From the NCBI GenBank assembly GCA_903833215.1, contig CAILEM010000064.1, positions 1-64,000 of the forward strand: a stretch of 64,000 nucleotides of DNA, given 5' to 3'. Under the pieces are notes generated by a model that was not told the DNA's origin, did no database searches, and saw only the letters and a program-made list of their open reading frames with translations. The translations under genes were made by a program, and so were the position numbers. The first letter of the stretch is position 1, and each line of letters opens with the position of its first letter. Source of the DNA: an uncultured Armatimonadota bacterium (GTDB taxonomy: Bacteria > Armatimonadota > Fimbriimonadia > Fimbriimonadales > Fimbriimonadaceae). Of this stretch, positions 1-64,000 are shown one piece after another.

Positions 1-801
1 AAAAATAATACGAGTGGCTCACACAGCATGCCCGGTGACGGATTTCCGACGAGTATTGTGTTTGCCGATGGCAGCACCAAGGACGACTACATTCACCTCT
101 ATCGCCGCAGTGACTCTCAGCCACTCAATATGGATTTCAAGCCTGGGCAGGGAGTCACCGATGTCGTTGGGTTTGTCACGATTCCTGCCGATGCGCGGGT
201 GACAAAGATCATTCTCAACGTCGGAAGGGCTCAGGTGCCAAACGAGCAGGTTATTCGCTACTTCATAGTCGGCGGTGGAACCGATACGAAGCCGGATCCC
301 AAGAACGTCATTGCTCCACTTCCGACAACGTGGCGCGATCCATCCGATTCATCTGGTGCCAAAGCTCTGGAAACTGCGAAGGCTGAAATCGGCCAGGAAT
401 ACAACATCTCGATATTCGCAGCCACCGTTGAGGGCTTTACAGTCGCACAGAAGTTTGGCGACATGACGGCAAACGATGACCAACGCCTGATCATCGCAAC
501 GTTGAAGATCCGGAATCCGATTGGCACCACAATTGGGTTTGGTACGACTGGCATGAGGTCGGGCATGGAGTTGCTCATTATTGACGGCGATGGAGAAACT
601 TCAAATGTGAGTTCCCAATGGTTCAAGGCATCCCGAGAGGAGCCGGTCGGCGATCACGAAATCAAGCCCGGCGAAACCTACCGCGTTCGTGTCGTATTTC
701 CGGTCCGAAAGTTCGATAAACCCCTGAAGTCGATCACCTTGCGTGAGGATGAGTTCAAGTCTCGAGGCTTAAGTTTCGATGGAGCCAAAGTCAGCAACTA
801 G
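1..801 (+). CDS. Hypothetical protein, 5' end outside window
   Basis: The frame is open from the first base of the window, so the gene probably begins upstream; the first internal ATG is at base 28 (257 residues from there). I do not recognise a family. The visible part alternates short beta-strand-like stretches with charged turns and ends without a membrane segment, as in an extracytoplasmic beta-rich domain. A line such as RLIIATLKIRNPIGTTIGFG resembles the conserved strand of DUF4352-like immunoglobulin folds, but this is only an impression. A strong terminator follows 16 bp after the stop, which supports a real gene end here. Confidence 0.6.
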   Translation, partial: KNNTSGSHSMPGDGFPTSIVFADGSTKDDYIHLYRRSDSQPLNMDFKPGQGVTDVVGFVTIPADARVTKIILNVGRAQVPNEQVIRYFIVGGGTDTKPDPKNVIAPLPTTWRDPSDSSGAKALETAKAEIGQEYNISIFAATVEGFTVAQKFGDMTANDDQRLIIATLKIRNPIGTTIGFGTTGMRSGMELLIIDGDGETSNVSSQWFKASREEPVGDHEIKPGETYRVRVVFPVRKFDKPLKSITLREDEFKSRGLSFDGAKVSN

Positions 802-816
802 AGACATGATCTCTCA

Positions 817-853
817 ATCAGCTTTGATCACACTGATCAAAGCTGATTTTTTT
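817..853 (+). terminator. Rho-independent terminator
   Basis: A perfect 14-bp stem (ATCAGCTTTGATCA and its complement) with a 3-nt loop is followed by a run of seven T. It ends transcription of the truncated gene at 1-801. Confidence 0.9.
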
Positions 854-907
854 ATTCGCAGCACTTGGAATATTCACTTCACGCTTACAGTTAACGGCCG
901 GTTCGCT

Positions 908-913
908 TAGAAT
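908..913 (+). promoter_or_regulatory. Probable -10 box (TAGAAT)
   Basis: TAGAAT lies 10 bp before GTG 924 and 4 bp before TTG 918. There is no Shine-Dalgarno sequence between it and either start, so the message would begin at or within a few bases of GTG 924. No convincing -35 box is seen. Confidence 0.45.
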
Positions 914-923
914 CGCTTTGACC

Positions 924-3900
924 GTGAGAACACCCCTTTTTCTTCGCCTCCTTGGCTTGGCTGTATTTGTCGCCTTTGCATCATTGAGTAGGGGGGCCAA
1001 TTCAGATCTTCCAATCAAAGTCTTCATTCTTGCCGGTCAATCCAATATGCAAGGGCAAGGTGCCGTGACCATGAAGGATGAATCTGGCCATGAAAAGCCC
1101 GGCACACTCACGGCAATGCTTGCCGACCCGGCAAAAGCTCCGCTACTTTCGCACTTGAGAACACCCGACGGTCGGTGGATTGGCAGAAACGAAGTTTGGG
1201 TGTATGACGTTAACGAGTTCGGCACCCATAAGGGAATTCTCGATCTTGGATTCGGGTGGGATCTCGGCAATAAAGATTGGTTTGGTCCCGAACTTCAATT
1301 CGGGCACGCGATAAAGAAATATCTACCGAACAAGATTCTGATCATCAAAACGGCTTGGGGTGGTAAGAGCCTTTATTCCGACTTCCGTCCGCCGAGTTCA
1401 GTGGGAAATGTCGGCCCCTATTATCGGACGATGGTAGAGACCGTCCGACGGGTCCTCGCTAATTTGGGTCAAGAATTCCCGGCCCTGGCAAATCAAAAAG
1501 CTGAACTGGCTGGATTTGTCTGGTGGCATGGATGGAATGACTTCTGCGACCCCAAGCACGCAGTCCCGGAGTATGAAGCAAATCTCGCGAACCTGATTCG
1601 TGACTTGCGACATGACCTTGCATCGCCAAAACTGCCCGTCGTGATAGGAGAATTCACAGGCCCATGGGGTGCGGATTGCAAAGAGAAAGCGGCAGTCGAG
1701 GTGAGAAGAGCCCAAGCAAATGTTGCTCAGATGCCGGAGTTCCGAAAGACGGTGCGATTCGTCGAGACCCACAATTTTGTTCGCGCCGAAAAGGAGTCTC
1801 CAACACGAGAGGGGTATCACGAATTCAAGAACGGTGAGACCTACTTCCTGATCGGGAATGCGCTCGGTGAGGGCATGGCTGCCCAACTCAAGCTGAAACC
1901 ATTGCCCGTCAACAAACCTCACGGGATTCGAGACTATGGTCTCAAGAGTTATTTGCGACTCTCAAAGGACCTGCCCCACGTCGAAAACAAACCGTGGAAG
2001 TTGATCGCAAAGTTGCCTTACAACTGCCAGTTCCAGCCATCGCTTGTAGCAACTGGGCCTGCGGGTCAAGCAATTCAGTTCAACTCTTCCAACCCGCTCG
2101 TCCAATATCTCACTCCAACGGAGCAAGTCACTACAACAGGCGGCAGCCAGGTGTACGAAGCCAAAAACTGGGTCAGCGGCGAAGGTGCCATCTACACCAT
2201 TCCCGCTGGGGTCACCGTCACCTCCGTCAAGTATCGGGAGACCGGCTTTGACACCAGCTTGGTTGGCTCGTTTGAGTGCAACGACGAAGACTTCAATATC
2301 CTTTGGCGACGCGCAACACGAACCGCTTATCTCTGCATGCGCGATCACTTCTACGACTGCCCGGATCGTGAGCGTGTTGGATTCTGGGGAGATGGAACGC
2401 CTGAACTAGACCAATGCTTCTATCTCTTCGATAGTGCATCCCACGAATTGTGCCGAGACCTCGTTCTCCGCAAATTGGAGCCAAAGTTCTATCCGGGGCA
2501 ACACCTTGAGTTTCTCGGAGAGTACGGACTCTGGTTTTACTACCTTCAGACCGGTGACCTTGCCGCAATCCAAACCGTGTACCCGGCGACCAAAGAGTTT
2601 CTGCTCAAGACCTACCACTTCGGAAACAAGAACACTTGGTTCGACTGGGGCAAGGATGTCAAAGACACGAGCGTTATTGAAAACTGCTTTGAGTACATCG
2701 ACCTGAAGTCGCTCCGTAAGATGGCTCTCATTACTGGCCACGAGCAGGATCTTCCGGAGATTGACGCGAAACTTACTGAGATAAAGAACGAATTCAACAA
2801 GCGGTTTTGGCGAGGTAGCTATTACCAATCCTCGGATGTCAGCACCCCCGATGATCGGGCAAATGCGATGGCAATTAACGCTGATCTGGCTGAGCCGGAG
2901 AAGTGGGACTCCATCAACCGGTCTGTGCTAAGCAAGACAACCTATTCAAGTTGCTTTTTTGATCGATGGGTCTTTGAGGCTCTGTGCAAGATTGGAAGAC
3001 AGGATCAAGCGATGATTCGGATGGCCAATCGGTACCGCACCATGATCGATAGTCGGTTCAGCACGCTTTGGGAACACTACGACCGATGGTGGGCTTCGTG
3101 GATCGATGCGTTTGACGACGGATCCTCCTTAAACCACGGATGGAACCCGCCTGCAATTCTGCTGCCGAAGGAGATCGCCGGGATTCGCCCTATCGAGGCT
3201 GGTTGGAAGACATTTGAGGTTCTGCCGAAGGAAGCATTCTTGACCTACATCAAGGTGGAAGTACCAACCGTGATGGGTCCGGTACACGTCAGGATTGAAA
3301 AGACGTCGGACGTCTATGGTGTTCAGTTGGAGTCACCTCGTGGCACTGCTGGAATCGTAGGAATCCCAAAGGCATCCTTTGTTGACCTTCAATCCATCGC
3401 TGTCAACGGAACCGTTATATGGCGAGGGGCAGCCAAAGGAGCTGTCCATGGGGTCAGCTTTCTCGGTGACGAGGAGGGATACCTCAAATTCCGCGTGGCC
3501 CCAGGTAAGTGGAGCTTTCGGGCGATTGGCCACCTCGACTTGCCTCTCAAGAAACTTCCTCGACCTTTACAGGAGCCCGAAGTTGCTCTCGACAAGAGAA
3601 ACTGGACAGCAACGGCTTCTGCTCCTGATGGAATTTTCACCGTCACTGACGCGAAAATTGCGATTGACAACTTGGCAATCAATGCTCTTGATGATGACGT
3701 TTGGACGGGATGGCGCGACATGAGCCAAACCCAGCACCCCGGCCAGTGGTTCCAAGTCGACATGAAGCACCAGCAGTCCTATGACAAAATTGTGCTCGAC
3801 AACACTTGGGCGCTGTGGGACTCACCAAACGCCTATGAGGTTTCCGTTTCGGATGATGGCATTCATTGGAGTTCACAGATCGCAAGTGGCAAAGGGCACC

Positions 3901-4025
3901 TTGGGATCACCACCATTTCCTTTTCAAGGCAAACCGCCCGCTTCATTCGCGTCACCCAAACCGGCTCCGACTCAAAGTACCACTGGTCGATTTTCGAATT
4001 TGACGTGTACCGACATCAGAGTTGA
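924..4025 (+). CDS. Secreted SASA esterase / GH78-like rhamnosidase / F5-8C fusion
   Basis: Numbering here is from the alternative TTG start at 918 (1035 residues). A signal peptide covers about 1-27. Residues 32-330 are a sialate O-acetylesterase (SASA) domain with block I AGQSNMQG (nucleophile Ser42) and a WWHGWND block near 202. Residues 345-780 resemble the six-hairpin catalytic domain of alpha-L-rhamnosidases (GH78), with CPDRERVGFWGD at 481-492 matching the acid-bearing motif. A beta domain follows, and about 890-1032 is an F5/8 type C carbohydrate-binding domain. The likely role is deacetylation plus rhamnose release from an acetylated plant or algal polysaccharide outside the cytoplasm. 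GTG 924 is preferred because a -10-like TAGAAT precedes it and it gives a normal signal peptide. Exact substrate is unknown. Confidence 0.85.
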   Translation: MRTPLFLRLLGLAVFVAFASLSRGANSDLPIKVFILAGQSNMQGQGAVTMKDESGHEKPGTLTAMLADPAKAPLLSHLRTPDGRWIGRNEVWVYDVNEFGTHKGILDLGFGWDLGNKDWFGPELQFGHAIKKYLPNKILIIKTAWGGKSLYSDFRPPSSVGNVGPYYRTMVETVRRVLANLGQEFPALANQKAELAGFVWWHGWNDFCDPKHAVPEYEANLANLIRDLRHDLASPKLPVVIGEFTGPWGADCKEKAAVEVRRAQANVAQMPEFRKTVRFVETHNFVRAEKESPTREGYHEFKNGETYFLIGNALGEGMAAQLKLKPLPVNKPHGIRDYGLKSYLRLSKDLPHVENKPWKLIAKLPYNCQFQPSLVATGPAGQAIQFNSSNPLVQYLTPTEQVTTTGGSQVYEAKNWVSGEGAIYTIPAGVTVTSVKYRETGFDTSLVGSFECNDEDFNILWRRATRTAYLCMRDHFYDCPDRERVGFWGDGTPELDQCFYLFDSASHELCRDLVLRKLEPKFYPGQHLEFLGEYGLWFYYLQTGDLAAIQTVYPATKEFLLKTYHFGNKNTWFDWGKDVKDTSVIENCFEYIDLKSLRKMALITGHEQDLPEIDAKLTEIKNEFNKRFWRGSYYQSSDVSTPDDRANAMAINADLAEPEKWDSINRSVLSKTTYSSCFFDRWVFEALCKIGRQDQAMIRMANRYRTMIDSRFSTLWEHYDRWWASWIDAFDDGSSLNHGWNPPAILLPKEIAGIRPIEAGWKTFEVLPKEAFLTYIKVEVPTVMGPVHVRIEKTSDVYGVQLESPRGTAGIVGIPKASFVDLQSIAVNGTVIWRGAAKGAVHGVSFLGDEEGYLKFRVAPGKWSFRAIGHLDLPLKKLPRPLQEPEVALDKRNWTATASAPDGIFTVTDAKIAIDNLAINALDDDVWTGWRDMSQTQHPGQWFQVDMKHQQSYDKIVLDNTWALWDSPNAYEVSVSDDGIHWSSQIASGKGHLGITTISFSRQTARFIRVTQTGSDSKYHWSIFEFDVYRHQS

Positions 4026-4087
4026 AGCCGAGGAGAATCCGAATTACGCCCCTTCTTCGTAATGACGCAGTCTTCGACTTCGGCGAG

Positions 4088-4501
4088 TCATAGCGGGACA
4101 TCCACGGGTTTTACGATGTAGGCTTTTGCACCGGCTTGCCTTAGAGCGCGGATTTGAGATGTGGTGGCATCAGCACTCAACACTACGACAGGAATACCAG
4201 CAGTATCTTGCTGAGATGTGAGCCTGCGAATTACTTCCAAGCCCGACATATCGGGCAAATGAACATCGAGCAGAACCATATCAGGCTTGTGCTCCTCGAC
4301 GAGACGAATGCCCTCGCTGCCAAATGAGGTTGCGATGATTTCAAAGGCACCTGTAGATTTGGTAACCGAATACATCAGGGCCAGATTCGCCAAGTTATCC
4401 TCGATGTAAACAATGCTAGAGTTATTTTCTGGACGAACCACCTCGCGTAGAACAGGAGGAGTGGTAGCGTTACCAACGCCGACCGGTACCACTACCTCCA
4501 T
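4088..4501 (-). CDS. Orphan response-regulator receiver domain, probable hybrid-kinase remnant
   Basis: This 137-residue protein is a CheY-like receiver. It has the acidic pair Glu34-Asp35 in YIEDN, phospho-acceptor Asp79 in LLDVHLPDM, Ser109 in VVLSAD and Lys131 in YIVKP. The sequence style (YIEDNLANL, LSADATTSQIRAL) is that of receivers at the C-terminus of hybrid histidine kinases. The 25 residues before the receiver look like a linker, and the protein stops at KPVDVPL, before the last helix normally present. Only about 110 bp separates it from the next gene, with no kinase coding visible. It is therefore either a stand-alone receiver or the decayed tail of a lost kinase. No Shine-Dalgarno sequence precedes the ATG. 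Confidence 0.6.
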   Translation of the reverse strand: MEVVVPVGVGNATTPPVLREVVRPENNSSIVYIEDNLANLALMYSVTKSTGAFEIIATSFGSEGIRLVEEHKPDMVLLDVHLPDMSGLEVIRRLTSQQDTAGIPVVVLSADATTSQIRALRQAGAKAYIVKPVDVPL

Positions 4502-4614
4502 TGGAATATCGAGCCATTGTAAGGAGGCTTGACAAATTCAACTCGACTCCAATAGGGTCCATTCAGCGACGGGATACTTCAAGTCCCGTAAAGTACAACA
4601 GGTACCCTCCATTC

Positions 4615-5400
4615 ATGCAGAAGCCGCTCAATGGGTTCACCCTTATTGAACTTCTCGTTGTGATCGCGATCATCGCGATTCTGGCTGCGATCCTATTTCC
4701 TGTGTTCGCGAAGGCGAAGTCTGCGGCGAAGAAGACGATGTGTTTGAGCCATGAGATGCAACTTGGGATGGCATTTGCGCTTTATGCGGGGGATTCGGAG
4801 GGTGGGTACCCCAACACCGGCGATCCCTATCTTTGGGTTGGCGAGCGCTTTCGGTGGCCGCTGATGCCTTATTTGGCGTTGGCACTCAAGCAGAATCCGC
4901 CAACTGATTCAGATCCCTTTGCTTCGAATAGCCAATGGTCATTGCTCCTTCAATGCCCAGAAGACTCGGGCGCGACCAGCTTCAACCATACGAGTTACGC
5001 CTACGCCGTCGCATTTTATGAGAGCGAGGCAGCACTCGCAGGAATCACCTCAGTTCAGAACCTGATTAAGGGTTTCAATTCACCTGGTTCGCTTGCGACG
5101 CCAACCACTCGAACTGAAGTGGAGGTCGCCTTTCCTAGCCAGAAGGTCCTCATTGGCGAATGGACGAACAACCATGACTTCACCGGCGGCGCGCCTGTCG
5201 GACTCTGGGGAACGCTCCGTGCTCCCTACGATACACCTGGAGCGGATGCCTATACCGGGAGTCGGAACAACGTCTTCGCCGACACTCATGCTAAGTACAT
5301 CAAGGCAAGTCGATTTGTGAAGAAGGACAACCCCAAGGTCAACGCGCCCGACCCAAACCTAACCCCAGGGGGGCTAACCGGGGTCGACATCAACCCTTAA
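4615..5400 (+). CDS. Type II secretion-like pseudopilin (H-X9-DG family)
   Basis: The 262-residue protein starts MQKPLNGFTLIELLVVIA, a class III prepilin leader cleaved before Phe of FTLIE, followed by a hydrophobic helix and the FPVFAKAKSAAKKT segment typical of these proteins. The family C-terminal motif appears here as NVFADTHAKYIK, with Thr instead of the usual Gly in DGH. ATG 4615 is chosen because the frame upstream to 4501 has no leader character. Unlike the three other pseudopilins in the window it has no lipoprotein partner, and its last bases overlap the convergent permease gene by 11 bp. Role: membrane-anchored pseudopilin, partners unknown. Confidence 0.88.
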   Translation: MQKPLNGFTLIELLVVIAIIAILAAILFPVFAKAKSAAKKTMCLSHEMQLGMAFALYAGDSEGGYPNTGDPYLWVGERFRWPLMPYLALALKQNPPTDSDPFASNSQWSLLLQCPEDSGATSFNHTSYAYAVAFYESEAALAGITSVQNLIKGFNSPGSLATPTTRTEVEVAFPSQKVLIGEWTNNHDFTGGAPVGLWGTLRAPYDTPGADAYTGSRNNVFADTHAKYIKASRFVKKDNPKVNAPDPNLTPGGLTGVDINP

Positions 5401-6217
5401 CCGCCCCAAAGGCGATTCCTTTGATCAAGTGTTTTTGGCCGATCAGGAATAGCAGGATAGGCGGCAGCAGGCTCATTACACTGGCGGCCATCAGAAGATT
5501 AGTTTGGCGACCGTAGGTCGTGTCGAAATACATCATTCCGACAGGGAGGGTTCTCAAGCTCTCGGACTTTATCAGGATGAGCGGCCAGTAGAAGGAGCCA
5601 TAGTTTCCTAGAAAAGTGAAGATCGCCAATGCGATGAGACCCGGTCGTGCAAGGGGCAAAACGACGTCGAGGAAGACGTTCCAATAACCGGCACCGTCGA
5701 TGGTTGCCGCCTCGTCGAGGGCCTTAGGGATGGTCAACATGAATTGTCTCAGAAGAAATGTTCCGAAGGCACCGAATGCAGACGGAACGATCAATCCTGT
5801 ATAAGAATCCAGTAGGTGCAGCTTGACCATCAACGTGTAGTTGGGGATCATCGTGACCACACCGGGAATCATCATCGTGGCAAGATAGAGCCGAAAAAGA
5901 GCGTCTCTTCCCTTCCACTCCAACCGTGAGAAGGCGAATGCTCCCATCGCACTCGTGAGACACGTCAAAAACGTCACCCAGGCAGCGATGAATACACTAT
6001 TCATGTAGTAGCGGGCAAAAGGGACCTGCTGAAAGACGGCTGAGTAGTTTTCTTTGTGCCAACTCTTGGGCACAATTGCTCCCCCTTCAACATCTTGAAG
6101 CGGCTTGAAACTTGTGAAGATCATCCACAAGAGCGGCGCAAGAGTCGACACCGCGAAAACGACCAAGACGAATACCACCGCACCGTTTTTGACACCGAGA
6201 CCAAGGCGTCGGTTCAC
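5390..6217 (-). CDS. Carbohydrate ABC transporter permease, MalG type
   Basis: The 275-residue protein has about six membrane segments, the first at 12-33, and the EAA loop EAATIDGAGYWNVFLDVVLPLARPG that contacts the ATPase. It is the inner of two permeases of a CUT1 sugar importer and is third in the operon after the binding protein and the MalF-type permease. The GTG start at 6217 follows a purine-rich GAGAGGAC sequence. The gene converges with and slightly overlaps the pseudopilin gene at 4615-5400. No ATPase gene is nearby, so a shared MsmK-type ATPase encoded elsewhere is inferred. Confidence 0.93.
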   Translation of the reverse strand: MNRRLGLGVKNGAVVFVLVVFAVSTLAPLLWMIFTSFKPLQDVEGGAIVPKSWHKENYSAVFQQVPFARYYMNSVFIAAWVTFLTCLTSAMGAFAFSRLEWKGRDALFRLYLATMMIPGVVTMIPNYTLMVKLHLLDSYTGLIVPSAFGAFGTFLLRQFMLTIPKALDEAATIDGAGYWNVFLDVVLPLARPGLIALAIFTFLGNYGSFYWPLILIKSESLRTLPVGMMYFDTTYGRQTNLLMAASVMSLLPPILLFLIGQKHLIKGIAFGAVKG

Positions 6218-6253
6218 CTCGTCCTCTCGGTCTGTGTGTGAACAGTTTGGTCT

Positions 6254-7213
6254 TTACATCTCATTGGCTGCACGGTTTCCAAACCTCCAGTTGACAAGCG
6301 TCGCGACGAAGACAAAGGCGAATAGGACCCAAGCGACTGCGGATGCATAGCCGATCCGGAACTGTTCAAAGGCAAGACTGTAGATGAAATAGGCAAGGGT
6401 CGTCGTCGTTCCAGCCGGACCTCCCGTCGTCATCACTCTCGCCGTTTCAAATCCACCTTGCAGCCCACCGATAATAGACATCACCAAGATGAAGAATGTG
6501 GTGGGTGCCAATTGCGGCCAAGTCACGCTGACAAAACAGCGCCAAGAAGATGCCCCATCAAGCTGAGCAGCCTCAAGAAGCTCTTCAGGAACATTCGTCA
6601 GTGCCGCAAGATAAAGCAGCATGTTGTTTCCGCCAATCGCAATCCAAACCCCCATCAGAATTAGAGCGTCTCGGGCACCAAGCCCAAATTGCTTGGGAGT
6701 CAATCCCACCTTTTCGACATCCAAGCCGACCATGTTATGGGTCGACTGAAGCCATTGAGGGGTGTCCGCGTGGACGTTTAGGACGCTGAAGACATGTCGT
6801 AAAGTCTCGTTTATCGGCCCAAAATCTGGGTTATAGAGAGCCTTCCAGAGGATCATGATCGCAACGCCGCTGGCAAAGCTTGGCAAGTAAAGAAGCGTGC
6901 GAAAGATGGAGATGCCGCGAAGTTTGCGATTCAGCAATACGGCTAACCACAGTGAGCCGAACATGGCAAATGGCAAGCCCAGCATCATGTAGAGCGTGTT
7001 GACGAGATACAGCCAAAATGCCTTGTCACGAACTAACTCCGAGTAGTTGGCTATTCCGTTGAATCGGAGTGGCAGAGTCTGTTGGAGATTCGTATTTGTG
7101 AAGCTGGCACCGAGCGAGAACAAAACTGGCCCAGCGGTAAAGAGGAGGAAGCCAAGGAAATTTGGGGCCAAAAAGGCGATTGCTGCCTTGAATTGGCTTC
7201 GATTTGCCTTCAA
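6254..7213 (-). CDS. Carbohydrate ABC transporter permease, MalF type
   Basis: The 319-residue integral membrane protein has a first membrane segment at about 12-33, further helices, and the EAA loop EAAQLDGASSWRCFVSVTWPQLAP. It pairs with the MalG-type permease downstream. The TTG start overlaps the stop codon of the binding-protein gene (TTGA at 7210-7213), which implies translational coupling. It belongs to the CUT1 family for import of oligosaccharides. Confidence 0.92.
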   Translation of the reverse strand: MKANRSQFKAAIAFLAPNFLGFLLFTAGPVLFSLGASFTNTNLQQTLPLRFNGIANYSELVRDKAFWLYLVNTLYMMLGLPFAMFGSLWLAVLLNRKLRGISIFRTLLYLPSFASGVAIMILWKALYNPDFGPINETLRHVFSVLNVHADTPQWLQSTHNMVGLDVEKVGLTPKQFGLGARDALILMGVWIAIGGNNMLLYLAALTNVPEELLEAAQLDGASSWRCFVSVTWPQLAPTTFFILVMSIIGGLQGGFETARVMTTGGPAGTTTTLAYFIYSLAFEQFRIGYASAVAWVLFAFVFVATLVNWRFGNRAANEM

Positions 7214-8559
7214 CGCACTGGCTCCAGATTGACCAAATTGTACTTTTCAGTAAGCGAGGGATCCTCGCTTACTGCCTTCGCTATCGCCTCATTGATGTTC
7301 TTTGCAGCCGCTCGCATCGCCTCGGTCGGGCTCTTTTGACCCGTCTGAACCAGATCGATTTGAGTCTGGATCAGACGGGAAACCGTGTTGGTGTCAACGA
7401 ATGGACTGACTTCATCACCCACGCCCATCTTCATAATCCGCAACCAAACGTCGTTTGATCGCTCAGTTGGGTAGTTCGGGTTGAAGAGAAAGCGTGGTGT
7501 TTCGTCAGATTTGAGGAAAGCACCGGCACCATCGGCTTGGTCGTTTACAAGGTTGAGATACGCGTCGGACGACAAAAACCGCTGAAACTTCAAAGCTTCC
7601 GCAAGATGGTCGGATTGCTTGTTGACGAGCATCCCTCTTCCATAGGCATGTGAAGCGTGAATGCTGCCGATCGGTGACTCGGCGACTCCCAACTCCAGAC
7701 CTTTCATTCCTCTTAGTTGGCCCAACCACCACCTTCCTCCGATGGCCATCGCTCCGCGCTTGGCAGCAAGAAGGGAAATATATCCAGAGCCAAACCCGCC
7801 TTGGGTCGCTATTGACGATTCCTCGACTGGGGTTGGAGAGACGTGATACTTGTAAACCAGATCCACCATCATCTGGATGGCGGCGATCGCTTCTCGGGAG
7901 TCCGTCGTGCATTTTGTCCCCGCTTGGTTGAAGACGCGGGCACCGAAAACTGTAAAGAAGTGACGCCAATTCCACCACTCGAACATTAACCCGTACTGAG
8001 TGATACGACCATCCGCTCCACGTTTCGTCAGGCGTTGGGCGATCGGTATGAGTTGCTCCCATGTCCATGAGCCTTTTGGAATGGTCACGCCAGCTTCCCT
8101 AATGAGGTCTTGGTGATACCAAAGCCCATCGGCAGCAAGATTGGTGGGAACCCCATACGTTCGACCTGCATAGACACTCGTCCCGAGAGCGCCAGGAAAG
8201 GCATCTCGTTTGAGGTCGACTCCAGCTTTGTGGAGTTGCTCGGTAACGTCGAGAGCGACGCCAGACTTCACATATGCTGCAAGCTGAAAGGCGTCAAATG
8301 CATCGAAAACATCCGGCCCCACACCTGCGAGACATTGAACAATGACTTTTTCGACCCCTCCATTCACTGGGTCGATGTTAATCTTGATATTCGGGTGCAG
8401 ACGTTCATAGAGGGCTGCCTGACCCTTCCGGGCTGGATTGTCATCGGTCACCCAGGTCAAAACAACCCTGCCGTCCGACGTTGGAGGTGGCTGTAATTTC
8501 CAAACGATGATGGAAGCGACAATCAATGCCGCAGAAACGATAAAGAGGAACGTCCGCAC
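7210..8559 (-). CDS. Extracellular sugar-binding protein (SBP family 1)
   Basis: The 449-residue protein has an N-terminal membrane anchor (about 3-20) without a lipobox Cys, then a family 1 solute-binding fold beginning VVLTWVTDDNPARKGQAALYERLHPNIKI. It would capture the oligosaccharide for the two permeases that follow. The start is GTG 8559; the frame just upstream holds TGA TGA. The GTG abuts an 18-bp near-palindrome (8560-8577) that resembles a LacI-family operator and recurs before the lacI gene at 10433. The transporter is thus probably repressed by that regulator and serves the same glycan as the 10.4-17.8 kb glycosidase operon. Confidence 0.92.
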   Translation of the reverse strand: MRTFLFIVSAALIVASIIVWKLQPPPTSDGRVVLTWVTDDNPARKGQAALYERLHPNIKINIDPVNGGVEKVIVQCLAGVGPDVFDAFDAFQLAAYVKSGVALDVTEQLHKAGVDLKRDAFPGALGTSVYAGRTYGVPTNLAADGLWYHQDLIREAGVTIPKGSWTWEQLIPIAQRLTKRGADGRITQYGLMFEWWNWRHFFTVFGARVFNQAGTKCTTDSREAIAAIQMMVDLVYKYHVSPTPVEESSIATQGGFGSGYISLLAAKRGAMAIGGRWWLGQLRGMKGLELGVAESPIGSIHASHAYGRGMLVNKQSDHLAEALKFQRFLSSDAYLNLVNDQADGAGAFLKSDETPRFLFNPNYPTERSNDVWLRIMKMGVGDEVSPFVDTNTVSRLIQTQIDLVQTGQKSPTEAMRAAAKNINEAIAKAVSEDPSLTEKYNLVNLEPVR

Positions 8560-8577
8560 TGATGAACCGTTTCATCA
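8560..8577 (-). promoter_or_regulatory. Putative LacI-family operator before the ABC transporter
   Basis: Minus-strand TGATGAAACGGTTCATCA is a palindrome with 8 of 9 matching half-site positions and a central CG, the hallmark of LacI-family operators. It overlaps a candidate promoter: -10 TATGAT at 8574-8579 and a weak -35 TTCCAA at 8597-8602 with 17-bp spacing. A repressor bound here would block polymerase. The same motif with small changes is at 10391-10408. Confidence 0.68.
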
Positions 8578-8652
8578 TACAGGGGATTTGCTTCGGTTGG
8601 AAGGACAAACACGCATTGTCATGCAGGTAGTTACCAGGGAATTCTGCAGATC

Positions 8653-10203
8653 CTATCTGCGTTTCTGAGTGGATGCCTGGCGATTATCCAACATCGCCAC
8701 CAGGCTCTGAGCGTACCAACGAGCAAGAAAGTCATCGGGGTGCATCGGGTCAGACATCAGGTCTTTGGAGCTCTTTACCTTGTACAGGTAGTCGGTCAAA
8801 CCCGTCATGTCGAGATATCCGACTCCTGGACCCGCAAGTGATTGAAGCTCCTTGGCATAGGATGTCAAATGTTCGACGTAGTCCTTCTCGACGGTGTAGA
8901 TTGGATCGAAACGAATGGAAGAGATCAGGATGAACTCGGCTTTGGGTCTTTTGTTTCGAATCGAGTTCATGGTGGCGACGATGCTCTTCCGGAATGAGTC
9001 AGCATCTACAGACCAGAAGTCATTCATGCCAAAAGCAATCAAGACGAGGTCTGGATTGAGCGAGGCTACTGCACTGCTTGCATTGTCCTCCCCCCATCGG
9101 GCCGTCATGCCACCAAGCCCAACGTTAAAAAGCTGGATACGACTGTCGCCGAATTCTTTGGCGAGCTTCCATGTGAACAACTCTGCCCACGTCGGCATAT
9201 AGGGTGGTTCACCACGGTAGCCAGAGACGTTAATTCCGAGCGTAATGCTATCTCCAAGAGCAACCACCGTCAGTGGTTTCTTGCCGATGAGTCTCTTCAC
9301 GGTACCAGCGAGATCCCTGCCCTGATATTCAGGAACTGGCCCTTCCCAGACATCTGTGTGCTCATAGGTAACGCAGAGGTGTTTCCCGGCAACACTCCAC
9401 CAAGGGTATTGCTCCTTCGGAAACTCGCTGCCTTTGACAGATTGGATTCGGGATCCTGGGACAGCGGTGAGGACTTTGCCATTCACCGAAAAGTCTCGTC
9501 CTTCTTCATACGTGACCTTGAGTTGACTGTCCTTCACCGACAAAACCCTCTTGGGCTGGAAAAGCAAAGATCCAGATGATGGCTTTCCTTCATTGGAGAC
9601 CATGAGAACCGTTTCGTTATGGACGGTACTCCCATTCCAAATCGGAAGCATGTATTCGTCCAGGTTGCATTCTGGCTTGTGCGTTACTCGATCCTTGTCG
9701 AAATCCTGCAACTTAGCAGACTCCACTGTCACAGGTCCCTGAGAAACGGCTGTCTTTTCAATCGAAGCCACCAAGTACTTTGTATGCGCTTGCGTCTTAA
9801 AATAGATGCCGCTACTCGAGCCTGCTTCCGTATTTCCCTTTTTGGGATCGAAGGGCTGCGATAGCTCCATGACGACGCGATTGCGAGCGTCATAGCACTG
9901 AACTCGGATACGTGCGACCACGTCATCAGACTTAAATCGGGCTGTCGCGCTGAATTCAACAATTCTGAGTCCAGGAATCTCAAACCGCTGTTTTGCCGAT
10001 CCTGCGCCTGGCCCAAAGCGAAAAGTGGTCTTGGTCGGGGTCTGATCTCCGCCTGACAACTGAACATCGCCTTCCATCGTCCAAATCATGAGGCGTTTCT
10101 GCTTCTCCATTCTGAGGTTTCCAAGATGATCTGCCCGACTAGAGGCATATGCACTCCCGAAGATAGCGTTGCTAACCAAGAGAACCCAGATTATTCGTTT
10201 CAT
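8653..10203 (-). CDS. Secreted SGNH/GDSL hydrolase with N-terminal beta domains
   Basis: The 516-residue protein starts MKRIIWVLLVSNAIFGSAYA, a signal peptide; this ATG (10203) is preferred over an upstream in-frame ATG (10248) because it gives a normal leader. The N-terminal 300 residues look like beta-sandwich modules. The C-terminal SGNH hydrolase has VVALGDSITLG (nucleophile Ser319), a VSGYRG block, GMNDFW, and DPMHPDD with the catalytic Asp-His pair near the end. It is probably a carbohydrate esterase that removes acetyl groups from the glycan handled by neighbouring enzymes. It lies upstream of the ABC transporter on the same strand, but the transporter seems to have its own promoter. 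Confidence 0.87.
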   Translation of the reverse strand: MKRIIWVLLVSNAIFGSAYASSRADHLGNLRMEKQKRLMIWTMEGDVQLSGGDQTPTKTTFRFGPGAGSAKQRFEIPGLRIVEFSATARFKSDDVVARIRVQCYDARNRVVMELSQPFDPKKGNTEAGSSSGIYFKTQAHTKYLVASIEKTAVSQGPVTVESAKLQDFDKDRVTHKPECNLDEYMLPIWNGSTVHNETVLMVSNEGKPSSGSLLFQPKRVLSVKDSQLKVTYEEGRDFSVNGKVLTAVPGSRIQSVKGSEFPKEQYPWWSVAGKHLCVTYEHTDVWEGPVPEYQGRDLAGTVKRLIGKKPLTVVALGDSITLGINVSGYRGEPPYMPTWAELFTWKLAKEFGDSRIQLFNVGLGGMTARWGEDNASSAVASLNPDLVLIAFGMNDFWSVDADSFRKSIVATMNSIRNKRPKAEFILISSIRFDPIYTVEKDYVEHLTSYAKELQSLAGPGVGYLDMTGLTDYLYKVKSSKDLMSDPMHPDDFLARWYAQSLVAMLDNRQASTQKRR

Positions 10204-10224
10204 ACCAACCCCACAAGCATGAGC

Positions 10225-10238
10225 CACGTTTGAACGTG
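10225..10238. promoter_or_regulatory. Small perfect palindrome upstream of SGNH gene
   Basis: CACGTTTGAACGTG has 6-bp perfect arms around a TG centre and lies 22 bp before the ATG of the SGNH hydrolase. It could be a regulator site or a small leader hairpin. No second copy was noticed. Confidence 0.25.
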
Positions 10239-10390
10239 CCAGAAACAACGATCGACAGACCTCCGATACCTCCTGTTATGTTAAGAGGCATTTCTCGACC
10301 AGCCTGAATCTCGACTCGTAAACTGATTTTTGGCCGAAGTTACCAACGTTTTGTGATTATGGCCCGTCTTCTGGAATAGAATAAGTTGTT

Positions 10391-10408
10391 TGATGAAGCG
10401 GTTTATCA
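10391..10408 (+). promoter_or_regulatory. Putative LacI-family operator before lacI
   Basis: TGATGAAGCGGTTTATCA has 7 of 9 matching half-site positions and central CG. It matches the operator-like site at 8560-8577 at 16 of 18 positions. A -10-like TAGAAT (10377-10382) lies 8 bp upstream, so the site sits at the expected transcription start and would allow autorepression of the lacI operon. Confidence 0.66.
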
Positions 10409-10432
10409 CAATCGCTTAATGGCTTTCCAAAG

Positions 10433-11506
10433 ATGGCAGTCACCATACGAGATGTCGCAAAACTAGCAGGAACTTCCATCACGGCAGTTTCGGCAGCGTT
10501 GAATAATACAAGCGGAAGCACGATCCGCGTCAGTCAAGCAACGCGTGAACGTATTTACGATGCAGCCGCCCAATTGGGATACGTTTCCAATCCGATAGCA
10601 AAGAGTTTGGCTACAGGAAAGACAAAGGTTTTGGGCCTAATGCTGCCCTACGCGGATGCTTTCGTCGACCAGAATCCTTTCTCCAATCAGGTGATGTCTG
10701 GCATCATGCGCGAGGTTGTCCACCGTCATTACAACCTAATGCTTTACACGGCGACGAGCGGGATCCAGAAGGATCGCGCAGCGATGCTGGTTGACTCAAA
10801 AATAGAGGGTCTCCTTGTCGTCATGCCTCCCGAAGACAGCGCGATATTCCTAAAATGCAAGAAGCGAAACATTCCCTATGTCTCAATTCTAGATCGCCCT
10901 ACTGCCGGGAGTTGGTCGGTCAATTCTGATGACTACACTGGCGGTCGCATGGCTGCCGAGCACCTTGTTAAGCTCGGACATAAGCGCATGGCCCATTTGA
11001 TGGGATCTCCAGATGTTTCGACGTCGCATCTCCGTGCCAAAGGATTTCGAGACGTCCTAGAAGAAGCTGCAATCGAACTCCGAGAGGATCTCATCGTTCA
11101 ATCTGGCTTTGATTGGCGATTGGGCTTGGACTCCACTGAGCAGCTATTGCAACGCGGGGTTAAAGAAATGCCCACCGCGATCTTTGCCGCGAACGATCTA
11201 TGCGCCGAGGGTGCTATCCGAGCCATTCGAGCGGCCGGGCTCAGCGTACCGAATGATATCGCTGTCGTCGGATATGACGACACCTGGTATGCAACTCTGA
11301 CACAGCCACCTCTGACCACTGTCCACATGCCCATCGAAGAGATGGGCGAAATGGCGGCTAGGATGCTCATCGCCCGACTCGAAGGTGAAGATGAGATTGA
11401 TCCCCAGCCGATACTTCCTGTTTCACTTACTGTTCGCAATTCATGCGGGGCCCATTTGGCTCCATTCGTCGATGGGACAAAGCAGTCCCCACCCGTCCGT
11501 CAATGA
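10433..11506 (+). CDS. LacI-family transcriptional regulator
   Basis: The 357-residue protein has the LacI helix-turn-helix at 4-50 (TIRDVAKLAGTSITAVSAAL, then RERIYDAAAQLGY) with hinge residues before KTKVLGLMLP, followed by a periplasmic-binding-protein-like sugar-sensing domain with the typical SVNSDDYTGGRMAAEHLVKLGHKR and DIAVVGYDDT segments. It heads a six-gene plus-strand operon; the pseudopilin ATG follows its stop by 11 bp. Candidate operators lie just upstream and before the minus-strand ABC transporter. The likely role is a repressor released by a sugar from the degraded glycan. Confidence 0.93.
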   Translation: MAVTIRDVAKLAGTSITAVSAALNNTSGSTIRVSQATRERIYDAAAQLGYVSNPIAKSLATGKTKVLGLMLPYADAFVDQNPFSNQVMSGIMREVVHRHYNLMLYTATSGIQKDRAAMLVDSKIEGLLVVMPPEDSAIFLKCKKRNIPYVSILDRPTAGSWSVNSDDYTGGRMAAEHLVKLGHKRMAHLMGSPDVSTSHLRAKGFRDVLEEAAIELREDLIVQSGFDWRLGLDSTEQLLQRGVKEMPTAIFAANDLCAEGAIRAIRAAGLSVPNDIAVVGYDDTWYATLTQPPLTTVHMPIEEMGEMAARMLIARLEGEDEIDPQPILPVSLTVRNSCGAHLAPFVDGTKQSPPVRQ

Positions 11507-11517
11507 GGAAATGATCT

Positions 11518-12342
11518 ATGCAACGAAATCATAAAGCGTTCACACTTATCGAACTCCTGGTTGTTATCGCGATCATCGCGATCTTAGCCGCGATCCTGTT
11601 CCCAGTCTTCGCTCAAGCGAAGCTTGCCGCCAAGAAAACGGCGGATCTGTCCAATCTGAAGCAGTACGCAACCGGCATCACCATCTATATCAATGATTCT
11701 GATGACACTTATCCTCGACTTGTGCAGGGTGACTTCACCAACTGGCCAGTCAGTACAGCGTTGTGGTCCAGCCAGCTAGTAGTTCAACCTTACATTAAGA
11801 ACACGGATCTGATTAAGTCGCCGGTTGACACCTTTCCAAAGATCGACAACGCCGCTTATTTCGGTCTACCAGACAGCCGGCCCACAAAAGTCATGTCGTA
11901 CTGGCCCAATGCCATCTCGGACTTTGGATATGCGGATTGGGGAGTGAACAATCCCACTGGGCTCTTCACTATTCCCGGCAACTTTACGAACTCCAACTCT
12001 TCGGCGACATCCGCAACATCCGTTGGTTCTCCTACCGATGTCGTCATGCTCGCCAATGGTTTGGATGAGTACTACAACTACGCGTACGGTTGCGGCGAAT
12101 GGCTGAACAATGAAGTGGACTACTGCTATGTGTTCCCTGGCATTTACGGCGACTGGATTCCAACCGGTATCCGTTTGGCGACCCCGACATCACCAAACCC
12201 ATTCTGGAAGGCAATGTACAACTCTTGGCGCAAGTTCAGCGGCGGTTCGAATTTTGTAATGGCAGACACCAGTGCGAAGTTCCACAAGCCGGACGAAATG
12301 GACAGTCCCAAACACTGGCTGGCAAACTACACTGGTAAATAG
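11518..12342 (+). CDS. Type II secretion-like pseudopilin in glycosidase operon
   Basis: The 274-residue protein begins MQRNHKAFTLIELLVVIA, with cleavage expected before Phe8, then the hydrophobic helix and FPVFAQAKLAAKKTADLSNLKQ. The C-terminal motif is degenerate (FVMADTSAKFH instead of ADGHxK). A GAGGAA ribosome site overlaps the lacI stop codon, so translation is likely coupled. The lipoprotein ATG begins 1 bp after the stop. Placement between a sugar-responsive regulator and glycosidases suggests a structural or surface role in glycan use, which is inference. A strong hairpin begins 33 nt after the stop codon. Confidence 0.9.
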   Translation: MQRNHKAFTLIELLVVIAIIAILAAILFPVFAQAKLAAKKTADLSNLKQYATGITIYINDSDDTYPRLVQGDFTNWPVSTALWSSQLVVQPYIKNTDLIKSPVDTFPKIDNAAYFGLPDSRPTKVMSYWPNAISDFGYADWGVNNPTGLFTIPGNFTNSNSSATSATSVGSPTDVVMLANGLDEYYNYAYGCGEWLNNEVDYCYVFPGIYGDWIPTGIRLATPTSPNPFWKAMYNSWRKFSGGSNFVMADTSAKFHKPDEMDSPKHWLANYTGK

Positions 12343-12343
12343 G

Positions 12344-12619
12344 ATGAAGCACAAACTCTTGATCCTGGGATCCGCTTTCGCAGTCGCACTCGTGTGCGGC
12401 TGCGGAAGCAAAGATGATTCGGCTCCGTCGGCGGAGACAGCAAAGCAAGCCGATCGCCTAACCCAAATCCAAACCAAGACCAATGGTGATTGGAGCAAAC
12501 TCACGGACGCGGATAAGAGCTACCTCGTAAACGATCTTGCCCACGGCAGCGAGTCCACTGCGAAGATGTTGCTAGGTCCTTCGAGACCCTCCAAGCCTCC
12601 TGGCGTCGGCGGCAAATAG
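12344..12619 (+). CDS. Small lipoprotein partnered with pseudopilin
   Basis: The 91-residue protein has a signal peptide MKHKLLILGSAFAVALVCGC with lipobox VCGC (lipidated Cys20), then a short polar tail with little predicted structure. No known family is recognised. Its ATG is 1 bp past the pseudopilin stop, so the two are coupled. Equivalent mini-lipoproteins follow the pseudopilins at 29347-30276 and 38298-39101, although their sequences share only the leader type and proline-rich tails. A membrane-anchored accessory or pilotin-like role for the pseudopilin is a guess. Confidence 0.8.
   Translation: MKHKLLILGSAFAVALVCGCGSKDDSAPSAETAKQADRLTQIQTKTNGDWSKLTDADKSYLVNDLAHGSESTAKMLLGPSRPSKPPGVGGK
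12375..12408 (+). other. Strong hairpin inside lipoprotein signal-peptide codons
   Basis: Fifteen consecutive base pairs (two G-T wobbles) with a TCGT loop start 33 nt after the pseudopilin stop. There is no T-run. It could protect or pause the pseudopilin mRNA 3' end and lower expression of downstream genes. Confidence 0.7.
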
Positions 12620-12625
12620 CGCTAC

Positions 12626-12653
12626 AGAGTCGGGCTTCAGCGTGCCCGGCTCT
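12626..12653 (+). other. Intercistronic hairpin before glycosidase gene
   Basis: AGAGTCGGGC pairs with GCCCGGCTCT (one G-T wobble) around an 8-nt loop, 7 nt after the lipoprotein stop and 9 nt before the next ATG. No T-run follows, so attenuation or mRNA processing is more likely than full termination. Confidence 0.6.
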
Positions 12654-12661
12654 CCAATCTG

Positions 12662-14395
12662 ATGATAATCCTTCCACTTTTAGGGTTCGCATGTGTGTGC
12701 CTCAAGCACACACCTCAGGCAGTTATTGAGGTTCAAAAGACGGGTCCGGCATGGTCGTTCGTCACCCCAAAGGGTCAGCCCTTCTGGTCTTATGCGATCG
12801 ACTGTGTGGATACTGGCACGAGCAGGAAAGACTACAAGGCAAGTAACAAATCCTACGCGGCCTTCCGATATTTCCTCAATGATCAGGAGTGGGCTTTAGA
12901 CGCGACTCAAAAGCTGAAGACTTGGGGGTTTAACTCAACTGGGGGCTGGTCGAACGATGATCTCTTCCAAAAGTTTGCGGGCAAGGCGCGGATGCCTTAT
13001 TTCGTTGTGCTGCACTTAGGTGCCTATGATATGGCACCGTGGCACGACTTATTTGCCCCCCCAATGGAGCGGTTGACGGACGCTGCCGCCAAAAAGCAGA
13101 TCACTCCGATCGCCAACGATCCTTACCTCGCCGGATATTTCACAGATAACGAACTTGGTTGGTGGGATGACACGCTTTTCATTTCCTACCTCGGCATGAA
13201 GCAGGCGGCTCCGGGGCGCAAAGCACTGATCAATACCATCAAGAAGTTCTACGGCAGCGACTTCGGTCGCTTGGCCAAAGATTGGGTTGTCGACGGTCAC
13301 AGTTTCGAAACGATCAAGTCATTGAAAATGCGTCCGGGAGGGACAGGGCGAAAAGCCGTCAACGCCTTTGTGCAGGTTGTAGGAGAGCGCTACTACTCTC
13401 TGATGCACTCCACGATTCGAAGGTACGACAAGCATCATCTGATTCTCGGAGACCGATTCTGCCAGTACTACACGCTGCCAATTGTTCGGGCCGCATCCAA
13501 ATATGTCGATGTCATGTCCACGAATTTCGGTGCCGATTGGAATGATGGATCAATCACTCCTTTTTTCCTAAGAACCTTACATTCGATGACTGGAAAACCG
13601 GTGCTGATCAGCGAATACTACATGTCGGCCACCGAGAATCGGAGCGGAAACAAGAATTCCGGGTCGGCATTCCCCTTGGTGAAAACCCAAGCTGAACGCG
13701 CCGCTGCGTTTTCCAAGTACACCCGTTCGTTGGCAGCACTACCCTATGTCGTTGGAGCCCATTGGTTCCAGTTCTCCGACGAGCCTGCTCACGGGCGGGG
13801 AGATGGCGAAGACTGGAATATGGGCTTCGTCGACACCGATGGGGTTCCGTACGAGGAGATGGTCTCTGCGTCGAAGTCTCTCGGCATAGCCTCGCTACGC
13901 ATCCACGCGCGAGATAATCAACCCTACGACACGGTATTGGTGCCCAACATCCAGAACGCATCTCTGTCATCACTAAAGGTCTGGCCACGAGATGCTGGAG
14001 TGATCCAATGCACGCAGGGACAAGCGTTTGCGGATATGTTCGTTGCTAAGAGCAAGGAAAACCTGTACTTTGGCCTGTACGCCATGGATTATATGGACGA
14101 GAGTATCTACATGGGCGGGCGTATCGCTGAAGTTGATCGTGCTCACTGGCGGATCCGAATATCTGGATTACCACAGCCAATCGATATTCGGTTCGGCGGC
14201 AAGAATCATCCATTGACGGTCAACAATCCTGCCATCGAGGCTAAGGAAGTTGGGGGGCTGAAGCACACAGTGATGCTCAAGATCCCTAAATCATTGCTTA
14301 GCAAGCCTTCAACATTCGCGGTTAGTTCGACTCTGGACTCACACGGGCGGGGCGAACATATGGTATGGCACGCCACCTTGCAAGGGCTGAAATAG
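12662..14395 (+). CDS. Putative glycoside hydrolase (agarase-like, clan A fold), paralog 1
   Basis: The 577-residue protein has a short hydrophobic leader (MIILPLLGFACVCL) and a TIM-barrel-like body. GYFTDNELGWW (Glu164) and PVLISEYY (Glu318) are placed as the acid/base and nucleophile of clan GH-A enzymes. The overall look recalls beta-agarase-annotated proteins of planctomycetes (GH50/GH86-like), but I cannot name the family. A C-terminal beta domain from about 450 resembles a carbohydrate-binding module. The gene is followed without any spacer by a paralog (TAG directly followed by GTG). It is the first enzyme of the LacI-pseudopilin operon. Confidence 0.75.
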   Translation: MIILPLLGFACVCLKHTPQAVIEVQKTGPAWSFVTPKGQPFWSYAIDCVDTGTSRKDYKASNKSYAAFRYFLNDQEWALDATQKLKTWGFNSTGGWSNDDLFQKFAGKARMPYFVVLHLGAYDMAPWHDLFAPPMERLTDAAAKKQITPIANDPYLAGYFTDNELGWWDDTLFISYLGMKQAAPGRKALINTIKKFYGSDFGRLAKDWVVDGHSFETIKSLKMRPGGTGRKAVNAFVQVVGERYYSLMHSTIRRYDKHHLILGDRFCQYYTLPIVRAASKYVDVMSTNFGADWNDGSITPFFLRTLHSMTGKPVLISEYYMSATENRSGNKNSGSAFPLVKTQAERAAAFSKYTRSLAALPYVVGAHWFQFSDEPAHGRGDGEDWNMGFVDTDGVPYEEMVSASKSLGIASLRIHARDNQPYDTVLVPNIQNASLSSLKVWPRDAGVIQCTQGQAFADMFVAKSKENLYFGLYAMDYMDESIYMGGRIAEVDRAHWRIRISGLPQPIDIRFGGKNHPLTVNNPAIEAKEVGGLKHTVMLKIPKSLLSKPSTFAVSSTLDSHGRGEHMVWHATLQGLK

Positions 14396-16141
14396 GTGGT
14401 CGTTTGGACCTGTATTCTGTTGCTCGGGCTCGGCCAACGTCGAGTTAGCGCACCTGACTCGATGCCAGCCTCACGCTTTCACGTTGCCAAAGAAAATGGA
14501 GCATGGTCCTTCAAAGGCAAAGACAATGTGCCGTTCTTTTCCTTTGGCGTCTGCTGCGTTGATACGGGCACCTCGTACCTCGAATACGATCCCAAGAACC
14601 CAAGCTACTCAGCGTTTAGGTACTACCCAAATGGGAAATCGGGATGGGCCGACGATGTTGTTCAGCACCTCCAAAGTTGGAATTTCAATACGATTGGGGC
14701 TTGGAGCGATGCAAAGACCCTGTTGCGCGTCAATGCTCCTAAGTTAAGGTTCACGCCTATTCTGCATCTGGGTTCTTCCGCTGGAGCGCCTTGGCGCGAT
14801 ATGTGGGACCCAAAAATCGTTCAGCTAATGTCTGATGTAGCTCGCGATCAGATCAATGGCCTGGGAGCAGATCCTCGCATTGTCGGATATTTTTCGGACA
14901 ACGAGCAGGGTTGGTGGAACGGGGCTCTGTTCGAGTGGGCTTGGAAAGGCAGTCACACCCGCCAAGTTCTTGTTCACCAACTCACTGAAAGGTATCGCAG
15001 TTGGAATGCCTTGACCAAGGACTTCGATCCTGAGGGAGCCACCAGTTTTCGTGATCTCAAATCGAAGGGGCGCTTGTTCTTGCGCTCCGGTGGAAATGGA
15101 ATTCAAGCCGTTCACACCTATGTAGAAATACTTGCCGAACGGTATTACTCGCTCTGTCGGTCGATCATCAAAAAATACGACCCAGGGGCACTCTACCTAG
15201 GTGATCGTTACATCTCAAATTTTTACCCGGAGGTGGCACGAGCCGCGGGCAAGTATGCCGACGTTGTTTCCACCAACCTCAACGCAGATTGGACGGACGG
15301 TACCTTCGCGCCGTTCTACTTGCCAAGTCTTCACCGGCTTTCGAATAGGCCGTTGATGATCACGGAATACTACTTCTGCGCGAGAGAGAATCGAACGGGC
15401 AACAAGAATGATTCGTCGGGTTTTCCAGTTGTTCAGACGCAGTCCCAGCGAGCTAACGGCTTTCAGACGTCCACGAAGTCTTTGCTTGGAACGCCCTACG
15501 TCGTGGGTGCCCATTGGTTCCAATACTACGATGAGCCGAAGAATGGGCGACCTGACGGTGAGAATTACAACATGGGTTTGGTAGACGTCAACAACCAACC
15601 CTACGAGGAACTCACCCAGGCCGCAACTCATCTCGATTTGAGCGATAGATCTGTGTCAACCACGTCCAGTTCGATCGGCATCCCCGCAATCAGCGCTGCT
15701 GAAGTCGCCGATCTCGAAAAGTGGCCACGAAGCAAGGCTCACATCGCTCCGATCCAATCCTCTGATCGTGGGGATGCCTATGTCAGTTGGGGGCCAAAGG
15801 CTGTGTATCTCGCCATCTACTGGAATGAAGATCGATTCCCTGAATCCTTCTATCGACGCGGCAAGATCCCTATTGCCGACGAACCGGTTCTGTCGATTAA
15901 GGGGCTCAAAGGTGACATCTCGGTCCGGCTTACTGCGGCCAAGCCGCAAATGGTCGGTCTGGCAGAACTGGTCTCACTCAAGACGGGAGTGAGGAACACA
16001 GTGATTTTGCGTATACCTGCTGCAGTGTTGGGGGCTCAAGGATTCAAGGTTGGCCAAAGGGTGAGATTGGATCTTGAACTTAAGACTCGTTCCAGAGCCT
16101 ACGGAATCCGTTGGTCCATCAACAGAATCACCTCGCCGTAA
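14396..16141 (+). CDS. Putative glycoside hydrolase (agarase-like, clan A fold), paralog 2
   Basis: The 581-residue protein is a clear paralog of the preceding one: shared DTGTS near the N-terminus, GYFSDNEQGWW (Glu170), PLMITEYYF (Glu324), GAHWFQYYDEP and NMGLVDVNNQPYEE. It has a signal peptide (about 1-19). The GTG start abuts the previous stop codon, which implies termination-reinitiation. Two enzymes of the same kind side by side suggest cleavage of two related linkages or chain lengths. The extra divergence lies mainly in the C-terminal beta domain. The substrate is unknown. Confidence 0.76.
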   Translation: MVVWTCILLLGLGQRRVSAPDSMPASRFHVAKENGAWSFKGKDNVPFFSFGVCCVDTGTSYLEYDPKNPSYSAFRYYPNGKSGWADDVVQHLQSWNFNTIGAWSDAKTLLRVNAPKLRFTPILHLGSSAGAPWRDMWDPKIVQLMSDVARDQINGLGADPRIVGYFSDNEQGWWNGALFEWAWKGSHTRQVLVHQLTERYRSWNALTKDFDPEGATSFRDLKSKGRLFLRSGGNGIQAVHTYVEILAERYYSLCRSIIKKYDPGALYLGDRYISNFYPEVARAAGKYADVVSTNLNADWTDGTFAPFYLPSLHRLSNRPLMITEYYFCARENRTGNKNDSSGFPVVQTQSQRANGFQTSTKSLLGTPYVVGAHWFQYYDEPKNGRPDGENYNMGLVDVNNQPYEELTQAATHLDLSDRSVSTTSSSIGIPAISAAEVADLEKWPRSKAHIAPIQSSDRGDAYVSWGPKAVYLAIYWNEDRFPESFYRRGKIPIADEPVLSIKGLKGDISVRLTAAKPQMVGLAELVSLKTGVRNTVILRIPAAVLGAQGFKVGQRVRLDLELKTRSRAYGIRWSINRITSP

Positions 16142-16155
16142 TTCGAGGAATCTCA

Positions 16156-17760
16156 ATGTCAAATCGACTCACCATCTACGGAAATTGGTCGGCATACGAC
16201 GAGCTGTCTGACGGCATCGAACTCACCGAAGAGCTCGCGATGCGACAATTCGATGAGATGTTGCGATTAAGGGCAAACGGGGTCCAGATCGATGCGTACC
16301 TCATGGATGCATTCTGGTTTAGCCCGGAAGGTGGATATCGCACGTGGCGAGTGCCGAACTGGCCCAACGGCCCTCAAAGGTGGTTGGATGCTTGCAGAAC
16401 GCATGGCATTATCCCCGGCCTTTGGTTTACTGCCAATACCCTTTGCCACTTGACACTGCCTGCCACTTGGGCGGATTCAGCCGACGAAAATCAATGGGGT
16501 CTTTGTTGCTTCCATGGCGGTTTCATGGATGACTTCGTGGAAGTGCTGGACCTTTGGTACAGCCTTGGCATCAGGATATTCAAACTCGACTTTGCCGACT
16601 TTGGGGCGGCTCCTCCGCGCCTCAAATCGCAGTTGTCCCCGGAAGAAATTCGTGATCGGAATCAGCAAGCATTTCGAAGTGCCCTTCTAGCGTTTCGGTC
16701 AACGCATCCCGAGACGGTCTTTACGGCTTTCAATGGGTTTGAGCGACTCGAGTACATGGATCGGACGGATCGGCCATTGGCGCAAGTTTTCGACTTGCAG
16801 TGGCTGGATGTATTCGACTCGATTTACAGCGGAGATCCTCGCCCAGCCGATCTCCCAGCCTTCCCATTTTGGCGCGCTGTGGAGATCTACGGCGACCATA
16901 CGACGAGAGTTCTTGAACACAGCGGAGTTCCGCTTCGCCGAATCGACAACTGCGGATTCATGGCGGGGCCGACTGGAACCTGCTACTGGCGAGGTGCTGC
17001 CATGTGGAAGGGCATGTTCCTGCTGACGTACTTCCGGGGTGGCGACCTTACAGTCCTTTACGGAGACTTGACCCTATTCACTGACGAGGACGCGAAATGG
17101 ATGTCGCGAGCCCAAGCTATCCTCGAGCCACTGCTCTCCACATCCGAGACAACAAGCTTCGGAGGAGTTCCCGGACTCGGTGAGCCCTATGGGTGGAAGT
17201 GTGGTGACGAATTGCTTGTTGTGGTCAACCCCAGCCCAACAACTACAGCCGTGCAAATCCCGGTCGTCCCGTGGCATGTCGCTTTCTCTGATGCCGGATT
17301 TGAACCAGTGTTACGGTCTGGGTTAGTTGAGCTGGGCCCTTTTCAAATTGCCTTGCTTAGCCGTAAGCGTGTGGAACTGGGCCACCAAGAGGATTGCCTC
17401 ATTCAGACTATGGAATGTCTTCCATTCGAGGTTCTCAATACATCTGAAAGAACTTTGACGGCTCAATTCTCGGCAGGCCGTCGCGTCGTGTTCGTCACCC
17501 AAAGAGATGCATCAAATCGCCTTGTGAAGAGTTTCTCCAGTCCGAGTTCGGCATCCGATTGGCTCACGATCACTGCCACTCAAGGGTCCAGTATTTGCGA
17601 GGTAGCGCTCGAATCCAACCGGATTATTTGGAGTGGCATGACTTGGGGTTCAGCGGTCGTGACTGGCTTTGGAGAGGATCCAATCCGAGTCGAGATTACG
17701 AGCAAAGATCCAAATGTGGCTTCACTTGAGCTGCAAGTTTGGAAGTTTCCGCTCACGTAA
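16156..17760 (+). CDS. GH36/GH27-like alpha-galactosidase, cytoplasmic
   Basis: The 534-residue protein has no signal peptide. It shows IDAYLMDAFWF near the N-terminus, IFKLDFADFG with the probable nucleophile Asp145, and SIYSGDPRP with Asp227 as probable acid/base, in the arrangement of clan GH-D alpha-galactosidases; a C-terminal beta domain follows. ATG 16156 is chosen over 16111 because a GAGGAA ribosome site lies 5 bp upstream. As the last gene of the operon, it probably finishes intracellular breakdown of oligosaccharide delivered by the ABC transporter at 5390-8559. Alpha-galactoside is the best guess for the substrate. Confidence 0.82.
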   Translation: MSNRLTIYGNWSAYDELSDGIELTEELAMRQFDEMLRLRANGVQIDAYLMDAFWFSPEGGYRTWRVPNWPNGPQRWLDACRTHGIIPGLWFTANTLCHLTLPATWADSADENQWGLCCFHGGFMDDFVEVLDLWYSLGIRIFKLDFADFGAAPPRLKSQLSPEEIRDRNQQAFRSALLAFRSTHPETVFTAFNGFERLEYMDRTDRPLAQVFDLQWLDVFDSIYSGDPRPADLPAFPFWRAVEIYGDHTTRVLEHSGVPLRRIDNCGFMAGPTGTCYWRGAAMWKGMFLLTYFRGGDLTVLYGDLTLFTDEDAKWMSRAQAILEPLLSTSETTSFGGVPGLGEPYGWKCGDELLVVVNPSPTTTAVQIPVVPWHVAFSDAGFEPVLRSGLVELGPFQIALLSRKRVELGHQEDCLIQTMECLPFEVLNTSERTLTAQFSAGRRVVFVTQRDASNRLVKSFSSPSSASDWLTITATQGSSICEVALESNRIIWSGMTWGSAVVTGFGEDPIRVEITSKDPNVASLELQVWKFPLT

Positions 17761-17791
17761 TGTCAATGATCGGCCGTTCGCAAAGCCAGAC

Positions 17792-19729
17792 CTACCCAAT
17801 GTTGATCTGACTCAGGCTCACTTGATTCCCAGCGACTATCTTTAGGCGGATGACGTTCATCCCGGCATTCATCTTCATCGGGAGAGCCACTGTCTTCTTG
17901 TAGGTCGACAGACCACCTGTATTGGGAAGCGTCTCCGTTCCCACAAGCGCGTTGTTCAACCAGACTTGAACCTTGACTCCAGCCTGATCGGTTGCCACGC
18001 TGAGAGTCACTGGATGCGAACCCGTCGATTTCGCACGAAGGAGATAGTCTCGATATGGTCCTCGCCAATCGCTGGGGTTGAGCGTTAGGTTGCCACCTTT
18101 CTGCCAGTCCGCATCTCGAAAGCAAAATTGACGCGGATCGACCGTGCCAGGGACGGCTATCCCCTCAGTCAGAGGTGCCTTAAGCTGAGCTTTGACTTGA
18201 TCGAAGGCCAAGATTTTGGGTGCGTTCTGGTTTGTCATGTCGTTGGTCATGCCCCACGTGCCGTATTGCGAGTCGTAACTCGTCGCCCCAGCGACAAACC
18301 AGTTCATCAAGTCGAAGCCATAGCCAAACCAAACGTTGAGATAGTTGGCGCATACCGCCTGAATGCTGGGATCGAGGGACGCTGCCTTTTTCGCTGCGAT
18401 GTTGTTGGGTCCAAACGTGTCGGGTCCGCCTTCATAGCCGACGAACTTAAGGTTGTAGTACCGAGCCAAGGTCGCACATGCATCCATATTCAGGTCCGTC
18501 TTCTGAGCTTCGATGCTCTTGGCTAAAGCCTGTATGACCTGTTGCTTAGTGAGATTCGTACTTTGGTCTGCGGCTCCGAGGTTGAAATAGGGCGCTCCCG
18601 CGCAGGCGTAAAGGTAGTTGTTCGGTGGCCCGAATCGATCGTTGGCAAAGGTCAATCCGTCGACCAACCAAAAACCCGGCCAGGCAATCTGGGTTGCCAA
18701 GACAGGACGAACGGAGTTCGTCCACCCTGCGTTCCCATAGACTTTACGGAAGATATCGGAGATTGACTTAATCCGCTTCGCGATGCGACGAGCAGCCCAT
18801 TTGTTCTTGTCGTTGACCTTGTCGTAGTTGAGATCAGGGTCACCGGCGGCGACATCGGCGGCAGCCTGATTCAGGTTCCAAGTCGACTGACTGAAACCCC
18901 AATTCCACACTTCGTTGCTGTATTCCAAGTAGACGTGAAGGTTGGGATTGAGTTCTTGATGAACCAGGTGGGCGAGTTCCTGCACGTAGGCATCATCCGC
19001 CTGGGCCGGCACATTGATCCAAGCGTCGCGGTTCAGCTTGTTGCACAAGGCGATGCAAACTTCCCAAGGAACTTGGGCGTTGGCTGCTGCGGAATAGCTT
19101 GGCGAACTCGGAGGCGTACGTTCTGACCAATGCTTTATTGGATTTCCGTTGGTGGATTGGAAGTCCATAAATCGAAATGTCGACAGCCTTTTGCAGTGAT
19201 TGAGGAACGGAGTCGTAAAGACGTCGGTGGTCTTGCAGCCTGGTCGCATGACCTGCAGTTTTCTGATACCGCCCTTGGTATTGGTAAAGCTCAGCATGAG
19301 CTGCGAACCTCCGGCTGGGTAGATCAGATCGGCGGTCACGACGCCCGTTTTTGGGTTCCAAACTTCATTCTTGATTTGACCAGGACTGGAAAGCAGGTTG
19401 ATCGTAGGTGTGGTCGAACAGACCCCACTCAGCTTGTAGGTCCCAGCGACCCCATTCATCCCAGACCATGTGGCAAGGATGACGCCAAAGTCCACGGTTG
19501 GCCAGCCGTTTGAGTCAAGTGCGACAGAACCTGACCACGGCGCAGTTGGCGGACCGAAGCCGCGTGATTGCTTTACCAAGTCGGCAAACACGTTCGAATA
19601 CGACCAATCCGTCACTCCCTCGAGGTTTCCACCCAGATTGATTGGTGTTGTGAGTCCCGCGGTTTGGGCCCCTGCAGATCCCATTATCAGTGTCCCAGCC
19701 AAAAGAGCAATGAACGCGTTCATTTTCAC
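17792..19729 (-). CDS. Secreted glycosidase-like protein, unassigned family
   Basis: The 645-residue protein has a signal peptide (about 1-22 from GTG 19729). The body contains HVYLEYSNEVWNWG (Glu273 after Asn, typical of a clan GH-A acid/base) and KFVGYEGGPD (Glu433, probable nucleophile). A C-terminal beta-sandwich from about 540 looks like a CBM6/35-type domain (VKVQVWLNNALVGTETLP). I do not recognise a named GH family. The gene converges with the LacI operon, 31 bp apart. GTG is preferred over the internal ATG because TAGAAT lies 6 bp before it, which implies a leaderless message. Confidence 0.75.
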   Translation of the reverse strand: MKMNAFIALLAGTLIMGSAGAQTAGLTTPINLGGNLEGVTDWSYSNVFADLVKQSRGFGPPTAPWSGSVALDSNGWPTVDFGVILATWSGMNGVAGTYKLSGVCSTTPTINLLSSPGQIKNEVWNPKTGVVTADLIYPAGGSQLMLSFTNTKGGIRKLQVMRPGCKTTDVFTTPFLNHCKRLSTFRFMDFQSTNGNPIKHWSERTPPSSPSYSAAANAQVPWEVCIALCNKLNRDAWINVPAQADDAYVQELAHLVHQELNPNLHVYLEYSNEVWNWGFSQSTWNLNQAAADVAAGDPDLNYDKVNDKNKWAARRIAKRIKSISDIFRKVYGNAGWTNSVRPVLATQIAWPGFWLVDGLTFANDRFGPPNNYLYACAGAPYFNLGAADQSTNLTKQQVIQALAKSIEAQKTDLNMDACATLARYYNLKFVGYEGGPDTFGPNNIAAKKAASLDPSIQAVCANYLNVWFGYGFDLMNWFVAGATSYDSQYGTWGMTNDMTNQNAPKILAFDQVKAQLKAPLTEGIAVPGTVDPRQFCFRDADWQKGGNLTLNPSDWRGPYRDYLLRAKSTGSHPVTLSVATDQAGVKVQVWLNNALVGTETLPNTGGLSTYKKTVALPMKMNAGMNVIRLKIVAGNQVSLSQINIG

Positions 19730-19735
19730 GACTGG

Positions 19736-19741
19736 ATTCTA
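19736..19741 (-). promoter_or_regulatory. -10 box 6 bp before start codon
   Basis: TAGAAT lies 6 bp before GTG 19729, with a TTGGTG -35-like element 18 bp further upstream. Transcription would start at or next to the start codon. Confidence 0.55.
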
Positions 19742-20005
19742 CTGATTTGTTGTGTCAGTCACCAAATCCGTTGGGCCTTATGGCCCTGGTAATGTCGCAT
19801 CGATCGCGCACGGGTCCAATACCGTATTGCAAGCAAGAAGGGAGGCACACCTTATTGTCAAACAGTTTTGGTATTTCAACAGCCGCCGTAGCCGCCGGAT
19901 GGCTTGTGCCGGCGTTCGGACCGTTCGCCAAGACCAAAAATGGGTTCAAGCCGCGAGTTGGGTGCGCGGCTACAGAACAAGCCCATTCTGCCAAAACAGC
20001 AAGAA
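19742..20005. other. Intergenic stretch without recognised gene
   Basis: Between the glycosidase-like gene and pabBC. Apart from the promoter at its left edge I see no conserved ORF, RNA fold or repeat. Confidence 0.5.
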
Positions 20006-20021
20006 GCGAGGCACGCCTCGC
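20006..20021 (-). terminator. Probable terminator after pabBC
   Basis: A GCGAGGC/GCCTCGC hairpin lies 10 bp past the gene end; on the minus strand it is followed by a moderately T-rich tract (TTCTTGCTGTTTTG). Confidence 0.5.
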
Positions 20022-20031
20022 CCCTCGTTAT

Positions 20032-21864
20032 TCATGTGTTGAGATGTGCCCGTAGCATTCCTGTGAGCGCGTTGATTCGGTAGATCTCAGACTCCTCACG
20101 TATATCTGAGAGCCGTATGACTCCTTCTCGGATTTGTCCCTTTTGGAGCAGCTGTTCGCGATAGACACCGCCAAGTAGTCCTGCCTCTATCGGGGGAGTT
20201 ACGAGATCCCCACCGACTCGGATCACGATATTCCCTTTGCAGAACTCGGTGACTTCTTGCCGTTCATTCCACAGCAGAACCTCATCGCAACAAGAGTTGC
20301 GCAGAGACTTGTCGTAGATTTTTCGCCGAGTTGTCTTGAATTTCAGGAGTGGATCCTCGGAACATACGGGCGAGGCGGAAATTGAGAATTGCAGCGACTT
20401 CGGCACTTCGCCAAGCGGCTGGTGAGACACGGATATCTGTCCATCGTCCAAGAGCTTGAGCCTGGCCCGGGTAGGGTCGCTCACATGCTGCAACTGCTGA
20501 TAGAGGAGCGCTTCTGCCACAAGTGCGTCGAACGGAATGCCGAATGCTGCTGCAGCTTTGGATATCCGATTGAGGTGTAACGCAAGTAATTCCCCGCCAT
20601 CGGTTAACGGCCAATGAATGGTTTCGAAAAGACCGAACTGGGCACTCACCTGGCTTAAGACGTCGGTCTTCAAGTGGTTCTCCGCCCACTCACCTTCTGC
20701 TGTGGAGTCCCACACGACACCACTCCCTACCCCGTATTGCATGGGATTCTTGCCAACTTGCGAGATGGTCCGGATGGCGACCGAAAACCTTGCCGTTCTG
20801 GTTGGCCCCACAATCCCGATGGCACCGGTATAGACGCCACGCGGAGTGTCTTCCAATGCGCGGATAATCTGCATCGTTGACACCTTTGGGGCACCTACGA
20901 TCGAAGCGCACGGAAAGAGGGCATCAAAGATCTGACGAACCGTGCCATCGAACTTCGCCTGGACGGTCGAAGTCATTTGGAGAACAGTCGAGAGCTGCTC
21001 AACATCGAAAAGTGAGGGAGTCGTTACCGTTCCGACCTCAGCAACTCTGCCTAAGTCGTTGCGAATCATGTCGACAACCATGAGGTTCTCAGCTCGGTTC
21101 TTCTCGGAGGCTTTTAGGTCCTCTGTATTTGCGCGTGTTTCCGGCCAGGAGGAACCCAAAGGGGCCGTCCCTTTCATCGGCTTGCACTTGATCCAGCCAT
21201 TCGACTGCTCGAAAAACAGCTCGGGAGACAGTGACGCAATGTTTGTCCGATCGGAAAGAAAGAGGCTGGCGTAAGCTGGAGGGTCATCGGCAACGAGACG
21301 AGCGAACAGATGCGGCAATGCTTCCGACGATTCACTCGACAAGCGATAGGTCAAATTCACCTGATAGCTGGTGCCATTTCCAATGAGCGTTTTGACGTGG
21401 TCGAACCGCTCATGGTAAGTCGACTCATCCCAATCCGCAATCCAAGTTGGGCTAGTTTCACCAGAATGTCTGGCCAATTTCAGTTCCTTGTAAAAGGTGG
21501 GAGCGGTGTCATAGAGATGAAAAACAGCGAGCGGCTCTGTTGCCGGATCGTGAACGAGGAAGGCCGCGTCAAACGCTGGTGCAGCCTCATAGGCGACATA
21601 ACCCGCGGCGAAATGCCCGAGTCTCGTCCATTCTTCGATGCGATCAAGAATGGGGCGAACTTCGTCGAGTCGCGACGCTATCAGCTTCTCTACTGGGCTC
21701 CTTAGGACGAGCCACCCGTCACCGAAACGTGGATGCGTGATGGCAGTGACAAAGCAACCGTCCGAAACAGAAGAGGAATCCAGGATTAAATCGTCCAGCG
21801 GAACGTCCCATGCCGCCCACTCGAATCGATCGTCTTGGGTTGAATTGAGAGGAGGCTCTTCCAT
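20032..21864 (-). CDS. pabB: Aminodeoxychorismate synthase PabB fused to 4-amino-4-deoxychorismate lyase
   Basis: The 610-residue protein has an N-terminal chorismate-binding domain (about 50-385) with GTSYQVNLTYR, KPMKGTAP (PIKGT-like), AENLMVVDMIRNDLGRVAEVG, FPCASIVGAPK and GVGSGVVWDS, the usual PabB landmarks. The C-terminal part (about 395-610) is a fold IV PLP lyase (PabC) with the lysine in KTTRRKIYD and LLWNERQEVTEFCKGNI. The fusion makes p-aminobenzoate for folate from chorismate, with a separate glutamine amidotransferase. An AGGA ribosome site lies 7 bp before the ATG. Such fusions are common in several phyla. Confidence 0.93.
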   Translation of the reverse strand: MEEPPLNSTQDDRFEWAAWDVPLDDLILDSSSVSDGCFVTAITHPRFGDGWLVLRSPVEKLIASRLDEVRPILDRIEEWTRLGHFAAGYVAYEAAPAFDAAFLVHDPATEPLAVFHLYDTAPTFYKELKLARHSGETSPTWIADWDESTYHERFDHVKTLIGNGTSYQVNLTYRLSSESSEALPHLFARLVADDPPAYASLFLSDRTNIASLSPELFFEQSNGWIKCKPMKGTAPLGSSWPETRANTEDLKASEKNRAENLMVVDMIRNDLGRVAEVGTVTTPSLFDVEQLSTVLQMTSTVQAKFDGTVRQIFDALFPCASIVGAPKVSTMQIIRALEDTPRGVYTGAIGIVGPTRTARFSVAIRTISQVGKNPMQYGVGSGVVWDSTAEGEWAENHLKTDVLSQVSAQFGLFETIHWPLTDGGELLALHLNRISKAAAAFGIPFDALVAEALLYQQLQHVSDPTRARLKLLDDGQISVSHQPLGEVPKSLQFSISASPVCSEDPLLKFKTTRRKIYDKSLRNSCCDEVLLWNERQEVTEFCKGNIVIRVGGDLVTPPIEAGLLGGVYREQLLQKGQIREGVIRLSDIREESEIYRINALTGMLRAHLNT

Positions 21865-21996
21865 CCAGTGTCCTATCAGTCCGCAAACTGAGTCGAATAT
21901 CAGTAGGCTTCGAAGTGTAGCCGGATTTCGAAAAAGACCAGAGAGTCGTGATCCTTAGAGGCTGCGGACGACATCGAGAAAAACAACCTTCCGGAG

Positions 21997-22443
21997 CTAG
22001 AGGTTCTTCCAAAGCCGGTAGTCCGTAATGCCTTCCGGAAAGTCATGCAACTCTCCGTAGATCTCATAGCCACGCTTCTGATAAAACTCGGGGGCTTGGA
22101 AGGACCAAGTCGAGACTCTGGAGCGAGTGCAGCCATTTTCTCGTCCTAACTGCTCCATTTCATCCATTAGCTTGGACCCCAGCTTCTGTGACCGATACGG
22201 TTCGTCGACCCACAAGATATCGATTTCCAACCACTTCCACGTGATCCACGCTTTGGCGATCACTCCACCGATGACGTTATCCTCGCCATCACGAGCAAAG
22301 ATATGAAGAGGGGCAGGGTCATTCGTTTGGGTTCTAAATAGGGCGACGAGAGGGTGATTCGCATCATTGAAAGCCTGCAATCTCCGTATCAAGTGATCCG
22401 CGTTTTCTTGACTGAGGCCAATTTGGATTGTGGGTTTATCCAT
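21997..22443 (-). CDS. GNAT-family N-acetyltransferase
   Basis: The 148-residue protein (from ATG 22443) has the acetyl-CoA-binding region LWVDEPYRSQKLGSKLMDEMEQLGRENGC and a C-terminal FYQKRGYEIYGEL strand, both typical of GNAT enzymes. The substrate cannot be told. The in-frame ATG at 22506 would overlap the end of the next minus-strand gene by 29 bp, so the internal start is preferred. Confidence 0.85.
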   Translation of the reverse strand: MDKPTIQIGLSQENADHLIRRLQAFNDANHPLVALFRTQTNDPAPLHIFARDGEDNVIGGVIAKAWITWKWLEIDILWVDEPYRSQKLGSKLMDEMEQLGRENGCTRSRVSTWSFQAPEFYQKRGYEIYGELHDFPEGITDYRLWKNL

Positions 22444-22477
22444 GAAGAATTTTCCAGAAGCAAATTCAGTCGATCCA

Positions 22478-24106
22478 CTATTTGGCGAGTTTTCGTTGGG
22501 GCTCAAGACACATACAGGAAGTACTTATCGTGATGTCAGCATCTTTCCACTCTCGTCGAAATTGGGCCTCGTATCTCCTTGCTTCCTTCAACTTGCCTTG
22601 CCCGCTGAGACTCTTTGAAAGGCCCATAAGGGCCCAACCATCATTCGGTGTCCTTCTCAACTGCTCACGGAACACTGGCTCAGCTTCAGAAACTTTGCCG
22701 AGGATTAAAAGAGCTGCTCCTAAGGCATGTCTCGTCGGCATGAGCCACGAAGGTGGCTCGCTATAGCTAAGATGATCCTCCAAGGAAACAGCCAATTCGA
22801 GTTCTTTGAGTCCTTCCTGTTTGGTAGCATCCTCTCGTACCAGAATCTCCCCGTGGCAAAGGTGCTTTTCGACGTCCAGGATATCTCGGCAGAGATTTAT
22901 GCCGTCACTCAGGTCCGCGGGAACACGGGCTTCTGATTCGACGAATTTCTGATAACACTGCTTTGCCGCGTCTAGTTGGCCCAGCGCACTGTTCGCCACT
23001 GTCTGCGCACCATAGAGCATTGTTTGGGATATGGGTAGATTGTCAGGAAAGGGCTCGGTTGCGAGGATTTCGTCCCAGTGACCAAACTGCTGTAATACAG
23101 TCAGTGGCATTGCGAGATCTGTATCCAGATCGCTGCCATTTTTGGCCATCCATTCCCTGGAAAACCCTATTGTATCCATTGCCGAAATGGCCAAATGGCT
23201 GCGCCCCTTCATCCCCGCAGCAAAGGCAAGTGCCGCCCCATAGTGGTGAACATTCGGGAAGATTGGCTTCGTTACGCCCCGAGAAATCATGTATTCGTTT
23301 TCGCGTTTGATAGCCCTTTCATTCGCCGCGATAGCCTTATTCCATTGGCCCATGCGTGCGTATATGTGGCAAGGCATGTGCTGCATGTGCCCCAGGTCCG
23401 GCTGTAATCCTTCCAAGGTGTCCGCAGCCTTGAGCGCCCTTTCGGGGTGAGGCGAGGCCTCCACCGCATGAATACAGAGGTGTAACGCCATTGGGTGCTT
23501 TGGATTGAGCTTCAGACAAGTCTCAATCGTCTCGATGGCCTCAAGCGTGCCCGGCTGAGCCAGACCCTCAAGGGACCATTGGTGCCACGGGCGCTCGTCG
23601 ATGAGAGCCTCTGCAAACATAGCTCCAATATCGGGATCACTTTGGTGCGCCTTCCAAATCCGCCTCATTGCGTTGGAATAGTTGGCGTCAAGCAGCTTAC
23701 GGTCCTTGGGAGCGGGCAGGGCAAACCGGAGCCGCTGGGCTGCGATCAGCTCTCGCTCAAGTGGCGTCGCATGAGGAGCCGCATCAGCTTGATCCAGTGC
23801 GGCCAAGGCTGCCTTCGCGGAGTCATCGTCTACCTTTGGGAAATTGATATCCGGTCCGTTTGAATAGGCGATACCCCAATAAGCGAGTGCGCAGTCCTTG
23901 TCCAATTCGGTCACTCGCTTAAATGAGCGTAATGCCGTCCGGTATTGATAGCCGTAAATGCAGGCAAGCCCCTGGTCGAAGAATTTTTGAGCCAGCGGAT
24001 GGGTTGTACTGACTGCCCGGTGAAAACCACCTAAATGCTCCATCAGCGCTTCTGGCTTAGGCGGCGTTTGCGCAAAAAGGGCGAGGGACAGGACCACTCC
24101 GATCAT
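22478..24106 (-). CDS. Secreted TPR-repeat protein
   Basis: The 542-residue protein has a short signal peptide (MIGVVLSLALFA) and helical TPR units throughout, for example at the start (FFDQGLACIYGYQYRTALRSFKRVTELDKDCALAYWGIAYS) and end (LGAALLILGKVSEAEPVFREQLRRTPNDGWALMGLSKSL). Proteins of this layout are found in many environmental bacteria, with no known activity; a scaffold for protein contacts is assumed. ATG 24106 lies 6 bp after a TAATAT box; the TTG at 24112 is the alternative start. Confidence 0.8.
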   Translation of the reverse strand: MIGVVLSLALFAQTPPKPEALMEHLGGFHRAVSTTHPLAQKFFDQGLACIYGYQYRTALRSFKRVTELDKDCALAYWGIAYSNGPDINFPKVDDDSAKAALAALDQADAAPHATPLERELIAAQRLRFALPAPKDRKLLDANYSNAMRRIWKAHQSDPDIGAMFAEALIDERPWHQWSLEGLAQPGTLEAIETIETCLKLNPKHPMALHLCIHAVEASPHPERALKAADTLEGLQPDLGHMQHMPCHIYARMGQWNKAIAANERAIKRENEYMISRGVTKPIFPNVHHYGAALAFAAGMKGRSHLAISAMDTIGFSREWMAKNGSDLDTDLAMPLTVLQQFGHWDEILATEPFPDNLPISQTMLYGAQTVANSALGQLDAAKQCYQKFVESEARVPADLSDGINLCRDILDVEKHLCHGEILVREDATKQEGLKELELAVSLEDHLSYSEPPSWLMPTRHALGAALLILGKVSEAEPVFREQLRRTPNDGWALMGLSKSLSGQGKLKEARRYEAQFRREWKDADITISTSCMCLEPQRKLAK

Positions 24107-24112
24107 TTGCAA

Positions 24113-24118
24113 ATATTA
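24113..24118 (-). promoter_or_regulatory. -10 box 6 bp before start codon
   Basis: TAATAT lies exactly 6 bp before ATG 24106, with no ribosome site between. Leaderless transcription is inferred. Confidence 0.5.
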
Positions 24119-24195
24119 CTTGATCGCTTGTTAATGAAAGAGCAGTTTTAAGGTTCAAGGTGCAACCCCGTGGTTGGCCAAATCCATTCGGGGTA

Positions 24196-25668
24196 CTACT
24201 CCGATGCCACGAGCACGAGACCTGGGTCAGATTTGTCTCCGCGTGATCGGGCAGATAATCCGACTCGTTTGATCAACTCTCCAGAGAGGATGATGCGGCT
24301 CCCGTCGATTTTGACTTCTCCGGTGATGTCCTGGGATCGATCCGCAGCCAAATCCTGGGCGATCACTCGCGTGACCTTGTGATTCCCTTCGAATTCAACG
24401 GTAAGGCTCGCGTAATTTCCGAAAACGCCGATCGCTTTACCCACAACGCCGCCCTGCAAAGTAATGTGTGCCAACGGGGTTTCATACACGCGCCCCATCG
24501 CGCGTCCAACAGTCGTGATGGCGACCTGCCCTAGGGGATCTTTTCCCGCAACGACGAATGGAAGAAGTCCATTGGCGGCCGAGACAACTTTTGGAAGAGG
24601 TAGGCCCCGGGCCACGATTGCAGGAGCTTGAGTAGTGCCGATTTCATTCGGCATTCGATCCGTCCAGGTTTCAGACTTGGCGAAGACCCATACGTCAGTC
24701 AGGTTTTCTTTTGATAGCGTGGTCGTACCAAGCCCTGCCGCATAGGGAGGAGATATTCGGTGCCATCGGACAGCCCGTGTAACTTCGTCAATCCTATGCT
24801 TAAGATCGCGACAGTTGGAGGGAAAAGCAATATCCAGACCACCGTTTGGCAAGTTGCCAGCGTACGGATGCCGCATCACTCCGTAAGCACAACCGAGGGC
24901 AGCAGCGATGTACACCTCGTCTTCGGCATTGATGACGGTGGGACTACCCTTGGCGTCTTCGGACGTCAGCAGTTCAGCCACCCTCCTGATCGTTTCAGGG
25001 GCGGCGATATTGTTCTCAACGTCGTAAGTCCGATAAGTTCGCGCGAACTTGAGATTCTCGCGACTCATCGCCGCTTCAACAACAAGGTTTGGAGCAACTT
25101 GATGCGCCAAAACTTCGAGTTGATGACGCCATTTGACGTCGCCGGAATGATTTCCCCAGTCGACTTTGAGATACTCCAAACCAGCTTGATTCAACTCCTC
25201 AAACCGCTCTCGCCAGTAACCCTCCACGTTCCCCCTGAACAATTTGGGGGATTCTTGAGCACACGCCCAGCCACCTAGGCCACGCCAACCGCGTGCCTTG
25301 ACATCCTTCACGAGCTGACCTAGAAGCAAAGCAGGTTCACCCTTGTAACTTGGAAAACGACTGTTATCAAGTTGAAGACTTCCGTAGAAGGAACTGTCTC
25401 CGTTTACGGGAATGTCCCAAGAGTCATCCATGACAAAAAGCAGATCGCCGCGGACCTTGGGATAGAAAGATAGCCAGTTCGCACTGGCACCTTTGCTAAA
25501 AAGGGATGCCTCACAAAGGCCCGCCCGCATTGCTGCTGGGCTGCCGTAATTCGTCATGTATCCCTGGACATTCCAAGTACAGAAGTAATCCGGTGCTGTA
25601 GAGCTGGCGTTCGGCACAAGATCGCTCGATTGAGAAACTGCAATCATCGCAAGGACTCCAAGGTACAT
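24196..25668 (-). CDS. Secreted GH27/GH36-like alpha-galactosidase
   Basis: The 490-residue protein has an N-terminal signal segment (MYLGVLAMIAVSQS), then a clan GH-D barrel: FVMDDSWD (81-85), SRFPSYKGEPALLLGQLVKDVKARGWRGLGGW and LEYLKVDWGNHSG with nucleophile Asp170. The C-terminal third is a beta domain. It is predicted to release terminal alpha-galactose or a related sugar outside the cytoplasm. It is only distantly like the cytoplasmic GH36-like enzyme at 16156. It stands alone, with its own -10-like box 7 bp before the start. Confidence 0.82.
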   Translation of the reverse strand: MYLGVLAMIAVSQSSDLVPNASSTAPDYFCTWNVQGYMTNYGSPAAMRAGLCEASLFSKGASANWLSFYPKVRGDLLFVMDDSWDIPVNGDSSFYGSLQLDNSRFPSYKGEPALLLGQLVKDVKARGWRGLGGWACAQESPKLFRGNVEGYWRERFEELNQAGLEYLKVDWGNHSGDVKWRHQLEVLAHQVAPNLVVEAAMSRENLKFARTYRTYDVENNIAAPETIRRVAELLTSEDAKGSPTVINAEDEVYIAAALGCAYGVMRHPYAGNLPNGGLDIAFPSNCRDLKHRIDEVTRAVRWHRISPPYAAGLGTTTLSKENLTDVWVFAKSETWTDRMPNEIGTTQAPAIVARGLPLPKVVSAANGLLPFVVAGKDPLGQVAITTVGRAMGRVYETPLAHITLQGGVVGKAIGVFGNYASLTVEFEGNHKVTRVIAQDLAADRSQDITGEVKIDGSRIILSGELIKRVGLSARSRGDKSDPGLVLVASE

Positions 25669-25675
25669 GTATGTG

Positions 25676-25681
25676 AATATA
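25676..25681 (-). promoter_or_regulatory. -10 box 7 bp before start codon
   Basis: TATATT lies 7 bp before ATG 25668 with no ribosome site between, as expected for a leaderless message. Confidence 0.5.
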
Positions 25682-25723
25682 CCGACCTAATCATCAAGCT
25701 TTGACTATGAAGTCCCAGACATG

Positions 25724-26701
25724 TTAAAGGGCCATACGCCTGTGTGTCGGGAAGGTCTTTCCACCTGCTGCGGTAACCAACTGAACGATCCGTTGGAAGC
25801 GCGGTCTATCCTTATCGGCTGCGTACTTCAGCCCTTCTTGGGCCAGACTCAATGCCGTCTGCCCCGCTATATGACCATTTGACTGCGCATTGACATTCGG
25901 CTTTCTCGCGAGAAGGAGTCGAACCACATGTTCAAAACCGTGTTCACATGCGGCCATCAGGGGAGTAATGCCGCTGGAATCGACGGCGTTGACCTCGGCA
26001 CCGCGCTCCAAGAGAAGGCTTACTGCCTCCGCATTTCCGTGTTGAGCGGCACCCAGCAACGGCGTCTCGCCAACAAAGTTCTTGTCATTTACTTTGGCGT
26101 GGAGCCGCAAAAACGTTCGGATGATCTTCAGATTTCCACCTTGAGCTGCGGCGATGAGTGGCGTGTCCTGGTAATTGACCCCGTCAAAATGCCGTTCGTA
26201 GGGGCGATGAGTCCAAAACCATGGAATATTGGCTCGCGCGCCGTTATGTAAAAGGGCAAGTGTCGCTTGAAGATCTCCGGACTTGGCGACTTTGATCAGG
26301 TCGGCGTCTAGGCGAAGTTGATTGTGTTGCCGTGCCAGAAGCGCGATCATCTCCTGATCGTTGGCCTTCTTTGCCCAGTACATTGCGGTTTGGCCAACCC
26401 AGTTGACTGCGTCAGGATCGACATTGTAGCGGACGAGAACACGCAAGACATCCACATGCTTACCCTTAACTGCTGCAATGACTGCTGTCTGATTCACAAC
26501 CGAAGGGTCGTCTGGGTCAAAACCGATCTTGTTCACAGACGACCAGTCCCCGTTTTGGGCAAGGATACGCTTGACGGCGTTAACGTCACCCCTAGCCGCC
26601 GCCAGCACGATTGGCGCTTGTTCGGAATTGTGGGCCGAGGCCACAGCCATCCCTGAGATCAAAATACAGAGAGCAAACGATGGAAATCGAGAAACACTCA
26701 T
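25724..26701 (-). CDS. Secreted ankyrin-repeat protein
   Basis: About 325 residues from ATG 26701 (an ATG five codons upstream at 26716 is possible). A signal peptide (MSVSRFPSFALCILISGMAVASA) precedes seven or so ankyrin repeats, for example NFVGETPLLGAAQHGNAEAVSLLLERGAEVNAVDSSGITPLMAACEHG split over two units. It is likely a periplasmic or surface protein-binding scaffold. No partner is indicated by the neighbours. Confidence 0.87.
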   Translation of the reverse strand: MSVSRFPSFALCILISGMAVASAHNSEQAPIVLAAARGDVNAVKRILAQNGDWSSVNKIGFDPDDPSVVNQTAVIAAVKGKHVDVLRVLVRYNVDPDAVNWVGQTAMYWAKKANDQEMIALLARQHNQLRLDADLIKVAKSGDLQATLALLHNGARANIPWFWTHRPYERHFDGVNYQDTPLIAAAQGGNLKIIRTFLRLHAKVNDKNFVGETPLLGAAQHGNAEAVSLLLERGAEVNAVDSSGITPLMAACEHGFEHVVRLLLARKPNVNAQSNGHIAGQTALSLAQEGLKYAADKDRPRFQRIVQLVTAAGGKTFPTHRRMAL

Positions 26702-26851
26702 GGCTCGGTGGTTCACCTACACAACTTCGCACAATTTACCAGCGAAGTCAGGAATCATGAAACGCTGGTCATAGTTCGACTCTGCCAATGCGCCAATCTC
26801 ATGCCGATCAGATCGGGCCACTTCGAAATCTGAGTTACTGCTGAAGCCGAA

Positions 26852-28474
26852 TCAGGCACCGTTCTTACTCTTTAGTTGATGTAACTCGCGGGCCCGGGCG
26901 TAGCGTTCGTCATACCAAAAGTGCAAACAGCCATTGCAGCCTCGACCACAACAGCCTTCGACACCTAGGCGCGGGCTGCGGAACGTTTTCCCCTCGTGCT
27001 CGGTTGCCAATGCGTCGATCAACCCTATGCGCCTTTCCTGATAAGATGCTTCGTCGGCATGGCCCTGTTCAACCTGTTGGGCCGACCGATCCAGTTTCAA
27101 CCGCGCGATCTCATCTTTACCGAGATTTCTTTCTTTTCGAACAACGGTGAATTCGGGGAATTCTTCCTTAAAGTTCGCTACATTTTCTTCGTGGAACCAT
27201 GCAAAAGGTATTCGCAATAACGGTTTTGTTCCTGCGTTCAGACCTTCTTCGCGTGTCGTTTTTCCGCTGCGAATGTCTTCAAACTCATAAATCCGCAGGA
27301 GCACCGTTCTGCGGCGGCCAAACGGCACAAACTCCAGGACATCGCCGACTTCAAGGCGATTCTTCACCTCCACGATAAAACAATCCTCACGCGTCTCGCG
27401 GATGATTCCGGCATATTCCCACTCGGAAAGTGTCGTCGTATTTTCAAAGTTATGGGCATGGTGCGTGAGGCGGCCATCGTGAAATGCCAGCGAATACCCA
27501 CGGTTGGGGATCGTGTTCAACTCACGCAAATAAGGCGTGGGCGACCACGCATCGGAATCGCGGTACCAGTCATCGATCGCCATGCGGTAAGCACGGGTCG
27601 TGATGGCGAGGTAGTACGCGCTGCGGCCACGCCCTTCCACCTTTAGCGAATCAACGCCGAGCGCCAGATAGTCAGGCAATTTCGGCAGCATGCATAAATC
27701 CTTGGAGTTAAGAATATACGCACCGCGATCATCCTCCATAATCGGCATCAATTCGCCGCCTCGATGTTCCTCCTCAAGGAAAAACTCGAACAGATCGCGG
27801 TTTTCTTCGGTGACTTCCAGTTCCTTCAGCGTGCCGTCTTTCAGGCGCATATGGACCTTATAGTTCCAGCGGCATGAGTTGGCGCATGCGCCCTGATTAG
27901 CTCCCCGTTCTGCCAAGAAATTGGAAAGAAGGCAACGGCCGGAATAGGTCATGCACATGGCACCGTGGATGAAGGTTTCCAGTTTGATGTCAGGGCATTT
28001 CTCACGGATCTCTTTGAGCTCCGCAAAGGACACTTCACGCGCCAACACAATCAGTTTCGCCCCGATATCCTGCCAGAACTGCACCGACAGCCACGAGCAC
28101 ACATTCGCTTGCGTGGAAATATGGAGGTCGAGCTCTGGGGCATGGGTTTTGATGAATTGGAACACACCAACATCGGCGACTAAGAGGCCGTCAGGCTTGA
28201 TCTGCTTAATAACCGCAAGACAGCGATGCAGTTTTTCAATGTCCTTGTTATGTGAAAAAAGATTGAGCGTTAGGTAGGCACGCTTGCCGTGCGCGTGCAC
28301 AAATTCAACGCCTTCTACCACCTGCTCCAACGACATCTGCGAGGTCACTCGCAACGATAAATCTGGAGTGCCCATATAGACTGCATCAGCCCCATAGAGC
28401 ACCGCGACCTTCAGCTTTTCCAGCGATCCTGCTGGCATAAGGAGTTCAGATCGGTGTTCGTTCGTAGTTCTCAT
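26852..28474 (-). CDS. Peptidase U32 family protein, tRNA-hydroxylation type
   Basis: The 540-residue protein (ATG 28474) begins RSELLMPAGSLEKLKVAVLYGADAVYMG, the U32 signature, and carries HGAMCMTYSGRCLLSN and GACANSCRW, the cysteines that hold an iron-sulfur cluster in TrhP/YegQ, RlhA and UbiU/V proteins. A second Cys-rich motif (CCGRGCNGC) sits at the C-terminus. The closest known role is prephenate-dependent 5-hydroxyuridine formation in tRNA (TrhP). The upstream ORF extension to 28591 lacks family character. Codon choice seems to include more A/T-ending codons and CGC than the neighbours, a weak hint of transfer. Confidence 0.85.
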   Translation of the reverse strand: MRTTNEHRSELLMPAGSLEKLKVAVLYGADAVYMGTPDLSLRVTSQMSLEQVVEGVEFVHAHGKRAYLTLNLFSHNKDIEKLHRCLAVIKQIKPDGLLVADVGVFQFIKTHAPELDLHISTQANVCSWLSVQFWQDIGAKLIVLAREVSFAELKEIREKCPDIKLETFIHGAMCMTYSGRCLLSNFLAERGANQGACANSCRWNYKVHMRLKDGTLKELEVTEENRDLFEFFLEEEHRGGELMPIMEDDRGAYILNSKDLCMLPKLPDYLALGVDSLKVEGRGRSAYYLAITTRAYRMAIDDWYRDSDAWSPTPYLRELNTIPNRGYSLAFHDGRLTHHAHNFENTTTLSEWEYAGIIRETREDCFIVEVKNRLEVGDVLEFVPFGRRRTVLLRIYEFEDIRSGKTTREEGLNAGTKPLLRIPFAWFHEENVANFKEEFPEFTVVRKERNLGKDEIARLKLDRSAQQVEQGHADEASYQERRIGLIDALATEHEGKTFRSPRLGVEGCCGRGCNGCLHFWYDERYARARELHQLKSKNGA

Positions 28475-28522
28475 GAAAATCGTGATGTCGGGCGACTCCG
28501 GCGAAATCCTCTCCAGGTCAAT

Positions 28523-28541
28523 TTCCCTGCTTAACAGGGAA
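28523..28541 (-). other. Hairpin upstream of U32 gene
   Basis: TTCCCTG and CAGGGAA form a perfect 7-bp stem around CTTAA about 49 bp before the U32 start codon. Operator or leader hairpin; function unknown. Confidence 0.3.
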
Positions 28542-28641
28542 TCGAAATCAGGAAAGAAAATGGTGAAAAAACCCGAGCCGAATTCAACCAACTCCCTCAG
28601 TGAATGATGGCGAAGTCAGTCCCCCATTTGAACTCAATTTT

Positions 28642-28717
28642 TGGTCGTAATGGCGCTATTCGAACGCGCGACCTTCCCGATCTGATCGGGACACTCTAAA
28701 ATCTGAGACACAATTCG
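28642..28717 (-). pseudogene. Decayed tRNA-Pro copy
   Basis: The 76-nt stretch keeps a TTCGAAT T-loop, an encoded CCA end and a TCCCG/CGGGA anticodon stem, but the D-loop GG is lost, the T-stem has a G-A mismatch and the acceptor stem pairs at only about 5 of 7 positions. The anticodon position would read CAG. It lies 4 bp downstream of the intact tRNA-Pro and looks like a tandem duplicate in decay. Confidence 0.6.
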
Positions 28718-28721
28718 AAAT

Positions 28722-28798
28722 TGGTCGGGATGGCGAGATTCGAACTCACGACCTCTGCGTCCCGAACGCAGCACTCTACCAAACTGAGCCACATCCCG
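28722..28798 (-). tRNA. tRNA-Pro (anticodon CGG)
   Basis: The 77-nt gene includes the encoded CCA. The acceptor stem CGGGATG/CATCCCG is perfect, the D-arm reads GGCTCAGTTTGGTAGAG, the anticodon stem-loop is CTGCG-TTCGGGA-CGCAG (anticodon CGG, decoding CCG), and the T-arm is GTGAG-TTCGAAT-CTCGC. A -10-like TAATAT lies at 28810-28815 on the minus strand, 11 bp before the 5' end. It is flanked by two degraded copies. Confidence 0.96.
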
Positions 28799-28887
28799 AC
28801 CTAGACTGAATATTACCACGGTTAGATTCAGGTAACGAATCTAGAGATCTACCCCTGCTACAAATGTTCCTCTCGCTCAAAACATCT

Positions 28888-28966
28888 TGGTCTAGAAGGC
28901 GGAAAGCGGGAATCCACGACCTTCCCGATTCCATCGGGACGCTCTACCAAGCTGAGCCACATCCCG
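28888..28966 (-). pseudogene. Decayed tRNA-Pro copy with intact 5' half
   Basis: The 5' half (CGGGATGTGGCTCAGCTTGGTAGAGCG) is nearly identical to the intact tRNA-Pro, but the T-loop is TTCCCGC and the 3' acceptor strand no longer pairs well. The anticodon loop position would read GGA. About 25 bp upstream of the 5' end are also similar to the flank of the intact gene (AATATT then CTAG), so the duplication included the promoter. Confidence 0.65.
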
Positions 28967-29090
28967 ACTCTAGGCCAAATATTTCCCCGATTAGTTTCGA
29001 AGTTTTGAAACTTGACTTTCTGGGTCTGCGATAGGGTGAGTAAGCGTTTAGACTTAGCTTCTCGACTGAATTGAAGTGGTTCGAGTAGTG

Positions 29091-29125
29091 AGAGCAAGAG
29101 ACTCAGCGAGTAAGTCTCTTGCTCT
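29091..29125 (-). terminator. Strong hairpin, terminator of pseudopilin-lipoprotein pair
   Basis: A perfect 13-bp stem (AGAGCAAGAGACT and complement) with a 9-nt loop lies 25 bp past the lipoprotein stop. A long T-run is lacking on the minus strand. Confidence 0.65.
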
Positions 29126-29149
29126 TTGGATCGGTGGTTAAGCTTTGGC

Positions 29150-29284
29150 TTAGTCGCCCTTTCCGGCGTTACGATTTGCGTTTGCCTTTGGCGGGGCACT
29201 TGGACTCGGGGCGTCACCAGCATTGCAACCGATCAACTGCAGAGCAGAGATAATTAAGAGGGCAAAAAGTGCGAGCTTTTTCAT
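29150..29284 (-). CDS. Mini-lipoprotein (44 residues) after pseudopilin
   Basis: MKKLALFALLIISALQLIGC is a lipoprotein signal peptide with lipobox LIGC (lipidated Cys20). Only 24 residues of a Pro/Ala/Asn-rich tail follow. Its position directly after the pseudopilin gene, 62 bp away with a perfect hairpin between, matches the pairs at 11518-12619 and 38298-39324. No family is known to me. Very short size and leader make it easy to miss in annotation. Confidence 0.75.
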   Translation of the reverse strand: MKKLALFALLIISALQLIGCNAGDAPSPSAPPKANANRNAGKGD

Positions 29285-29297
29285 AGGGTCACTTTCA

Positions 29298-29326
29298 AGT
29301 CGGAGGCGCAATAAACGCCTCCGACT
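29298..29326 (-). other. Perfect hairpin between pseudopilin and lipoprotein genes
   Basis: AGTCGGAGGCG and CGCCTCCGACT form an 11-bp perfect stem around a 7-nt loop, 20 nt after the pseudopilin stop. No T-run follows on the minus strand, so partial termination or mRNA end protection is likely. Confidence 0.75.
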
Positions 29327-29346
29327 AAGTAGTAGTCCGTAATGGC

Positions 29347-30276
29347 TTACTTGACGCCCTGCTTCCACGGATCCCACATGGAGGTGAGCTTGTTACCGTT
29401 ATCGACCAAGTCCCAGATAACGCGAACAGCTGGGAAGGATTTTGCGTGTCCATCAGCAAACGCTGCGTTGAGGAAGCCATTGTTGCGCTTCTTGACCTGC
29501 TCGATATAAGCGTTGTCAGCGGCTACGCTTCCGTAGGGGCTGGTGTAACCAGCAGCTGCATCACAAGCGGAGCCGCCAAGTTGAACCCAATAGTTATAGT
29601 AGTCGCAGTCCGAGTTGTTGTCGGTGAAGTACTGTGTGCCAGCTGGATCGCCAATGAACTGGCCGAGAGGAGCCCAAGCATTTGTTCCATCGTGACCAGA
29701 CATCTTCGGCATGACATCGTAGTATGTCGTGTCGGTAATGATGAGGGTGTTCGCTGACTCAGCGATGACGCTCGCACTCATTGCGGCCTGGTTGGCATTA
29801 AAGACGATGCGGTTTACGCCGTAGGAGTTTTGTCCGCCGTAGGAGCAGTCAGGGTTGCCACCAGGACCAGCCATGCTGCCGCCGCCTGGCTCAACATTTA
29901 CCCACGCATTGGTAACGCCAGGGCCCTTGAACATGTCATGGCTCTTGATGTATGGGTAGAGCTGAACGTTCCAAAACTGCTTCTTGGATGCCGATGAGCC
30001 TGCGCATGCACCTGATCCAACGTTTGGATCCTGCCAGAATGGGTTCCACTGCGGATTACTAGTGCTCGTTCGGTAGAGGAACAAGGTGTCATCGTTGTCG
30101 GTGTAGTACATGAAGCTGGCGGTTGCCATCTGCTTCATATTCGAAAGATCCGTGGTCTTCTTAGCTGCAGCCTTTGCTTGGGCAAATACTGGGAAAAGAA
30201 TTGCGGCAAGGATCGCGATAATCGCGATGACGACGAGGAGCTCGATGAGCGTGAAGGCGCTAGCGTTTTTTCGCAT
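29347..30276 (-). CDS. Type II secretion-like pseudopilin (H-X9-DG family)
   Basis: The 309-residue protein begins MRKNASAFTLIELLVVIA with cleavage expected before Phe8, followed by the conserved helix, FPVFAQAKAAAKKTTDLSNMKQ and a C-terminal intact AFADGHAKSFPAVR motif. Several Cys residues (SGACAGS, NPDCSYGG, DNNSDCDYY, GGSACDAA) suggest disulfides in the exported domain. It pairs with the mini-lipoprotein downstream. No regulator or glycosidase follows, so this copy may be the general housekeeping one. Confidence 0.9.
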   Translation of the reverse strand: MRKNASAFTLIELLVVIAIIAILAAILFPVFAQAKAAAKKTTDLSNMKQMATASFMYYTDNDDTLFLYRTSTSNPQWNPFWQDPNVGSGACAGSSASKKQFWNVQLYPYIKSHDMFKGPGVTNAWVNVEPGGGSMAGPGGNPDCSYGGQNSYGVNRIVFNANQAAMSASVIAESANTLIITDTTYYDVMPKMSGHDGTNAWAPLGQFIGDPAGTQYFTDNNSDCDYYNYWVQLGGSACDAAAGYTSPYGSVAADNAYIEQVKKRNNGFLNAAFADGHAKSFPAVRVIWDLVDNGNKLTSMWDPWKQGVK

Positions 30277-30522
30277 GGAGCCATTCTCTGTATCGAATGT
30301 TAAAAAACTGTTTTAGAAATGTTAAGCAACTTTTAAGAATGAATTCCTACACTGGATTCCGCAATATCGGCGACTGTTGATGTTCCAAATAAATATTTAG
30401 TAATAGTAAACATCAAATTCGTTAAGATCTCTAAAAGGGCTGGGGCGCAGCCTGACTTTAGAATTCCAGTGAGCGGACTTGATCCTTGGATTTGTACTCC
30501 ACAATCCCTTAATACAGACTGG

Positions 30523-31476
30523 CTACGTCAAGCGGATGTGTCTGTCGGAAATACTTGATGAACGTCCAACAACAGCGTCCGTAGATGACGGTGGCGGCTT
30601 GATGAACGCGCCGCTAACACCCTCGATCGCCAAGTGGCCGTCGGGCGTGATCTCCATAAAGGCGTAGAGTGGGTTGGTGTAGGGGAACATGGCGCCGCCC
30701 CAGAAGTAGCTGGCGGAGTTGACGCAGAGGCAGGGGATGCCAGCGTGATATTCGAGACGGTCGACGTGGAGGTGACCGAAGAGGCAGGCGGCGACGGCAC
30801 CTTTGGGGTTGTCGGCTTTGGCCCTCGTGATCACATCAAGGACTTCGATTTGCTCAGGCGGTAGGGGCTGTCCGGGCTCGGCAAAACCTAATGGCTGGTG
30901 GCAGAACAGGATGACCGGCTTGCGGGTCCGGCGAAGCTCAGTAGCCAACCAATCCAACTGTTCGGGGTCGGCCCAATTGTGGGAGGCGTTGTCGGTGAAA
31001 TAATTGCCGTTGGCGTACGAAACGAGCTTGCCTTCTTTCTTAAAATGATTCAGGTCTAGAACCACAAACCGGTAGTCCCCTACATCGTAGGCGCCATATC
31101 GACTCGGCATGGACAAGTGCGCCATCGCGGTCTGCTTGTCACACTTGTCCATGTCGTGGTTGCCGAGAACCTGGAGCTTGCGGTGCGGCAGGTCATGAAA
31201 CAGCTTCAGACACTCTGCCGACTCCGGCTGCGAATAGCAGAAGTCGCCCATCTGAATCACCATGTCGAGGTGTGGGCGGAGTCGGACTGCTTCACCGAAC
31301 TTGGTCAAGCGGGACATCGCGTCGGGAGCGAGTCCATGGTGAAGGTCGGTGATGACTCCGAGTTTTAACGGATGGCGACGTGCTGGCTCGAGCGAAAGTG
31401 GGATGAGCCTTGTCGCAACTACTGCCCCAAGACCCATGGCCCCCTGAACCAGAAACTCTCGTCGAGTAAGCATCAC
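30523..31476 (-). CDS. Tat-exported calcineurin-like metallophosphoesterase
   Basis: The 317-residue protein has a twin-arginine leader (TRREFLVQGAMGLGAVVA) and the metallophosphoesterase motifs in order: GVITDLHHG, QMGDFCYS, LGNHDMD, FCHQPLG and FGHLHVDR. It is expected to act on a phosphoester outside the cytoplasm with a two-metal centre. It starts 3 bp after the stop of the DUF1080 gene, so the two form an operon. The substrate is unknown. Confidence 0.9.
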   Translation of the reverse strand: MMLTRREFLVQGAMGLGAVVATRLIPLSLEPARRHPLKLGVITDLHHGLAPDAMSRLTKFGEAVRLRPHLDMVIQMGDFCYSQPESAECLKLFHDLPHRKLQVLGNHDMDKCDKQTAMAHLSMPSRYGAYDVGDYRFVVLDLNHFKKEGKLVSYANGNYFTDNASHNWADPEQLDWLATELRRTRKPVILFCHQPLGFAEPGQPLPPEQIEVLDVITRAKADNPKGAVAACLFGHLHVDRLEYHAGIPCLCVNSASYFWGGAMFPYTNPLYAFMEITPDGHLAIEGVSGAFIKPPPSSTDAVVGRSSSISDRHIRLT

Positions 31477-31479
31477 GAA

Positions 31480-32145
31480 CTAGTGCTTGAGAGGTCGAAT
31501 CTTGATATTCCTGAACGATACGGTTCCGTGGTCCCCCTGGATGCCGATCGTCCCTTTCTCGACTTTTCCAAACAGCGGCAAACCGGCGAACTTGCACTTG
31601 GCAACGCGGTCGAAGAAATCCTTGCTTCCCCAAACGAAGTCGTAATACTTCACGCCGTTGACGTAGGTCGAGCACTTCTTGGGAGCGATGACAATCTTGA
31701 AGTGGTTCCACTGCCCAGCAGGCTTCGTGGAAGTAATTTTCGACGAATAGAGGTCATAGAGGAACCCGGATTTCTGCGCCCCTTCTTCGCCGTGATCGTC
31801 GTAGATTTGAATCTCCGGTCCGCTGTACCACATGGTGTCACCTTCGTCGGCGCAACGGAGCATCACGCCACTGTTGCCGCCCTTGGTCGTGTTCCAGTCC
31901 ATCTCCAGTTCAAACCAGTCGAATTTTTCGTCGGTGACAATATCGCCCGCTTTGCCCGGATCGACGCTGGTAAGAACGCCATCAACCACCTGCCATCCGG
32001 AGCCAATACTCGTCGAACGGTAATTGTGCCAACCGTGGGTCGTTTTGCCATCAAACAGCAGCTTCCATCCAGCCCTCTCCTCGGCGGGAGTAAGCGTGTT
32101 CATGGAAGATTGAGCGAGTACCAGTGCAACGAGAGCCGAAACCAT
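31480..32145 (-). CDS. Secreted DUF1080 (3-keto-disaccharide hydrolase-like) protein
   Basis: The 221-residue protein has a short leader (MVSALVALVLAQS), then a single DUF1080 concanavalin-like domain: GWKLLFDGKTTHGWHNY, FELEMDWNTTKGGNSGVMLR, GPEIQIYDDHG and HFKIVIAPKKCSTYVNGV. Members of this family have been linked to hydrolysis of 3-keto glycosides, or just bind sugars. Tat-exported Gfo/Idh/MocA proteins elsewhere in the window fit such a pathway. First gene of the operon with the metallophosphoesterase. Confidence 0.88.
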   Translation of the reverse strand: MVSALVALVLAQSSMNTLTPAEERAGWKLLFDGKTTHGWHNYRSTSIGSGWQVVDGVLTSVDPGKAGDIVTDEKFDWFELEMDWNTTKGGNSGVMLRCADEGDTMWYSGPEIQIYDDHGEEGAQKSGFLYDLYSSKITSTKPAGQWNHFKIVIAPKKCSTYVNGVKYYDFVWGSKDFFDRVAKCKFAGLPLFGKVEKGTIGIQGDHGTVSFRNIKIRPLKH

Positions 32146-32151
32146 AGGGGC

Positions 32152-32157
32152 AGTCTA
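32152..32157 (-). promoter_or_regulatory. -10 box 6 bp before start codon
   Basis: TAGACT lies 6 bp before ATG 32145 with no ribosome site between. Leaderless transcription is inferred. Confidence 0.42.
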
Positions 32158-32191
32158 GAGGAAATGAGGTCGGATATTCCAGTGGCGGCGC

Positions 32192-32197
32192 TAAAAT
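32192..32197 (+). promoter_or_regulatory. -10 box 6 bp before start codon
   Basis: TAAAAT lies 6 bp before ATG 32204, again too close for a ribosome site. It faces away from the minus-strand box at 32152-32157; together they form a compact divergent promoter. Confidence 0.5.
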
Positions 32198-32203
32198 GGC
32201 AAT

Positions 32204-33340
32204 ATGTCAACCGACCTGACGCGAGAGGAATTGCTTCGCTACAGCCGTCATCTGATACTGCCGGAAGTGGGACTGGAAGGTCAGAAGAAGCTGAAGGCGG
32301 CAAGCGTGCTGTTAGTTGGCGCAGGAGGACTTGGGTCTCCAGCGGCGCTTTACTTGGCAGCAGCAGGTGTGGGACGAATTGGCATTGTCGATTTTGACAG
32401 GGTCGACGCCAGTAACCTGCATCGCCAAATCATCCATGGCACGAGCGATGTCGGTCGAAGCAAGCTGGATTCCGCCGCCGAATCGATCCTGGATATCAAT
32501 CCGAACGTGCAAGTTGACAAGCATGAGGTCATGCTCAGCAGCGAGAACGCACTCGATATCGTCGAGGACTACGACATCGTTGTCGATGGCACCGACAACT
32601 TCCCCACCCGGTACCTCGTCAACGATGCATGCGTGCTGCTCGGCAAGATGAATTTCTACGGGTCCATCTTCCGATTTGAGGGACAAGCCACCGTTTTTTG
32701 TGCTCCGGGCGGACCTTGCTACAGGTGCCTCTATCCAGAGCCCCCACCGCCGGGCATGGTTCCCAGTTGTGCGGAAGGCGGAGTTCTCGGTGTTTTGCCA
32801 GGCATTATCGGTTTGATTCAGGCCACCGAGGCAGTCAAATTCCTTCTTGGCAAGGGACGCTCGCTTGTTGGTCGTCTGATGCTGTACGACGCTCTGGACA
32901 TGAGCTTTCGTGAACTGCGGATCAAACGTGATCCCAGTTGCCCAATCTGCGGCGACAATCCAACCATCTCGGCGTTGATCGACTACAACCAGTTCTGCGG
33001 ACTACCGTCTCACCCCGAGCCAACAGGCACGGAGATCGAGGTCCCCGAGCTCAAGGCGATGATGAGCAGAAAGGATGACTTCACTCTCATCGATGTCCGC
33101 GAGCCGGATGAATTCGAGGTAGACCGAATCCCGGGATCAGTGTTGATCCCATTAGGTCAGGTTCCAGAGAGATTGTCCGAGCTGGACCGATCAGCATTAA
33201 CCGTTGTTCATTGCCGTTCCGGTATACGAAGCGCCAAGGCATGCACCATCCTGCGCGAAGCAGGATTCAAGAAAGTTCTGAACCTAAAAGGCGGGATTCT
33301 GGAGTGGAATCGGAATTTCGATCATCATGAGCCCACGTAG
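32204..33340 (+). CDS. moeB: MoeB/ThiF-type adenylyltransferase with C-terminal rhodanese domain
   Basis: The 378-residue protein has an E1-like domain (1-250) with the nucleotide loop LLVGAGGLGSPAALYL, DFDRVDASNLHRQ, and zinc cysteines C172/C175 (CYRC) and C246/C249 (CPIC). A rhodanese domain (about 280-375) carries the persulfide Cys337 in VVHCRSGIRSA. This MOCS3-like layout adenylates and then sulfurates the C-terminal Gly-Gly of a ubiquitin-like sulfur carrier. A MoaD-like carrier ending in GG is encoded convergently 130 bp away and is the obvious partner. Its product could be molybdopterin, thiamin, a cysteine or a thio-modification. Confidence 0.92.
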   Translation: MSTDLTREELLRYSRHLILPEVGLEGQKKLKAASVLLVGAGGLGSPAALYLAAAGVGRIGIVDFDRVDASNLHRQIIHGTSDVGRSKLDSAAESILDINPNVQVDKHEVMLSSENALDIVEDYDIVVDGTDNFPTRYLVNDACVLLGKMNFYGSIFRFEGQATVFCAPGGPCYRCLYPEPPPPGMVPSCAEGGVLGVLPGIIGLIQATEAVKFLLGKGRSLVGRLMLYDALDMSFRELRIKRDPSCPICGDNPTISALIDYNQFCGLPSHPEPTGTEIEVPELKAMMSRKDDFTLIDVREPDEFEVDRIPGSVLIPLGQVPERLSELDRSALTVVHCRSGIRSAKACTILREAGFKKVLNLKGGILEWNRNFDHHEPT

Positions 33341-33468
33341 CCGACGGTGATCGTACCGGCGCAGCAGCCGATAGAATTCAGTCGACAGATGAGGTTGCCA
33401 TGAGCAATAGCAGGATAGCGTTGGTGGTTTCCGGACGTCGGTACGATCACCGCCGGCTACGTGGGCTC
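33329..33468. repeat. 29-bp inverted repeat between convergent genes
   Basis: The arms at 33329-33357 and 33440-33468 are complementary at 28 of 29 positions, with an 82-bp spacer. The left arm includes the last codons and stop of the moeB-like gene; the right arm ends 2 bp from the moaD-like stop. It could be a miniature element, a large terminator stem or the footprint of an inverted duplication. Confidence 0.8.
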
Positions 33469-33470
33469 TG

Positions 33471-33767
33471 CTATCCGCCGGCGATGGCGCCGATGACCAT
33501 TAGGGGTTCGGTGCCGTTGGCGATCGATTCTGGGAGCGATCGACCAGGATCCTCAGTTGAGATATCTTCGCCGCAGGCGAAGAAGCGCAAAAAGGCACGA
33601 CGTTTGAGTGTCTCGTGTTCACGAATCGTGCCTTTCAAGACGGGGTACGCGGCTTCCAAGGCATCCAAGACTGTGGAAACGCTAACGGGTGGTGCCACAG
33701 AAAGTTGAACCTCTTGCTCAGTTTGAGCGAGGTTCCTCAGATGAAATGGGAGAGTGACGCGTACCAT
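33471..33767 (-). CDS. MoaD/ThiS-family sulfur-carrier protein
   Basis: The 98-residue beta-grasp protein has the family pattern: VRVTLPFHLRNLA at the start, a VLDALEAAYPVLKG helix, RRAFLRFFACGEDIS, and a C-terminal IAGG whose last Gly would be adenylated and thiocarboxylated. Its E1-like partner is the MoeB-rhodanese protein encoded opposite. It starts 10 bp after the stop of the BNR-repeat gene, so the two form an operon, an arrangement seen in other bacteria. Confidence 0.9.
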   Translation of the reverse strand: MVRVTLPFHLRNLAQTEQEVQLSVAPPVSVSTVLDALEAAYPVLKGTIREHETLKRRAFLRFFACGEDISTEDPGRSLPESIANGTEPLMVIGAIAGG

Positions 33768-33777
33768 TTGGAATTGC

Positions 33778-34944
33778 CTACTTTAAGGTCTGTACTTCAA
33801 CGGAGAGGACCGCTGGGAAGTGCTCGTTGATGGCCGACCAATTGTCGCCACCATCGGGTGAGACGTAGACCTGACCACCGGTGGTTCCAAAGTAGATTCC
33901 ACAATCATCAAGGGTGTCTACCGCCATCGCGTCGCGAAGGATGTTCACATAGCAGTCCTGCTGGGGCAGACCCTTTGTGAGCGGTTCCCATTCATTGCCG
34001 CCGGTTTTGCTTCGATAAACCCGCAGCTTGCCTTCCGGTGGATAGTGCTCACCGTCGCTCTTAATTGGCACAACGTAGATCGTCTCTGGCTCGTGGGCGT
34101 GAACGTCGATCGGGAAGCCGAAGTCGCACGGCAGATTACCGCTGACCTTGGTCCACGAGTCGCCAGCATCGTCGCTCCGCATGACGTCCCAATGCTTCTG
34201 CATGAACAAAGTGTCCGGCTTGGAGGGATGGGATGCGATACGATGGACACAGTGTCCAACTTCCGCCTCAGGGTTGGGCATGAAGTTGGACACCAGGCCC
34301 TTGTTCGTAGGCTTCCAAGTCTTGCCCCCGTCGTCGGTGCGGAAGCAACCAGCGGCCGAGATAGCGACCCACATTCGATCAGGTGCAGTCGGATCAATAA
34401 GGATCGTGTGGAGACACATGCCGCCCGCCCCTGGCTGCCAGTCCTTCCCGGTGGTATGGGTGCGTAAACCCGGTAGCTCCGACCAAGTTCGGCCCGCATC
34501 GGAGCTTTTGAAAATCGCAGCATCCTCAACGCCAGCAAAGACTACGTCTGGCTCGGTCAGCGATGGCTCTAAGTGCCACACGCGCTTAAATTCCCACGGA
34601 TGGGGCGTCCCGTCGTACCAGAGGTGCGTTCCCGCAACGCCTTCGTAAACGAATTTGTTGCTCTCACCTTGAGGGAAGCCATGGGGCGACTTGAGTTCCT
34701 CAGGAGTGCTTCCTGGAGTTGCCCAAGTCTTTCCACCATCGTCGGAGCGTTGGATGATTTGTCCAAACCAACCGCTGGACTGCGAAGCGTAAATTCGATT
34801 GGGATCAACTGTGGACCCCTTTAAGTGGTACATCTCCCAGCCACCAAAGAATGGGCCCTCGATGTTCCAGTCTCTTCGTTGAGCATCTGCGGTGCAGATG
34901 AAAGCGCCTTTTTTCGTTCCTACCAAGACTCTGACCTGACTCAT
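33778..34944 (-). CDS. BNR/sialidase-like beta-propeller protein
   Basis: The 388-residue protein has no signal peptide and at least four Asp-box motifs ([46 protein letters not shown]), which mark a beta-propeller of the sialidase/Vps10 type. No sialidase catalytic Arg triad is evident. It is likely a cytoplasmic propeller, enzymatic role unknown, in an operon with the MoaD-like carrier. A strong GGAGG ribosome site lies 8 bp before the ATG. Confidence 0.87.
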
Positions 34945-35019
34945 GGATATGTCCTCCGAGCGATCCTTTTAAGGACCGATAGAGTACCAGCAAGAATCAG
35001 GTGTTTGGCCGATTTGTCC

Positions 35020-35646
35020 TTATTTCACAGCCAGGAAACACAACAGAATGAACAGGCAGGTTCCGATTCCGCATAGGGCGAACGCCGCAACGCGCGATTT
35101 CTTGAGATAGAACATGATGCCGAGTCCAGTCAGCGAGACAAACACCAGCACTACTCCACTAAGGTCGATAAGCCAAGACCAAGTGTGACCAGAATCGCGA
35201 CCTCGGTGGAGGTCATTCACCAACGCAACGAGCCCCTGGGAGGTTATGCGCATCTGATAACTGCCATCGGCTAGCTTGAAGAAGCACTCGGCCGAGTACC
35301 CCGGCGACTTGAAGGAGAGCGATCCTTCATCGCCATCGACACGCATGTCGGTGGCCGTTCCTTTCACCGGTTGATCTTTGCGAAGCTGCTCAACCACCTT
35401 CAGCCAGTCGACCTTGTCACCCGAAATCGCCCCTGGCTGCAATTTGCCGGTGAACTCCTTCTTCACATCCTTAATGCCAAATGTCCACTCGGGATGATTG
35501 AGAGTGATCCCAGTGAACGAAAAGAACAGGATAACGAGGAGACAGAACATCGACACGTACATGTGCAGCCATCGAAGCCAATGGTGCAGGTGGTGTCGAC
35601 CGGACCGTTTTCGCCTCGGCGCGTTACTTGCGTTTTCGGAATTCAA
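35020..35646 (-). CDS. PepSY-associated TM helix protein
   Basis: The 208-residue protein has a His-rich N-terminus (HHLHHWLRWLHMY), a membrane helix with FSFTGITLNHPEW, an extracytoplasmic segment, then LHRGRDSGHTWSWLIDLSGVVLVFVSLTGLGIMFYL and a last helix. This is the PepSY_TM layout of membrane flavoprotein or iron-reductase partners; the His residues may bind heme. It is the last gene of the lacI-apbE-DUF2271-PepSY_TM operon. TTG start 35646 overlaps the DUF2271 gene by 23 bp, and no better start exists before the first helix. Confidence 0.85.
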   Translation of the reverse strand: MNSENASNAPRRKRSGRHHLHHWLRWLHMYVSMFCLLVILFFSFTGITLNHPEWTFGIKDVKKEFTGKLQPGAISGDKVDWLKVVEQLRKDQPVKGTATDMRVDGDEGSLSFKSPGYSAECFFKLADGSYQMRITSQGLVALVNDLHRGRDSGHTWSWLIDLSGVVLVFVSLTGLGIMFYLKKSRVAAFALCGIGTCLFILLCFLAVK

Positions 35647-36220
35647 CCGCAGCGCCCTTTAGCTCAATGTTTCCGGGGAGCGCTTCTTTGAATGCACTCG
35701 AACCAACCTTCAGTTTCTTGGTGATCAACTGGTAAGTTCCGTGTTCACGAGCGGCTTCGATACAAAGTGTGTATTCGCCCTGATCGACCAGTTTGCCCTT
35801 GTCATTCTTGCCATCCCAGATGACGGTGTACTTGCCAGCTTCTCGTGTGGCACTTGACACGGTGTAGATCATGTTGCCGCCGTCAACCTGAGAGCGATTC
35901 TGCTCATCGCGATACCACCGACGGAGATCAGGAATCCACCGTGGTCCTCTGCGCTGGGTTTGAACCCAAAGGCTCAACGTGCGAACCGATTTGCCGTCCC
36001 TATCTTCGAGCCAAACCGCCACGTAGGGACGATGGACCCGCCAACCATCTTGGGTTGCGATCTCCACTTCGATAGCCATCTCGAATCGAGAATCAAATTT
36101 ACGGTCAAGACTTCGAGTTCCGGCTAGAGCCAACACACTTGGAAGGCTTAGGGCAGCACTAAAGATGCCGGCCAGCATTGAGCGACGAGAAAGTTCGTTC
36201 TTTTCTTCGTGGGAATTCAT
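35624..36220 (-). CDS. Tat-exported DUF2271 protein
   Basis: The 198-residue protein has a leader with SRRSMLAGIFSAALSLPSVLALA, and a single DUF2271 domain (EVEIATQDGWRVHRPYVAVWLED to DQGEYTLCIEAAREHGTY). DUF2271 genes regularly sit beside apbE and PepSY_TM genes; the domain is thought to be a periplasmic flavinylated or redox-associated beta-sandwich. Its ATG overlaps the apbE stop (ATGA). The function is inferred only from this context. Confidence 0.87.
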   Translation of the reverse strand: MNSHEEKNELSRRSMLAGIFSAALSLPSVLALAGTRSLDRKFDSRFEMAIEVEIATQDGWRVHRPYVAVWLEDRDGKSVRTLSLWVQTQRRGPRWIPDLRRWYRDEQNRSQVDGGNMIYTVSSATREAGKYTVIWDGKNDKGKLVDQGEYTLCIEAAREHGTYQLITKKLKVGSSAFKEALPGNIELKGAAVEFRKRK

Positions 36221-37212
36221 TTTTGCTTAAGTGCCTCGTCGCCGCAGACAGCCCGGATCCATATCTCATTCTGGTGGTGCTTGCCCATGCTGTCCACAAC
36301 GAATGCGCCGCAACCGTGGTTCCGAGAGGCAAATTCGAGACCAGCTTCAGGCGACCGAACACCCAGAATGGTTGCAAGGATATCAGCTTCCATCGCAGTC
36401 GTTGCGATTAGTGAAGAACTTCTAACCTCCACCGCCGGTTTCTCAGAATGAGGGTCAAAAACGTGAGAGTGCAAGACTCCGCCAACCCGAAAACCACGTC
36501 GATAACCACCGCTCGTGGCGACCGCTTGATTCGATATCCGAATGTGGCAGAGGGGCTTTGAATTCTCCGCATCACGCGTCGGATCTGAAATCGCCACGAT
36601 CGCTGCCCCCTCACCCCAATGGCGCAGATCACCGCCAATATTGACGAGGACCTTCTTGACCGAATCGACTTGCCTTGCTACTTCAACGGCACGGTCGACA
36701 ATGTAGCCCTTGGCAATGGCATTGAGTGACGCAGGGTGTTGGGTCAAGCGGGTTGCTATCCCTTTGCCAAGGTCGACTTCCCACATCGGCTCTTGCACAT
36801 TGACGTGAACGGCTAAAGTTGGCTCAGCTTCTTGCTGCCTGAGTTCAACATCCCTCCAGACTCTGGTGAGTGCTTCAACAACTGGCAGAAACGCTCCATC
36901 CGAAGCCTTCCGCCATCGTTCAGCTGCCTCAAGTACCGTTGCGAGTTCATTCGAAACCTGAACAGGGTCCTGATAGGACCGCTGCCACAAGTTCAACTCA
37001 CTTTCTGGCAGATACACCGAGAAGATCTGCTCCAGTCGATCGATTTCAGCGAGTATCTTCTGCTCCGCCTCAGGGCCGCCACTCGTCGTGCTTGATACGA
37101 TGGTCAATTCGAGAGAGGTCCCCAAGACACCCTCATAAGCGGCTCGATGAACCAGCGGCTTCTTTTTCCACGGAAGGCGGATCAGTACGCCACCTCTAAG
37201 TCGTATCTCCAA
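36217..37212 (-). CDS. apbE: FAD:protein FMN transferase (ApbE)
   Basis: From TTG 37212 the protein has about 331 residues. ApbE landmarks are present: DGAFLPVVEALTRVW, LNAIAKGYIVDRAV, VNIGGDLRHW, VATSGGYRRG, HVFDPHSEKP and ATTAMEADILATIL (metal-binding). It attaches FMN from FAD to a Thr/Ser of an exported protein. No lipobox or clear signal peptide is seen. The start is uncertain: TTG 37212 overlaps the lacI stop by 17 bp, while longer starts run through the lacI frame. Operon neighbours DUF2271 and PepSY_TM are probable flavinylation or electron-transfer partners. Confidence 0.87.
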   Translation of the reverse strand: MEIRLRGGVLIRLPWKKKPLVHRAAYEGVLGTSLELTIVSSTTSGGPEAEQKILAEIDRLEQIFSVYLPESELNLWQRSYQDPVQVSNELATVLEAAERWRKASDGAFLPVVEALTRVWRDVELRQQEAEPTLAVHVNVQEPMWEVDLGKGIATRLTQHPASLNAIAKGYIVDRAVEVARQVDSVKKVLVNIGGDLRHWGEGAAIVAISDPTRDAENSKPLCHIRISNQAVATSGGYRRGFRVGGVLHSHVFDPHSEKPAVEVRSSSLIATTAMEADILATILGVRSPEAGLEFASRNHGCGAFVVDSMGKHHQNEIWIRAVCGDEALKQK

Positions 37213-38179
37213 TTCGCAGACCAACCGGGAGGACAGTCTCCTTTTCCACGGGATCTCCCGCAATGAGGCTTTGAAGCTTTGCCACGCTGGCATCCGCCAT
37301 ATCTTGAATGGGTGTGAGCACACTCGTTGTCACGGGAACGGGGCCTAAGGTCTGCAAGCAGTCAAACCCGGTTATAGCCAGGTCCTGAGGTACCGCCATG
37401 CCTCGCTTAAGTGCCCATGCTAACAATGCGTAAGCGTGCTCATCAGAAACGCAGACGGCGCAATCCGGCACTGGCCGTGTCGCAAGAATGGCCTCAAGCG
37501 CATGTTCACCAATGAATGTGTCGATAAAAGGACCCGGACGACCGAAAAGCCGCTCGGATTCCGCGGTAAACGCGGTGCACCTTTGGCCAATACTGCCTTC
37601 GTAAGAGGATGGGAAATTCACGAAGCAAGGTCGCCGATAGCCTCTACTGTGCAGATGCTGAAGCGCTTGCCGAACCCCGTCGGCACCATCGATGGCAACG
37701 TAGGGCAGGGGACTGGCGGAGTCCCCAATTTCAACCGCTCTCATTCCGGTCTCGAGCAATCGGGCCGCGATGGGATCGGCGGCAGAGTTGAATATCAAAA
37801 CACCGTCAACGACTCCTCCCGCCTGTCGAGCAAACGCCTCCTCGGTCGGAATATCTTGGCGTCCACAATACACAAGGAGTCCCAAATCGGCATGACTGAC
37901 AGCACGCTCAACCGCACCTCGAAGCGCTGCCCAATAGCCGTGAGCGGTTCCCCATTGGTCACTCCGCAGATAGAGGCCAATGTTCCCTGTCCTCCCACTC
38001 AAAACGGCATGGATGTGCCGGTTAGGGTAGTAACCCAATGAGCGAACGGCTTCTTCGACTCGCTGACGTGTAGCGGGCGCGATACCCAATCCTTCGGCAC
38101 GGTTATTTAGGATCAGGCTCACGGTGGAAGGCGCCACTCCAGCAAGTTGAGCCACGTCTCGGCGTGTGGGTCGTGCCAT
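37196..38179 (-). CDS. LacI-family transcriptional regulator
   Basis: The 327-residue protein (ATG 38179) has the LacI helix-turn-helix TRRDVAQLAGVAPSTVSLILNN at 5-26 and a sugar-sensing domain ending with QDLAITGFDCLQTLGPVPVTTSVLTPIQDMADASVAKLQSL split over the last third. It heads the apbE operon, overlapping apbE, and is divergent from the pseudopilin-lipoprotein-GH5 operon; a palindrome lies between. It probably controls one or both. A TTG at 38188 is an alternative start. Confidence 0.91.
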   Translation of the reverse strand: MARPTRRDVAQLAGVAPSTVSLILNNRAEGLGIAPATRQRVEEAVRSLGYYPNRHIHAVLSGRTGNIGLYLRSDQWGTAHGYWAALRGAVERAVSHADLGLLVYCGRQDIPTEEAFARQAGGVVDGVLIFNSAADPIAARLLETGMRAVEIGDSASPLPYVAIDGADGVRQALQHLHSRGYRRPCFVNFPSSYEGSIGQRCTAFTAESERLFGRPGPFIDTFIGEHALEAILATRPVPDCAVCVSDEHAYALLAWALKRGMAVPQDLAITGFDCLQTLGPVPVTTSVLTPIQDMADASVAKLQSLIAGDPVEKETVLPVGLRIGDTT

Positions 38180-38242
38180 GGTTGGCAAAGCGTACCCGCG
38201 AATTGAATGACAAAAAAGAACGTAAAAACTTGCTATTCATAA

Positions 38243-38259
38243 TCTAACCCCGTGTTAGA
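38243..38259. promoter_or_regulatory. Palindrome between divergent lacI and pseudopilin genes
   Basis: TCTAAC and GTTAGA arms are perfectly complementary around CCCGT. The site overlaps a TAGAAT element (38256-38261) 36 bp before the pseudopilin ATG. It is a candidate operator for the adjacent LacI protein. Confidence 0.5.
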
Positions 38260-38297
38260 ATGGAAATAGCCTAATGACCACGAAGACGAGGTCCCTT

Positions 38298-39101
38298 ATG
38301 AAGAAAGCATTTACTCTCATCGAACTCTTAGTCGTAATCGCCATCATCGCGATTCTCGCCGCGATCCTCTTCCCCGTTTTTGCTCAAGAGAAGATGGCAG
38401 CAAAGAAGACAGCAGACCTCTCCAATCTCAAGCAGATCGGACTCGGAATCATGATGTACATGAACGATTCGGATGACATGTTTCCACGCGGTGGCATCCA
38501 GGACGCCGCTGGAAATTGGGTGACGTGGCGTGAATCCGTCCTTCCTTACATCAAGAACGGCCAACAGAGCTACAACAACGGCGACACCTACGTGAACGGT
38601 GGAATGTGGACCAGCCCTTCGCAACCGGCGAACTCCATGTACGGTTACGGCGCTCACGATGGACTAATCCCTGCTAACTACAGTTGGTATGCACCGAACT
38701 CTTTCAATTCATCTCACAGCGGAACAGCACTCGATAACGCATCAAGAACTCTGCTCGTTACCACCATCGGGATCAATCCGAACTGGAACGCAGGTTCCGC
38801 GATTGGAGTCGAGACTCTGATGTGGACCTGGTGCAACTGGTCGTGGCCCGTTAAGTGGGATTCCACCGGCATGGCCCAATACGAGGGCGACAACAAGGAC
38901 TCCGACGGCAAGATCGGCTGGAAGCTGCCTCGGTATCGATATACCGATTCAGCGAACATCGCTTGGGGTGATGGTCACGCAAAGTCTGTGAAGAAGGGTG
39001 GGCTGGATTGGTGTCGAAACATCTACACCAACGGGTTTAACGATGCTGGCGGTAATGACGACTGGCTCTGGTCTTCAGGAAATGCCTGCTATGGTAAGTA
39101 A
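38298..39101 (+). CDS. Type II secretion-like pseudopilin with GH5 operon
   Basis: The 267-residue protein starts MKKAFTLIELLVVIA (cleavage before Phe5), with FPVFAQEKMAAKKTADLSNLKQIGLGIMMYMNDSDD and C-terminal IAWGDGHAKSVKKGG, keeping the DGH motif. ATG 38298 follows a GAGG ribosome site and is preferred over 38274. It leads a lipoprotein (overlapping by 11 bp) and a GH5-like enzyme, and is divergent from a LacI gene. This is the second regulator-pseudopilin-lipoprotein-glycosidase set in the window. Confidence 0.91.
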   Translation: MKKAFTLIELLVVIAIIAILAAILFPVFAQEKMAAKKTADLSNLKQIGLGIMMYMNDSDDMFPRGGIQDAAGNWVTWRESVLPYIKNGQQSYNNGDTYVNGGMWTSPSQPANSMYGYGAHDGLIPANYSWYAPNSFNSSHSGTALDNASRTLLVTTIGINPNWNAGSAIGVETLMWTWCNWSWPVKWDSTGMAQYEGDNKDSDGKIGWKLPRYRYTDSANIAWGDGHAKSVKKGGLDWCRNIYTNGFNDAGGNDDWLWSSGNACYGK

Positions 39102-39324
39102 GTCGTCCAAGATCCTCCCCATGTGGGGAGGAATCCTATTGATGATTGGTGGCTGTGGTGGGGGTGCTGATAACTCGCCTGAGATGGGTAAGGTGCCACC
39201 AAAGCCAAACCTAAACATGAATGCTCAGTTGCCCCCCGAAATTCAAAGCCAAATGTCTCAAGCCAAACCAGGTTCCGATGCGGCCAAGATGGGGTCAATG
39301 AAGCCTCATTCTGGCAAGCCCTGA
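39091..39324 (+). CDS. Small lipoprotein partnered with pseudopilin
   Basis: The 77-residue protein has a leader ending MIGGC (lipidated Cys24 from ATG 39091; a second ATG at 39121 is possible), followed by a Pro/Met/Gln-rich tail (GKVPPKPNLNMNAQLPPEIQ). It overlaps the pseudopilin end by 11 bp, so translation is coupled. Same position as the mini-lipoproteins at 12344 and 29150. No family known to me. Confidence 0.75.
   Translation: MVSKSSKILPMWGGILLMIGGCGGGADNSPEMGKVPPKPNLNMNAQLPPEIQSQMSQAKPGSDAAKMGSMKPHSGKP
39113..39132 (+). other. Hairpin 11 nt after pseudopilin stop
   Basis: TCCTCCCC and GGGGAGGA form a perfect 8-bp stem with a 4-nt ATGT loop inside the lipoprotein leader codons. If ATG 39121 were the true start, the hairpin loop would hold it, which would regulate translation. 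Confidence 0.7.
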
Positions 39325-39337
39325 CCGTTCTACTCCT

Positions 39338-40978
39338 ATGCTGATCACGAGCCTAATCATGAGTTCGATAGTCATCGCCCCGATCCAGGTGTCGGGGCCG
39401 AGCACAAAATCCATTCGGACGTTCGAACCCATCGAATTCACGGTGACCACGGGCACCGTGTTTCAAAATCCGTTCGATCCAGATGAAGTGAACGTGATGG
39501 GCTCGTTTCAGCACGGTGCAGAACGGATCAACCTGCCTGCGTTTTGGGATGGGAAGGCGTTTCGATTACGCTTCACGCCCCCCAAACCAGGCACTTGGCA
39601 CTTGTCGGCGTCTGTCTCGACGGCAAGCGGGGCGGTCACAGCACTTGCCAAACCGTTCGTAGCTGTCGCCTCTCACAAGAAAGGATTTGTTCGAGCAAGC
39701 GCTCATAATCCTCGGTATCTGCAATTCGATTCTGGAAAGACCTTCTATCCTATCGGACTGAACCTATGCTGGCCCGACGCAACGGGGCTGCCCAGCTATG
39801 ACAAGCGATTTGAAAGACTAAAAAACGTCGGCGGCAATTTCGCACGAATCTGGACAACCCAGGATCACCGACTAGAAACGGAAAAGGTCGGCCTCGGCAA
39901 ATACGACACGGATTCCGCTACGCACTACGATAAGATTTTCGAACTCGCCGACAAACACGGCATCAACACGATGCTCACGTTTGACGACTATCGAGTTCTC
40001 GCGAAAACGGACTATTTCAACGCGCACTGGGATAAGTCTCCCTACAATGCGGTGAATGGCGGCCCACTAAAAGAGCCAACCGATTTCTTCAAGAATGCTC
40101 ACTGCCGCAAGCTGTACAAGCAACGGTTGAGATACCTCGTTGCTCGCTATAGCGCCTACACCTCTCTAGGTTTCTGGGAGCTGTATAACGAGCAGGACAA
40201 TATTCCGAAGCCGGGTGTGCCTACTGAATGGTTCCGCGAAATGACTTCGTATCTCGCTTCAATTGATCCCTATCACCACATCATCACAACGTCTTATTCC
40301 TGGGACGACAAAGCCGAAATATGGGATAGTCCAGCACTCGGTTTGACCCAGAGACATATGTACGGCCAAGGCGACACCATCGATTTCGTCTCCATGATTG
40401 AGGAGAACAGTCGCAAGCTGGATAAATTCGGCAAGCCCCGCATGATCGGCGAATTCGGAATCACGTGGAAAGAACCCGACATCAAACTTGACAAAGCCAA
40501 GCTGGGCACTCCCCTTCACGATGCGCTCTGGGCGACGGTAATGACAGGGGATTCTGGTGGTGCCCTTACCTGGTGGTGGGACAACTATCTAGAACCCCTT
40601 GACCTTTGGCACGTCTACATAGGGATCTCAAAGTTCGTCGCGCCAATCGATTTTGCCCATCGCAATTTCCGACCGATTCCTCTTCATGCTGAAGGGCTCA
40701 CTGTGCTTGGCTTGCAAGACGCACGAACGGGCGAGACGATCTTCTGGCTTCACGACCCGAATTCCACTTGGAAGGCAGACGCTGATAATGTGAAGCCCAA
40801 GACTTGGTCAAACACGAAAGTTGCGGTCGCTGCATCTCGCAGGTTTGGCGTCGAAGTGTGGGATACAAGAACCGGAAAGGTGATTTCACATGACGTGGCA
40901 ACAGCGCGAAACGGCATGGCTTCGGTTTCGATACCAGAGTTTCAGCGAGATATCGCAGTACGCCTTTTGAGCAAGTAA
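39338..40978 (+). CDS. DUF5060 plus GH5-like glycosidase
   Basis: The 546-residue protein has a short leader (MLITSLIMSSIVIAPIQ). Residues 25-110 look like a DUF5060 beta-sandwich (EFTVTTGTVFQNPFDPDEVNV to PGTWHLS). The barrel from about 125 has FWELYNEQD with acid/base Glu285 and RMIGEFGITW with nucleophile Glu372, placing it in clan GH-A near GH5 and related families. Its leader is weak, so export is not certain. Substrate is probably a beta-mannan, beta-glucan or similar chain. It lies 13 bp after the lipoprotein gene. Confidence 0.85.
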   Translation: MLITSLIMSSIVIAPIQVSGPSTKSIRTFEPIEFTVTTGTVFQNPFDPDEVNVMGSFQHGAERINLPAFWDGKAFRLRFTPPKPGTWHLSASVSTASGAVTALAKPFVAVASHKKGFVRASAHNPRYLQFDSGKTFYPIGLNLCWPDATGLPSYDKRFERLKNVGGNFARIWTTQDHRLETEKVGLGKYDTDSATHYDKIFELADKHGINTMLTFDDYRVLAKTDYFNAHWDKSPYNAVNGGPLKEPTDFFKNAHCRKLYKQRLRYLVARYSAYTSLGFWELYNEQDNIPKPGVPTEWFREMTSYLASIDPYHHIITTSYSWDDKAEIWDSPALGLTQRHMYGQGDTIDFVSMIEENSRKLDKFGKPRMIGEFGITWKEPDIKLDKAKLGTPLHDALWATVMTGDSGGALTWWWDNYLEPLDLWHVYIGISKFVAPIDFAHRNFRPIPLHAEGLTVLGLQDARTGETIFWLHDPNSTWKADADNVKPKTWSNTKVAVAASRRFGVEVWDTRTGKVISHDVATARNGMASVSIPEFQRDIAVRLLSK

Positions 40979-40989
40979 TCTGGCTTCAA

Positions 40990-41250
40990 ATGAAGAAGGC
41001 GCCGCCTACGAAGCGCGAACTGATGCGCTTCACTACTGTTCCTCGCTTGAACGCGCGTATGGAGTTCGTCCTGGACTTCGACCGTCCGGTATCGGTTCTG
41101 AAGGCTCGGGAAACGATGAGAAAGCTCCTCGATCACATGCAGGTCCAGGTTGACGGTTACGATGCTCCTGAAGAGTTGGGAGAGGCCACATTGCGAAGTT
41201 CTGAGATGAAGCGGTCAATCCATATCAAGATTCGTCCACCTATTGAATAA
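40990..41250 (+). CDS. Hypothetical 86-residue protein
   Basis: No family recognised. The protein is basic and soluble, with a MEFVLDFDRPVSVLKARETMRKLLDHMQVQVDGYD segment that looks like a mixed alpha/beta fold. It lies 11 bp after the GH5-like gene and 9 bp before the next gene on the same strand, so co-transcription is likely; a weak TAATCT box lies 8 bp before the ATG. Its coding status rests on operon-like spacing. Confidence 0.5.
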   Translation: MKKAPPTKRELMRFTTVPRLNARMEFVLDFDRPVSVLKARETMRKLLDHMQVQVDGYDAPEELGEATLRSSEMKRSIHIKIRPPIE

Positions 41251-41259
41251 GCTTACGAT

Positions 41260-41730
41260 ATGAAACGAGTCAGTTTGCTTCTCATGTCCGTTGCGTTGGT
41301 TTCGATGGCCCTTGGTGCCGCCAAGCCTTTGGCTACCGTCGCGAAATATGACGGCAAGTTTCAATGGATCAAGCTGGCGACGCTTCCGGCAGACGCGGTC
41401 AAGAGCCTTGCTAGCGCGAAGTCCGTCACGATTACGGTGACGTTCAAACGAGAGGTAAAGCTGAAGAAGGACCCGGGCGGGAACACATGGTTCACGTTCA
41501 TCCTTGCCGACCAAGGCAGTGATTGGAAATGGAATCAGTCCACAGGCGGTGGTGGAGTGCCAGTAAAAGGCAATTCGATCAAAGCTGGAACCTACAAGGT
41601 CATGATGCCCCTAACCGGAATCCCCAAGAAAGTCCTTGGTGACAAGATGCAAGTCATCAGCGTTGGCCCCAACACCTCCGGTTTATCTGCGCCAGCCGCT
41701 TTCACCATCGACCAAGTCAAAGGGCAGTAG
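41260..41730 (+). CDS. Secreted protein, beta-rich, unknown
   Basis: The 156-residue protein has a clear signal peptide (MKRVSLLLMSVALVSMALGAA). The mature part is strand-rich with several Trp/Tyr/Phe (GKFQWIKLATLP, NTWFTFILADQGSDWKWNQS), as in small carbohydrate- or ligand-binding beta-sandwiches. No catalytic motif seen. A TAAGCT box lies 6 bp before the ATG. It may be co-transcribed with the GH5-like gene. Confidence 0.7.
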   Translation: MKRVSLLLMSVALVSMALGAAKPLATVAKYDGKFQWIKLATLPADAVKSLASAKSVTITVTFKREVKLKKDPGGNTWFTFILADQGSDWKWNQSTGGGGVPVKGNSIKAGTYKVMMPLTGIPKKVLGDKMQVISVGPNTSGLSAPAAFTIDQVKGQ

Positions 41731-41762
41731 AGTCCCCAGAGGCGTCACCCGACCAATCCGGT

Positions 41763-41804
41763 ACGGCAACGCCGTTCTTCTCGTACGGACGAGAGGATTG
41801 CCGT
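41763..41804. terminator. Nested inverted repeats between convergent genes
   Basis: ACGGCAA/TTGCCGT arms enclose a TCTCGT-ACGG-ACGAGA hairpin between two converging genes. A bidirectional terminator is likely although no T-run is present. Confidence 0.4.
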
Positions 41805-41832
41805 TGCTAGACCGGAAGCGTGCTAAGGAAAC

Positions 41833-44800
41833 CTACTTTGTCACACTTAAATTCGCCACTTTGCTAATCCCACCTAGGGTGGCGGTGAAGGTCACGGTCT
41901 GGGTCTGCGTGACGGCCTTGTGGCTGACTTTGAACGTTGCACTCGTCTTCCCAGACGGGATCACCACGGTGCCCGGCCCACTGGCAACTCCGGAATTGGA
42001 ACTCGCCAAGCCGACGGATACACCTCCGGCGGGAGCAGGTCCACTCATTGTCACCGTACCGGTGACGACTGTTGTCGAACTGCCTTTCACTGACTGGGGC
42101 GCAAGAGTCAGACCGATAAGGCTCGATGCCTGAATTCTGAGATTAGCTTGGGCAGATGAGGTTCCGAGCAACGCTGAAACTGTCGCAGTGCTATTTGTCG
42201 CAACCGTCTTTGTCGTCACTTTGAACTTGGCGGTGACTGAATTCGGAGGAACAGAGCAAGTGGCGGGAACAGATGCTGCAGAGGAATTCGACGAAAGCTT
42301 GACGAGGATGCTCCCCGCACTTGAGCTAGGAGTGGCGTTGAGGGTCACGACTCCGAATGAACTCGTTCCACCCGTAACGGTTGTCGGTGAGAGTGCTACA
42401 GAAATCACCTGAAATGGATTGAGCGTAATACTTGCACTTTGGCTCACACCGCCAAGAGTCGCCGTTACCGTCACCGATTCCGCCGAGACCACCTTCTTGT
42501 GAGTTACGGCAAAGGTTGCACTCGACCCGCCAGCCGAAACCTTGATGGTCGACGGGACCGTGAGTGCCTTAGGGTCAGAACTCTTGAGGGAGACCGATGC
42601 ACCCGAGCCCGTCGTCATTCCCGTCAGCCTGACAACTCCGGTTAGGCTTGCCGTCGAACCACCAACGATTGAACCAGCCGACAATGACATGGACAAGAGC
42701 GAGGCAGGTTGTATACCAAGTACTGCCGAAACGGATCCCGATCCAGCCGATGCTGAGATCGTCGCAGTCGTTGCACTACTCACCGCCTTCGTGCTGACTG
42801 TAAACGTTGCCGACGTGGCTCCAGCCGGAACGAGTGCGGTCGCCGGAACAACTGCCGATCCCGAATTTGAGCTCAGGCTGACCGCCAATCCTGCCGACGG
42901 GGCAACCCCATTCAGCTTTACTGTGCCAGTAGCTGACGAACCTCCACCAACTGTTGTTGGGGCAATACTCAATGCGGATAACCCCGCCGGTTGTACGGTA
43001 AGTGACGCCGTTTTGCTCGTGCCGCTGAACGTAGCAGTGAATGTAACGGTGGTTGCCGAAGCAACTCCAAATGAGGAAACCGAAAACGTCCCAGTACTGG
43101 CACCCGCGGCGATCGAAACGCTACCAGGAACCGAAGCAGATGAACTACTTGAGGACAAGCTGACAACGACTCCACCATTTGGCGCTGCTCTTGACAGAGT
43201 GATCGTTCCCGTAGCACTCGTCCCCGCGATAACCGATGATGGTGCCACCGAGACGGACTGGAGGAGCGGCGTCTGAATCGTGAGCGTCGCCGTTTGCGTT
43301 AAGCCACCTGCAGTCGCGGTAATTGTCGCCGTTACCGTATTCGTTACTGGCGATGTCGCGGTGGTAAATGTTGCTGATGATGCTCCAGCGGGAATCGTGA
43401 CCGTGGCTGGTACCGTGGCGTTCGCGTTGTCTGAAGATAAGGACACGGTAACCCCGGATCCTCCGGCAGGACCACCTAGTGTCACGGTGCCCGTGCTCGA
43501 GCTTCCTCCAATAACGGTATTCGGGGAGAGACTTATTGCCGACAGGGTGGACCCGGTCACCGTAAGCTCGGCTGTTGCTCCATTAAATCCCTGAGACGCA
43601 GTGATGTTCGCTACAGTCGTGCTCGCGACGGAGTGAGTCGAAAGGGTGAACATGGCCCTTGACGCACCTGCCGGTACCACGACCGTGTCTGGAACCGTCA
43701 CTGCGGTTGTGTCCGAGCTGAGGGCGACCGTCGTACCACCGATCGGTGCTGGGCCATTCAATGTCAAAGTGCCAGTCGCAGACAGTCCTCCGGACACAGA
43801 TGTTGGGCTAATCGCCAAACCTGTTAAGGAACCTGGTGTCACAGTGAGGTTTGCTGTGACTGAAAAACCGCCATAGGACGCGGTAATCGTCACTGTCTTG
43901 GTCGTTGTCACATTCGAAGTGTTGATGGCGAAAAGGTCCGACGTGGCCCCCTCGGCAACCTCAACATGCTGCGGCACGGTGACGGCTGGGTCGCTCGACG
44001 TCATCGTGACATCGTAACCCCCGATTGGAGCGGCTCCGTTGAGGACCAGCTTCCCGAGGGCGGAGTCTCCACCCACAACCGAGGCGGGAGCGATCGACAT
44101 TGATGCCAAAGCCGATGGCGTCACGATCAAGCTTGCGTAAAGAGTTGTCCCGGCTTCAGTTGCGGCAATTGTCGCTGTCTCTGCTTGGGCTGCGCCACCC
44201 GTATTCACCGGGAACGTAGCGGTAGTTGCTCCAGCGGGAATGGTGATCGATATCGGTGGTATCGCAACGGGAAGGTCCGCAGAGAAGGTGACAATGGCTC
44301 CCTTTGCCGGTGCCGGAGCGTCAATCGTTACCGTGCCAGTGAGAGACGTGCCTCCGAGGACCTCACTCTCAGAAAGCGTAAATCCGATGAGCGTGGGATT
44401 GACCAATATCTTGTTGACGATGCCATTGAAGTTTGGAGCACCCCATCCCGAGGCCATGTCCCAGCCAACCTTGGCCGCAGAAAGTGAGCCATCGGGAAGA
44501 CCGCCATTATCGCCGTCAGTGACATCAAAGAACACGTGTGGATCGCCGTTGAATGAGTACAGCAAGTCTTGAATCCGGCCAAATCGCTGCTTGCCTGCCC
44601 CGTCCTTCTTCAGGGCACCGGCTGCGATCAACTGCTGTTCGATATTGGCAAGCGCACCTGCCGCCGTCGGACTCGCACAGCTGGTTCCGCCCCAACCGAG
44701 TTGCAGCAAACCTCCAACGAAAATCTGATAGCCGGTGTTGGGATCTCCGTCAAGACTCATATCGGGGGCGAGTCGATAGGGGATATTTGTTGGCACACCG

Positions 44801-46062
44801 TTGCCTTTCTGATAGGCGGGCAACTTGTTGAAAGGGTCTGCATTCGGCGTCCACCCGCCACCACCTGCGTAACCGGTGTTATTCCAGACGCTCTCCGATG
44901 TACGGTTTCCCAACCCATCGACAACGGCCGTCGTTCCCCCGACCGACAGGCACTCGGGATCTTCGTCTGGGTAGGGATACTGCTGAACACCCGAAGTGCC
45001 GGTGTCCCCTGATGCACTCATGTAGGTCATCCCTTGCGCGCTCATGGAGAGGTGGATGTTATGCATCGGGACATAGGTATCCGCAGGCGATGAGGGCCAA
45101 CCATAGCTCTCGGTGAGGATGTCCGCCAGATTGTCATCAGCCTCCTGGGTAAGCACACCCAAGTAATCAAAGATTCCTGAGTTATCGTAGATGATCAGGT
45201 TGCAGAGCGGAGCAATCGCGAGCACGCACTGAATATCGATATCCCCTTCACCTTGGTATTTGTCGGTGTTGCCCGTAGCACCGTCGACGGCTACCACGGA
45301 CACGTTCGATCCATAGCCTCCGGCAGGTTTGGGCAAATTGAAGTGGCTATATTCCAGGGGGATATTGTTTAGCCGAAAACCATCCCAGTTCGAAATGGCG
45401 ACAGTTCGCCCAAGGCCCTGAAATCCAGAGTTGTACGCAGGTGCTGCACCGTAAAGAACCCGAAGTTGATCTGGGTTTAAGGTTGAATGAAACTTGGGCC
45501 GGACAAAATTCTCAAGCCCACTGACGACGTTGACGAATGCCCGAATCTCAGTCGGCACACTAGGCGGGTTGGTGAACGAAAATCGCAATGTATCGTCTGG
45601 ATGACTTGGATTCGTCACTTGATACTGGGCAATCGTTGTGTGGAATGCTTTCTCAGCCTGGGCCACCGTCGCATCAGCCAGAATCGACAGCCGATTTTTG
45701 GCGACCAAACGAATCTTGATTCCTTGACTCACAAGATAGTCGGAGACCTTCTGTACATTCGCCGACGCAATCCCAAATCGACGACCGACTTCCGTTGGCG
45801 TGATAAACCTTCGGTAGTTTGGGCTCTTTGGATCAGACACATCGTCGACGAAGCGTTGAATTCCCTCCTCATCGCCATAAGGCATCCCAATGCACAGGTG
45901 CAGAGTATCGGCGGCTGCTTTCATGCCAACCATCCGTGCCCCATGCACTGCCTGAGGTTGGTCCATCGTCAACATTGACCACTTGGGCAACTTGGATTGG
46001 GCAGTCAGTGATGCTGCGATCACAATCGCGAACAAAAGCAGAAGGAAGCTTCGAAATTTCAT
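41833..46062 (-). CDS. Secreted S53 (sedolisin) protease with nine Ig-like repeats
   Basis: The 1409-residue protein (ATG 46062) has a signal peptide (MKFRSFLLLLFAIVIAASLTAQ) and a pro-kumamolisin activation domain (about 35-185). The S53 catalytic domain (about 195-555) has Glu272 and Asp276 (GEGDIDIQC), Asp353 (SASGDTG) and Ser461 (GGTSCAS), plus the C-terminal calcium site (DVTDGDNG and later GWD). All catalytic residues are present. Nine repeats of about 95 residues follow, each like VSVAPSSVIAGTSATGTITL. The last 290 residues (three repeats) match those of the PQQ-propeller protein at 46935-49814 in order. Probably a surface-retained acid protease. Confidence 0.93.
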   Translation of the reverse strand: MKFRSFLLLLFAIVIAASLTAQSKLPKWSMLTMDQPQAVHGARMVGMKAAADTLHLCIGMPYGDEEGIQRFVDDVSDPKSPNYRRFITPTEVGRRFGIASANVQKVSDYLVSQGIKIRLVAKNRLSILADATVAQAEKAFHTTIAQYQVTNPSHPDDTLRFSFTNPPSVPTEIRAFVNVVSGLENFVRPKFHSTLNPDQLRVLYGAAPAYNSGFQGLGRTVAISNWDGFRLNNIPLEYSHFNLPKPAGGYGSNVSVVAVDGATGNTDKYQGEGDIDIQCVLAIAPLCNLIIYDNSGIFDYLGVLTQEADDNLADILTESYGWPSSPADTYVPMHNIHLSMSAQGMTYMSASGDTGTSGVQQYPYPDEDPECLSVGGTTAVVDGLGNRTSESVWNNTGYAGGGGWTPNADPFNKLPAYQKGNGVPTNIPYRLAPDMSLDGDPNTGYQIFVGGLLQLGWGGTSCASPTAAGALANIEQQLIAAGALKKDGAGKQRFGRIQDLLYSFNGDPHVFFDVTDGDNGGLPDGSLSAAKVGWDMASGWGAPNFNGIVNKILVNPTLIGFTLSESEVLGGTSLTGTVTIDAPAPAKGAIVTFSADLPVAIPPISITIPAGATTATFPVNTGGAAQAETATIAATEAGTTLYASLIVTPSALASMSIAPASVVGGDSALGKLVLNGAAPIGGYDVTMTSSDPAVTVPQHVEVAEGATSDLFAINTSNVTTTKTVTITASYGGFSVTANLTVTPGSLTGLAISPTSVSGGLSATGTLTLNGPAPIGGTTVALSSDTTAVTVPDTVVVPAGASRAMFTLSTHSVASTTVANITASQGFNGATAELTVTGSTLSAISLSPNTVIGGSSSTGTVTLGGPAGGSGVTVSLSSDNANATVPATVTIPAGASSATFTTATSPVTNTVTATITATAGGLTQTATLTIQTPLLQSVSVAPSSVIAGTSATGTITLSRAAPNGGVVVSLSSSSSSASVPGSVSIAAGASTGTFSVSSFGVASATTVTFTATFSGTSKTASLTVQPAGLSALSIAPTTVGGGSSATGTVKLNGVAPSAGLAVSLSSNSGSAVVPATALVPAGATSATFTVSTKAVSSATTATISASAGSGSVSAVLGIQPASLLSMSLSAGSIVGGSTASLTGVVRLTGMTTGSGASVSLKSSDPKALTVPSTIKVSAGGSSATFAVTHKKVVSAESVTVTATLGGVSQSASITLNPFQVISVALSPTTVTGGTSSFGVVTLNATPSSSAGSILVKLSSNSSAASVPATCSVPPNSVTAKFKVTTKTVATNSTATVSALLGTSSAQANLRIQASSLIGLTLAPQSVKGSSTTVVTGTVTMSGPAPAGGVSVGLASSNSGVASGPGTVVIPSGKTSATFKVSHKAVTQTQTVTFTATLGGISKVANLSVTK
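41836..44400 (-). repeat. Nine tandem Ig-like repeat units
   Basis: About 95 codons each, with a recurring sequence of SxxPxSVxGGxSxTGTVTL, then VxLSSS, then VPAGxxSATF. The repeats are diverged at the DNA level, so they are old. Confidence 0.88.
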
Positions 46063-46103
46063 GGGCCAAGTGCGTCGCCAAAGCGGCTCACGCAGGTGCC
46101 CCA

Positions 46104-46109
46104 ATTCTA
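46104..46109 (-). promoter_or_regulatory. -10-like box upstream of S53 protease
   Basis: TAGAAT on the minus strand lies 41 bp before ATG 46062. Unlike other boxes in the window it leaves room for a leader. Confidence 0.35.
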
Positions 46110-46178
46110 ACGCGCATTCACAAATTTCGCGAAACCCATTTCCCTAAATGGGACCGTGATTCAGAAACAGCGCAAAAA

Positions 46179-46718
46179 CTACGCCAAACAAGTTCTGTCC
46201 AGAACGATCCTTACTGTGTCGGAAACAGATAGCTTCGAGTTGTCAATCACGAGCCAACCGTCCGGAATTTCGATACGGTAGCGCTCGTTGGTGTATTTGA
46301 TGGTTTCAACCAGTAGCTCGGGCCCAAATGGCTTGTTAGTGCGCGTTGCATTTCGATGAAGATTGGTCGCCAAATTAGGCATTAGGCAAACCTTGACCAC
46401 GTTCCGCCCCTGTAAGTGGTCATTGACCACGTGTTCAAGACGAATCGGGTTTCGGCAATGGTCAATCGCCACAGCGAAACCAGAATTCTGATAACGCTTG
46501 GCAACATCAGAGGCGGCTGCCTCCGCTATTTGAAACTGCCGTTCGGTCTCATCGGTCCAAGGCACAGATTCGGACAATCCAGAAGTAACCCAGGTTCTCA
46601 GATCATCGACAGCAAGGTGGAAACCGAACGCAAACTCCTTGAGCAAGGCAGTGCAAAGGGTAGATTTTCCCGCAGCAGGCGGACCTGAAACAAAAATGAT
46701 GGGCGGTTCTTGTGTCAC
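46179..46718 (-). CDS. P-loop kinase/zeta-toxin-like NTPase
   Basis: The 179-residue protein starts with a Walker A motif IIFVSGPPAAGKSTLCTALL, then LAVDDLRTW and an IDHCRNPIRLE segment, as in small P-loop nucleoside/metabolite kinases related to zeta toxins and AAA_33 ATPases. The substrate is unknown and no antitoxin partner is visible, so a toxin role is not favoured. GTG 46718 lies 9 bp after a TAAGAT box, without a ribosome site. Confidence 0.78.
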   Translation of the reverse strand: MTQEPPIIFVSGPPAAGKSTLCTALLKEFAFGFHLAVDDLRTWVTSGLSESVPWTDETERQFQIAEAAASDVAKRYQNSGFAVAIDHCRNPIRLEHVVNDHLQGRNVVKVCLMPNLATNLHRNATRTNKPFGPELLVETIKYTNERYRIEIPDGWLVIDNSKLSVSDTVRIVLDRTCLA

Positions 46719-46727
46719 TGGCCAGAC

Positions 46728-46733
46728 ATCTTA
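46728..46733 (-). promoter_or_regulatory. -10-like box 9 bp before start codon
   Basis: TAAGAT precedes GTG 46718 by 9 bp, consistent with a leaderless or nearly leaderless message. Confidence 0.4.
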
Positions 46734-46877
46734 CTTCTTGATCGCCCGTATGGATGAATTCGCAATCAAGGAAAGAGCTGGCGTATTCGGAGAATCCGAA
46801 CCGTGCCAATTCTGGGTGAATACATGCATCGCCCCATGGGTGCGATGGAGCAGCTTCAATACCGCTGAGGGTTAATG

Positions 46878-46914
46878 CTGAAAATCCCGGGAGCTTTGCC
46901 CCCGGGATTTTCAG
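46878..46914 (-). terminator. Strong hairpin after PQQ-propeller gene
   Basis: A perfect 14-bp stem (CTGAAAATCCCGGG and complement) with a 9-nt loop lies 20 bp past the gene end. It can act on the minus strand. Confidence 0.75.
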
Positions 46915-46934
46915 TCTTGCTACGATCCTTTGGC

Positions 46935-49814
46935 CTAAGGCGTAACAGTCAAGGTAGCGGTTGCGGTCTTTGCTGACAAGGTTCCCGTAATGGTTACCGA
47001 TGTTTGCGAGGCCACGCCGCTGTGCGTGATTTTGAAAGTTGCCGATGACTTGCCAGCCGGAACGACAACCGTGGCCGGAGCGGAAGCTGCCGATTTATTG
47101 GAACTCGACAAGGAGATGGTTGCCCCTCCCGTCGGTGCCGGGCCGGACAGGGTGACCGTTCCCGTTACGGCAGTCGTCGATTTCCCTTTCACTGTACTTG
47201 GCGTAATCGACAGACTCACCAAGGAGGTTGGCTGGACTGTGAGTGCGCCTTGCTGTGTGCTTACCGCGTAAGTGGCGATCACGTTGCCATTCACCGCGGT
47301 TGCCGTTGCAGTTGTTTTCACCGTAACGTTTGAGATGGAGGAGCCAACTGGGATCGTTACGCTTGCGGGCGGAATGATTGCCTTCGAGCTTGATGAAAGC
47401 TTGACGGTGATCGATCCACTCGTTGTGCTCGGAGCAGCGTTGAGTTTGATCGTCGCAGTCGATGTCGTTCCCCCTGGAACCGAGGATGGAGACAACGTTA
47501 CTGAACTCACTTGGAATGGATTCACGGAGAGCGTCGTCGATTGAGTCACGCCTACCGCAACGGCTGTGATCGTCGCCGACTGGGATGCCGTAACGACCTT
47601 GTGAGTCACGATAAATGTCGCTGATGTAGAGCCAGCAGGAATCGTGACGGTAGCAGGAACCGATGCGACCTTAGGGAGAGAGCTTGTCAAGGTAACGACA
47701 ACTCCACCTGCCCCAACCGGCCCGGTGTAAGTGACCGTACCTGTCACCGTAGTTTGAGATCCACCTACCACAGGACTTGGTGAAATGGTCACGCTCTGTA
47801 ACGCCAACGGTTGAACCGTAATCGATGCCGATTTCGTTACGGAGCCAGCGGTTGCCGTCACATTGGCGGTGATAGATGAACCCACGCCGCTTGTCTTCAC
47901 GTTGAACGTAGCAGTCGATTGCCCCTGAGCAACACTTACGGTAGAAGGCACCGTAACGCCTGCGTTGCTGGATGAGAGGTTAACTGTCAACCCGCCGAAT
48001 GGCGCGATTCCAGATAACGTCACAGTGCCCGTTGAACTCGCTCCACCAATTACAGAGCCTGGCGAGATCGACAAATTCGAAAGTGTGGTTGGTTGAATGG
48101 ATAGCGTAGCTGTCTGACTTCCACCATTGAACGTCGCATAAATGGTTACCGTCGTGACCACCGATTCGCCAGCGGTACCGATGTTGAAGGTTCCGCTGGT
48201 CTGTCCGGCTGGAATCGTAATGGAAGACGGCACCGTGGCCCCTGCATCATTGGAAGACAGGGTGATTAACGCTCCACCAGATGGAGCTGCCTGGGTAAGG
48301 GTCACCGTACCCGTTGACGCAGTTCCTCCCAATACGGAAGCTGGAGACAAGGTCAGACTTTGAATCGACGTTGTCGTTACGTTCAGGGTCGCGCTGGCAG
48401 ACTTGGACCCAGATGTCGCGAGGATAACAGCATTGCCACCGCCGGTCAGGTTGTTGGTCTTGATCGTGAAAGTGCCCGTCTTGGAGCCGGAAGGGACGAC
48501 GATGAAGCTAGGAACAACCGCGGATGGGTCGCTACTGGACAGAGACACAACATCTCCGCCCACTGGAGCAGGTGTCTGGAGTGTCACGGTGCCGGTTGAG
48601 GTTGCCCCAGCCAAGACGAGGTTCGGATTCAGCGCGAGCGAACCCACCGGAACAGTGTTTACTTGGGTACCGATCACATAGAGAGCGCCATCGGCTCCGC
48701 CGATGTAAATGGCACCATCGGAACCGATTGACGGCGACGAGACCCACTGATAGCCGGTAAAACCGGTTGCGCCGATGATCGTGTTCCAGAGGGGAGTCCT
48801 ACTTGGCGTCACGGCGAAGAGAACGTAATTCGACGAGACGGCATAAATCGTCCCATCCGCACCGATTGCAGGAGAGCCGGTAGCATTCGCACCCAAGCCG
48901 CCCAATGCAAAAGACCATTTCATCGATCCATCTGGATTCACGGCAAAAAGGTCAACCGAAGTGAAGTAGACGGTGCCGTCGGATGCAATCGCTGGCGAGG
49001 AAACGACTCCGTAGTAAGTGTCGAATTCCCACTTATACGACCCACCAGACGTGATGGCGTAGAGGGCACCATCGGTTGAGCCGATATAGATCGTCCCATC
49101 CTTTGCGATAGCAGGGGATGACTGCGTGCCATCTGGAATGAAGAAACTCCACTTCTGAGTTCCAGTTGGTGTTACGGCGATGAGGAATCCTCCAAGGGCA
49201 CCGTAAGTGTTGTAAGCCGTCGAACCAACGTAAATGGTTCCATCTGGTCCTATCGCAGGAGACGAAGTGACAACGGAGGACGAACCGGTCGAGAATGACC
49301 ACTTTTGGGTTCCATCGATGTTAAGAGCATAAAGATTGCCGTCGCCTGATCCGACATAGATGGTTCCATCTGAGCCAATCGCTGCCGATGACTGGACCTG
49401 ACTCCCGGTTGTGAACGTCCATTTGAGCGTTCCGTCGGGCTTGATGGCGTAAAAATTAAAGTCATCAGACCCGACGTAAATCGTTCCGTCGGTTCCGATA
49501 ACAGGTGAGGCTTCGATCGAGGCACCAGTGCCGTACATCCACTTTAGAGTCCCGTCTGAATTGAGAGCGTAGAGGTTGCCATCCGATGAACCGAAATACG
49601 CCACTCCCGTTGCTGACACGACGACTGATCCGTCGATGTAGCCTCCCGTGGAATACCCCCATCGCTGAATACCGTTGGATCCTCCACCTGATCCCTGTCC
49701 CGTGTTCGACTGGTTACCTCGAAACTTGGGCCAAGGCGAGCCCACTTGTTGAGCCATGCCAACCGTAACGCATATTAATAGAGCAAACAAGAAGAAAAAA
49801 CGTATTCGATTCAT
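46935..49814 (-). CDS. Secreted PQQ-like beta-propeller with six Ig-like repeats
   Basis: The 959-residue protein (ATG 49814, after AAGG) has a signal peptide (MNRIRFFFLFALLICVTVGMA). Residues about 45-382 form an eight-bladed propeller whose blades read SPAIGxDGTIYVGSxDGxLYAI then TxKWSF, as in PQQ-binding-like (BamB-type) repeats; PQQ binding itself is not shown. Six Ig-like repeats (385-959) follow. The final three match the final three repeats of the S53 protease in order and in detail (FQVxSVxLSP, SVKGxSTTxVTGTVT). Likely a cell-surface binding or scaffold protein. Confidence 0.88.
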   Translation of the reverse strand: MNRIRFFFLFALLICVTVGMAQQVGSPWPKFRGNQSNTGQGSGGGSNGIQRWGYSTGGYIDGSVVVSATGVAYFGSSDGNLYALNSDGTLKWMYGTGASIEASPVIGTDGTIYVGSDDFNFYAIKPDGTLKWTFTTGSQVQSSAAIGSDGTIYVGSGDGNLYALNIDGTQKWSFSTGSSSVVTSSPAIGPDGTIYVGSTAYNTYGALGGFLIAVTPTGTQKWSFFIPDGTQSSPAIAKDGTIYIGSTDGALYAITSGGSYKWEFDTYYGVVSSPAIASDGTVYFTSVDLFAVNPDGSMKWSFALGGLGANATGSPAIGADGTIYAVSSNYVLFAVTPSRTPLWNTIIGATGFTGYQWVSSPSIGSDGAIYIGGADGALYVIGTQVNTVPVGSLALNPNLVLAGATSTGTVTLQTPAPVGGDVVSLSSSDPSAVVPSFIVVPSGSKTGTFTIKTNNLTGGGNAVILATSGSKSASATLNVTTTSIQSLTLSPASVLGGTASTGTVTLTQAAPSGGALITLSSNDAGATVPSSITIPAGQTSGTFNIGTAGESVVTTVTIYATFNGGSQTATLSIQPTTLSNLSISPGSVIGGASSTGTVTLSGIAPFGGLTVNLSSSNAGVTVPSTVSVAQGQSTATFNVKTSGVGSSITANVTATAGSVTKSASITVQPLALQSVTISPSPVVGGSQTTVTGTVTYTGPVGAGGVVVTLTSSLPKVASVPATVTIPAGSTSATFIVTHKVVTASQSATITAVAVGVTQSTTLSVNPFQVSSVTLSPSSVPGGTTSTATIKLNAAPSTTSGSITVKLSSSSKAIIPPASVTIPVGSSISNVTVKTTATATAVNGNVIATYAVSTQQGALTVQPTSLVSLSITPSTVKGKSTTAVTGTVTLSGPAPTGGATISLSSSNKSAASAPATVVVPAGKSSATFKITHSGVASQTSVTITGTLSAKTATATLTVTP
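46938..48662 (-). repeat. Six tandem Ig-like repeat units
   Basis: About 96 codons each, same family as the nine units at 41836-44400. The last three units correspond one-to-one to the last three units there. Confidence 0.88.
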
Positions 49815-49917
49815 CGTTCCAACCTTTGGCGGGAATCCACCCGCTCGATGTAGCCAATAGCACCAGCTGCTGAGCGCCCTCAACGGCAATAAGAATAACA
49901 TCCAAACGAGCTCAGCG

Positions 49918-51024
49918 CTAAAGAAAACGCTTGATAAAATCCCACGCGGATGCGTCGTGGAATTCATGACCGCCCTCAAAGACAATAAATTGAAAAGCAT
50001 CTGACTTACCAAGCTTTTCGTAATATGCCGCCACTTCGGGAGCCAACCTCACACCCATGGCTCTGTGTTCATCGTCATCCGTCTTTCCAGCCTGGATAAG
50101 AAGGGCTCGAGGGCAGATCAACGCGCCGAGTTCGGAGTCACGGAATAGGCTAAATCTGTCCGGGAATCGAAAGTCTGAGGGCACCGACAGCTCGTTGCCT
50201 TCATAGCGAAACTCCTGAACTCCAAAGTAACAACTTGACACCGCAACCTTTATTCGTTGTTCCAAAGCGGGAACGACCAGGGCATAGTAGCCGCCATAGG
50301 AAAGGCCAACCATGGCGATCCTCTTGGCATCGATTTCCGGTCGCTTCACAAGCACATCAAGGCTTCTTGTGATTTTCGCGATCTCGATCGCGGTCAGGCT
50401 CGTACCAACCAGGCGGAGTCGGTCATCGGTTCGATTTCGGATATCACCGGGATATCCTTGAGCACTGAATAGGTGCTGCGGAGCAAAGACGGCGTAGCCC
50501 CGCTTTACGGCTCCTCTAACCATGTCGTGATAATTCGAACCGCCGTGAAACAGCGCTACTTCAGGAGATCCGCCGCCACCGTGCATCGAGATGACGAGCG
50601 GCACTCGACCTTTAACGAGTTTAGGCGTGATGTAAATTCCTTCGGCGTGGACGCCAGGCAGAATCGGAATCTGAACGCGGAAGTAGGTCCCCAATTCATC
50701 CTCACCCATCTGAACGAAACTCGGCTTTTCCTTTATCGGCCCACCCGGTGGCGGGTAGCCGATGGATTCCGCGAATTTCTGACGCAGCTTTCTAGCTGAA
50801 GCTTCGAACGCTCGTGGAGATGAGTAATCGGGCGCAAATACTGATTGTAGTCGGGACTTGTCCGACTTCAGCATTCGGATGTAGCTATCAAGTTCCTTAG
50901 CTTGGGCCGATCGCAGTGAGTTCGAATCGGAGACGTTCTGCTCAAAAAGCTTGGGTGACTGTGCCAGGGACAGAGCTGACAAAACAAGGGTAGCGATCGA
51001 CAGTGATACACGACGGACGTTCAT
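49918..51024 (-). CDS. Secreted alpha/beta hydrolase (acetyl-xylan-esterase-like)
   Basis: The 368-residue protein (ATG 51024) has a signal peptide (MNVRRVSLSIATLVLSALSLAQ). Features are the oxyanion region LVISMHGGGGSPE, nucleophile elbow GLSYGGYYA, a charged Asp region (QAGKTDDDEH) and a late GGHEFHDA His, as in dienelactone hydrolase/acetyl-xylan esterase proteins of carbohydrate clusters. It probably deacetylates a polysaccharide outside the cytoplasm. It ends 104 bp from the PQQ-propeller start on the same strand and follows the sugar-dehydrogenase-like gene by 28 bp. Confidence 0.85.
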   Translation of the reverse strand: MNVRRVSLSIATLVLSALSLAQSPKLFEQNVSDSNSLRSAQAKELDSYIRMLKSDKSRLQSVFAPDYSSPRAFEASARKLRQKFAESIGYPPPGGPIKEKPSFVQMGEDELGTYFRVQIPILPGVHAEGIYITPKLVKGRVPLVISMHGGGGSPEVALFHGGSNYHDMVRGAVKRGYAVFAPQHLFSAQGYPGDIRNRTDDRLRLVGTSLTAIEIAKITRSLDVLVKRPEIDAKRIAMVGLSYGGYYALVVPALEQRIKVAVSSCYFGVQEFRYEGNELSVPSDFRFPDRFSLFRDSELGALICPRALLIQAGKTDDDEHRAMGVRLAPEVAAYYEKLGKSDAFQFIVFEGGHEFHDASAWDFIKRFL

Positions 51025-51052
51025 AGGGCATTTCAACGAATCAACTTGAGAG

Positions 51053-52318
51053 TTACTTGACGAGACGAACTAGGGTGCCTTGATTCAAATCGCAAACCAT
51101 TATCTCGCCATTCGCATCCGGGTTCACCGAAGTTGGCCCCGATAATGCATTTCCGGCCAAAGTTGCGTTGATTGTGGAAGTGTGATCATAGGCTTCGGAC
51201 TGAGTAGTCGCCTTTGCCTCGCCGCCACTTCCAAGCGCAAATGGAATCGACCACAGCTTGCCCGTCACATAGTCGGCAAAAAAGTACCGTCCCCGCAAGG
51301 CAGATCCGAGTCCCGTTCCTCGATAGACAAATCCACCGATGACGCACTCACCCACGCTATGAGGGTAATCAAAAAAGGGATCCGTTACGGGTGTGAAGAA
51401 CGCAGAGCCAGAGTTACCGGAATCGTGCTGCCCTTCACGTATACGCCAGCCGTAGTTTCTATGTCCTTTGCTTGCTGGCTCGAAATTGACCTCTTCGTAT
51501 GCATCCTGGCCAACGTCCCCAATAAGCATCCCACCGGTTACAGGGTCAAAGCACCACCGAAAAGGATTCCTAAGCCCAAAATCCCAGATCTCTCCACGGA
51601 CTCCCGCAACGCCAGTCCAAGGGTTGCTGCTAGGTATCCCATAGTTTTGGTTTGGATCCCCTGGGAAGTCGTCTTTCCTTGGATCGATGCGCAGCATTTT
51701 CCCAAAGAAAACCGCGGGATCTTGGGCATAGCTGTTTGGGTCATTCGATGATCCGCCATCACCGAACCCGAGATAAAGGAAGCCATCCCGCCCGAAATTC
51801 AAAGATCCTCCTTTGTGGTTCGCGAAGGATGTTTGCTGAAAGGAGAGAATCGGATAAGGCGAGGAAGCCGTAAGTCCGGTTGCATCGAGGGTGTACCGGA
51901 CAATGCGGCTCTCCAACGGGGCTCCGGCATCGTAGTGAAGGTAGGCGTAGTGATTTGAGGCAAACTGCGGATCGAAGGCCATGCCAAGGAGTCCACATTC
52001 ATCGGTGGTGTCGACCGTTCCCGTCAGATCCAGGAGCGAATTCGCCTGGAGCACATCTTTCACCAGCACCCGGATGCGCCCTGACCGTTCTAACACATAC
52101 CCAAGAGTCTTGTCGACCGGATTGGCGATATACATCATCGGGCCATTGAGCCCCGAGGCAACGACGAGACCATGAATAGGCGTGGGGCCCTCAGGGCCAA
52201 CAATCGTCCCATGGTTACTGCTGCCACCTCCACCACAGCCAAAGATCGCTATAGCGAGCGCAAGGCTCACCACCTTGATGGGTGTGGTTCCACGACCTGC
52301 TTTGATTGCGATGAACAT
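51053..52318 (-). CDS. PQQ-dependent sugar dehydrogenase-like lipoprotein
   Basis: The 421-residue protein (ATG 52318; 52348 possible) has a lipoprotein leader ending IAIFGCGGG. The body is a glucose/sorbosone dehydrogenase six-bladed propeller: ECGLLGMAFDPQFASNHYAYLHY, FANHKGGSLNFGRDGFLYLGFGDGG, DFGLRNPFRWCFDPVTGGMLIGDVGQ and YGWRIREG, with the His/Arg residues that bind PQQ in this family. It is expected to oxidise an aldose at the cell surface. Operon with the esterase downstream is likely. Confidence 0.88.
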   Translation of the reverse strand: MFIAIKAGRGTTPIKVVSLALAIAIFGCGGGGSSNHGTIVGPEGPTPIHGLVVASGLNGPMMYIANPVDKTLGYVLERSGRIRVLVKDVLQANSLLDLTGTVDTTDECGLLGMAFDPQFASNHYAYLHYDAGAPLESRIVRYTLDATGLTASSPYPILSFQQTSFANHKGGSLNFGRDGFLYLGFGDGGSSNDPNSYAQDPAVFFGKMLRIDPRKDDFPGDPNQNYGIPSSNPWTGVAGVRGEIWDFGLRNPFRWCFDPVTGGMLIGDVGQDAYEEVNFEPASKGHRNYGWRIREGQHDSGNSGSAFFTPVTDPFFDYPHSVGECVIGGFVYRGTGLGSALRGRYFFADYVTGKLWSIPFALGSGGEAKATTQSEAYDHTSTINATLAGNALSGPTSVNPDANGEIMVCDLNQGTLVRLVK

Positions 52319-52400
52319 CTCGCTGTAGTTTCCCCGATCTTCAAACAACGAATGGGGTGCCTTGACAGATTGCCAATGTCGAAGGCACCCCGTCTAGACT

Positions 52401-53696
52401 CTAGATGCTTAGAACTGGAGTCCGTATTTGTTTCGGCTTCTCTTCGCAAGGAAGAGCCCAGCCGCGGGTGCGGCATGCTTGTGCCACGCGATTTACAGCG
52501 ACCACGTACGCTGCCAATCGGCTATGAACGTTCATGTCGTGTCGGACGTCGAATACGGCCTTGAAGGCTGCCGTCATCGTTTCGTCCAAACGCTCGTGGA
52601 CCACTTCGATTTTCCATCGGTCAAAGTTTGCATTCTGAATCTGCTCGAAATAGCTGACGGTCACGCCGCCTGCGTTGCACAGAAAATCAGGAATCACAAA
52701 CACGCCATTCTTGTGAAGAATGACATCGGCTTCTGGGTCAGTTGGACCATTGGCAAGTTCGCCAACGATTTTGGCTTTGATCTTGTGAGCGTTATGAGCC
52801 GTAATCACGTTTTCGATCGCGCTCGGAAGCAAGATGTCAACTTTGAGCTCTAGAAGTGCCTCGTTTGTAATTGGATCTGCACCCGGGAAACCGACCACAC
52901 TTCCGTGCTTTGCCTTGTATTCCTGCACGGCAACAGGATCGAGCCCCTTCTTGCAGTAGATGCCGCCAAGAGAATCACTGACCGCGACAACCTTTGCATC
53001 AAAGAACTCCATGATGAGGTGATGTGCATGCATGCCCGCGTTGCCGTAGCCTTGAATAGCTACCGTCGCACCTGACAGTTTGATTTCCATCACCTTGGCC
53101 GCCTCGCGGATGGTAAACATGCCACCGCGTGCTGTTGCATCACCTCGACCCAAGGAACCGCCAAGGAAAATGGGCTTTCCGGTAATCACCCCCGCCGCGT
53201 GGTGCCCCTGGATGGTTTCGAACTCATCCATCATCCACGCCATGATCTCTGGCGTTGTGTAAACGTCCGGGGCGGGCACGTCGATGTCGGGACCGATCAA
53301 ATGCCCAATCTTTCGGATGTATCCTCGTGAGACTCTCTCCAGTTCACCTCGCGAGAGTTCTTTCGGATTGCAGATTACGCCGCCCTTTCCTCCACCAAGA
53401 GGAATATCCACGAGAGCGGTCTTCCATGTCATCCAAGCCGCCAAGGCTCGGACGGTGTCGATGGTCTCTTCGGGGTGGAATCGAATTCCGCCCTTGCAGG
53501 GGCCTCTGGCATCGTTGTACTGGACGCGGAACCCTGAGAACACCTTCACGCGGCCATTGTCCATGAGGACGGGGAAGCGGAAGTGGTGTTCTGCCAACGG
53601 CTGTCGCAGCAGCTCGTGGAGGTCCTTATCGAGGTGTAGCAAACGAGCAGCCTCGTCTAGCTGTACCTGTGCGATAGCGAAGGGATTAGTTGTCAT
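52401..53696 (-). CDS. gdhA: Glutamate dehydrogenase
   Basis: The 431-residue protein is a Glu/Leu/Phe/Val dehydrogenase: [38 protein letters not shown] with the catalytic lysine region, [32 protein letters not shown], and a Rossmann segment [18 protein letters not shown]. It interconverts glutamate and 2-oxoglutarate. Length and motifs match the hexameric type found in bacteria and archaea. An excellent AAGGAG ribosome site lies 7 bp before the ATG, in contrast with the leaderless neighbours. It stands alone between two transcription units. Confidence 0.96.
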
Positions 53697-53760
53697 CTTT
53701 GACTCCTTAATGCGCTATTGCAAGTCTCCAATCCCTCGGAGACATGCAGCCCAGAATACA

Positions 53761-53795
53761 CTCAAAAGGGAGCCAACTTGGCCCCCTTTTTTGAG
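53761..53795 (-). terminator. Terminator after Gfo/Idh/MocA gene
   Basis: A long imperfect stem (CTCAAAAGGG-GCCA with its complement, 3-nt loop) ends in TTTT on the minus strand, 26 bp past the gene at 53821. It separates that unit from gdhA. Confidence 0.7.
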
Positions 53796-53820
53796 AATAT
53801 TGGAGTCGTGAGTTACTCGA

Positions 53821-55143
53821 CTAAACGCCTTGCAGTTCCCAACCAGGTCGGAAGGTTGGTTTGATCAAGGCATCAAACTCGTGCGTTCCTTTGACCTGCA
53901 TATTCTTGGCATCCCACTCCAATCGAGGACCGTTTGCCCAGATAGCGAGGTTGCCCAAGAGGACTGTTTCAGCCAACGGGCCCGAGTAATCGACAAAGTT
54001 CGAACGGGCCGGTGGTCCACCGAGGGCGGCGCGGGCAAACTCAGCCATATGTCCTGGCGATTCGTCAACCTTGATGTCTGGCATGGTTCCGCCACCAACG
54101 AGCATGAACTGAGTGTTCGATTCGTCTGGACTGTAAATCGTCGCCTTTTCGCAGACAACGATCGAACCGTTTCCGCCATAGGTGAATCCTGGGGCTAGCT
54201 TCTCATCGGGTCGCTTGCCACCGTCATGCCAGTGGACCGTAAGTGGAGGGCGACCATTTCGCTCGCCAAATTCATAGTGAACGTTTGCCCACTCTGGGAA
54301 GCTGTCATGGTTGTGTCCGCTCGTATCTGCTTGAACCGCGATTGGGTCACGAAGGTCGAGAGCCATAAACGGCATATTGAAGATATGGCATCCCATGTCT
54401 CCTAACGAACCAGTTCCAAAATCCCACCAGCCGCGCCAAGCGAATGGGTGATAACCCTCGGCGAAAGGTCGCTCTGGTCGTGGGCCAAGCCACAGCTCAA
54501 AATCCACCGTCTTGGCTGGCTTGCCTGGCTTTGGACGGTCCACGCCCTGTGGCCACCAGCCCTTGGCTCGGTCCGTCCAAAGGTGAACTTCTTTCACATG
54601 GCCAAAAACGCCGGACTTGATGAGGGCAGCTGCTTTTCGCATGTTCGTGCTGGCCGTGCTCTGGTTACCCATCTGAGTGGCGACGCCCTTCTGTCGAGCG
54701 AGCCGCTGCAGTTGTCGAGCTTCCCAAATCGTTCGGCACAATGGCTTCTCGGTGTAGCAGTGAAGGCCCTGGCGAATGGCATAGGAGGTCGCGATTGCGT
54801 GGTGGTGATCAGGCGTACTGATCACGACAGCATCAAGCTTGCCTTTCATCGCGGCGAACATTTCTCGATAATCGTCGAACGACGATGCCTTCGGATGCTC
54901 AAGCATCGCTTTCGTCCGGTTGTTGGCATCGATATCTGCCAACGCCACAATGTCACCAAACCTTGCGGCCTCGGACATGCCGCTCCAGCCCTTGCCACCA
55001 CAGCCGATAATGCCAAATCGCAATCGACCTTTTGGTGCTGCTACCGGCTCCGAGCTCTCGCCCATTGCCTTTGTCATTGCCAAACCGACCACGGCTGCTG
55101 CCGAGCCCCTAATAACGTCTCTTCTTGATAATTCCTTTGCCAT
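53821..55143 (-). CDS. Tat-exported Gfo/Idh/MocA oxidoreductase 1
   Basis: The 440-residue protein has a twin-arginine leader (LSRRDVIRGSAAAVVGLAM), a Rossmann start FGIIGCGGKGWSGM, VISTPDHHHAIATSYAIRQGLHCYTEKPLCRT with the EKP motif, and a C-terminal substrate domain with GSLGDMGCHIF. Exported members of this NAD(P)-binding family are common in planctomycetes and related phyla and are thought to oxidise sugars or sugar alcohols, probably carrying a tightly bound cofactor through Tat. It lies downstream of the ThuA-like gene on the same strand. Confidence 0.93.
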   Translation of the reverse strand: MAKELSRRDVIRGSAAAVVGLAMTKAMGESSEPVAAPKGRLRFGIIGCGGKGWSGMSEAARFGDIVALADIDANNRTKAMLEHPKASSFDDYREMFAAMKGKLDAVVISTPDHHHAIATSYAIRQGLHCYTEKPLCRTIWEARQLQRLARQKGVATQMGNQSTASTNMRKAAALIKSGVFGHVKEVHLWTDRAKGWWPQGVDRPKPGKPAKTVDFELWLGPRPERPFAEGYHPFAWRGWWDFGTGSLGDMGCHIFNMPFMALDLRDPIAVQADTSGHNHDSFPEWANVHYEFGERNGRPPLTVHWHDGGKRPDEKLAPGFTYGGNGSIVVCEKATIYSPDESNTQFMLVGGGTMPDIKVDESPGHMAEFARAALGGPPARSNFVDYSGPLAETVLLGNLAIWANGPRLEWDAKNMQVKGTHEFDALIKPTFRPGWELQGV

Positions 55144-55249
55144 GTGAAACCTTCGGCGAATAGTCTAACGCGATTGACTGCGCTAGACGTGATTGTCTGA
55201 CCCATTTTTCGGAACGGGTCGTGTTTTGATCAAAAAAGCGGCGACTTGC

Positions 55250-55966
55250 CTACTTGCGCTTGCTGCTTCCGCAAGCCCATTCGATACCTTCGGAAAGCAT
55301 CTTGAGATAGATTGGGTCACGGAAAGAATCTTGGGTATGTCCCATGCCGGTGTACCAGCTTCGGCCACCCTCGAACTCGTGGTACCACATGATCGGATGG
55401 TCTTCTCCCATCTTCGATCCCTTGTAGCTACTTTGATCGAGCGACGCCAAAACATGAACGTTTGGCCTTGGATTGACGCGGTAGTCGTACCATTCATCCC
55501 ATCGCTTCCATGGGTTTGGAAGTGCCTGAGTGCTTGAGTGGGAAGTATCTTCAACCTTGACCACGGCATCTGCCTGAGCGGGATGCTGCAGGAACCAGGC
55601 TCCAACGAGGTCTTTGTACCAGGGCCAATTGTATTCGCAATCGGCTGCCGCGTGGACGCCTACGAATCCTCCACCAGAGTGGATGAAGCCTTGAAGGGCT
55701 TTTTCCTGCTTCTTGTCGAGAATGGTTCCGGTGGTACTTAGGAACACGACCGCGTCGAACGCCTTGAGCGCCTTGGAGTCGATTAGGTTTGCGTCTTCGG
55801 ACAGAGTTACCGACCAACCGCGATCTAGCGCAATGTCGGAGATGGCTTTTCGGCCAACGGGAATGGAATCATGGCGAAACCCGGCGGTCTTAGAGAACAC
55901 CAAAATGGACCTATGGGCGGCGTTGCCTTGGATGGCTGCGGCGCATAACATCGCGGATAACAGCAT
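55250..55966 (-). CDS. Secreted ThuA-like protein
   Basis: The 238-residue protein has a leader (MLLSAMLCAAAIQGNA) and a ThuA domain: RSILVFSKTAGFRHDSIPVG, DAVVFLSTTGTILDKKQEKALQGFIHSGGGFVGVHAA and WYTGMGHTQDSF. ThuA is a glutamine-amidotransferase-like fold linked to trehalose and 3-keto-trehalose use. Its partner in many genomes is a Gfo/Idh/MocA oxidoreductase, as found next to it here (106 bp downstream). Confidence 0.9.
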   Translation of the reverse strand: MLLSAMLCAAAIQGNAAHRSILVFSKTAGFRHDSIPVGRKAISDIALDRGWSVTLSEDANLIDSKALKAFDAVVFLSTTGTILDKKQEKALQGFIHSGGGFVGVHAAADCEYNWPWYKDLVGAWFLQHPAQADAVVKVEDTSHSSTQALPNPWKRWDEWYDYRVNPRPNVHVLASLDQSSYKGSKMGEDHPIMWYHEFEGGRSWYTGMGHTQDSFRDPIYLKMLSEGIEWACGSSKRK

Positions 55967-56040
55967 CCGAGGATGGTACCGCGCCGCAAGTCAGAAACAC
56001 TCTATTGATTACCGGCTATAACTTCCGAGTCAAACAGCGA

Positions 56041-56046
56041 TAGAAT
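56041..56046 (+). promoter_or_regulatory. -10 box 7 bp before start codon
   Basis: TAGAAT lies 7 bp before GTG 56054 with no ribosome site between, as for a leaderless message. Confidence 0.55.
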
Positions 56047-56053
56047 ACTCCTC

Positions 56054-57523
56054 GTGCCGAAGTTAGAGGTCCAGAACATCGTTATGGAGTTTCCCGCCGT
56101 TCGTGCGCTCGATGGAGTATCGATAGCGTTCGAGTCAGGAGAGGTCCATGGAATCGTCGGCGAGAACGGCGCCGGCAAAAGCACGCTGATGAAAATCCTC
56201 AGCGGAGTCCAACATCCCACCTCTGGCAACATCCTGATTGACGGTCAACCAGTGAGTTTGTCAGGCGTCCGCGAAGCTTTGAGGCGTGGGATTGCGATGA
56301 TCCACCAGGAGCTGAATCTCGTCGACGAATTAACCGTCGCTGAAAACGTCTACCTCGGTCGAGAAATCACCAAGGGCGGAGTGCTTGATCGTGCGAAGAT
56401 GATCGAAGCGACCGACAAAACCCTTGCCGAGATCCATGCGTCCTTTCCTGCTTCCATCAAAGTGGGTGGGCTCTCTATTGCGAGTAAGCAATTGGTTGAG
56501 ATCGCCAAAGCAGTTGCTGTCGACGCGTCGATTCTGATCATGGATGAACCCACCGCAGTTCTCAGCGATCCTGAGGCGGATTCTCTGTTCGAGTTGATTG
56601 CACGACTGAAAGCACGCGGCACCACGATTCTGTACATCTCCCACCGACTGACCGAGGTTTGCGCGATATGCGATCGGATTACGGTCCTGCGAGATGGCGC
56701 CTGGATCGCCACCGTGCCGGCCAAACAAGCGAATCCCGCAGAACTGGCGGGATTAATGGTTGGACGTGACCTTGGAGATTTCTATCCACCCAAAATTCCA
56801 TCGCCAAACGCCGGCCCGATCCTTGAGATCGACAATATTTGTGGAGCAAGCTTCTCCGTCCGTCCAGGTGAAATTCTCGGCTTGGCGGGACTCGTGGGCG
56901 CGGGCCGTACCGAACTCGCCGAAGCTATTGTCGGAGCGAGACCTCATTCGGGCGGTGAGATTCGGTTGAGCGGTACTCGAATCAAAATTCGAAGCACCAA
57001 AGAAGCGATGAAGCACGGTATCGCCTATGTCAGTGAAGACCGCAAAGCACTGGGTCTCCATCTTTCATTGAATGCCATTCAAAACACCACGTTGGCGAAT
57101 CTGAACGCTTACGGGAAGGTCGTGCCCAATCGTACAACTGAGCGTTCCTCGACCGAAACCTGGAAGAAGGAATTCGATATTCGCGTTGGGGACCTTGACG
57201 CTCCTGTCATAAGCATGAGCGGTGGCAACCAGCAGAAGATCGCCATCGCGAAGTGGCTGGAGACCAAGCCAAAAGTGCTCATTCTTGACGAGCCGACGCG
57301 AGGTGTGGATGTTGGTGCCAAGCGTGAGATGTACAACTTGATTTTGAGATTGGCCACAGAGGGGATGGCCTGTATCGTGATATCTTCCGAATTGCCCGAG
57401 ATCATCGGGCTATGCCACCGGGCGATCATCATGCGTGAAGGAAAGGTAATGGGTGAACTTAAGGATGAACAATTGAGCGAAGAGGCTGTGATGCGTTTGG
57501 CGGCAGGAGTGTTGGCAGCGTGA
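56054..57523 (+). CDS. Sugar ABC transporter ATP-binding protein (RbsA type)
   Basis: The 489-residue protein contains two ABC domains. The first has Walker A GENGAGKST, a signature region near SIASKQLVEIAKA and Walker B ILIMDEPTA. The second has the degenerate Walker A GLVGAGRTEL and an intact signature SGGNQQK with LILDEPTRGVD. This is the CUT2 layout for monosaccharide import. GTG start with TAGAAT 7 bp upstream. The permease GTG overlaps its stop codon (GTGA), and the binding-protein gene follows, so the operon order is A-C-B. Confidence 0.95.
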   Translation: MPKLEVQNIVMEFPAVRALDGVSIAFESGEVHGIVGENGAGKSTLMKILSGVQHPTSGNILIDGQPVSLSGVREALRRGIAMIHQELNLVDELTVAENVYLGREITKGGVLDRAKMIEATDKTLAEIHASFPASIKVGGLSIASKQLVEIAKAVAVDASILIMDEPTAVLSDPEADSLFELIARLKARGTTILYISHRLTEVCAICDRITVLRDGAWIATVPAKQANPAELAGLMVGRDLGDFYPPKIPSPNAGPILEIDNICGASFSVRPGEILGLAGLVGAGRTELAEAIVGARPHSGGEIRLSGTRIKIRSTKEAMKHGIAYVSEDRKALGLHLSLNAIQNTTLANLNAYGKVVPNRTTERSSTETWKKEFDIRVGDLDAPVISMSGGNQQKIAIAKWLETKPKVLILDEPTRGVDVGAKREMYNLILRLATEGMACIVISSELPEIIGLCHRAIIMREGKVMGELKDEQLSEEAVMRLAAGVLAA

Positions 57524-58518
57524 AGAAATCGAACTTACTCGCCGAATACGGTGCCCTCGTCGCCTTGATCCTGCTCTTCGTTATCAACGTAGCGACTCGC
57601 GGCGGGAACTTTCTCCAGATTGAAAACCTGCGTAACTTGGTCAGCCAAAACGCAGCGGTTGGAGTCATCGCTGTCGGAATGACACTCGTGATCATCGCGG
57701 GAGGGATCGACCTATCTGTTGGTAGCTTGACCGCAATGTGTGGCGCGGTAAGCATTTTGGTGATCAACAAATTCGCCGCATCTGGGATGAATCCAAACCT
57801 GGCGATCATGTTGGCTTCGCTAGGTGCCATCGCGATCGGTGCCCTTGCTGGACTGTTCAATGGAATCGTCGTCGCCTACGGTCGTGTCGCCGCATTCGTG
57901 GTCACTTTGGGTGGTCTGGCTGGATTCCGATCGATTGCACTGGTGCTTGGAAATGGCGGCGAAATTCGATCTCAGTCGCCAGCCCTCCAGGATTTCGGCT
58001 TTGGCGGTATGGCGATTCCATTCGCAAAAGACGCCGGTGGCGGGCCAGTCTTGTTCTACTGGAGTGCAATTGTCTTCGTCGCGATCGCCCTTATCGGCGG
58101 GTTCTTGCTCAATAGAACGCGCTTCGGTCGATATATCATCGCGGTCGGAGCAAACCCGAGAGCATCTGAATATTCGGCGATCAACATCCAAACGGTGCGT
58201 CTCGCGGTATACACGTTGCTCGGGGCATTGGTTGGTCTTGCATCGGTTCTCGTCGCGGCAAGAATGAACTCGGTCGGAACAGGCTCGGTAGGTCTGTACT
58301 ACGAACTTGATGCGATCGCTGCGGTCGTCATTGGGGGAACCAGTCTTAGGGGCGGAAAGGGACGAATTTGGGGAACGGTTGTCGGTGTGTTGCTCCTAAC
58401 CCTCATCTCGAATATGATTACGGCGTATCACATCGACACCAACTGGCAGGGACTCGTAAGGGGCATCGTTATACTAGTCGCCGTGCTAATTCAAAGGGGA
58501 AAGAAGGAAGATGAATAG
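57520..58518 (+). CDS. Sugar ABC transporter permease (RbsC type)
   Basis: The 332-residue membrane protein has about 8-10 hydrophobic segments and the CUT2 permease motifs VGVIAVGMTLVIIAGGIDLSVGS and AVVIGGTSLRGGKGRIWGT. It forms the channel for the RbsA-type ATPase upstream. GTGA overlap with the upstream gene and an 8-bp overlap with the binding-protein gene show tight coupling. Sugar specificity is unknown; ribose, xylose or inositol are typical for the family. Confidence 0.95.
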   Translation: MKKSNLLAEYGALVALILLFVINVATRGGNFLQIENLRNLVSQNAAVGVIAVGMTLVIIAGGIDLSVGSLTAMCGAVSILVINKFAASGMNPNLAIMLASLGAIAIGALAGLFNGIVVAYGRVAAFVVTLGGLAGFRSIALVLGNGGEIRSQSPALQDFGFGGMAIPFAKDAGGGPVLFYWSAIVFVAIALIGGFLLNRTRFGRYIIAVGANPRASEYSAINIQTVRLAVYTLLGALVGLASVLVAARMNSVGTGSVGLYYELDAIAAVVIGGTSLRGGKGRIWGTVVGVLLLTLISNMITAYHIDTNWQGLVRGIVILVAVLIQRGKKEDE

Positions 58519-59521
58519 ATTCAAAACATTGTTCGGTATCACACTGGGCATTTCACTCGTCATGCTCGTGGGGTGCAAGGCAGGTACCGACGGTGGTGCT
58601 ACGGCCAGCGGCGGCGCTGGCCCGTCCGCAGCAACGCCGGGCAAAAAGTTCAAAATTGGCGTTTCGATTCCTGCCGCCGACCACGGTTGGACGGCCGGAG
58701 TCAAATATTGGGCAGACTATGCTTCCAAGCAGAATCCCGACATCGAGTGGATCATCCAAGACGCGAAAGAACCCGGCGATCAGATCACCGGTCTTGAGAA
58801 CATGAAGACACAAGGCGTCGATGCATTGGTCATCCTCGCCACCGAGAGTGCTCCTCTTACCCCGATCGCTGAGAAGCTCCACAACGCTGGAATTCTGATC
58901 GTCAATGTCGACCGTGGATTCACCTTGCCGGTTGCTGACGTGTTCGTCGAAGGCGATAACAAAGCATTCGGCCGCAAATCGGCTGAGTACATCGTGAAGA
59001 AGCTCGGCGGCAAAGGAAAGATTGCCATTCTCGAAGGCGTGCCCTGCACCGTCAACACTGATCGCGTCAATGCTGCCAAGGCCGTTTTCAGCGCCAACCC
59101 CGGCATTCAGATCGTTGCAGAAGACAGCGGCAAGTGGAATCGCGAAAAAGCTGAGAGCGTCATGCAGAACATGCTTGTCGCCAATCCTCAGATCGATGCC
59201 ATCTGGGCAAGCGACGACGACATGGCACTTGGTGCAGAGTCTGCCCTCAAAGCAGCCGGTCGAAACAAAAACGTTTGGATTCTAGGCGGTGGCGGAATGA
59301 AGGACATCGTCAAGCGCGTTATGGACAAAGATCCGCTGTACCCAGCCGACATCACCTATCCGCCGTCCATGATTGGTTTTGGCATCCAAACCGCGGCTGG
59401 CATCCTCAGAGCGGGCAAAGACAATGCCAAGAAGTACATTCCTCGCCATGTGATGATCGACCTAGACCTCATTCTTCCTGAGAACGCCAAGGACTACTAC
59501 TTCCCTGACTCGGTCTATTGA
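58511..59521 (+). CDS. Sugar-binding lipoprotein (RbsB type)
   Basis: The 336-residue protein has a lipoprotein leader (MNRFKTLFGITLGISLVMLVGC, lipidated Cys22), a Gly/Ala/Ser linker and a type I periplasmic-binding fold: KIGVSIPAADHGWTAGVKYWA, GVDALVILATESAPLTP, NTDRVNAAKAVF and DAIWASDDDMALGA. It delivers the sugar to the RbsC/RbsA-type proteins. An ABC transporter with its own binding protein as the last gene is followed by a 22-bp stem terminator. Confidence 0.94.
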   Translation: MNRFKTLFGITLGISLVMLVGCKAGTDGGATASGGAGPSAATPGKKFKIGVSIPAADHGWTAGVKYWADYASKQNPDIEWIIQDAKEPGDQITGLENMKTQGVDALVILATESAPLTPIAEKLHNAGILIVNVDRGFTLPVADVFVEGDNKAFGRKSAEYIVKKLGGKGKIAILEGVPCTVNTDRVNAAKAVFSANPGIQIVAEDSGKWNREKAESVMQNMLVANPQIDAIWASDDDMALGAESALKAAGRNKNVWILGGGGMKDIVKRVMDKDPLYPADITYPPSMIGFGIQTAAGILRAGKDNAKKYIPRHVMIDLDLILPENAKDYYFPDSVY

Positions 59522-59546
59522 TCGGTTGACGGGATAAGATCTCCAG

Positions 59547-59594
59547 AAACAAAAAGAGTGTTGAGCGGTTCGCCGCTCAACACTCTTTTTGTTT
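59547..59594. terminator. Bidirectional rho-independent terminator
   Basis: A perfect 22-bp stem with a TTCG loop, rich in A on one arm and T on the other, lies between the convergent RbsB-type gene and Gfo/Idh/MocA 2. It works on both strands. Confidence 0.95.
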
Positions 59595-59610
59595 TGCCTT
59601 CGAGTCGTTC

Positions 59611-60990
59611 TTAAAACTCTCGATTTGGATTGAGGCCCGGCATTGGGACCGGATAGCGACCGTTGGCACCTGGCATCAAAGGAGCGTCTGACTGGAGGGT
59701 TAAAGTGTCGAGACCTGGAGCAAATTCGTGCTCACAATTGAGCATTTGGTCGAAAGTGATTTCCTGGCCGGTATGAGCCGCCATTCTTCCCATACTTGAA
59801 ACCAAGCTGGCTTCAACGCCGCGTTTGACTTCGTTATATGGCTTGTTGTGGCGAATCGCTTCGATAAGCGAATCCCACTCGTTCTGGTATGGGTTGCTGT
59901 TGTCGGTCGACTGCCACTTGGGCGTGCCAACTGTGTTGTGTCCCTTGTAGATGGCGGAAGGTCCGCCACAGTCGTTTGCACGCGCAGCAATCGCTATTCC
60001 CTTCGAACCTTGAACGTAGCTGGAATAGATTCCTTTGGCACCCACCATACAGCGGCCGTCAAAGTACATCTTGGTTCCGTCCGAGAAGGTGTACTCGACC
60101 GAGTAGGTGTCCAGGTTCTGATCGACGTAGGTCACGCCTTCTGGACTCTGGCGATAGTGCCTACCGCCAAGTGCCTGAGCCGATACTGGCCAAGCATTCT
60201 TCATCCAGCAGAGATGATCGACGTGGTGAATGTAGAAATCGTTGAAGCAGCCGCCGCTTGCCCACAGGAAGCTGTGGAATCGACGAATCTGGTATTCCAT
60301 GTGGCTAATGTTGTCCGGCTTCGGCAGAGACTGGAAGAATCCAGCTGGCTCATGCATTCGGTAACCGCGCATCAAGATGATTTCGCCCAGTTCGCCGTGC
60401 TGGATCCGATCGTGAAGCTCAATCATCGCCTTCGAGTGGCGAGACATCAGTCCAACGCCAACCTTGAGGTTCGCGGCTGTCGCTTCTTCAGCAAGCTTCA
60501 ACATGCGTCGGCTTCCAGGGCCGTCGACGGATACAGGCTTCTCCATGAACACGTTTAGCTTTTTGCTAATCGCGTAGGTGAAATGGACCCAGCGAAATGC
60601 AGGAGGTGTGGTCAAGATGACGACGTCTCCGGGCTTCAGCGCGTCCATTGCATGCTTGTAGGCATCAAATCCAAGGAATTTTCGGTCGTCAGGGACGTCC
60701 ATATTCTTCCCAACCGCTTGGGTCAGGTTGTCAAATGTCGCCTTGAGGCGATCCTCGAACGCGTCGGCCATTGCGACGAGCTTGATCGGACCACTCTTTG
60801 TGGACAGAGCGTTGACGGCAGCACCGCCACCGCGACCGCCGCATCCCACCAGTGCGACCTGAATCATTTCATCGCCTCCGGGGTGAACGAGCGGAATGGG
60901 AATACCGGAGAGCATAGTTGCAGCCGCCAGGCCGCCGGTAGCCTGAAGGAACTCACGTCGCGAAGGTGTAGAAGTCTTATCGGTGTTCAT
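59611..60990 (-). CDS. Tat-exported Gfo/Idh/MocA oxidoreductase 2
   Basis: The 459-residue protein has a twin-arginine leader (SRREFLQATGGLAAATML), Rossmann start VALVGCGGRGGGAAVNAL, VVILTTPPAFRWVHFTYAISKKLNVFMEKPVSVDG with EKP, and a metal- or substrate-site-like FNDFYIHHVDHLCWMKNAW. It is a member of the exported family found three times here, but only modestly similar to the other two. It is divergent from the third copy (129 bp between starts). Substrate is likely a sugar or cyclitol. Confidence 0.92.
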   Translation of the reverse strand: MNTDKTSTPSRREFLQATGGLAAATMLSGIPIPLVHPGGDEMIQVALVGCGGRGGGAAVNALSTKSGPIKLVAMADAFEDRLKATFDNLTQAVGKNMDVPDDRKFLGFDAYKHAMDALKPGDVVILTTPPAFRWVHFTYAISKKLNVFMEKPVSVDGPGSRRMLKLAEEATAANLKVGVGLMSRHSKAMIELHDRIQHGELGEIILMRGYRMHEPAGFFQSLPKPDNISHMEYQIRRFHSFLWASGGCFNDFYIHHVDHLCWMKNAWPVSAQALGGRHYRQSPEGVTYVDQNLDTYSVEYTFSDGTKMYFDGRCMVGAKGIYSSYVQGSKGIAIAARANDCGGPSAIYKGHNTVGTPKWQSTDNSNPYQNEWDSLIEAIRHNKPYNEVKRGVEASLVSSMGRMAAHTGQEITFDQMLNCEHEFAPGLDTLTLQSDAPLMPGANGRYPVPMPGLNPNREF

Positions 60991-61133
60991 CTTTGATCGC
61001 CTAGTTCGTCGATTATGCGCATGATCATACGCAACCCGACGGGCAGAATGCTCTAAGTTCCCCGAAAACTCGCGATTGCTAGTAAGATCTTCGCGTGAAT
61101 CTTTAGATTCAGAAGCATTTGGGGGTTGAACAT

Positions 61134-62483
61134 TTGGCTAACATCGAAAACGACAGTGAATGGACACGTCGGCAATTTATCGTCCGCACCGGAGCGGTAG
61201 CCGCGGTTGGTGCGGCGGCGCCATTACTCAAGGCAGCAGAAGTAGCTCCTTTGAACCGTGGCTCCAAATCGAAGAACGACAAACTCGTCATCGGTCTCGT
61301 CGGTTGTGGCGGCATGGGTGCGGCAAACATGCGCAATCTCATGAACTTCAACGACGTGGAAGTGGCGGCGGTTTGTGATGTCGACGAAAACAGAATGCCG
61401 GGCGACATCAAGGATGTCGAAAAGAAGTATGGTCGCCGACCAGACGTCTACAAAGACTATCGACGGATTCTTGACCGCAAAGATATCGACGCGGTCATCG
61501 TTGGAACACCCGACCATTGGCATGCGCTCGTTTTAATTCATGCCTGCGAAGCGGGCAAAGATGCGTACTGTGAAAAGCCACTGTCGCACAACATCGTCGA
61601 AGCCATCTCGATGGCGGAAGCGGCGAAGCACCACAAGCGCGTTGTTCAGTGCGGAACCTGGCAGCGAAGCACTCCAGAATTCACGGATGCGATCGACTAC
61701 ATCCGATCAGGCAAGCTTGGCAAGATCGTTCTCTGCCGGGCATGGATCTCGGATGATTTCCACGCCGGTCATCAAAAGACGGTCGATGTGCCCAAGGGCC
61801 TCGACTACGACATGTGGGTTGGACCAGCTGAATTCCAACCTTACCAACAGAACCGCTGCCACTGGAATTGGCGATGGTTTATGAATTTCGGCGGTGGCCT
61901 AAGCACTGACTGGGGTGTTCACATGATGGACATCGCCCTGCTCGGTATGAGCAAAGACCAAGATCTCGTCATGCCCACCAGCGTCAGCGCATTCGGCGGT
62001 CGCCTGGCGATCACTGACGACGATCGAACTGCGCCAGATACGATGGAAGCGATCTACGACTTCAAGGAGCCGAACTTCACGATGCACTGGTCGATCGGCC
62101 GCGATCACCCAGAAAAGCCAAGCCATGGAACGGAGTTCGTTAGCGCTGATGGGCGAACTCTCCGAGTTTGGCGCGGCGGTTGGAAGGTCCTCGATCCAGA
62201 CGGTAAAGAGCTCCCCAAGGAAGGCACAGCACCTCCACCAAACCATTGGCGAGACTTTGTTGACTGCGTGAAAACCCGATCGAAGCCCCGAGCCGACATC
62301 GGAAGCGTTGCCCAGACAACAGTTGTTTGCCACCTTTCGAACGTTGCCCTCTACGCTGGCGAAACCATTCGATGGGATGCAAAGCGACAGGACATCCTTG
62401 GTAAGGCAGGCAAGAGCACCTTGCAGTATCGCAGACCCTACCGCAAGGGCTACAAACTCCCAGAATATCGACCGACGGTTTAG
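61134..62483 (+). CDS. Tat-exported Gfo/Idh/MocA oxidoreductase 3
   Basis: The 449-residue protein has a leader WTRRQFIVRTGAVAAVGAAA, then IGLVGCGGMGAANMRNL, VIVGTPDHWHALVLIHACEAGKDAYCEKPLSHN and GGGLSTDWGVHMMDI. TTG 61134 is chosen because GGGGG lies 8 bp before it; a TTG at 61119 would place that site inside the gene. It is expected to oxidise or reduce a sugar outside the cytoplasm. Its stop codon overlaps the stop of the convergent apbE gene by 4 bp. Confidence 0.93.
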   Translation: MANIENDSEWTRRQFIVRTGAVAAVGAAAPLLKAAEVAPLNRGSKSKNDKLVIGLVGCGGMGAANMRNLMNFNDVEVAAVCDVDENRMPGDIKDVEKKYGRRPDVYKDYRRILDRKDIDAVIVGTPDHWHALVLIHACEAGKDAYCEKPLSHNIVEAISMAEAAKHHKRVVQCGTWQRSTPEFTDAIDYIRSGKLGKIVLCRAWISDDFHAGHQKTVDVPKGLDYDMWVGPAEFQPYQQNRCHWNWRWFMNFGGGLSTDWGVHMMDIALLGMSKDQDLVMPTSVSAFGGRLAITDDDRTAPDTMEAIYDFKEPNFTMHWSIGRDHPEKPSHGTEFVSADGRTLRVWRGGWKVLDPDGKELPKEGTAPPPNHWRDFVDCVKTRSKPRADIGSVAQTTVVCHLSNVALYAGETIRWDAKRQDILGKAGKSTLQYRRPYRKGYKLPEYRPTV

Positions 62484-63511
62484 TCCTCGGTTTCGAAATT
62501 CATGCGAAGTCGTACCCAGGCCTTGGTGCCGGGGTGCGACTTCAGCATTTTTTGCTGATCCCTTTTGCTAAGCATCGTTAGCGCCGTAGACAGGGGATCA
62601 GAAATGAGGCCCGCCTTCGCGATCACCGTTGCCTCGACACCATTCGTCAATGCATAGCCAGTCGCTGGATCGACGACGTGGGAAAACCGCTTACCTCCGA
62701 TCACGACAAACTGCTCCGCGTCGCCGGAAGTGGATACAGCGCAGTTCGACAGGTGCATATCGATCGCCTTGTGGTTAAGGCCAGCATTAGGCACGCGAAC
62801 AACCCAACCGTCTGTGCCGGGCGGGGGATCACTTACAACGATGTCGCCTCCCATCTCCACGAGCGCAGAACGGATGCCGTGTGCCTTAAGCACGGCCTGA
62901 GCCTCATCATCGGCGAAGCCTTTGCCAATCGCACCTAAGTCCAGCCTCATGCCGGGAACTTTCAGAGTTGCTGTCGAGTGGTTTGAGTCAAGTTTCACCA
63001 ATCGCCAGCCAACGACCTTTCTGGCTTTTTCGATTTCCTCTCGCGATGGCATCTTCCCTGATTTGCGAGCAGCTCGCCATAGTCGAACGAGGGGTCCGAC
63101 AGTAATGTCGAACTTCCCCTTGGATTGCTTTGAAAGCTGCTCAGAAACTTGCAAGACTTTAAGCAATTCCTTGGAGATGGTGATTGGTTTGTTTGCCGGT
63201 TTGGCACACAACTGCATCAACTCACTGTTCTGCCGATAGTCGCTCATGCATGAATCGAGGGCGGCAATGCGCTCAAATGCGGCTGCGCAGGCATCTTCAG
63301 CAGTTTTCTTGTCAGGAGCGTAGACGACAAGGCGTGCATCGACACCCATCAGATACTCAGTGAAGGTAAAACGAGTGAGCGAATTTGCTTGCGTCCCAAA
63401 GGAACGATCGGTTGGGTAAAGCAGTAACGCTCCTACGGCTATGAACGACAAACCAATGCGATTTCCCCTACGACGAGTGGGCTTGTTTAGTGTGATAAGT
63501 GCTCTGTGCAT
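62480..63511 (-). CDS. apbE: FAD:protein FMN transferase (ApbE), membrane-anchored
   Basis: The 343-residue protein (ATG 63511) has a basic N-terminus and an uncleaved-looking membrane segment (IGLSFIAVGALLLYP). ApbE motifs are present: GKFDITVGPLVRLW, MRLDLGAIGKGFADDEA, VEMGGDIVVSDPPPG, AVSTSGDAEQF, HVVDPATGYAL and AGLISDPLSTALTML. It would flavinylate exported proteins. It differs in leader and sequence from the first ApbE (36217). Its start region overlaps the divergent FGE-like gene; a TTG about 22 codons downstream is a shorter alternative. Confidence 0.9.
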   Translation of the reverse strand: MHRALITLNKPTRRRGNRIGLSFIAVGALLLYPTDRSFGTQANSLTRFTFTEYLMGVDARLVVYAPDKKTAEDACAAAFERIAALDSCMSDYRQNSELMQLCAKPANKPITISKELLKVLQVSEQLSKQSKGKFDITVGPLVRLWRAARKSGKMPSREEIEKARKVVGWRLVKLDSNHSTATLKVPGMRLDLGAIGKGFADDEAQAVLKAHGIRSALVEMGGDIVVSDPPPGTDGWVVRVPNAGLNHKAIDMHLSNCAVSTSGDAEQFVVIGGKRFSHVVDPATGYALTNGVEATVIAKAGLISDPLSTALTMLSKRDQQKMLKSHPGTKAWVRLRMNFETED

Positions 63512-64000
63512 GCTGATCGTGTTGCCAAAGGCAGCGTCCGGGCATCCGACGGCGACGACAAAGCGCGCGGATGACAAGCTGGAAACCTTTACGGAAACCC
63601 TACCCGGTACGGTCGTTAAGATTCAGATGATCGCCGTGCCAGGTGGGACGATCAAGATTGGCGATAAGACGGTTACCGTCAAGCCTTATTGGCTGGCCCA
63701 AACGGAGACCCCATGGGAAGCATTCGATGCGTTTACGCAGAGTGGACCTCCGTCGAAGCCGTATGACCAAACGAAATTCCCGATTGACGCCATCGCTCGA
63801 CCAAGCAAGAGCTACATCCTCCCCGATCGCGGATGGGGTCATCACGGCTATCCAGCAATCAATTTGAGCTTTGACTCCGTCACCATGTTCTGCCGGTGGT
63901 TATCGTCCGTAACGAAGAAGAAGTATCGATTGCCAACCGAAGCCGAGTGGGAACTGGCTTGCCGCGAAGGCGTCGACGCTCCTGTAAAGCTATCGAAAGG
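63441..64000 (+). CDS. Formylglycine-generating-enzyme (SUMF1)-like protein, 3' end outside window
   Basis: The frame is open from ATG 63441 to the window end (over 186 codons), so it is truncated by the boundary. A leader (RRVGLFSVISALCMLIVLPKAASG) is followed by VKIQMIAVPGGTIKIGDKTVTVKPYWLAQTETPWEAFDAF, then GHHGYPAINLSFDSVTMFCRWLSS and KYRLPTEAEWELACREG, the core FGE-sulfatase motifs. Members oxidise the Cys of sulfatases or have other roles such as sulfoxide synthesis. The active-site cysteines lie beyond the window, so activity cannot be judged. It overlaps the 5' end of apbE on the other strand by 71 bp; ATG 63456 is an alternative start. Confidence 0.85.
   Translation, partial: MNDKPMRFPLRRVGLFSVISALCMLIVLPKAASGHPTATTKRADDKLETFTETLPGTVVKIQMIAVPGGTIKIGDKTVTVKPYWLAQTETPWEAFDAFTQSGPPSKPYDQTKFPIDAIARPSKSYILPDRGWGHHGYPAINLSFDSVTMFCRWLSSVTKKKYRLPTEAEWELACREGVDAPVKLSK

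Follow-up and report, generated by a model that had tools for sequence, protein, structure and literature searches.

Hairpins that have no U-tract and lie mostly in the next open reading frame protect the 5'-most gene, as measured RNA has indicated (Dar and Sorek 2018, PMC5927463). In differential decay of the malE-malF type, a stable hairpin without a U-tract likewise follows the 5'-most gene, in many cases within the reading frame that comes next, and its structure is conserved between related species, as is the case for the hairpins behind pseudopilin genes of Fimbriimonas described here. However, the malE-malF type is scattered over E. coli operons, whereas here a single gene family is concerned at dozens of loci per genome. 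The malE-malF hairpins are situated on average 107 nt into the next reading frame, while those of Fimbriimonas usually occupy a spacer or stand about 31 nt into a leader. Unlike the malE-malF type, the Fimbriimonas hairpins also show complete sequence turnover.

In the ABC-importer operons of cellulolytic clostridia, a spacer stem-loop with a long stem and weak U content likewise follows the first, surface-exposed gene, and termination at such low-U stem-loops behind SBP genes amounts to 20.7-96.1% (PMC9045158). That system concerns clostridia and ABC binding proteins, and the sections considered describe no leader-embedded type, unlike what is seen in Fimbriimonas. Selective RNA processing and stabilisation in Clostridium cellulolyticum (cip-cel operon) involves stem-loops at the 3' ends of highly transcribed genes, which set the subunit ratios of the operon and resemble the role proposed here (PMC4423207). 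Termination was measured in the former system and processing sites were mapped in the latter, whereas the Fimbriimonas hairpins were found by sequence analysis. A literature search found nothing on pilin mRNA of Fimbriimonas or Armatimonadota or on pseudopilin-lipoprotein pairs. Elements of this kind are known; what appears to be new is that a single gene family in this phylum is systematically equipped with them.

The window analysed is a stretch of 64 kb from a genome of 6.2 Mb (G000), in which the pilin methylation motif PF07963 is matched 103 times and about 100 pseudopilins are encoded. Fimbriimonas ginsengisoli Gsoil 348 has been reported with 79 PulG-like genes (PMC4072686). A small lipoprotein reading frame lies behind about 30-40 pseudopilins per genome, and behind roughly 30 in the genome of the window. 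The features of the window are displayed in Table 1. Judged by pseudopilin 1, the genome has its closest named relatives in MAGs under the labels Armatimonadetes and Fimbriimonas.

Table 1. Pseudopilin modules and RNA hairpins in the 64-kb window.
Feature	Position	Strand	Remarks
Pseudopilin 4	4501..5400	+	no lipoprotein partner
LacI-family sugar-responsive regulator	10433..11506	+	upstream of pseudopilin 1
Pseudopilin 1	11518..12342	+	prepilin N-terminal methylation motif PF07963
Small lipoprotein 1	12344..12619	+	start 1 nt past pseudopilin 1 stop
RNA hairpin 1, 16 bp (2 G.U), 4-nt loop	12374..12409	+	in lipoprotein 1 signal-peptide codons
Second RNA hairpin, 10-bp stem	12626..12653	+	between lipoprotein 1 stop and next gene; -19.7 kcal/mol
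Downstream gene of pseudopilin 1 module, 577 aa	12662..14395	+	no Pfam match
Small lipoprotein 2, 44 aa	29150..29284	-	
RNA hairpin 2, 11 perfect bp + inner G.U	29298..29326	-	spacer, pseudopilin 2 stop to lipoprotein 2 start
Pseudopilin 2	29347..30276	-	
Pseudopilin 3	38274..39101	+	PF07963 and DUF1559/SBP_bac_10
Small lipoprotein 3	39091..39324	+	start overlaps pseudopilin 3 end
Hairpin 3, 8 bp	39113..39132	+	in lipoprotein 3 leader

A preliminary description of the window had reported a strong hairpin just past the stop codon of each paired pseudopilin, two of them in lipoprotein leader codons and none with a T-run. Stems are present at all three places that it gave (12375-12408, 29298-29326 and 39113-39132). 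The first, described as 15 bp, extends slightly further on both sides, the second has its 11 perfect pairs and an inner G.U besides, and the 8 bp of the third were confirmed. The position of hairpins 1 and 3 in leader codons and the lack of a T-run at all three sites were also correct. The word strong is appropriate for hairpin 1 (z = -5.0, p 0.001 against dinucleotide shuffles; z = -5.8 against synonymous shuffles) and hairpin 2 (z = -6.6, p 0.001 against dinucleotide shuffles), but not for hairpin 3, which is within chance (z = -0.8, p 0.20 by dinucleotide shuffle; z = -0.9 by synonymous recoding); strong hairpins are present at this site in several orthologues. Pseudopilin 4, for which no strong hairpin had been claimed, indeed has no significant one in the 70 nt past its stop (z = -1.45, p 0.09). 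The second hairpin, past the stop of lipoprotein 1, had been missed.

In hairpin 1 the lipobox Gly-Cys codons fall in the 3' arm. Within the P0001 group, this hairpin is kept in an orthologue of 92% protein identity (L111/L113) and absent from one of 88% (L112/L114). Lipoprotein 1 has no Pfam or NCBIfam match, and neither does the conserved C-terminal motif DWSKLxDADKxYLVxDLAHGSExTAxMLLGP that it shares with L113-L116. An Rfam covariance-model search of the window gave no match at the hairpins and found only one tRNA. A tRNA-Pro(cgg) gene (28722-28798) is situated between two decayed tRNA-like copies within 28660-28970, with a shared 37-nt stretch of 68-81% identity.

The survey covered all pseudopilin neighbourhoods of G000 and those of the relatives G072 and G061, the latter a genus member with a single contig of 5,231,762 bases. 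Open reading frames were taken as genes, and pseudopilins and lipoproteins were called by motif. Pairs were divided into a spacer class, with the lipoprotein start 17-150 nt past the pseudopilin stop, and an abutting class, with the start at -30 to +16 relative to that stop. A hairpin was defined as a single stem-loop of -18 kcal/mol or below in the first 80 nt past the stop, and the 70 nt past each stop were compared with 1000 dinucleotide-preserving shuffles. Control gene pairs were drawn from pseudopilin neighbourhoods, comprising about 0.9 Mb of G000 plus G072 and G061. The one energy cut-off was applied at any G+C content; the controls come from the same genomes, and the shuffle z-scores agree with it.

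Hairpins were found in 15/15, 12/13 and 17/17 spacer pairs of the three Fimbriimonas genomes. The pooled 44/45 compares with 43/218 control pairs of equal spacing (Fisher p 2e-24), and the mean shuffle z was -4.3, -4.9 and -4.7, against -0.5 to -0.8 for co-directional controls and -1.1 to -2.3 for convergent gene ends. A hairpin after a pseudopilin that is paired across a spacer is a clade-wide rule in these three genomes. In the abutting class, a hairpin near the pseudopilin stop, mostly in the lipoprotein signal-peptide codons, was seen in 29/57 pairs versus 28/191 controls (p 1e-7). The earlier wording that each paired pseudopilin carries the hairpin goes too far: directly after the pseudopilin, about one in two abutting pairs has none. 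Past the lipoprotein stop, a hairpin was found in 79-86% of abutting pairs versus 36% of the spacer class. The excess is largely limited to the 80 nt past the stop, with little or none in windows upstream or further downstream. Unpaired pseudopilins carry hairpins in 44-49% of cases, more than co-directional controls, so part of the effect may reflect ordinary transcript ends.

A shared function of the hairpins, as had been proposed, is strongly supported by these genome-wide and cross-genome comparisons and by the orthologues. The statistics from sequence, together with the precedents in measured RNA, suggest that the hairpins are intercistronic dosage elements that would keep the pseudopilin in excess over the downstream genes. 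We assign this reading a probability of about 0.62. What speaks against it are the abutting pairs with no hairpin right behind the pseudopilin, the orthologues that have none (L112/L114, L280), the weakness of the U-tracts and the hairpins of unpaired pseudopilins.

In the spacer class the hairpins start at a median of 11 nt past the pseudopilin stop (most at 8-18), which, given the general size of a ribosome footprint, is probably about where the terminating ribosome ends. They end at a median of 16.5 nt before the lipoprotein start. Of the two functions suggested at the outset, a stable mRNA end with less read-through fits best with the position close behind the stop and with the measured-RNA precedents. 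Since the hairpin stands past the pseudopilin stop or past the lipoprotein, it marks where a module ends, be it the pseudopilin by itself or together with its lipoprotein, and another gene often follows closely.

Full intrinsic terminators would also form mRNA ends, in which case the pseudopilin transcript would stop at the hairpin and each lipoprotein would have its own promoter. The spacer class does show weak U enrichment (T fractions of 0.45, 0.43 and 0.39 at +2 to +4 past the stem), as behind convergent genes, and the hairpins at the ends of short pilA-like genes in these genomes have clear U-tracts. In the 8 nt past the stem, however, the mean number of T is 2.66 in the spacer class, 2.45 behind convergent genes, 3.65 behind the pilA-like genes and 1.31 in leaders, and at least 5 T are reached by 23% of spacer hairpins versus 70% of those behind pilA-like genes. 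The spacer U-tracts are thus no stronger than those behind ordinary convergent genes, and termination efficiency is not predictable from them. In leader hairpins the U-tract is missing altogether. A spacer of 50-70 nt, half of it hairpin, leaves scant space for a promoter of the lipoprotein's own; the short distance from hairpin to lipoprotein start leaves no room for one downstream of the hairpin. An arrangement of complete terminators and separate promoters is unlikely, and the pseudopilin and lipoprotein are probably co-transcribed.

The other suggested function, control of lipoprotein translation, would have the hairpin keep the ribosome off, slow it in the leader, or pause it at the signal peptide to assist membrane targeting. 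Leader hairpins begin at a fairly constant distance from the lipoprotein start codon (median 31 nt past it), and the lipobox Gly-Cys codons often form part of their 3' arm. Coupling to upstream translation is plausible, as SD-like sequences were seen at 12/44 partner starts and many starts have no obvious Shine-Dalgarno sequence. But spacer hairpins usually stop 9-25 nt short of the lipoprotein start, which stays free; the start codon lies outside them, with one exception detected. Other lipoproteins of the same genome have no leader hairpins, and most abutting pairs have a hairpin past the lipoprotein. Translation control is less supported than the mRNA end, and we consider it quite unlikely.

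The structure of the hairpins is kept while their sequence turns over. In the L042 group, a hairpin near the stop was found in 29/30 orthologues, which include many genus members and other genera, the one exception being L280; the pairwise identity of these hairpins equals that of shuffled sequence (mean best ungapped 0.42 vs 0.42). Orthologues of L025 alternate between spacer and leader forms of the hairpin. In L154-L167 and L229-L244, orthologous pairs alternate between abutting and spaced arrangements within the genus, and the hairpin shifts between spacer and leader codons. Compensatory changes, for which a search had been recommended, are seen in L156/L157, where 13/14 pairs are kept with 4 double changes against 0 in slid registers. 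In L236/L240, 16/17 pairs are kept with one double change, and slid registers also give up to one. As in differential decay, same-strand hairpins at a gene boundary exceed controls, and structure is kept in relatives, with the exceptions of L112/L114 and L280.

When the codons of paired lipoprotein leaders were shuffled synonymously, the mean z was -1.47 (n=61), with 34% at p <=0.05, compared to +0.15 for 26 other lipoproteins of the same genome. The real leaders are more structured than the protein needs. Their z distribution is bimodal, with about half strong and half resembling controls. Signal-peptide composition as a full account of the leader hairpins was rejected, as such hairpins are missing from other lipoproteins and from synonymous recodings. 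The complete turnover of sequence between species might also be expected of traces of mobile palindromes (REP/MITE-like) or of otherwise neutral structures. No sequence is common to the copies or orthologues, however, for which reason a REP/MITE origin was rejected, and the restriction of hairpins to the junction, the compensatory changes and the synonymous-site selection in leaders leave a neutral or mobile account only a very slight probability.

The genomic context fits a highly expressed surface module placed before less abundant uptake and enzyme genes, as far as gene content can indicate. Of ten upstream genes tested, eight code for LacI or GntR regulators that have a sugar-binding domain, and among the downstream genes are ones for GH31, GH65, ABC solute-binding and permease domains and for Trp-halogenase-like and sulfotransferase proteins. 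Pairs directly behind LacI/GntR sugar regulators are found at 10433-14395, L009, L017, L029, L036, L043, L053, L063 and L075; what follows them are glycosidases, ABC binding proteins or genes of the Trp-halogenase-like type, which gives the impression of one pseudopilin module per sugar locus. The place of the lipoprotein is often taken, in other genera of the family, by a short membrane protein with a single pass, e.g. MDDKKKLVVYAVLAVVAIAGAIFM (L094, L096, L098, L104, L107, L108, L110).

According to the dosage reading, the pseudopilin gene would often be first in a sugar-regulated operon, and the stem-loop directly behind the last ribosome would fix the 3' end of the pseudopilin mRNA, which would be abundant. 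In spacers, a weak U-tract may cause part of transcription to terminate; in leaders, without a U-tract, the transcript may be cleaved further down and 3'-to-5' exonucleases then blocked. Either or both of termination and exonuclease shielding could operate, and low U content is typical both of low-U internal terminators (PMC9045158) and of protective hairpins (PMC5927463), so the sequence does not decide between them. Our preferred view is that both types serve dosage, the spacer hairpins by terminating part of transcription and the leader hairpins by protection. Only a minority of transcript, read-through or intact, would then yield the lipoprotein and the enzymes or transporters encoded after it, and transcript levels of pseudopilin and downstream genes would differ accordingly. 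Where the genes abut, the boundary would usually lie past the lipoprotein, or additionally in its signal-peptide codons. There is a slim chance that the hairpins are instead a dedicated trans-acting control point, at which one RNA-binding protein or RNase would read the structure and adjust all pseudopilin modules together, while the leader type would act on the signal peptide as the lipoprotein is being translated.

With the dosage reading, a whole genus would reuse an RNA shape, and not a sequence, at the junction of one gene family, even within signal-peptide codons. That would tie the large and so far unexplained expansions of pseudopilins in Armatimonadota to sugar-regulated loci with built-in dosage control.
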